Below the pieces are notes generated by a model. It saw only the letters and a list, made by a program, of their open reading frames with translations, ran no database searches and was not told the origin of the DNA. Of a DNA stretch of 21,345 bases, positions 1 to 21,345 are shown piece by piece. The DNA comes from a virus. The position numbers and the translations under genes were made by a program. The DNA lies in the IMG/VR virus record IMGVR_UViG_3300032093_000991, positions 1 to 21,345 of that record. One strand, 5' to 3'. Positions within the stretch are counted from its first letter, which is position 1; every line of letters begins with the position of its first letter.

Positions 1-1
1 C

Positions 2-1588
2 GAGGGTGTTGGTCAATCAGTCAAGGCATTAGCCGCGAATGTAAACAACTTAAAATTTGGTGAAGCATCAAAGGGTGTTGGTTCATTAACCAGTGGATTT
101 GGTGCGCTCGGAAAAGCGTTACTGACAAACCCAATTATTCTTATCGGTGGAGTCATTGCGTTAATCATTACGAATTTAGAAAAGCTCGCGAATGTTATCC
201 CATTTGTGGGCAAAGCATTTGAAGTAGTTGGCGGCATCATTGATACAGTTGTTCAAGGTTTCAAAGATTTAACCGACTGGATTAACATAACAGAAAACGC
301 AGCGGTTGATGCGGCAAACAAATCTATTGAAGCGCAAGACGAAACGATTAAGGCGATTGATAGGAATGCCAAACGTCAAGTTGCTATTGCCAAACAATTA
401 GGGCAAGATGTCAACGCTGCGACCATTGAAGCGGAACAAAAGAAACTTGAAGCGTATCAAAAAACCATTGATGACATTGATAAGCTCAACGGCAAATTAA
501 CGGATGAACAAATCAAGGCAAGGAAGGCAGCATCAGAAGCTATTTTCGATATTGAAACTGCGCGAATAGAACGGCAAGCGGAACAGAATCAAAAGGACAT
601 AGCTGAGAAAGAAGCTCGCGAAAAAAAGGCTCAGGAAGATGCTGAGAAACGAGCGGAAGATGCAGCAAAGAAAGCGGCTGAACGCAGACAAAAAGAGAGA
701 GAGCAACGCGAATATGAAGCTCAATTCATCGCTGATTTATATGCTGACCAAGACGCTGAAATTGAAGCGAACAATAAGGCGTTAGCGGATAGGTTAGCTG
801 CGATATGGCAAAAGGCAAATGAGTTGAGTCGTGCCGCACAACAACAACAAGCGGATGAAATTGAAGCGATACAATTAGACATTGAGCAACGACTTGATGA
901 ACGTGGAAAGAGTGCGCGAGAGATTGAAATGCAGAACTTGCAGGATAAATACTTTGAGCAAAAAACCATGCTTGAAAATGCAGGAAAAGATACCACTGCA
1001 TTGACTGAATTGTATGAATCCGAACAAGGCGCAATCAAAGAAAAGTATGCTAAAGAGGATGAAGCGCGACAAAAAGAATTAAATCGTAAGCGTGTGCAAA
1101 TGGCAAGCGATGTCATTGGTGCTATCGCAGGACTCGATGAAGCGTTCAGCAAGAACAACAAGAAAGGAGCACGTGCCGCATTCAATCGTAACAAAGCCTA
1201 CGGTATTGCACAGGCTGGTATTCAAACAGGACTTGCCGTTACGGCTGCATTAACTGCAGGGGGTAATGCTTTGAAAATAGCAGGTGGTGTGCAATTCATT
1301 GAAGCTGGTATTGCGGCAGCTACGGGTATTGCACAGATAGCAAAAATTGCATCAACAAAATTCAATGAAAACGGCGGCGATGGCGGTGGCGGTGGAAGTC
1401 CATCAGTGCCAAGTTTAGGCGGTGGAGGTGGAGGAAGTCAAGCGAGTGTTCCTGCGTTCAATGCTTTGAATCTTGGACTATTACAAAACAGACCAGACCA
1501 AACACCAAAGGCTTATGTACTTGCGCAAGACGTTAGTACTGCAGTTGAAGCACGCGATAAGGTTAGAGATTTAGCACGAATAAATTAA
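2..1588 (+). CDS. Tail tape measure protein, C-terminal part (5' end outside window)
   Basis: The reading frame is open from the left edge, so this is the C-terminal 528 residues of a longer protein. Tape measure proteins set tail length and pass through the membrane during DNA entry. Visible in order: a hydrophobic segment near residues 39-55 (motif TNPIILIGG), typical of tape measures; a long, highly charged Ala/Glu/Lys/Gln coiled coil from about residue 95 to 365; an Ala/Gly-rich hydrophobic stretch around 395-445; a Gly-rich linker; and a short C-terminal segment (AYVLAQDVSTA) like the tails of Bacteroidota phage tape measures. An internal ATG at 206 is not the start, because the hydrophobic region upstream belongs to the same protein. 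It lies 7 bases before the prohead protease, an unusual place for a tail gene. The family call is from architecture and composition, not from a conserved catalytic motif. Confidence 0.85.
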   Translation, partial: EGVGQSVKALAANVNNLKFGEASKGVGSLTSGFGALGKALLTNPIILIGGVIALIITNLEKLANVIPFVGKAFEVVGGIIDTVVQGFKDLTDWINITENAAVDAANKSIEAQDETIKAIDRNAKRQVAIAKQLGQDVNAATIEAEQKKLEAYQKTIDDIDKLNGKLTDEQIKARKAASEAIFDIETARIERQAEQNQKDIAEKEAREKKAQEDAEKRAEDAAKKAAERRQKEREQREYEAQFIADLYADQDAEIEANNKALADRLAAIWQKANELSRAAQQQQADEIEAIQLDIEQRLDERGKSAREIEMQNLQDKYFEQKTMLENAGKDTTALTELYESEQGAIKEKYAKEDEARQKELNRKRVQMASDVIGAIAGLDEAFSKNNKKGARAAFNRNKAYGIAQAGIQTGLAVTAALTAGGNALKIAGGVQFIEAGIAAATGIAQIAKIASTKFNENGGDGGGGGSPSVPSLGGGGGGSQASVPAFNALNLGLLQNRPDQTPKAYVLAQDVSTAVEARDKVRDLARIN

Positions 1589-1595
1589 TAAAAAC

Positions 1596-2183
1596 ATGGA
1601 TAAAAAAAGAATAGTAAAATGTGTCATTGACGAAAATGGCAAGTTAGGACTGACTGCGATGGGGCTTGTTGATATGCCTGCCATCGAAGAGAATTGGGTT
1701 GCGTTATCAAGCACCAAAATAAAGTTAGCAAGTGTGGATAACGAGCGCAGAATGTTATATGGTGCGGCTTTGATTCCTGAAAAGTTGATACTTCGAATTG
1801 ATAAAAACAATGAAGAGTATTACATGACTTTTGACAAAGCAACCATTGAGACGTTGGCGCATGATTTCTATAAAAAGAACTTACACCACACGACTAATTT
1901 ACAACACGCTTACCCCGTAACGGGCGTTACCATAGTTGAATCATGGCTTAAAGAGGGTGATTCAGACAAAAGTATTGCGCTCGGATTGAGTGATTTGCCG
2001 AATGGTACATGGTTCATTGGCGCAAAGGTTGACGATGATAATGTGTGGAATGAAGTGAAGTCAGGGAATATAAGAGGTTTCAGCATCGAAGGAATGTTCG
2101 TTGAGGAAGCCGTTGAAATGAAAGTACAGAGTGTTGAATCTTCGTTATTAAAAGAGATTGAACGGGTGCTTTCAATGGTATAA
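1596..2183 (+). CDS. XkdF-like prohead maturation protease
   Basis: A 195-residue protein resembling the XkdF family (named after the PBSX element), viewed as the head maturation protease of many phages. It should cleave scaffold and capsid precursors inside the prohead. Supporting motifs: GAALIPEK (56-63), YYMTFDKATIETLA (75-88), a His-rich stretch with H97, H98 and H104, ESW (115-117), NGTWFIGAKV (136-145) and the family hallmark GFSIEG (161-166). The start ATG follows AATTAATAAAAAC, a Bacteroidota-type leader. In many relatives this protein carries C-terminal capsid-assembly motifs; here those are missing and appear instead in the portal C-terminus and in a small protein at 21095. A terminator follows at 2236-2266. 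Family assignment is firm; the protease role comes from the family, not from an assay. Confidence 0.85.
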   Translation: MDKKRIVKCVIDENGKLGLTAMGLVDMPAIEENWVALSSTKIKLASVDNERRMLYGAALIPEKLILRIDKNNEEYYMTFDKATIETLAHDFYKKNLHHTTNLQHAYPVTGVTIVESWLKEGDSDKSIALGLSDLPNGTWFIGAKVDDDNVWNEVKSGNIRGFSIEGMFVEEAVEMKVQSVESSLLKEIERVLSMV

Positions 2184-2235
2184 ATTTGCTACTCATTGTT
2201 TGTTGTTTTAGTTATTGCATTTAGGTTAACAAGAA

Positions 2236-2266
2236 TGGCGGGGCAACGGCTCCGCTATTTTTTTTT
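2236..2266 (+). terminator. Rho-independent terminator after the prohead protease gene
   Basis: An 8-pair stem (TGGCGGGG with CTCCGCTA, two G-T wobbles) with a six-base loop CAACGG is followed by nine Ts. It lies in the 136-base gap between protease and scaffold genes, so scaffold and capsid probably have their own promoter downstream. No clear TAnnTTTG site is visible between 2267 and 2319. Confidence 0.8.
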
Positions 2267-2319
2267 CTACTTGTCGGGGGTAAAATTGAGATTCTGCCGT
2301 TATAGGAAAAAATACTATA

Positions 2320-2919
2320 ATGAATCTTAAAGAACAAATCCTTGGCATATTCCACAAATTCGGAATTGATCCAAAAGAGCACGGTGTAAAATTCGACACC
2401 GAAGTAAAGCTCGAAGCTGAAGCACGTCTTGCGGATGGCAATATGATTTACACAACTGCTGACGATTTCGGTGTTGGTAGTGACTGCTACATGAAAGATG
2501 CAGATGGAAATTCTTTCCCAGTTGGTGCTGGCGAATACCCACTTGAAGATGGCAAAGTTCTTATCGTTGGTGAGGATGGTAAAATTGCCGAAGTAAAAGA
2601 GGTTGAAGTTGAGACTGAAATGAGCACTGAGGACTTCATGGCAACTATCAAATCGTTGTCTGAAAAAATCAGCGTGTTGACAAACGAGCTTGCTGCCAAG
2701 AGCGGTGAGATTAACGCTGTAAACGAGGAACTCGCAAAGGCAAAGAACGAAGCCGTTGTAAGTGCTACCGAACTTGCTGCATTAAAGAGCGCACCTGCGA
2801 CCACTTCAGTAAAAGAAAGAAAAACCATATTGAGTGCTACCCCTGCGCCTGCTAAGTCATGGTCTCAAATGTCATATCAGGAGCGTGTACTTGCTGAAAT
2901 TCAAAAAATACAAAAATAA
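2320..2919 (+). CDS. Capsid scaffold protein
   Basis: A 199-residue protein lying between the protease and the major capsid gene, the standard position for a scaffold. The N-terminal half (about 25-95) is an acidic beta-rich domain with the pattern LADGNMIYTTADDFGVGSD and then GEYPLEDGKVLIVGEDGKIAEV, seen in Bacteroidota phage scaffold-like proteins. Residues 100-155 form a predicted coiled coil (Glu/Lys/Ala/Leu heptads). The C-terminal tail (SWSQMSYQERVLAEIQK) is basic and helical, as in scaffolds that touch the capsid shell through their C-terminus. The 17-base gap to the capsid gene and its A-rich leader indicate co-transcription. No enzyme motif is visible. The role is inferred from position and shape. 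Confidence 0.75.
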   Translation: MNLKEQILGIFHKFGIDPKEHGVKFDTEVKLEAEARLADGNMIYTTADDFGVGSDCYMKDADGNSFPVGAGEYPLEDGKVLIVGEDGKIAEVKEVEVETEMSTEDFMATIKSLSEKISVLTNELAAKSGEINAVNEELAKAKNEAVVSATELAALKSAPATTSVKERKTILSATPAPAKSWSQMSYQERVLAEIQKIQK

Positions 2920-2936
2920 TTTAATAAAAAAAGAAA

Positions 2937-3845
2937 ATGGCTACAACTACTAACTTAACCACAACATACGCTGGTAAAGTTGCAGGCGGTTACATTCGTG
3001 CTGCCCTGCTTTCAAATGAATCATTAAAGGGCGTTACTGTCCTTGAGAACGTGGACTACAAAGCTGTGGTTCGCAGACTAACTGACTCTATCACATTTGC
3101 TGATGCAACTTGTGATTTCACTCCTTCAGGTACTGTTACCTTGAACGAGAAAATTCTTGAGCTAAAGAAGTTCCAAATTCACCGCGAAATATGCAAAGGT
3201 GATTTGAATACTTCAAACTTGCTTTACGACTGGGATGCAAAAGAAACGCAAGATGGCGTTCTTCCTGTATCATTGACTGATGCACTTATCGCAAACATCC
3301 TTGGTGGTGCTGCCGCTGCAAATGAAACAATGATTTGGCAAGGTCTTGGAACTGCAAACACTTACAAAGGTTTTTGCGAATTGATTCAAGATGCTGGTGA
3401 CGATCAAAATGCAGGTTCAGGTGCTTTGAATTCTTCGACTATTGTCGGAGCTGTTGAGGATCTCGTTGACGCTTGCCCAGACGCTGTAAAAGGTTCAACT
3501 GAAAAGCCTATCATTTACATGTCATTGAACGCATGGGAAGCCTACATGATTGCTTCTGCTGCTGCTGGAAATGGATGGTACACCTACGGCGGTCCTGAAA
3601 TGCCAAAGCAATACTTGGGTTATCAGATTTTTGTTTGTCCCGGACTTTACGCTGACCACATGTTAATGACTCAAAAGAGCAATTTGTACTTTGGAACAAA
3701 TCTTTTGAATCAATGGAATGAGGTGAAAGTTTTGGACATGAGCGAGCTTGACGGTTCAGACAATGTACGTTTCAAGTGCAACTTCTTTGCAGGTGCGCAA
3801 ATTGGTTTCACAAATGAAATCGCTACTTGGGGAACTAACTTCTAA
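2937..3845 (+). CDS. Major capsid protein
   Basis: A 302-residue protein directly after the scaffold gene; it should form the icosahedral shell. It has the size and composition of a compact HK97-fold capsid protein and ends in FAGAQIGFTNEIATWG, similar to the C-terminal strand region of Bacteroidota phage capsids. Codon choice is unusually regular (GGT, AAC, TTC, ACT), as expected for a highly expressed gene. It has no long N-terminal delta domain, consistent with a separate scaffold. Start follows TTTAATAAAAAAAGAAA. A GC-rich hairpin (3865-3884) follows the stop. Fold assignment is an inference from context and weak resemblance; a structure prediction would settle it. Confidence 0.85.
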   Translation: MATTTNLTTTYAGKVAGGYIRAALLSNESLKGVTVLENVDYKAVVRRLTDSITFADATCDFTPSGTVTLNEKILELKKFQIHREICKGDLNTSNLLYDWDAKETQDGVLPVSLTDALIANILGGAAAANETMIWQGLGTANTYKGFCELIQDAGDDQNAGSGALNSSTIVGAVEDLVDACPDAVKGSTEKPIIYMSLNAWEAYMIASAAAGNGWYTYGGPEMPKQYLGYQIFVCPGLYADHMLMTQKSNLYFGTNLLNQWNEVKVLDMSELDGSDNVRFKCNFFAGAQIGFTNEIATWGTNF

Positions 3846-3864
3846 TCATTAACAAATAATCAAT

Positions 3865-3884
3865 GGGCGGTGTAATAGCCGCCC
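3865..3884 (+). terminator. Hairpin after the major capsid gene (no T tract)
   Basis: GGGCGG, loop TGTAATAG, CCGCCC forms a perfect 6-pair GC stem, followed only by TTAATAAAA. Without a T run it may be an RNA stabiliser or processing hairpin at the 3' end of the capsid message rather than a strong terminator. It parallels the hairpins at 2236 and 4454. Confidence 0.5.
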
Positions 3885-3900
3885 TTAATAAAATAAAACT

Positions 3901-4431
3901 ATGAGTTGCGCTTTAACCACAGGATTTACGCTCGGATGTAACGATAGCATCGGAGGTGTAAAAAAAATATATATCGGTTCTTTTGATCAGTTGACTTATA
4001 CAATAGGTGGAACTCCTGCCGAAATAACAGCTGGAACAGGAACGGTTTTTACTTATGAGCCGTTAAAAAATACAGGTTCTGCGACTTTCAACCCTACCGT
4101 ATCACTTGAAAACGGAACGGTATTCTATACTCACAGTGTTTCATTGAGCCTAAAAAACATCAATGCTAATAAGCGTGAGGAAATGGAAGCACTTGCAAAA
4201 GCTCGTGTTGGTTTGTTTGTTGAATTAAACAGCGGTGAAATCATCGCTTTCGGTACAACCAATGGAATGTACATGACCGCAGGAACTTTCCAGACTGGAG
4301 CTGCATTCGGTGACTTGCAAGGTTATCAGTTGACTTTTACAAGTGACGAACCAACGCAGCCATACACGTTAAATGACGCTACTATGACTGCCGCTGGTTA
4401 CACAGTAAGCGCAACAACTGAAGTTCAATAA
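3901..4431 (+). CDS. Probable major tail tube protein
   Basis: A 176-residue protein rich in Gly, Thr, Ser and alternating hydrophobic residues, so probably nearly all beta. It starts MSCALTTGFTLGCNDSIGG then VKKIYIGSF, an opening found in Bacteroidota phage structural proteins, and includes a helical segment NINANKREEMEALAKARVG (about 84-102) and a strand FVELNSGEIIAFG, the pattern of a tail tube beta sandwich with one helix. It sits alone between two hairpins (3865-3884 and 4454-4479), which suggests separate control of its abundance, as expected for tube subunits. No signal peptide or catalytic motif. The tail tube call is an inference; a head decoration protein is the alternative. Confidence 0.6.
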   Translation: MSCALTTGFTLGCNDSIGGVKKIYIGSFDQLTYTIGGTPAEITAGTGTVFTYEPLKNTGSATFNPTVSLENGTVFYTHSVSLSLKNINANKREEMEALAKARVGLFVELNSGEIIAFGTTNGMYMTAGTFQTGAAFGDLQGYQLTFTSDEPTQPYTLNDATMTAAGYTVSATTEVQ

Positions 4432-4453
4432 TAAATTGATATAAATATTAAAC

Positions 4454-4479
4454 GGGTGGGCTCGCTGCCCACCTTTTTT
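4454..4479 (+). terminator. Rho-independent terminator after the putative tail tube gene
   Basis: GGTGGGC, loop TCGCT, GCCCACC gives a perfect 7-pair stem followed by six Ts. It ends 7 bases before the next start codon at 4487, so some read-through or a promoter overlapping this region must serve the genes downstream. Confidence 0.85.
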
Positions 4480-4486
4480 ATATACA

Positions 4487-4876
4487 ATGGTTTATCTAAA
4501 TACAAATACAGCAGGGCAAACATTACGGCTTTCACTCGATGAAGCACGGCAATACTATTCGACTGCATTCACCGATTATTTGCTTTTGATTTATCATGAG
4601 GAAAATTCAAACGTGGGCAATTCAATCGCGCAAGTGCCGCCTATCGTTGTGGAAAACCAACGCTATACAGAACTCACGGTAACTACTATCGGACTAACTT
4701 TACCCGGGCGTTATCGGTATGATGTTTATGGTCAAAATTCAAACAGCAACACTGATCCAAATGACGCAAGCGTTGTTGGTATATGTGAGCGTGGATATTT
4801 GTATTTGAATGATTCAGGCGTTTATTTCGATGTGCCTACAATAACAATTCAAGACGATATAATTTACAATGGATAA
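4487..4876 (+). CDS. Small beta-rich phage structural protein
   Basis: A 129-residue protein of unknown function. It opens MVYLNTNTAGQTLRLSLDEA, has a YYSTAFTDYLLLIYHEE segment and a strand-turn region LPGRYRYDVYGQNS, and ends DDIIYNG. Secondary structure looks mainly beta, compatible with a minor head or tail completion protein. Its stop overlaps the portal start by 8 bases, so the two are probably translationally coupled. The gene begins immediately after a strong terminator, with TATATACA as the only leader sequence. Similar small proteins occur next to structural genes in Bacteroidota phages, but no defined family can be named from sequence alone. Confidence 0.7.
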   Translation: MVYLNTNTAGQTLRLSLDEARQYYSTAFTDYLLLIYHEENSNVGNSIAQVPPIVVENQRYTELTVTTIGLTLPGRYRYDVYGQNSNSNTDPNDASVVGICERGYLYLNDSGVYFDVPTITIQDDIIYNG

Positions 4877-7181
4877 TAACATAGTCAATGTAAAGTTGCA
4901 AGAATATACTCCCGTAAGTTCGGTTGAGCGTGTTGACCGTGGCGGCTGGGTATCTTTTGGGGTAAATAATTTGTTTCCTCAATACTTGCGTGAGCTTTCA
5001 GAGAGCAGTCCTGTGCATGGTTCGTTGTGCATTTCAATCGGTGACATGATTGCAGGCAAAGGAATCACATCAAATACAGGGCAGGATAGGATTGATGCAC
5101 TTGATGTTTACGGTCAATACTATGCAGCATCACATGACTTCAAAAAATATGGTGGATATTTCGTTGAGGTAATATATTCAAACGACCGCAAGACCATTGC
5201 AAAGTTGAAGCACTTACCATTTGAGGAATGTCGCATTGCGGTTGAGGGTGAAGATGAAGAGGTCATCGGAATTTATCACAGCGAAGATTGGGCGAATACA
5301 CGCAAGAAAAAAAACAGACCGACATTCATTCCAAAGTTCAATCCGAGCATGGCAGTACAAGAGCCATCGCAAGTGCTTTGGAAGTTTGCATATACAAGCG
5401 GACAGATTTATCCGAATCCTGACTATTGGAGTGCGGTAAATTATATTGAATTAGAGCGACAAATTGGAATGTACCACGTGAATAATATCATGAATGGTTT
5501 ATTTCCTTCGTTCATTATTTCGTTCTTTAACGGGCAAATTCCACCCGATCAGCAGTGGGATATGAAACGTGACTGGGAGAAGCTACTCACGGGCGCACGC
5601 AATGCAGGAAAGTTTTTGATGACTTTCAATGAGCGCGATACTCCAAAGCCTGACATCACTTCGTTCCCACTTTCAGATGCTGATAAACAATATCAATTTT
5701 TGAGTGAGGAATCTACAAGCAAAGTCATGGTTGCTCACCGAATTACTACACCGTTGATTTTTGGTATTAGAACGCAGTCAGGATTCGGCTCAAATAAAGA
5801 TGAAATGGCTGTTGGTTTAGAGATATTCACTAACCAAGTTATCGAGCCTGCGCAACGGTTAATTATTGAAGGATTTACTGAGATACTTTCGTTTGAAATT
5901 CCAAATATTGAACTCATTGTAATACCAAACACACCACTTGAAAGTCAGGTTCAAGTCGATACAACGGGAACTACTACGCAAGTTGCAGACGTTGCCGCAA
6001 CTGCTTTGAATGGTGCGCAAATTTCATCACTTGTTGACATCGCAATGCAAGCCGCATCAGGTGCAATTCCTGTGAGTAGTGCAAAAGCTATTGTAAGTGC
6101 GGCATTCCCGACATTGAGCGGTGAGCAAGTCGATGCAATATTCAACAGCATTGTGCCGGGCTCTCTCGACCCTACCGAAGTGGTTCAATCACTTGAAAAA
6201 AAAAAAGGGTGTTGTCATCAATTAGCTGAAGAAAGTTTCGAGCCAACGAAAGAAATGGCAATCGAAGCTGAAATCGGTTTGAAGTGGCGCGATGAATACG
6301 GTCGTGGAGGTACTGAAGTTGGTGTTGCAAGGGCGCGAGATATTTCTAATTTAAGAAACCTATCACTTGACACGGTCAAAAGAATGAACTCGTATTTTGC
6401 ACGGCATGAAGTTGACAAACAAGCGACAGGATGGAACGACGGCGAGGATGGATTTCCAACGGCTGGCAGAATAGCGTGGCAACTTTGGGGCGGTGATGCA
6501 GGGCGCGATTGGGCAGCTCGAATACTTGAACAAATTCAAGTTGAGATGGATGCGGTTTCGACCGTTGCGGATGAACTTATCGCACTCGGTGAAGAGCCGA
6601 ATAAGGACTGGATTTTGATAGATGCGTATGAGGTTGACTACGATACAGACGATGCTGAAAACAAAGAGCTTGAAGTTATCGCAGCGCACGAATTAGCAAG
6701 CACGGGCAGGGCAACACCAAATCTTAAAAGCGAACAGGATGCTTTGATTGATGGCAACTACTTCATAACTCGTTACGTATATGCAGGTGACTTCAGACAT
6801 GATAACATGAGGGAATTTTGTCGCAAGATGTTACGTGCGAATAAGCTATATCGCAAAGAGGATATTGTTGCTATGAAAAATAAACGGGTCAATCCGGGTT
6901 GGGGTCCTAATGGGTCTGATTTTTACGATTGCTGGCTTTGGAAGGGCGGAGGGCACTGCAAACATTGGTGGCAGAAGACCGTGTGGGTTAATAGCAAAGG
7001 CGCAAAGATTAATCCTGAAAGTGAAGACGCTCGCAGGATTGCGGTGGCAAAAGCTGAGCGAATGGGTTACAAGGTAAGAAATGAGGCACTTGTTGCAAAG
7101 CTACCCGAAGACATGGACTATCGTGGATTCTTACCAACGAATCCAGTGTGGGGCAGAAACGGAAGTGCATATAATAAATAA
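4869..7181 (+). CDS. Portal protein fused to two capsid-associated C-terminal domains
   Basis: A 770-residue fusion. Residues 1-440 are a portal protein, the dodecameric ring through which DNA enters the head: FGVNNLFPQYLREL (30-43), the core SKVMVAHRITTPLIFGI (284-300), and LNGAQISSLVDIAMQAASG (380-398), a stretch shared by many phage portals. Residues 465-556 hold the motif W-R-D-EYGRGGTEVGVARARDIS, a short helix, then ARHEVDK, GFPTAGRIAWQLWGGDAG, normally seen at the C-terminus of phage prohead proteases. Residues 605-705 hold a second phage structural domain: TRYVYAG, REFCRKM, VNPGWGPNGSDFYDCWLWKGGGHCKHWW, with Cys/His residues that could bind metal. An A11 tract at 6196-6206 (codons 443-446) lies exactly at the portal junction; slippage would yield a portal of about 450 residues. 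It overlaps the previous gene by 8 bases. Confidence 0.85.
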   Translation: MDNNIVNVKLQEYTPVSSVERVDRGGWVSFGVNNLFPQYLRELSESSPVHGSLCISIGDMIAGKGITSNTGQDRIDALDVYGQYYAASHDFKKYGGYFVEVIYSNDRKTIAKLKHLPFEECRIAVEGEDEEVIGIYHSEDWANTRKKKNRPTFIPKFNPSMAVQEPSQVLWKFAYTSGQIYPNPDYWSAVNYIELERQIGMYHVNNIMNGLFPSFIISFFNGQIPPDQQWDMKRDWEKLLTGARNAGKFLMTFNERDTPKPDITSFPLSDADKQYQFLSEESTSKVMVAHRITTPLIFGIRTQSGFGSNKDEMAVGLEIFTNQVIEPAQRLIIEGFTEILSFEIPNIELIVIPNTPLESQVQVDTTGTTTQVADVAATALNGAQISSLVDIAMQAASGAIPVSSAKAIVSAAFPTLSGEQVDAIFNSIVPGSLDPTEVVQSLEKKKGCCHQLAEESFEPTKEMAIEAEIGLKWRDEYGRGGTEVGVARARDISNLRNLSLDTVKRMNSYFARHEVDKQATGWNDGEDGFPTAGRIAWQLWGGDAGRDWAARILEQIQVEMDAVSTVADELIALGEEPNKDWILIDAYEVDYDTDDAENKELEVIAAHELASTGRATPNLKSEQDALIDGNYFITRYVYAGDFRHDNMREFCRKMLRANKLYRKEDIVAMKNKRVNPGWGPNGSDFYDCWLWKGGGHCKHWWQKTVWVNSKGAKINPESEDARRIAVAKAERMGYKVRNEALVAKLPEDMDYRGFLPTNPVWGRNGSAYNK
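6196..6206 (+). other. A11 homopolymer, candidate slippage site in the portal gene
   Basis: Eleven consecutive As within codons 443-446 (GAA AAA AAA AAA GGG). One fewer A gives the frame GGT GTT GTC ATC AAT TAG; one extra A gives AGG GTG TTG TCA TCA ATT AGC TGA. Both shifted frames therefore stop within about eight codons, leaving a portal-only product. Confidence 0.6.
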
Positions 7182-7186
7182 ACACT

Positions 7187-7756
7187 ATGGCAGAAGTACT
7201 TTTTATATCAGAAAACTACATAAAAAAATACACTCAGGTTAACGGTGCGGTTGACCCTAATATTTTATACCCGGCGGTATATTTAAGTCAAGACAAATAC
7301 CTTTCGCCCTACTTGGGTGATTCGTTATTTGACTACTTAAAAAACGAAATCGCGAACAATACATTGAGCGGTAATTATCAAACTTTGGTGGATGATTATT
7401 GCCGTAAAGTTGTTTTGTGGTGGACTATGGTTGAAGCCATTCCATCGCTTACGTACAAGCTCGATAACGGCACTTTGGTACAACGTACAAGCGAAGATGC
7501 AACTCCTATTTCTGACTCGGTTATGAAGGATGCTATTGAGCGTGCGAAATCAAATGCAGAATATTATACGGGTGTGTTGGTGGATTATTTGTGTGCGAAT
7601 AGTTCGCTATTTCCTGAATACTCAAATAACGTCTGGCCGCAACGCTCACCAATAGGAGTTAAAAAGAGTAGTTCAAACTACCTTTTTTCAAGCGGCAACA
7701 CTGCAATGAATACACGCGGCCCAGTGTTTAGTAACCTACTGAGCAAACTCCCATGA
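7187..7756 (+). CDS. Head-tail connector/completion protein (DUF6712-like)
   Basis: A 189-residue mainly helical protein, starting 5 bases after the portal. It resembles the DUF6712-type proteins that follow portal genes in Bacteroidota phages and are viewed as gp6-like head-tail adaptors. Visible features: FISENYIKKYTQVNG near the N-terminus, YLSQDKYLSPYLGDSLFDYL (32-51), a helix with a Cys-Arg-Lys and WWTMVEAIPSL (78-88), and a helix ending YYTGVLVDYLC (126-136). The C-terminal 45 residues are Ser/Asn rich and probably flexible. It should sit beneath the portal and link it to the tail. The stop codon overlaps the next start (ATGA at 7753). The name rests on resemblance and position. Confidence 0.75.
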   Translation: MAEVLFISENYIKKYTQVNGAVDPNILYPAVYLSQDKYLSPYLGDSLFDYLKNEIANNTLSGNYQTLVDDYCRKVVLWWTMVEAIPSLTYKLDNGTLVQRTSEDATPISDSVMKDAIERAKSNAEYYTGVLVDYLCANSSLFPEYSNNVWPQRSPIGVKKSSSNYLFSSGNTAMNTRGPVFSNLLSKLP

Positions 7757-7869
7757 CCAAAGAGGAACTGAAAGCACAAATAAAAAAAGAAACTGAAGCA
7801 TTACGCAAGTATGAACGTGAGATGCTACTTAAATTGAAGAAAAATGAATCTAAATCTAAACCCGTTTGA
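7753..7869 (+). CDS. Tiny charged protein of unknown function (38 aa)
   Basis: A 38-residue open frame opening with ATGA overlap on the connector gene, and overlapping the following membrane protein gene by 26 bases. The product is almost one Lys/Glu-rich helix (KEELKAQIKKETEALRKYERE), likely a short coiled coil, with no membrane segment. Both overlaps fit translational coupling in the operon, the main reason to call it real. No family is recognised. Confidence 0.55.
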   Translation: MTKEELKAQIKKETEALRKYEREMLLKLKKNESKSKPV

Positions 7870-8077
7870 CATCGACTTTGCTGAACCTGCGGTGACATTC
7901 ATCAAATCATGTACTTTACTCATGGCTGGTACCGCTTTAGAAGGTGTTGAGCCTGTGCATTTGCCCCCAATAATTATTGAATGTGCAAAAGTGTTAGCCT
8001 ATTTAGGTGCATCAGTTGCCTTTTTTAAGTTTATTTTGGTTCTGATTATGGGCAAAAATGTCACAAATGAGAAATGA
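7844..8077 (+). CDS. Small membrane protein, possible holin
   Basis: A 77-residue protein with one clear membrane helix (about 44-69, ECAKVLAYLGASVAFFKFILVLIMG) and a weaker hydrophobic segment (about 17-34). The C-terminal tail KNVTNEK is short and polar. It is the first of three tiny membrane genes in front of an M15 peptidase, so a holin role, forming the pores that release or trigger the lysin, is reasonable but inferred. It overlaps the next gene by 20 bases. No holin family signature can be named. Confidence 0.65.
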   Translation: MNLNLNPFDIDFAEPAVTFIKSCTLLMAGTALEGVEPVHLPPIIIECAKVLAYLGASVAFFKFILVLIMGKNVTNEK

Positions 8078-8273
8078 CATGATAATAATCGCGGTTGTGG
8101 TGTGTGTATTTTTTGCACTTGTCATTTACTATGACCACAAACTTGTCAAGCAATCATTTGAAGCAACGAAATCAAGAATAAATAAAATATACGATGGGGC
8201 GAAAGCCTTCTTATTCGTTCACTTTTTAGATAACACGCTCAATGATCACGAAGACATTGACGAAATAAATTAA
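8058..8273 (+). CDS. Single-pass membrane protein of the lysis cluster
   Basis: A 71-residue protein with an N-terminal membrane helix (about 8-25, IIIAVVVCVFFALVIYY) and a charged helical C-terminal half ending in an acidic tail (NDHEDIDEIN). The shape (short N-terminus, one helix, long soluble helix) resembles an inner-membrane spanin or an anti-holin, but there is no lipobox protein beside it to complete a spanin pair. It starts inside the preceding gene and is followed 2 bases later by another small membrane gene. Confidence 0.65.
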   Translation: MSQMRNDMIIIAVVVCVFFALVIYYDHKLVKQSFEATKSRINKIYDGAKAFLFVHFLDNTLNDHEDIDEIN

Positions 8274-8275
8274 AC

Positions 8276-8413
8276 ATGGAAGATTTAACAAACCCCGGAA
8301 GCGCAGATTTGGTGCGCGAACTTTTACTCATTGTCATTGGCTTAATTGTCCGAGCCATTGAAAAAAGAAAGTTGAAGAAATCTTTGCAGAATGCCGACTC
8401 GGTCGCTGAGTGA
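8276..8413 (+). CDS. Very small membrane protein of the lysis cluster (45 aa)
   Basis: A 45-residue frame: an acidic N-terminus (MEDLTNPGSADLVREL), a hydrophobic helix of about 14 residues (LLLIVIGLIVRAI) and a strongly basic stretch (EKRKLKKS). Start codon 2 bases after the upstream stop; the 3' end overlaps the M15 peptidase gene by 23 bases. The charge pattern (negative outside, positive inside) suits a small single-pass membrane protein. The function is unknown; position suggests a helper of lysis. Confidence 0.55.
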   Translation: MEDLTNPGSADLVRELLLIVIGLIVRAIEKRKLKKSLQNADSVAE

Positions 8414-8774
8414 TGCAGTAAAGGAGCTGGCTGATGCTTATTCAATGGCATCGTTAGCTTACATGATGACTTACCCGAATGCACCACAACCATTCATCAC
8501 GTGCGTTTATCGTTCACCTGAAGAACAGTTGGAACTCTACGCACAAGGGCGAACTAAACCGGGCAAGATTGTCACGCAATTAAAGTCAGGCAGCAAACAC
8601 AACACGAATCCATCGCGAGCCATTGACATTGCTTTTAGATTGGCTGGTGGTGGATTGACTTGGGATAAAAAGCATTTCATCAATTTTGCTCAAATCATTA
8701 AAACCATGAATCCTGCGGTGAAGTGGGGCGGTGACTGGAAGAAATTTAAGGACTATCCACACTTTGAAATATGA
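8391..8774 (+). CDS. M15-family peptidase, probable endolysin
   Basis: A 127-residue zinc peptidase of the M15 (VanY / L-Ala-D-Glu endopeptidase) type, which cuts peptide cross-bridges of peptidoglycan to free progeny. The zinc and catalytic residues are all visible: SKHNTNPSRAIDI gives H70 and D79, and the C-terminal HFEI gives H124. YRSPEEQLELYAQGRT (40-55) is the conserved substrate-side segment. There is no signal peptide and no cell-wall binding domain, so export would need the holin-like proteins encoded just upstream. The length matches single-domain phage M15 enzymes. Its stop overlaps the next start (ATGA at 8771). The start at 8391 is the only ATG that keeps the full fold, although it lies inside the upstream gene. 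Confidence 0.88.
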   Translation: MPTRSLSDAVKELADAYSMASLAYMMTYPNAPQPFITCVYRSPEEQLELYAQGRTKPGKIVTQLKSGSKHNTNPSRAIDIAFRLAGGGLTWDKKHFINFAQIIKTMNPAVKWGGDWKKFKDYPHFEI

Positions 8775-9799
8775 GTTTACCTAAATACAGAGAATATTTT
8801 GAGCCGATTATTTTCGGCAAAAGCACTGAGCCATACCGCAGTCAAGTGGCACGGGTTTACAAGTCATTAAACCTTAAGGGTGAGTGTTCATTTGATAGCT
8901 TTTACAATAATTTCAAACGCTTCAAAAAGCAAGCGGCAAAGTTGAGCATCAAAGAGCAACAAACAGCACCAAAGCAAAACGCATTTTCAGGCTTATTATA
9001 CGCATTAAAACCTGAGCCGAATCCTCTCGGTTTACCAACGTCACGCGAATCGGTTTATAGTGCCTTCAAATTACCTAAAAGCGCGAATGATATTCTTTTG
9101 CTTTCAGATATTCACGTTCCTTATCACAACATCGAAGCTCTCACGCTGGCACTTCAATACGGGTTAGAACACAAAGTCAACACGATTATTTTGAACGGTG
9201 ACTTAATCGATTTTTATGCAATTAGCCGATTTGAGAAAGACCCCCGCAAAAGAGATTTGGCAAATGAAGTGAACACGTGCCGAGAGTTTTTGACCGTATT
9301 ACGCAAGTTATTTCCAACTCAGGAAATTTATTTCAAGTGTGGTAATCACGATATAAGGTTTGAGCATTACATCATGCGTCAAGCACCTGACCTTCTTGGA
9401 CTCGGTGAGTATAATCTTGAAACCTTATTGAAGCTCGAGCAACACCGAATCACATTCATACCTGACAAACAAATCATTCACGCCGGGCAGCTCACAATTC
9501 TGCATGGTCACGAATTAGGCAAGTCGGTTTTCAGTCCTGTGAACGTGGCGCGATCACTTTACATGAAGGCAAAGGATAACGCTATTTGCGGACATCACCA
9601 CCAAACAAGTGAACACACCGAACCTTCAATAAACGGCAAGGTTGTGACGTGTTGGAGTGTGGCGTGCCTGTCCGAACTTTCACCTGACTACCATCCTGTC
9701 GGAAACAAATACACGCATGGTTTCGCTCATATAAAAGTTGAGCCGAGCGGTGATTTTGAAGTTCAGAATTTGCGCATCATTAAAGGGCGCATCCGCTAA
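8771..9799 (+). CDS. Calcineurin-like metallophosphoesterase
   Basis: A 342-residue protein with a full two-metal phosphoesterase core: DIH (113-115), GDLID (143-147), GNHD (191-194), HGH (245-247) and GHHH (274-277). The first 60 residues (SQVARVYKSLNLKG, SFDSFYNNFKRFKKQ) are basic and look like a small helix-turn-helix, which would point to a nucleic acid substrate. Such enzymes occur in Bacteroidota phages; the substrate is not known (nucleotides, nucleic acid ends or cyclic nucleotide signals are possible). It is coupled to the lysin by ATGA overlap and ends tail to tail with the leftward operon, the two stops overlapping at 9796-9799. Enzyme class is firm, biological role open. Confidence 0.88.
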   Translation: MSLPKYREYFEPIIFGKSTEPYRSQVARVYKSLNLKGECSFDSFYNNFKRFKKQAAKLSIKEQQTAPKQNAFSGLLYALKPEPNPLGLPTSRESVYSAFKLPKSANDILLLSDIHVPYHNIEALTLALQYGLEHKVNTIILNGDLIDFYAISRFEKDPRKRDLANEVNTCREFLTVLRKLFPTQEIYFKCGNHDIRFEHYIMRQAPDLLGLGEYNLETLLKLEQHRITFIPDKQIIHAGQLTILHGHELGKSVFSPVNVARSLYMKAKDNAICGHHHQTSEHTEPSINGKVVTCWSVACLSELSPDYHPVGNKYTHGFAHIKVEPSGDFEVQNLRIIKGRIR

Positions 9800-9963
9800 C
9801 AAACACCGAGCAAATAACCGCGATGTCCTGTGAGCTGGAATAGTCGCAAGCTAACATCGCACAAAATTTCCTCATCCTCAAAAGAAATTGAATCATTTAG
9901 AAATAGTGCCCTTCTTTGCTTTCGGAGCCTTGCTATCTCCGCGATTTGCTTCTCGTTGTACAT
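9796..9963 (-). CDS. Small charged protein at the end of the leftward operon
   Basis: A 55-residue protein, MYNEKQIAEIARLRKQRRAL at the N-terminus, probably two helices and rich in Arg, Lys, Glu and Leu. I chose the ATG at 9963; an earlier TTG at 9990 would lengthen its overlap with the ninG-like gene from 71 to 98 bases. It is the last gene of the leftward operon, and its TAG stop overlaps the TAA of the convergent phosphoesterase gene (9796-9799). No family is recognised. The long overlap makes it less certain than its neighbours. Confidence 0.5.
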   Translation of the reverse strand: MYNEKQIAEIARLRKQRRALFLNDSISFEDEEILCDVSLRLFQLTGHRGYLLGVC

Positions 9964-10483
9964 ATTCAACTTTGTTTTTATAGTGGGCAATTAAGTCCTG
10001 CGCCTGCGGTATTGTCAAGCGCAATTCCTTTGTTTTATCCACCTCAAGTTGTTCAAATGACTCTAAGCCTATCCGCTGAATTAAACCCTCACGATATGCA
10101 ATTAAATTGCCATGCTTGTATTGATTACACGGCACGCATTGACCGTGAACATTCCTTTCATCAAATCTCAAATTCGGAGTTGAACCAACGGAATAAAAAT
10201 GCCCTGCATCATACTTCCCACGTAATGGTTTGCCGCAACTGATACAACCTTTGCGCTCGTCACGTAATCGGATGTATTTGTTAAACACCGTTTGCAATTT
10301 GCGCTTCCATTCAGCCAGTGTGATGAGTCGTTGCTTGCGTTCCTTCATTTCGGCTTTCTGCTGCTTTTCGCTGACACGTTTAGCGTATTCAATGATGCAG
10401 TCAGGATTGAGGCACGTAGCTTGTAACGAGCTGAATCGCGGCTTGAATTTCTCAGAGCAAACTTTGCATTTTCTCAACTCCAC
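9893..10483 (-). CDS. ninG: NinG/Rap-like recombination protein
   Basis: A 196-residue relative of lambda NinG (Rap), a structure-specific endonuclease that processes branched recombination intermediates. Evidence: N-terminal zinc-type cysteines CKVC (7-10) and a second CLNPDC cluster (24-29), a long basic helix typical of the family (AKRVSEKQQKAEMKERKQRL), then CISCGKPLRGKYDAGHFYSVG, NLRFDERNVHGQCVPCNQYKHGN, the NinG core with its His/Cys pattern. The C-terminus is Lys-rich. Start is GTG at 10483, which overlaps the upstream gene by 10 bases; there is no ATG near. It works with the annealing protein and YqaJ nuclease encoded in the same operon. The family is clear. Confidence 0.88.
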   Translation of the reverse strand: MELRKCKVCSEKFKPRFSSLQATCLNPDCIIEYAKRVSEKQQKAEMKERKQRLITLAEWKRKLQTVFNKYIRLRDERKGCISCGKPLRGKYDAGHFYSVGSTPNLRFDERNVHGQCVPCNQYKHGNLIAYREGLIQRIGLESFEQLEVDKTKELRLTIPQAQDLIAHYKNKVEYVQREANRGDSKAPKAKKGTISK

Positions 10484-10707
10484 CGAATTTGTTCGCAGTT
10501 CAGATTTGCGAGTATTGTACCCACAATTATTTCGCGCTGACCTTCTGTTGCTTCGGTTAGTAATCGCACCGAGTTTTTTTGTTCGCCATTGATTGAGCGA
10601 ATGAGTTCGAACTCCCAGTTGATTGTGTCACTTCCTGCAACGCACATTGTGATGGTTCCTGCATGATACTCAACTCTCTTGTGGGGTTTGGTTTGTACTG
10701 TTATCAT
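10474..10707 (-). CDS. Hypothetical phage protein (77 aa)
   Basis: A 77-residue protein of unknown function, starting MITVQTKPHKRVEYHAGTI and ending ILANLNCEQIRWS. It is predicted to be mixed beta then helical, with no membrane segment. It overlaps ninG by 10 bases and the upstream gene by 38, fitting the tightly packed operon. The ATG is preceded by AAACAATGATAAC-type A-rich sequence. Confidence 0.65.
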   Translation of the reverse strand: MITVQTKPHKRVEYHAGTITMCVAGSDTINWEFELIRSINGEQKNSVRLLTEATEGQREIIVGTILANLNCEQIRWS

Positions 10708-10894
10708 TGTTTTGCATTTTGGTTTTCATGTCTTCTGCGCCTGCAATATAACCATTGACAAAATAATCTCTTTCAACCGGGAGTAAATCGGTGCAATAGT
10801 TTACAAAGTCTTGGTAAATACTTGCGGCAATAGCTTTGCGGTTTTTGTTCGCCTTGCTTGTATAGTGGCTGATGAGTTGTTCGAGTGGTGTCAA
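10670..10894 (-). CDS. Small helical phage accessory protein with TTG start
   Basis: A 74-residue helical protein opening MTPLEQLISHYTSKANKNRK with LLPVERDYFVNGYIAGAED in the middle, a layout common among small Bacteroidota phage early proteins. The start is TTG at 10894, chosen because TTGA overlaps the TGA stop of the upstream gene and because the N-terminal TPLEQLI segment is family-like; the next in-frame ATG would leave only about 19 residues. The C-terminus is Asn/Gln-rich and probably disordered. Function unknown. Confidence 0.6.
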   Translation of the reverse strand: MTPLEQLISHYTSKANKNRKAIAASIYQDFVNYCTDLLPVERDYFVNGYIAGAEDMKTKMQNNDNSTNQTPQES

Positions 10895-11085
10895 TTTAGT
10901 GATGCTTTAATTTCAAAGTGTTCTGAGTTGATGAAGCACGCAGGAAAGCTGCCCGTTTCATCTGTTGCCATTCCAACTTCTACAACTGGGTCATATATGT
11001 ATAGTTGATTTTGCATTATAGCAACGTATACGGGTGTTTCGGGGTGAAACGATTCAAGGATAACGATGAGCTCTTCAACTGTCAC
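10891..11085 (-). CDS. Small conserved phage protein with GTG start
   Basis: A 64-residue protein, MTVEELIVILESFHPETPVYV at the N-terminus. This opening (a helix TVEELI, then a P-x-x-P turn, then beta strands) occurs in many small phage proteins of unknown function. The GTG start at 11085 is the only one giving this conserved N-terminus, and its stop overlaps the next gene's TTG. It starts 4 bases after the stop of the DUF736-like gene. No catalytic residues seen. Confidence 0.65.
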   Translation of the reverse strand: MTVEELIVILESFHPETPVYVAIMQNQLYIYDPVVEVGMATDETGSFPACFINSEHFEIKASLN

Positions 11086-11089
11086 AACT

Positions 11090-11338
11090 TTAGAACGGAA
11101 GATCGTCGGAATTGCCGTTTGATTGTGGAGCTTTATTTTTCAAGTTGTCATTTGCTTGTTGTTCACTAATTTTTAGTGAGAGGAAAGAACCTTTCGCGCC
11201 TTGCTTTACCCATCCTGCAATGCGTAATTCTTTGCCGTTTATTTTGACGTTGCCTGTGTAGTCAGGTAGTTTATCACCATCCTGCTTTTTATTGTTCTTA
11301 AATAGTGTTCCGCTATTGTCTTGTAATTCGTATGCCAT
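11090..11338 (-). CDS. DUF736-like protein with an SSB-like C-terminal tip
   Basis: An 82-residue protein. Residues 1-58 form a small beta domain, MAYELQDNSGTLFKN, PDYTGNVKINGKELRI, AGWVKQG, FLSLKISEQ, similar to DUF736-type phage and plasmid proteins. Residues 60-77 are a disordered Asn/Gln/Ser linker, and the protein ends NSDDLPF. That acidic tip matches the pattern of the bacterial SSB C-terminus (DDIPF), which recruits replication and repair enzymes. With its place in an operon with annealing protein, exonuclease and NinG, a role in binding ssDNA or recruiting host SSB partners is a reasonable inference. ATG at 11338 preferred over a TTG six bases earlier. Confidence 0.75.
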   Translation of the reverse strand: MAYELQDNSGTLFKNNKKQDGDKLPDYTGNVKINGKELRIAGWVKQGAKGSFLSLKISEQQANDNLKNKAPQSNGNSDDLPF

Positions 11339-11531
11339 GTTCAATTAAATTTTTGAGACGTTCTGTATAAGGTTTGCATGATTCAAATTGGTAGTTGTTT
11401 TTGACGTGCATTAAGTGAGAGCGCAAGCAGTGCCGAAAGTCCAACACTGTCACGTGTGGAGCTGGTTTGTACACTGCCTGCGGTAGCTCACGTGTTAGCA
11501 GTTCTTCAGCCTTTGCGATAAGTTCGGACAC
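11313..11531 (-). CDS. Small phage protein of unknown function
   Basis: A 72-residue protein if started at GTG 11531, just after AAGGA. An alternative TTG at 11600 would add 23 residues and run through the gene upstream in another frame. The product has an N-terminal helix (SELIAKAEELLTREL), a middle with HVTVLDFRHCLRSHLMHV and a C-terminal helix ending HGIRITRQ. There are several His and Cys residues but no metal motif that can be named. It overlaps the DUF736-like gene by 26 bases and the ribbon-helix-helix gene by 26. Confidence 0.5.
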   Translation of the reverse strand: MSELIAKAEELLTRELPQAVYKPAPHVTVLDFRHCLRSHLMHVKNNYQFESCKPYTERLKNLIEHGIRITRQ

Positions 11532-11670
11532 TTCCTTGCTCGGTGGCAAGTGCTTTAGTCCGAAGAAATTCAGCGATTGATTGTTTGGCTTTTTTTGCAA
11601 GTGATGCGATTTTCTTTTTATCGGACTCGCTGACTCGCGCTCCGATTTTGGTGGTTTTTACTTTACTCAT
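11506..11670 (-). CDS. Ribbon-helix-helix (CopG/MobC-like) DNA-binding protein
   Basis: A 54-residue protein whose residues 7-40 (TKIGARVSESDKKKIASLAKK, then AKQSIAEFLRTKAL) match the ribbon-helix-helix layout: a short strand with alternating residues (KIGARV), helix 1, a turn, and helix 2 with SIAEFLR. The closest style is the MobC/CopG class of small regulators. It probably binds an operator as a dimer and may autoregulate part of this operon; the inverted repeat at 11818-11847 is a possible site. ATG at 11670 overlaps the end of the upstream gene by 8 bases. It continues 14 residues past the fold into a basic tail. Confidence 0.7.
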   Translation of the reverse strand: MSKVKTTKIGARVSESDKKKIASLAKKAKQSIAEFLRTKALATEQGSVRTYRKG

Positions 11671-11818
11671 TTTTAAGTTGATTGATTATTTCTTGTAATT
11701 CTTTTTTGATTGCTTCACACTCATCGCGTAATGCGATAAGCTCCTGAAGTAATTCGCTCTCATTTACATCGGTCAAGTTGTAAACGATGGGCACGTTGTA
11801 GGTTGCATTTGATTCCAT
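11663..11818 (-). CDS. Small coiled-coil protein (51 aa)
   Basis: A 51-residue frame from ATG 11818. The N-terminal 18 residues (MESNATYNVPIVYNLTDV) look like a short strand region, followed by one amphipathic helix ESELLQELIALRDECEAIKK with clear heptads, likely a dimeric coiled coil. It overlaps the ribbon-helix-helix gene by 8 bases, so the two may be translated together. The inverted repeat 11818-11847 covers its upstream region. No family is recognised. Confidence 0.55.
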   Translation of the reverse strand: MESNATYNVPIVYNLTDVNESELLQELIALRDECEAIKKELQEIINQLKNE

Positions 11819-11847
11819 GTAACAAATTTAGATATAAAATTGTTACA
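11818..11847. repeat. Inverted repeat, candidate operator
   Basis: TGTAACAA and TTGTTACA are perfect 8-base arms separated by 14 AT-rich bases; pairing continues as TTTA with AAA after one mismatch. It spans exactly from the start codon of the gene ending at 11663 to the stop of the gene ending at 11843. It could bind a dimeric regulator or act as a weak hairpin in the RNA. Confidence 0.5.
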
Positions 11848-12061
11848 ATAGGATGCCCTCTTCCAAACATTTGCCCCTTAATAAGTCGCGCAATCTTTCA
11901 ACCATGTCATAAACTTCAGGCAACAACCCATCTTGGTATTTTATTATAGCCCTCATTTCCTGATCTATTTCGAGCAGGATGCTTTGCGCTTTGATTCCCT
12001 TAACGGCAGCGTCAAATTCGAACTGCTCATCTGGAAGGTTGTATACTAGTGTTGCTTTCAT
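11843..12061 (-). CDS. Small conserved phage protein (72 aa)
   Basis: A 72-residue protein, MKATLVYNLPDEQFEFDAAV at the N-terminus, then a helix with ILLEIDQEMRAIIKYQDG and a final helix EVYDMVERLRDLLRGKC. This layout (strand with NLPDE, helix, D-x-x-R-x-x-x-K-Y, helix) is common in small proteins of Bacteroidota phages and plasmids, annotated there as hypothetical. It overlaps the next upstream gene by 4 bases (ATGA-type coupling). The role is unknown; gene position suggests an early accessory protein. Confidence 0.7.
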   Translation of the reverse strand: MKATLVYNLPDEQFEFDAAVKGIKAQSILLEIDQEMRAIIKYQDGLLPEVYDMVERLRDLLRGKCLEEGILL

Positions 12062-12279
12062 TTGTAGGTTTGATTAAAATAATCCGCTGATGTTCTATCA
12101 TACCACTTATCGATGGTGCTTTGTTGGTCAGTTCTACCCTCTCGATAGGCTTCAAGTATTTGGTCGCGATAAAGTTCTTTGGCTTGTTCAAATACTTCAT
12201 TCCATTCTTTCATGGTTTTAATTTGAACTTGTGCATCGTTATTGATTTCATCAATCAGAAATTGTACTGCCGTTTTCAT
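12058..12279 (-). CDS. Small phage protein, paralogue of its upstream neighbour
   Basis: A 73-residue protein with the pattern MKTAVQFLIDEIN, then EQAKELYRDQILEAYREG, then YFNQTYK at the C-terminus. The gene before it (12276-12488) has the same three blocks, so the two look like a tandem duplication. The middle block (AK-x-Y-RDQIL) also occurs at the C-terminus of the YqaJ nuclease in this operon, and 15 bases are identical between the two places. ATG overlaps the neighbour's stop by 4 bases. Function unknown; such short helical proteins are common in Bacteroidota phages. Confidence 0.7.
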   Translation of the reverse strand: MKTAVQFLIDEINNDAQVQIKTMKEWNEVFEQAKELYRDQILEAYREGRTDQQSTIDKWYDRTSADYFNQTYK

Positions 12280-12488
12280 TTGTCACCTCCGTATGTTTCG
12301 TTGTAGTATAGTTCCCCATCATCTTTTATTTCATCACAATTTGGGTCGTAGTAATAAGCATCAATAATCTGCTCCTTCTCCATTGCTTTGGCTTGTTCGA
12401 TAAATTCTAAATAGTAAGAAGAAAATTCTTTTCCGTTTTTACCTTCAATCGCCTGTAATAACCACTCTACTGCTGTTTGTTTTTTCAT
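12276..12488 (-). CDS. Small phage protein, first of a tandem paralogue pair
   Basis: A 70-residue protein built as MKKQTAVEWLLQAIEG, EQAKAMEKEQIIDAYYYDP, then an acidic stretch and YYNETYGGDK. The TAVEWL opening, the QAKxMEKEQIIDAY helix and the YYNET(Y/F) ending recur in many small proteins of Bacteroidota phages. It is the first gene downstream (leftward) of the repeat-rich 12489-12670 gap, so its promoter should lie there, although no good TAnnTTTG site with a -33 partner is visible. Function unknown. Confidence 0.7.
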   Translation of the reverse strand: MKKQTAVEWLLQAIEGKNGKEFSSYYLEFIEQAKAMEKEQIIDAYYYDPNCDEIKDDGELYYNETYGGDK

Positions 12489-12559
12489 TTGTACAAAGTT
12501 TAGTTAATTTATTAAGTTGTTATATAATTCACAAATCTCCGAATAATTGTGCCGTAAAA

Positions 12560-12656
12560 GACAAGTTATCGCTTTACTTGTTACCAATTTAGTTAGGATT
12601 TTGTCAAGTTATCGGTTGACTTTTTTTTGGGCTGAGTCAAGCTATCGGTTGACTTT
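12560..12656. repeat. Three spaced palindromes with TTATCGG core
   Basis: Within the 182-base gap 12489-12670, which has no gene, are three related units: GACAAGTTATCGCTTTACTTG (12560-12580, perfect arms ACAAGT/ACTTGT), GTCAAGTTATCGGTTGAC (12603-12620, arms GTCAA/TTGAC) and GTCAAGCTATCGGTTGAC (12636-12653, arms AGTCAA/TTGACT with the base either side). Cores step by 43 and 33 bases. A half copy, GGTTATCGGCAAGC (12669-12682), overlaps the methylase stop codon 29 bases on. The second unit is followed by eight Ts, so it may also act as a weak terminator on the plus strand. They look like operators or origin iterons. Confidence 0.6.
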
Positions 12657-12670
12657 CGCTTATTGATTGG

Positions 12671-13399
12671 TTATCGGCAAGCGTAAGCAGACCATTGCTC
12701 AGCCATAGCATCTGCAACACCCTGAAAAAACTTGCTTCTTTTTTTACTTCCATTTGCAAATGTTTTGCCTTTATAATTTTGTTTCTCTAATCTGCCACCA
12801 CCACCATTTATATAAGGTTGATACTCTTTTGCGTGAGTAACATTTTCATCAAATAAGTTTGGAGCTGCATTGTGGTAAAGTGGTGGCAAGTTCTTTAACC
12901 ATAAGCAAGTTTTTTTTGAATACCCATCGCCAAACATATACGGTTGAATTATCTGTGAGTATTTAGGCAATCCAATAATGTTCATAGGCATAGGGTTTTC
13001 AATAGCTACGTGCTTACAATCCAAATTATAAAACAACATAAAAAACTCTTTTGCTTCCATTGCTTTTTGATATCTATCTTCATCAATAATTCCTTTCTTT
13101 GGGTACATTCTTACAGCTCCGCCATTTGTCATATAAGTACAAGGTGGAAAAGCAATTACAATATCCCAATATTGTTTTAATAATTCAGTTACATCGCCAG
13201 TATAATGCCACTCAGGGTGTCCGCCTGAACATTCTTGTATATCACAACTAAATGCTTCGTGTCCTAATTTTCTAAATGATTTTGTTACTGTTTGGCTTTC
13301 TTCACAAGCTAATAGAACCCGAAGAACGCCAGCCGATAACACGTGCTTTGCAAAAGGCAAGGCATTTGTGGTATCATCAACATTTGTATTTCTAATCAT
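12671..13399 (-). CDS. Cytosine-C5-type DNA methyltransferase-like protein
   Basis: A 242-residue protein of the phage cytosine methylase type. Motif I-like LRVLLACEESQTV (26-38) and SCDI (51-54), the catalytic-loop PPC (85-87, in FPPCTYMTNGG), the motif VI-like IENP (133-136) and QPYMFGDGYSKKTCLWLKNL (152-171) are all present. It is short for a full C5 enzyme and lacks an obvious target recognition domain. It may protect phage DNA from host restriction. The gene looks more AT-rich in its codons than its neighbours and is bounded by repeats on both sides, so it is probably a later arrival. ATG 13399 adds about 25 residues encoded by an inverted repeat (13329-13478); GTG at 13342 would give a more family-like start. 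Confidence 0.8.
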   Translation of the reverse strand: MIRNTNVDDTTNALPFAKHVLSAGVLRVLLACEESQTVTKSFRKLGHEAFSCDIQECSGGHPEWHYTGDVTELLKQYWDIVIAFPPCTYMTNGGAVRMYPKKGIIDEDRYQKAMEAKEFFMLFYNLDCKHVAIENPMPMNIIGLPKYSQIIQPYMFGDGYSKKTCLWLKNLPPLYHNAAPNLFDENVTHAKEYQPYINGGGGRLEKQNYKGKTFANGSKKRSKFFQGVADAMAEQWSAYACR

Positions 13400-13478
13400 C
13401 TTTAGTAGTTATTTAAAAATTTGTACTTCTAATCCTTGCCCTTCGCAAAGCACCATACGTTATACGCAATTCGGCTGG
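13329..13478. repeat. Large nested inverted repeat around the methylase start (attC-like)
   Basis: Three nested pairs: CCAGCCG (13329-13335) with CGGCTGG (13472-13478); ATAAC (13336-13340) with GTTAT (13459-13463); and 20-base arms GTGCTTTGCAAAAGGCAAGG (13343-13362) with CCTTGCCCTTCGCAAAGCAC (13434-13453), 18 of 20 matching. On the minus strand the two mismatches become G-T wobbles, so that strand folds perfectly. The 71-base loop contains the methylase ATG. Terminal AAC/GTT pairs, asymmetric spacing, better folding of one strand and a size near 130-150 bases resemble an integron attC site, but the flanking heptamers fit RYYYAAC/GTTRRRY only in part. Confidence 0.6.
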
Positions 13479-13523
13479 ACGATGCAGCGACATAGCTTCT
13501 CCCACTTAGCTCTACTTCTGATA

Positions 13524-13541
13524 CTGCGGCAAAAACCGCAG
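13524..13541. repeat. Hairpin CTGCGG / CCGCAG
   Basis: A perfect 6-pair stem with loop CAAAAA. There is no T run on either side, so it is not a normal terminator. It lies with the 13588-13608 hairpin in the region between the methylase inverted repeat and the next phage gene. Confidence 0.5.
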
Positions 13542-13587
13542 CAAAAAGTACCGAAGTCACGTATAAATTAAAGTTGTTTTTTGCACT

Positions 13588-13608
13588 CAGTACCGATTTT
13601 TGGTACTG
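13588..13608. repeat. Hairpin CAGTACC / GGTACTG
   Basis: A perfect 7-pair stem with loop GATTTTT. AGTACCGA occurs again at 13548-13555. No terminator T tract follows on either strand. Confidence 0.5.
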
Positions 13609-13631
13609 TCCGCAAAGTTTTACATCAGTCC

Positions 13632-13838
13632 TCATGCCTTGTTTGATTCAGCTTTCATGCTCATTACTTTCTTCAAATAAATCGCAAGGTCGAGAGCTTC
13701 CTCGTATGCGTGTTGCAGCCATTGCGCTTGCGTTAAATCGGTTCTGTCAACGGTTGTGCCGTACTTCATTAGTCCACGTTCTTCGCGTACTCTCATGTCA
13801 GCGATTACTTGCTGCAGGATTGTGCTGGGTTGTTTCAT
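13632..13838 (-). CDS. Small MazG-like/DUF5664-like phage protein
   Basis: A 68-residue helical protein: STILQQVIADMRVREERGLMKYG (5-27), then TTVDRTDLTQAQWLQHAYEEALDLAIYL (28-55). The KYGTTVDRTDLT turn followed by W-x-x-H-x-x-EE-x-x-D (E46, E47, D50) recurs in phage proteins annotated as nucleotide pyrophosphohydrolase-like. Only the EExxD half of a full MazG metal motif is present, so activity on nucleotides is possible but unproven. It is coupled by 4-base overlaps to genes on both sides, showing it belongs to the phage operon. Confidence 0.75.
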   Translation of the reverse strand: MKQPSTILQQVIADMRVREERGLMKYGTTVDRTDLTQAQWLQHAYEEALDLAIYLKKVMSMKAESNKA

Positions 13839-14041
13839 GCTTTTGTCTTATGTTTCTTTACACAATTACCTGCTTTGTATTGTATCGTTTCAGGCATTGC
13901 AGGTTTGTAATAAATCGCACTTAAATTGTCATTTAATGCTATTGCTTGTCCTGTTCTTATGCGTACCAAACCGCAATGAATACAAGTGGCTTTTTCTACA
14001 TCATTTGCCCCATCGGTCCATTCATGTCTCCTTGTTTTCAT
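13835..14041 (-). CDS. Small cysteine-containing phage protein
   Basis: A 68-residue protein with CIHC (20-23) and a later NCVKKHK (about 59-65), possibly a small zinc-binding fold of the type C-x2-C...C/H. The middle (NDNLSAIYYKPAMPETIQY) looks beta. ATGA overlaps with both neighbours place it firmly in the operon. Similar short proteins with EH-x-W and CxxC at the start occur in phages as hypothetical proteins. The role is unknown. Confidence 0.65.
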   Translation of the reverse strand: MKTRRHEWTDGANDVEKATCIHCGLVRIRTGQAIALNDNLSAIYYKPAMPETIQYKAGNCVKKHKTKA

Positions 14042-14682
14042 ATCTCGCCCTGATTTGACATTTCTTCCTGAAACCTTACCGCCCTGTACATTTCAAAATC
14101 CATTTGCTTGCCGTTGTACGTTGCGAATTGTTTCATGCCACGTAACTTATCGTATTCTGAAATGACTTGATTTTCAAACGGTGTGCGCTTGCTTACGTAC
14201 GGCTCAGGATCATTGCGCTTTGTCTTTGCTGTGAGTTCATCCATGATTTTTTTGATAGCCGTATTGAAGTTGTCAAGGCTCATTACGTCTTTGTTCTGCT
14301 CGTTATTCTTCTGCATTTGTTCGTGTACAATTTTTTCCGTTCGTTCTATGTCATAAGTTCGAAGCCAGTCCATGATTACCGCGCCATCGAGCCTATTGTA
14401 AATCTTACCGTACTTTCCTGACATCGCTGCCCGGAAGCATTGAGAGAAATCTTCAGCACTAAAGTAATAGAAATTTTCTTTAATGATGTCGATGGTCATT
14501 TCAATCTGCGGCAAGGTCATTTGTCTTTCGAGGTTGAAGTAGACTTGAAGTTCATCCAGTCTATTCGCGAGTAATAAGTTTACTGCATTGTCACCTTCAA
14601 GGCGTTGCAGTTTTTTTAGGGAACATACTGAAATAATTTGGTTCCTGTCTCTTTGCGTAATAATCTGCTGCTCTTTGTTCAT
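14038..14682 (-). CDS. Conserved phage protein, possible replication accessory/helicase loader
   Basis: A 214-residue helical protein. The core (about 58-115) reads LPQIEMTIDIIKENFYYFSAEDFSQCF, then SGKYGKIYNRLDGAVIMDWLRTYDIERTE. This KYGKxYxRLD...WLxxY pattern recurs in proteins next to replication genes of Bacteroidota mobile elements. The second half is charged and probably extended. It directly follows the DnaD-like gene, whose 3' end it overlaps by 86 bases; ATG 14682 is the only plausible start before the conserved core (next Met is residue 55). A role in helicase loading or primosome assembly is inferred from position; no Walker motif is present. Confidence 0.65.
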   Translation of the reverse strand: MNKEQQIITQRDRNQIISVCSLKKLQRLEGDNAVNLLLANRLDELQVYFNLERQMTLPQIEMTIDIIKENFYYFSAEDFSQCFRAAMSGKYGKIYNRLDGAVIMDWLRTYDIERTEKIVHEQMQKNNEQNKDVMSLDNFNTAIKKIMDELTAKTKRNDPEPYVSKRTPFENQVISEYDKLRGMKQFATYNGKQMDFEMYRAVRFQEEMSNQGEI

Positions 14683-15247
14683 TGTTATTTGTGTTATTGG
14701 TTTGTTTATTGTTATTCATCCATCTGCGAATGGTGGCTTTCAGGTCTTTCATTTTGTTTTTGCCTATCACCCAACCTTTGCTTTCGTAAAAGTCGTGAAA
14801 GTTTTGTGCTTCCATTCTAACTTTTGATTCATTCCAGCGATTGCCTGCTGCTTGATTTAGTTCGGTCATGTAATCATAAACTTCTTTTGGTTGTGGTTTC
14901 ACAAATTTATTTGCATTTACATTCTCATTTACATTTAGATTAAGATTTACATTATCATTATCATTTACATTAGCTTCGGTTTCGCTTCGGTTTCGCTTAT
15001 TGTTCGCTTCTGTTTCGCTTACATTTCGCTTCCGTTTTGGTACAGTTCCGCTTGCGTAACGCTTCAAGTTCGCATCTAATTGCGGCTTAACCAACGTGAA
15101 TACAGTCTTCGCCAGTCCTGTGAGTTCGGTTTCTTTGAAGTTCAGAGCATACTCAAATATTGCTGAGTAGACTTGTGCTTGAAGTTCGGGCGAAAGTTCT
15201 TTAATGGCTTCGTAAAAGCTCCGATAAAAGATTGTTGAATCTCTCAT
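14597..15247 (-). CDS. DnaD-like replication protein with internal repeat array
   Basis: A 216-residue protein. Residues 1-64 form an N-terminal domain (MRDSTIFYRSFYEAIKELSP, then VFTLVKPQLDANLKRY) of the DUF6291 type seen in Bacteroidota phage replication genes. Residues 70-114 are a low-complexity linker: two 11-residue repeats (KRNVSETEANN, KRNRSETEANV), then alternating x-Asn dipeptides. Residues 118-178 (PKEVYDYM, FHDFYESKGWVIGKNKMKD, ATIRRWM) match the DnaD C-terminal helicase-loader domain. The tail is Asn/Lys-rich. It should recognise the phage origin and recruit a helicase loader. The linker DNA itself is an 11-base iteron array next to an AT-rich stretch, so it may contain the origin. 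ATG 15247 chosen over TTG 15271. Confidence 0.8.
   Translation of the reverse strand: MRDSTIFYRSFYEAIKELSPELQAQVYSAIFEYALNFKETELTGLAKTVFTLVKPQLDANLKRYASGTVPKRKRNVSETEANNKRNRSETEANVNDNDNVNLNLNVNENVNANKFVKPQPKEVYDYMTELNQAAGNRWNESKVRMEAQNFHDFYESKGWVIGKNKMKDLKATIRRWMNNNKQTNNTNNNEQRAADYYAKRQEPNYFSMFPKKTATP
14901..14971. repeat. AT-rich tract next to the iterons, candidate unwinding element
   Basis: About 70 bases made largely of ATTTAC and ATTATC hexamers, with very few G or C. It codes for the alternating x-Asn part of the DnaD-like linker. It sits immediately beside the 11-base repeats, as a DNA unwinding element sits beside iterons. Confidence 0.55.
14969..15075. repeat. Array of 11-base-spaced TTTCGCTT iterons inside the DnaD-like gene
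   Basis: TTTCGCTT is exact at 14980, 14991, 15013 and 15024; one mismatch at 15002 (GTTCGCTT) and 15046 (TTCCGCTT); two mismatches at 14969, 15057 and 15068. Position 15035, also in register, has three. All fall on one 11-base register. Eleven is not a multiple of three, so the repeat is not simply repeated codons; the protein repeats only every three units (11 codons). One turn of helix per unit suits cooperative binding on one face of DNA. Single exact copies also occur at 12654-12661, next to the TTATCGG palindromes, and at 20046-20053. Confidence 0.7.
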
Positions 15248-15273
15248 ATAAATACCCACCACTACACACAAAG

Positions 15274-15347
15274 GCTACCCGGCGCACGGATGTGCTATGG
15301 CAATGTGGCAGTGATGGGATTTTGTTTTCATTAGTGTACCGAGTAGC
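15274..15347 (-). promoter_or_regulatory. Structured leader upstream of the DnaD-like gene
   Basis: In RNA from the minus strand GCTACTCGG (15347-15339) pairs with CCGGGTAGC (15282-15274) over nine bases including one G-U, enclosing a small GCAC/GTGC stem-loop (15284-15295). It lies in the 132-base gap 15248-15379, which has no gene, just after a TATATTTG site (15352-15359) on the same strand. It may be a 5' untranslated control element; it resembles no riboswitch class I know. Confidence 0.4.
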
Positions 15348-15351
15348 GTGG

Positions 15352-15359
15352 CAAATATA
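15352..15359 (-). promoter_or_regulatory. Possible Bacteroidota -7 box upstream of the DnaD-like gene
   Basis: TATATTTG on the minus strand fits TAnnTTTG. No TTTG is found 18-21 bases further upstream, so the -33 element is weak or absent. It would start an RNA about 100 bases before ATG 15247. Confidence 0.35.
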
Positions 15360-15379
15360 CAAATGTCAAGTTTTTTACA

Positions 15380-16099
15380 TCATTTACTTATTAACATCCA
15401 GCAACATAAAGCAACTGAAACGGCACCAAGTATAAAGGCAATAACAAGATCATTAGACGCATGATCAATAATCCGTTCACTTTTTTCTAATGGTTTCAAG
15501 TTTGGCTTCATGTTGGTAACTGTATGAGTAAAATCAATTTTATGCTGAGCGATGCGTTTAGCAGGTCTTTTTTTGATTCGTTGAGGAGCTGATTTTGAAA
15601 CAATGTAATTATACATACGATTTGCCATTAACATTGATGGCACTCCTTTAGCAATATAACGATATGTATTTATTGAAACTTTTTCGATAAAATTAAATTC
15701 ACAAGCTACTGGGAAAAATGATGTGTGTAACTTATATTCTTTCATGACATATTCTATATCGAATGTTTTATTTATGTACATATAATAAAAAACTTGAAAA
15801 TATCTTTCAACAACACGTTTTTTAGCTGGCTTATGTTCGCTATACACATCTTGCATTAAATTCATATTGTCTAATAATTCTGCAGCGGCATTCTTGTCTA
15901 TTTTCAATAATCGCCATTTATACGTGTGAGCACTTATTTTTTCAATCCATTTAAGATTTGCCATTACCGTAAATGCTCGATGCGAAACTGAGTATTTTTT
16001 TTCCATTGCCTGCCTATTAAACACACCGAGTAATGCAACTTCTTCTATCATGGTCGCGTATTTACGCTCAGTCTCTAATCTATTGCCTTTTGTGTTCAT
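15380..16099 (-). CDS. Membrane-anchored protein with a duplicated winged-helix-like domain
   Basis: A 239-residue protein with no family I recognise. Residues 24-80 and 110-166 are two copies of one domain: GVFNRQAMEKKYSVS...WIEKISAHTYKW and KTFDIEYVMKEYKLH...FIEKVSINTYRY. Each has helix, turn, helix and then a two-strand wing, like a winged helix. A basic region (173-185, QRIKKRPAKRIAQ) follows, and residues 217-237 form a C-terminal membrane helix (LVIAFILGAVSVALCCWML). It may bind nucleic acid at the membrane. It lies between the YqaJ nuclease, whose stop it precedes by 2 bases, and the DnaD-like gene. Its codons look more AT-rich than the neighbours, suggesting a later insertion. Confidence 0.65.
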   Translation of the reverse strand: MNTKGNRLETERKYATMIEEVALLGVFNRQAMEKKYSVSHRAFTVMANLKWIEKISAHTYKWRLLKIDKNAAAELLDNMNLMQDVYSEHKPAKKRVVERYFQVFYYMYINKTFDIEYVMKEYKLHTSFFPVACEFNFIEKVSINTYRYIAKGVPSMLMANRMYNYIVSKSAPQRIKKRPAKRIAQHKIDFTHTVTNMKPNLKPLEKSERIIDHASNDLVIAFILGAVSVALCCWMLISK

Positions 16100-16101
16100 T
16101 G

Positions 16102-16806
16102 TTATTTGTTTTTATTGTTAAACATCCACTCATTAAGTATTTGGTCGCGGTAGTGCTTTGCCTTTTCCATTACATCAATCGCAAGTTGCATATCTTCAGG
16201 AACCGCGTAACAGATTGCCCAATGTAGTCTTCGATGTTCGGGTTGTCTTGGGTCGAATGATGCGAATATCCAGCCACCAATTTCGTAAGTCAGCATATTC
16301 ATTTGAACTTGCCAATAGTAGTCGGAGTTAATGACTTTCAAATCCGCTTCGCTTTGAATCTTGCAATGATGGTAGTGGTTTATCGGATTGTAAGGACACT
16401 TAATCTCAACACCGATTTTTGTATCTGCTAACTGCATGAACGCATCAGGCGAAGCACCTGAATATTCGTTGAATAGTTTGAAGCCGGGCCGCAGTTGTGT
16501 TTTTTCATCGGGCGAACCGATTGCCTTCTGAAGTTCACGAAGGGCAGTTTCCTCCCATTCATTACCATGGTCGATTGCAGCACTGGCAGCACCATCTTGC
16601 GCTTGCCCTGTGACGATTTCCATGACTTTGGAAAGGATGTAATTCTCAGCGGTCTTTGACCATTCGCCTGCTTCTTGTGCGGCTTTTGTTTTCGGCTGTG
16701 TAAATAAGTCACCGAGCCTTGAGCCTGTGAACTTACCGAGCCTTGCAACATCCCAAGCGGTGTTTTGTTTGATACTCTCGAAGAGTTCTTTCGTGTAGTT
16801 ATTCAT
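16102..16806 (-). CDS. YqaJ-family phage recombination exonuclease
   Basis: A 234-residue nuclease of the YqaJ/lambda exonuclease class, which degrades one strand of double-stranded DNA to make tails for annealing. Conserved sites: ARLGKFTGSRLGDL (21-34), HGNEWEE (80-86), SGASPDAF (116-123) with D121, the catalytic GVEIKCPY (132-139) with E134 and K136, and YYWQVQMNML (163-172) with Q166. The final 20 residues (EKAKHYRDQILNEW) are an added helix shared with two small proteins at 12058-12488. It overlaps the annealing protein gene by 8 bases, the usual exonuclease-annealase pairing. The family is clear. Confidence 0.9.
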   Translation of the reverse strand: MNNYTKELFESIKQNTAWDVARLGKFTGSRLGDLFTQPKTKAAQEAGEWSKTAENYILSKVMEIVTGQAQDGAASAAIDHGNEWEETALRELQKAIGSPDEKTQLRPGFKLFNEYSGASPDAFMQLADTKIGVEIKCPYNPINHYHHCKIQSEADLKVINSDYYWQVQMNMLTYEIGGWIFASFDPRQPEHRRLHWAICYAVPEDMQLAIDVMEKAKHYRDQILNEWMFNNKNK

Positions 16807-17446
16807 TGTTACGATTGTTTAGGAGTCCAAAGATATGCTGTTTTTGTTGGTCGGTTACAAGATCACCGAGTTGGTCCATTGCTTCACGAATTTCGAACTC
16901 TTCCACACCGAGTTTAATATCATTCTCGATTTTCTTCATTGTACTCTCGGGCAACTGTATTTTGAACGGTCTGTATTCGTCAACAATTTTGCGGTTCATG
17001 TCGCGCCCGAATATCTTTCCAAGTGATTGCGCTGCATTCTTCAGGCATTCGGCTTTGAGTTTCGGGAAAGCCATATCGAGCGCATTCGGTTTTTTGTTGT
17101 CGGGGTTAAGTGCCCATCGGTTGCGTTCAGCTCCGCTAATGCCTTCAGGTGCTTTGTCAACGGTTATGACTATTGAAGCCGCTCCCGTGCGTTCAATCAC
17201 TTCATTCGTAACTGGGTGATGTACTTTCAGAGTTAATGAGCCTTGCACTTCGTTACCGATTGCCGACCATGTGAAATTGGTCGTTGACCATCTACCGAAA
17301 TAAAGTTCATCCAGTGTCATTTCAACGTGGCTGATAGTCACCGTGTGCGCACGGTTGTCGGGAGTTGGCGCGATTGATTCGCGAGCTGGTTCGCGGTTAA
17401 GGTGCTTCATGAATTTTTGAAGCGAGTCCATTAGATTAGTTTCCAT
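16799..17446 (-). CDS. Single-strand annealing protein (Rad52/Erf-like superfamily)
   Basis: A 215-residue protein partnering the YqaJ nuclease: it should coat and anneal single strands during phage recombination. The core is EMTLDELYFGRWSTTNF (41-57), NEVQGSLTLKVHHPVT, GAASIVITVDKAPEGIS and then DMAFPKLKAECLKNAAQSLG (about 123-142), KIFGRDMNRK, the beta sheet plus helix with the K-x-E-x-x-K-N-A-A-x-x-x-G pattern of Rad52-like phage annealases. The C-terminal 40 residues are a charged helix ending in an Asn-rich tail, likely a protein contact. Overlaps both neighbours. Which subfamily (Sak, Erf or another) cannot be settled by eye. Confidence 0.75.
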   Translation of the reverse strand: METNLMDSLQKFMKHLNREPARESIAPTPDNRAHTVTISHVEMTLDELYFGRWSTTNFTWSAIGNEVQGSLTLKVHHPVTNEVIERTGAASIVITVDKAPEGISGAERNRWALNPDNKKPNALDMAFPKLKAECLKNAAQSLGKIFGRDMNRKIVDEYRPFKIQLPESTMKKIENDIKLGVEEFEIREAMDQLGDLVTDQQKQHIFGLLNNRNNE

Positions 17447-17600
17447 TGAGTTTGTTGTTTAGGGTTTTAATAAATAGGTCGTAATTGTGTTTGCCGTATT
17501 GATCTCTTAGGACTATGGCAACGGCTTCTGCCAAAGTAATCACATCGGTGTCTTCAGGAATGAAAGGCTCGATGCGGTCGGAAATTTGTTTTGCTGTCAT
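17436..17600 (-). CDS. Small conserved phage protein (54 aa)
   Basis: A 54-residue helical protein, MTAKQISDRIEPFIPEDTDV then ITLAEAVAIVLRDQYGKHNYD. The pattern T-A-K-Q-I-S-D-R-I ... D-T-D-V-I-T-L-A-E-A-V-A is like small hypothetical proteins next to recombination genes in other Bacteroidota phages. ATG 17600 lies 1 base beyond the upstream stop, and it overlaps the annealing protein start by 11 bases, so co-translation is likely. No function is known. Confidence 0.65.
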   Translation of the reverse strand: MTAKQISDRIEPFIPEDTDVITLAEAVAIVLRDQYGKHNYDLFIKTLNNKLNGN

Positions 17601-17601
17601 G

Positions 17602-17784
17602 TTATTTAGATAATTGGGTTTCTGAATTAAACATCATGATATCGGTTGCTTCACGAACCGCCTGCCTTGCGATAAGGCGCAGGAGCCTGCGAAATTCTTC
17701 CTTGCTATCATTTGTCAGTTGGACGTTAGATTGAAGCTTAAGGTACGCATTGATGCGATCTTCAACACCTATAAAATTTTTCAT
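17602..17784 (-). CDS. Small helical phage protein (60 aa)
   Basis: A 60-residue protein, MKNFIGVEDRINAYLKLQSN then EEFRRLLRLIARQAVREATD. It is all helical and charged. I chose ATG 17784, which overlaps the upstream stop as ATGA, over an ATG five codons earlier. It may bind a partner in the recombination cluster; nothing in the sequence fixes a function. Confidence 0.65.
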   Translation of the reverse strand: MKNFIGVEDRINAYLKLQSNVQLTNDSKEEFRRLLRLIARQAVREATDIMMFNSETQLSK

Positions 17785-18104
17785 TTGCAAAAGGGGCATT
17801 TTTCTTGGTCACAGTTTACTATTACATCGTCAACATCACTGCAAAGGTCTTGCACTTGCGCAGCGTAATCTTTCAGAAAGCGTTGCAATACCAGTTCAAC
17901 ATCTTTAGCGGTTCTTGCATCACGATACTTTAGCGTTTCTGCAATTGCTTCTTTGAATGATGCAGACAGGTACTTGTTCATGTTTTCGAGGTCAGTCGAA
18001 AGTTGCTTGTACATGAAGGCTGAATCCTTCAGTGAACGGTTTTCGAGTTGGTCGGGTGATGAGCAGATACATTGCTCGTCATTGTGTGGGCTTGATAAAT
18101 CCAT
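17781..18104 (-). CDS. First gene of the recombination operon, cysteine-ended helical protein
   Basis: A 107-residue protein of unknown function. It has a short N-terminus with CIC (12-14), a long helical region (about 30-95, KEAIAETLKYRDARTAKDVE, LQRFLKDYAAQVQDL), and ends CDQEKCPFCK, where CPFC and the preceding Cys could bind zinc. It is the first gene after the promoter at 18133-18165, about 30 bases from the -7 box, and is coupled by ATGA to the gene behind it. Confidence 0.65.
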   Translation of the reverse strand: MDLSSPHNDEQCICSSPDQLENRSLKDSAFMYKQLSTDLENMNKYLSASFKEAIAETLKYRDARTAKDVELVLQRFLKDYAAQVQDLCSDVDDVIVNCDQEKCPFCK

Positions 18105-18132
18105 TGTTTGTTTGTTTTATTGGTTACGGCAG

Positions 18133-18165
18133 CAAATATATACACACTATTTTCTAATGTGCAAA
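18133..18165 (-). promoter_or_regulatory. Bacteroidota-type promoter of the leftward recombination operon
   Basis: On the minus strand TTTG (18165-18162), 21 bases, TATATTTG (18140-18133). It fits the -33 TTTG / -7 TAnnTTTG pattern of Bacteroidota and is placed about 30 bases before ATG 18104, in the 102-base gap between terminase and the recombination genes. Confidence 0.75.
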
Positions 18166-18206
18166 CTTTTTTCATAATTTTTTTATTTGCCTTGAAAATC
18201 AGCGAC

Positions 18207-19505
18207 TTAAACGTACGAATATTTGCCGTAATTGGGCGAAAGTTCGAAATACATGCGCATCATGATAGCATCAGCATAGTCAGGTGACACACCGTGCATG
18301 GCTTTTATTTCGTCTTTTCCTGTAACGGCCAACTTTCCATCGGCTTCAGGTCGTTTGCGCCTAATCATGTCGAGTTCTTTCGTAATGATGTCGCGCTTTG
18401 GCACTGGTAGAATCACCTTGCCCTGCTCAATGAGTTCGGCAAGTTTGTAATAGCATTCGGCTTTTTGATTTGTGAACTTGTCAGGTTGCCTTGCACGCCC
18501 TCCATTTAGGAACCCTCGACAACGGAGCAGGTCGCAGGCTCCACCGCCAACCCCATCTTCATCCACTATAACATTCGAGAGCTTTACATTGTGCTTATTG
18601 ATAGCATTCCGAATAGCTGCGACCACAGTTGTAATTGGTTCTTTGCGTAATTCGTGAATCTCGAATAATTGAAGTCCTTTCCATACGCAAATGATGGTCC
18701 TGTCCTTTCCGAGTCGAGCGATGTCGGCACTGATAAACATTTCACCCGTTCCAACTTCCTCGCGAAAGCACCGAAGCAAGTCATCATATTTGAAAAGCCA
18801 GTCAATACTTTCATCAAAATCCCAGTCACCATGCAACAACCTTTTGCGGTCGGTTTCAGGAAGTGATGCAAGCGTTTCTAAATAACTTTCGGGCAGGTGT
18901 GGATTGTCACCGGGCAAAGCCTGAATAAAAGCGTAACGCTCAGGGAGTGTTTGATTGCGCCACGGGTCATAGAACTCATTATATAGCCAACCTTTCGAAG
19001 GGTTGCACGTGAGTAATGCTTTCGGCTTTATGTCAAATTCGCGCAGCTTAAAACGAACGCGAGAGCGCAACACGTCAACGGCTTTCTTTGTGACTTGCGA
19101 AACTTCATCCACGTAAAAGTCAGTAAGTTCCAAGCCACCGAGCGAATCAAACACTGGATCACTCGGATATTGAAACAAGTCTTTGAGAATGATTTCGGAC
19201 TTATTGAAGAAAGTAATCACGTTCGTTGAGCCATTCAATTCATAGTCGCGCCCTGTCCGTAGGTTCATCATTGAAGCGACTTCAAAGAAAGTCTTTACCG
19301 TTGTTTTCTTTAACGTGTCAAGTTTACTTCGCCCTATTAAACCACGAGAGCCTGCATAATGCAAGCGTCTCATGATTTGCCAAGCGCAACCTGTGAATGA
19401 TTTCGAACCACCAGCCGCGCCACCGTATAAAACTATCTCACAAGGCGAATCGGTAGCAAGTGCCTTGAAGCATTCGATTTGTTTGGGTAGGTATTCAATA
19501 CGCAT
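18207..19505 (-). CDS. terL: Terminase large subunit
   Basis: A 432-residue DNA packaging motor: an ATPase that drives DNA into the head and a nuclease that cuts concatemers. ATPase: Walker A variant GGAAGGSKS (28-36), Walker B FYVDE (130-134), coupling motif LLTCNPS (164-170). RNase H-like nuclease: D261 in ISADIARLGKDRT, D315 and D317 in VIVDEDGVGGG, D409 and D412 in SPDYADAIMMRM. The length is usual for the family. It is coded on the opposite strand from the capsid and portal genes and lies over 11 kb from the portal gene, in the leftward early-type operon, which is unusual. Its start overlaps the end of the DnaA-domain-like gene by 11 bases, so the two are co-expressed. Confidence 0.93.
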   Translation of the reverse strand: MRIEYLPKQIECFKALATDSPCEIVLYGGAAGGSKSFTGCAWQIMRRLHYAGSRGLIGRSKLDTLKKTTVKTFFEVASMMNLRTGRDYELNGSTNVITFFNKSEIILKDLFQYPSDPVFDSLGGLELTDFYVDEVSQVTKKAVDVLRSRVRFKLREFDIKPKALLTCNPSKGWLYNEFYDPWRNQTLPERYAFIQALPGDNPHLPESYLETLASLPETDRKRLLHGDWDFDESIDWLFKYDDLLRCFREEVGTGEMFISADIARLGKDRTIICVWKGLQLFEIHELRKEPITTVVAAIRNAINKHNVKLSNVIVDEDGVGGGACDLLRCRGFLNGGRARQPDKFTNQKAECYYKLAELIEQGKVILPVPKRDIITKELDMIRRKRPEADGKLAVTGKDEIKAMHGVSPDYADAIMMRMYFELSPNYGKYSYV

Positions 19506-20103
19506 GAATGCGATTTTTGTCGCGAATTGCTTTTACTTCAGCATAACCCTCTGCCATTTTCTCAATCTCCTTGACCACGTTGTCAAATCGGTTCATGTCA
19601 ATACACATTTGTTTGATTACATCCAAGTCCTGTCGAAGTCTTGAATCATAACAATAGCCGTTTACTATCTTGCGGTAGCAGTGAATGATAGTAGAATGGT
19701 CTTTTCGCGGCACGAAATAGCTACCAATTAACGCAAGTGGGCAAAGGTGCAGCATTGATTTGAATTGAGTACGCAATAAGAAAATCAGAAGTGAACGTGC
19801 ATATACGATTTGTTGGTGACGTGTAACGCTTGAAAGAATGTGATTGCATCCTGTGATGCTTGAAACCATGCCTTCAAATACATAAGCGACTTTGTCTACT
19901 ATGAAGTCTTCGCCTACCATAGCCGCAACACGTTCACGACTGGATTGTAACGACATGATGCGGTGCGCTTCGTTCATGATAGCCTTGTAAATAAGGTCTT
20001 TTGCTTGTTGGTCACTTGCAAGAGCTGCGTTAGTGATTGTTTCGATTTCGCTTTGACTGAGTTTTAGTAAAACTTTGTCATCGGTGTTAAGAATTTTGTT
20101 CAT
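19495..20103 (-). CDS. Protein with DnaA-domain-IV-like DNA-binding region
   Basis: A 202-residue protein. Residues 92-165 resemble DnaA domain IV, the DnaA-box binding part of the replication initiator: VTRHQQIVYARSLLIFLL, then ALIGSYFVPRKDHSTIIHCYRKI (124-146) matching the signature I-G-x-x-F-x-x-R-x-H-S-T. The AAA+ ATPase domain is absent. The N-terminal 90 residues are helical and unrecognised. Two roles fit: an origin-binding or competitor protein, or, given that it lies just upstream of and overlaps the large terminase, the small terminase subunit that recognises the packaging site. It is the first gene behind the promoter at 20133-20162. Confidence 0.75.
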   Translation of the reverse strand: MNKILNTDDKVLLKLSQSEIETITNAALASDQQAKDLIYKAIMNEAHRIMSLQSSRERVAAMVGEDFIVDKVAYVFEGMVSSITGCNHILSSVTRHQQIVYARSLLIFLLRTQFKSMLHLCPLALIGSYFVPRKDHSTIIHCYRKIVNGYCYDSRLRQDLDVIKQMCIDMNRFDNVVKEIEKMAEGYAEVKAIRDKNRIHAY

Positions 20104-20132
20104 GATATTGTTAATAGGTTAATTACTTTGCA

Positions 20133-20162
20133 CAAAAGTAGAATGATTTTGAACAAATCAAA
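20133..20162 (-). promoter_or_regulatory. Bacteroidota-type promoter of the terminase operon
   Basis: On the minus strand TTTG (20162-20159), 18 bases, TACTTTTG (20140-20133), close to TTTG-N19-TAnnTTTG. It lies 29 bases before ATG 20103 in the divergent gap between the leftward operon and the rightward sigma factor gene, so the two directions may compete. Confidence 0.6.
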
Positions 20163-20168
20163 ATAAAA

Positions 20169-20690
20169 GTGGAGCATTGCCTTGAATATGCGGTTGCTGA
20201 ACACCTTCCGACATGGATCAAGTTCGCATCCACATTAACGAGGAACCATACCAACGCTAAAGACCTTGTTAGCGAAACACTTTTGAAGATCCTTGAAAAC
20301 CAACGAGAGAAGGCAGAGGAACTTGCTTGCGAGGATAAACTAATTTCATACGTCAACAGAGCAATTTACTTAATGGCTATTGATGACAGTTCAAGGTTCG
20401 GAATGAAATATATGCAGTTCGCGCAAAAGTGGAATGAGAATGATAACGCTTTCGACATTGAACCCGATGAACCGTGGCTAGGTAGCAGGCTTGACAACGA
20501 ATTTTTAGATGCTTACATTCAACTCATGCCTGAACGTGAAGCAATACTATTGCGGTTGTATATGCTTGACGAATTTGATTACAAGGATTTGAGCGATAAG
20601 ACTAACATACCAATTAAGAGATTATACAAATACATTCAAAACGCACTTAAAAAATTACGCACCGATGTTCACCGTACCGCCAGCCATTAG
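20169..20690 (+). CDS. Phage-encoded sigma-70-like factor
   Basis: A 173-residue protein with the two core parts of an ECF-type sigma factor. Region 2: NAKDLVSETLLKILEN (29-44) and LISYVNRAIYLMAIDD (58-73), which would bind polymerase and the -10 type element. Region 4: MPEREAILLRLYMLDEF (120-136) then YKDLSDKTNIPIKRLYKYIQNALKKLR (138-164), a helix-turn-helix for the upstream element. Start is GTG 20169, since no in-frame ATG lies between the upstream stop at 20139 and residue 69. It would redirect host polymerase to phage promoters, plausibly for the late genes on this strand. It overlaps the next gene by 26 bases. Confidence 0.82.
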   Translation: MEHCLEYAVAEHLPTWIKFASTLTRNHTNAKDLVSETLLKILENQREKAEELACEDKLISYVNRAIYLMAIDDSSRFGMKYMQFAQKWNENDNAFDIEPDEPWLGSRLDNEFLDAYIQLMPEREAILLRLYMLDEFDYKDLSDKTNIPIKRLYKYIQNALKKLRTDVHRTASH

Positions 20691-21093
20691 AGACCACAGG
20701 ATTAAGACCTGTCAGGAATGCAAATACTATCGTAAAACGACCATGAGTTGTGGCACTTTGATAGTAGGCGAAAGCGTTCCTGAAGAAAACGAGTTTAACT
20801 ATCGTAGGAAGAAAGTGAGGTTATGCGGTTGCGTGATGCCCGTCAAGACTAAATTGATGTTTGCGAAATGTCCGCTCGGAAAGTGGGAGAGCTTCAGGCT
20901 TTCAAAGGAGGAAATTGAGGAATTGAAGACATTCGTGGGTGGTTTGCCGTTATCTTCATTGACACGTGAACAAGTGAAAAAACTATATGAGTTGAAATCA
21001 AAGCTGACTGGCAGGAGGGAACAACCTTCAACCTGCGGCAGTTGTGTCAACTCACTCATAAAGGAATTCAAGAAACAATTAGAACAACTATAA
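20665..21093 (+). CDS. Cysteine-rich putative zinc-binding phage protein
   Basis: A 142-residue protein. The N-terminal half has the cysteine series CQECKYYRKTTMSC (16-29), then CGC (54-56) and CPLGKW (69-74), a metal-binding pattern found in Bacteroidota phage proteins. The C-terminal half is helical (EEIEELKTFVGGL, EQVKKLYELKSKLTG) and has another CGSC (124-127). It could be a transcription or packaging accessory protein; no family is certain. Co-transcribed with the sigma factor by overlap. Confidence 0.7.
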   Translation: MFTVPPAIRDHRIKTCQECKYYRKTTMSCGTLIVGESVPEENEFNYRRKKVRLCGCVMPVKTKLMFAKCPLGKWESFRLSKEEIEELKTFVGGLPLSSLTREQVKKLYELKSKLTGRREQPSTCGSCVNSLIKEFKKQLEQL

Positions 21094-21094
21094 A

Positions 21095-21256
21095 ATGCCA
21101 ATACCAACAAGAAAGCAAGGTGAAAAGCCTGAGGAATTTATCGGAAGATGTATGTCCGATGACATCATGATTAAAGAATACACCGAACCAGCGCAGCGAT
21201 ACGCGGTTTGTGTTGCGCAACTTAAATCACTCAACACGTCTGAAGGGGAGGAGTAA
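21095..21256 (+). CDS. Small protein carrying a phage capsid-assembly C-terminal motif
   Basis: A 53-residue protein: MPIPTRKQGEKPEEFIGRCM, SDDIMIKEYTEPAQRYAVCV, AQLK and an acidic tail. The pattern P-x-P-x-x-x-x-GE-x-x-x-x-F-x-x-RCM-x-D-x-x-M-x-x-EY-x-x-x-x-QR-x-AVC is well known at the C-terminus of phage prohead proteases and related structural proteins. Here it is a free-standing gene, far from the protease, 1 base behind the cysteine-rich gene. The two Cys may bridge or bind metal. The function of the motif is not known to me. Confidence 0.7.
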   Translation: MPIPTRKQGEKPEEFIGRCMSDDIMIKEYTEPAQRYAVCVAQLKSLNTSEGEE

Positions 21257-21277
21257 AACTATTTTTTATTGAGCAAA

Positions 21278-21345
21278 ATGGCAGCACCAAGAGACGCGAA
21301 TGGCAGATTGATGAAAGGACATTCAGGATTGAAACCGAAAGGGGC
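21278..21345 (+). CDS. Start of a gene cut by the window edge
   Basis: Only 22 codons are inside: MAAPRDANGRLMKGHSGLKP and onward, running off the end. The R-x-x-KG-x-SG-x-x-PKG pattern is like the N-terminus of DUF5681-type and small-terminase-like phage proteins, so a packaging or DNA-binding role is possible. ATG follows TTGAGCAAA, A-rich as in the other starts. Confidence 0.5.
   Translation, partial: MAAPRDANGRLMKGHSGLKPKG

Follow-up and report, generated by a model that had tools for sequence, protein, structure and literature searches.

Inside a putative initiator gene of the window (the whole 21,345-nt stretch of viral DNA that was analysed, IMG/VR record IMGVR_UViG_3300032093_000991), short words recur at 11-bp steps beside a very AT-rich tract. 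We consider it quite likely that array and tract form the replication origin of the phage, embedded in the gene for its own initiator, whose N-terminal DUF6291 domain would bind the words. The embedded-origin layout is already known; the DUF6291 assignment and the switching of the word appear to be new. To our knowledge, DUF6291 (PF19808) is a Pfam domain without assigned function, and the function that we propose for this widespread phage domain is origin recognition. In the literature searched, with most subscription papers outside it, we found no earlier description of the array or of a DUF6291 function, and no paper on DUF6291 by name.

The mechanism can be pictured as follows. Copies of the initiator would bind the AAGCGAA words through DUF6291 and, with words 11 bp (about one helical turn) apart, would be aligned on one face of the DNA. 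The aligned copies would strain the DNA and help to melt the adjoining AT-rich tract, after which the C-terminal domain or the product of the next gene may recruit the replicative helicase. Binding, melting, helicase loading and origin activity at the array are what we infer from sequence. A second origin may lie outside the 21-kb virus record.

Table 1. Features of the window discussed in the text
Feature	Position	Strand	Basis
Putative initiator gene: DUF6291 domain, linker and C-terminal domain	14597..15247	(-)	PF19808, E 4.2e-19; phrog_15768, E 3.9e-41
DUF6291 domain, residues 1-68, putative word-binding domain	15044..15247	(-)	AlphaFold2 model, pLDDT 91; array presence tracks domain
Iteron-like array with AAGCGAA(A) every 11 bp; exact AAGCNAA 6 times, outer units degenerate	14970..15053	(-)	Repeat finding, pair counts
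Tract of 82% AT that encodes NVNDNDNVNLNLNVNEN; likely DNA unwinding element	14901..14971	(-)	AT content; placement in 117/123 related genes
C-terminal domain, residues about 114-177	14717..14908	(-)	tblastn hits restricted to residues 114-177 in other phages
Next gene downstream, phrog_35728 (function not annotated)	14038..14682	(-)	PHROGs match
DnaA domain-IV-like protein	19495-20103	(-)	PF08299, E 4.6e-7
Sigma-70-like protein, beside packaging genes	20169-20690	(+)	Sigma70_r4_2, E 1.5e-7

The array and its gene in the window

The gene starts with an ATG at 15247 and encodes 216 aa. Its Pfam match to DUF6291 covers residues 4-75 at 68.9 bits, above the curated cut-off of 27.2, and the linker after it is hydrophilic, of low complexity and followed by N-rich repeats. 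The original prediction spoke of a DnaD-like protein. The protein is not recognisably DnaD: a Pfam scan returns DUF6291 only, with no DnaD/DnaB_2 profile. DnaB_2 is matched by a few relatives among the matches listed. The AlphaFold2 model of the DUF6291 domain (pLDDT 91) has three predicted helices (residues 9-15, 20-36 and 44-68). Searches with the whole-protein model and with the N-terminal domain model returned no convincingly similar solved DNA-binding fold, and among solved structures in general the predicted DUF6291 fold has no convincing relative (VIA Z at most 4.7; Foldseek E values above 1).

Exact AAGCNAA words on the coding (minus) strand stand at 14970, 14981, 14992, 15003, 15014 and 15025, always at an 11-bp step. 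Of the units beyond these, the one with its end at 15042 matches poorly, that ending at 15053 is a near match (AAGCGGAAC), and those at 15064 and 15075 are degenerate. The original prediction had drawn the array from 14969 to 15075, with TTTCGCTT exact at 14980, 14991, 15013 and 15024; these four copies and the 11-base register are real, while the end was generous, the strong part being about 14970-15053. Tandem Repeats Finder independently reports a period of 11 at 14973-15037.

Counting exact words on both strands, the window holds five pairs at 11 bp and none at 9, 10, 12 or 13 bp; none of 100 windows simulated with a Markov model had a pair at 11 bp. Codon repetition alone had been said not to explain the register, and this holds: synonymous shuffling of the window gene by itself (5000 shuffles) gave 0.55 pairs on average and at most 4, never 5. 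The coding strand reads AAG CGA AAT GTA AGC GAA ACA GAA GCG AAC AAT AAG CGA AAC CGA AGC GAA ACC GAA GCT AAT, and AAGCGAA every 11 bases passes through all three frames as K-R-N, S-E-T and E-A-N, which appear in the linker as KRN, SET and EAN. The 11-residue repeat of the linker peptide thus arises from an 11-base DNA repeat read in three frames.

Directly 3′ of the array on the coding strand stands the AT-rich tract (encoded peptide NVNDNDNVN), also pointed out by the original prediction. Its AT content of 82% compares with 59% for the window, and only 0.07% of 71-bp windows are as high. The tract is likely the DNA unwinding element.

Conservation of the register and the AT-rich side in relatives

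The register is kept in related genes. In 61 distinct homologues, picked by protein similarity, we counted 152 pairs at 11 bp against 15.5 ± 4.1 after synonymous shuffling. A second search enlarged the set to 131 distinct genes, which fall into word classes: AAGCNAA (60 genes), AACCNAA (49), AACCCC (14) and palindromes such as AACCCCATAGGGGTT (5), with 3 unclassified. Nitratiruptor phage NrS-3, a cultured relative, belongs to the AACC class. The three direct-repeat classes share the 11-bp step, their words being conserved and their spacers variable. The AAGCNAA class has 155 pairs at 11 bp (shuffled 15.5 ± 3.8) and none at 10 or 12, the AACCNAA class 177 (shuffled 17.0 ± 4.3) and the AACCCC class 29 (shuffled 1.1 ± 1.0). 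A subgroup chosen by protein similarity to one member with a 10-bp step has 33 AAGCNAA pairs at 10 bp against 4.3 after shuffling (shuffle maximum 11). Within the 11-bp unit, word positions mostly carry 1.1-2.0 bits and the wobble position about 0.7, as against 0.02-0.38 bits at spacer positions in the two main classes. The 11-bp register is selected at the DNA level. The original prediction had reckoned with relatives that keep the protein linker and lose the register; the opposite was found, the register being kept and the linker peptide following from it.

A linker that is low in complexity before its N-rich repeats could also have grown by slippage, the repeat being then a protein-level or neutral feature without a function in DNA, and exact 11-bp tandem repeats of similar words, though unrelated, do occur on bacterial chromosomes. 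We find this highly improbable. About nine tenths of the 11-bp pairs are lost on synonymous shuffling, and the array is not recent slippage because its word positions are conserved while its spacers vary freely. Moreover, the 12-bp step, the one that plain codon repetition would fit, is absent from DUF6291 genes among the matches listed.

In every gene examined it is the coding strand that carries the array, as might be expected of an element acting in the mRNA, for example in translational control or as a protein-binding element. The strand bias is otherwise accounted for: read from the opposite strand, the array would give a hydrophobic, F/L/C-rich linker. In addition, a spacing of 10 or 11, and not 12, fits the helical turn of B-DNA, and the AT-rich neighbour has no evident RNA role. 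An action in mRNA is therefore unlikely, to the point of being nearly negligible.

The AT-rich neighbour keeps its place. The DNA after the array is AT-richer than the DNA before it in 117 of 123 genes (55/60 AAGCNAA, 48/49 AACCNAA and 14/14 AACCCC), with AT fractions after and before of 0.78 vs 0.64, 0.73 vs 0.56 and 0.74 vs 0.53, respectively.

The word, the N-terminal domain and the candidate binder

We scanned 2.9 million viral contigs for the DNA word pattern alone and identified the ORFs afterwards. Among the matches listed, DUF6291 was present in 46 of 75 distinct ORFs at step 11, 41 of 62 at step 10 and 0 of 57 at step 12, where the matches listed are mainly lysine/alanine-type repeats in varied proteins. 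Step 10 was intended as a negative control and turned out to be a second positive group. Copy number alone was dropped as evidence of specificity, and the ORFs among the matches listed at steps 10, 11 and 12 were classified instead. Intergenic viral matches (e.g., L181, L151 and L178) were not used as proof, their contexts being mixed.

Natural domain swaps suggest which part of the protein the word follows. By tblastn, residues 114-177 of the window protein, its C-terminal domain, also match proteins of Vibrio, Psychrobacter and Porphyromonas phages whose N-terminal domains are different. Six genes with this C-terminal domain and an HTH, DUF4373 or other N-terminus, each read whole, have no AAGC/AACC/AACCCC register. 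The repeats in two of them, both with N-termini of HTH type, are GTGACA...TGTCA, and in L568, a DUF4373 gene, ATTCCGGAG recurs on an 11-bp step. Since the same C-terminal domain thus occurs without these arrays, the word goes with the N-terminal domain, and for this reason we name DUF6291 as the probable word-binding domain. Compared by eye, E. coli Rac ydaU (DUF1376) has other repeats (TGTTCAAACA).

It could be argued that the words are bound by DnaA, IHF, HU or some other host factor and that DUF6291 has a different task. Host DnaA participates in many origins, and the window itself has a gene for a DnaA domain-IV-like protein, which the original prediction had offered as an alternative binder. 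The protein is indeed present, but nothing ties it to the array. A DnaA-dependent origin would have DnaA boxes (TTATNCACA), and near the array there is no exact one: the only exact box of the window is at 1733, and the closest with one mismatch is at 15388. The word, besides, tracks the type of N-terminal domain of the phage protein, with three word classes within one protein family. We therefore judge binding by a host factor quite improbable and keep DUF6291 as the candidate. As a separate observation, the DnaA domain-IV-like gene occupies the position immediately upstream of the large terminase gene, in which one would expect the small subunit of the terminase.

The word has switched repeatedly between DUF6291 branches, with the 11-bp step preserved. 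In a tree of the DUF6291 domain minus its tail, the word class changes at least 18 times, and well-supported branches require at least 2-4 changes in each class; a small number of columns and many weakly supported forks make the precise count uncertain. For example, two AAGCNAA genes (L627 and L655) are placed among AACCNAA genes with support of 85/88, and one AACCCC group is placed with AAGCNAA genes (93/83). Such natural word switches would be ready pairs for locating the residues that set DNA specificity.

Residues 70-71 separate the AAGC from the AACC class completely (P-K/A-K vs G-G). We set them aside as a specificity code, given that they lie next to residues that the first repeat encodes, and that recombination may carry them along with the array. 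The word covaries with residues at the border of domain and linker; as a proof of binding this is weak, because these residues are in part encoded by the first repeat.

On bacterial chromosomes the pattern alone is not diagnostic, since about half of the 4-copy matches are non-coding, often exact, tandem repeats. Capnocytophaga and Chitinophaga chromosomes (L447, L458, L461, L465, L497, L498, L510 and L517) have non-coding 11-bp tandem repeats of AAGCGAAGGAT and variants, often exact. Among viruses, AAGCAAA arrays with an 11-bp step lie outside long ORFs in one contig (L101, L124) and a similar one (L178), where one array stands directly before a gene resembling a large terminase. An AAGC-type array at L196:7607-7640 (array strand) is intergenic, just upstream of a DUF4373-like initiator gene and not inside it.

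Gene neighbourhood and known embedded origins

Replication genes are found downstream of the arrays. In a sample of 69 distinct genes, mostly directly downstream of the genes with arrays, Pfam matches are DnaB_C (10), AAA_25 (11), G39P-like loaders (5), IstB/DnaC-like ATPases (4) and SSB (3), to which PHROGs adds primase-helicases and DnaC-like loaders. As relatives have helicases or loaders at this place, the product of the next gene in the window may, by position, be a helicase loader.

The lambda origin, inside gene O, comprises four 18-bp inverted-repeat iterons and a region rich in AT; the O protein consists of an N-terminal DNA-binding domain, a flexible linker and a C-terminal partner-binding domain (PMC6022878). 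The window resembles it in having iterons and an adjoining AT-rich tract inside an initiator gene, and in the domain plan of the protein. However, the units here are 4-8 short direct words at an 11-bp step (7-bp words in the window), and the N-terminal domain is DUF6291; because the iterons differ, the window does not hold a strict lambda-type origin with 18-bp inverted repeats. In SPP1, oriL in gene 38 has direct repeats and an AT-rich unwinding element in the initiator gene, followed by genes for a loader and a DnaB-type helicase (PMC6316719). The likeness to this system (G38P, G39P, G40P) is one of layout rather than of recognised homology between DUF6291 and G38P, and the G39P loader family is the one matched by 5 of the 69 downstream genes. 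In Staphylococcus phage 80alpha, an origin was suggested within the ORF20 initiator gene, which is not complementable in trans and has a DnaC-like gene adjacent (PMC5499656); the proposed embedding and the neighbour are alike, but ORF20 is a G38P homologue and not a DUF6291 protein.

Of the marks of embedded origins of the lambda O and SPP1 gene 38 kind, the window has the repeated short words in the gene, conserved as DNA, and an AT-rich element beside them. Adjacent helicase or loader genes are seen in many relatives; in the window itself the next gene is phrog_35728. By this analogy, the window probably holds a lambda-O/SPP1-like origin embedded in an initiator gene. The lambda layout proposed by the original prediction is well supported by the related phages, and its interpretation as a whole is partly supported.

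Arrays of binding sites in replication operons can also serve control, and the array might be an operator or a copy-control element through which the bound protein regulates its own operon. We regard this as unlikely: the AT-rich tract keeps to one fixed side of the array in 117/123 genes, the array sits well inside the gene and not at a promoter, and the layout matches the origins mapped in lambda gene O (PMC6022878) and SPP1 gene 38 (PMC6316719).

The embedded origin may be one case of something broader. Phage initiators with DUF4373 (Lin1244/Lin1753-like) have another N-terminal domain and other words, such as that of L568, and some share the C-terminal domain of the window protein; many of them (L716-L795) show a codon-level excess at 10, 11, 20 or 22 bp in their linkers, again with other words. 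We tentatively suggest, at somewhat less than even confidence, that the linker-coding DNA of phage initiators with several unrelated N-terminal domains (DUF6291, DUF4373 and others) carries a general, co-evolving origin code of one-helical-turn word arrays, in which the word changes, the step is kept and odd linkers are by-products. The recurring odd linker peptides of phage initiators (KQNxSKTEA, KPNxNQTET and NPKETP) would then be explained as DNA words read in three frames, a reading as tentative as the code itself. Within a gene, short words repeated every 10-11 bp and then AT-rich DNA could serve as a sequence rule for predicting origins in many uncultured phages.

Finally, one DUF6291 gene (L584:1536-2030) has a segment that by eye is HNH-like, and two DUF4373 genes (L720 and L750) have segments that by eye resemble GIY-YIG/T5orf172 nuclease domains, each within or close to the linker, the usual place of arrays. 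These are possibly selfish endonucleases at the origin.
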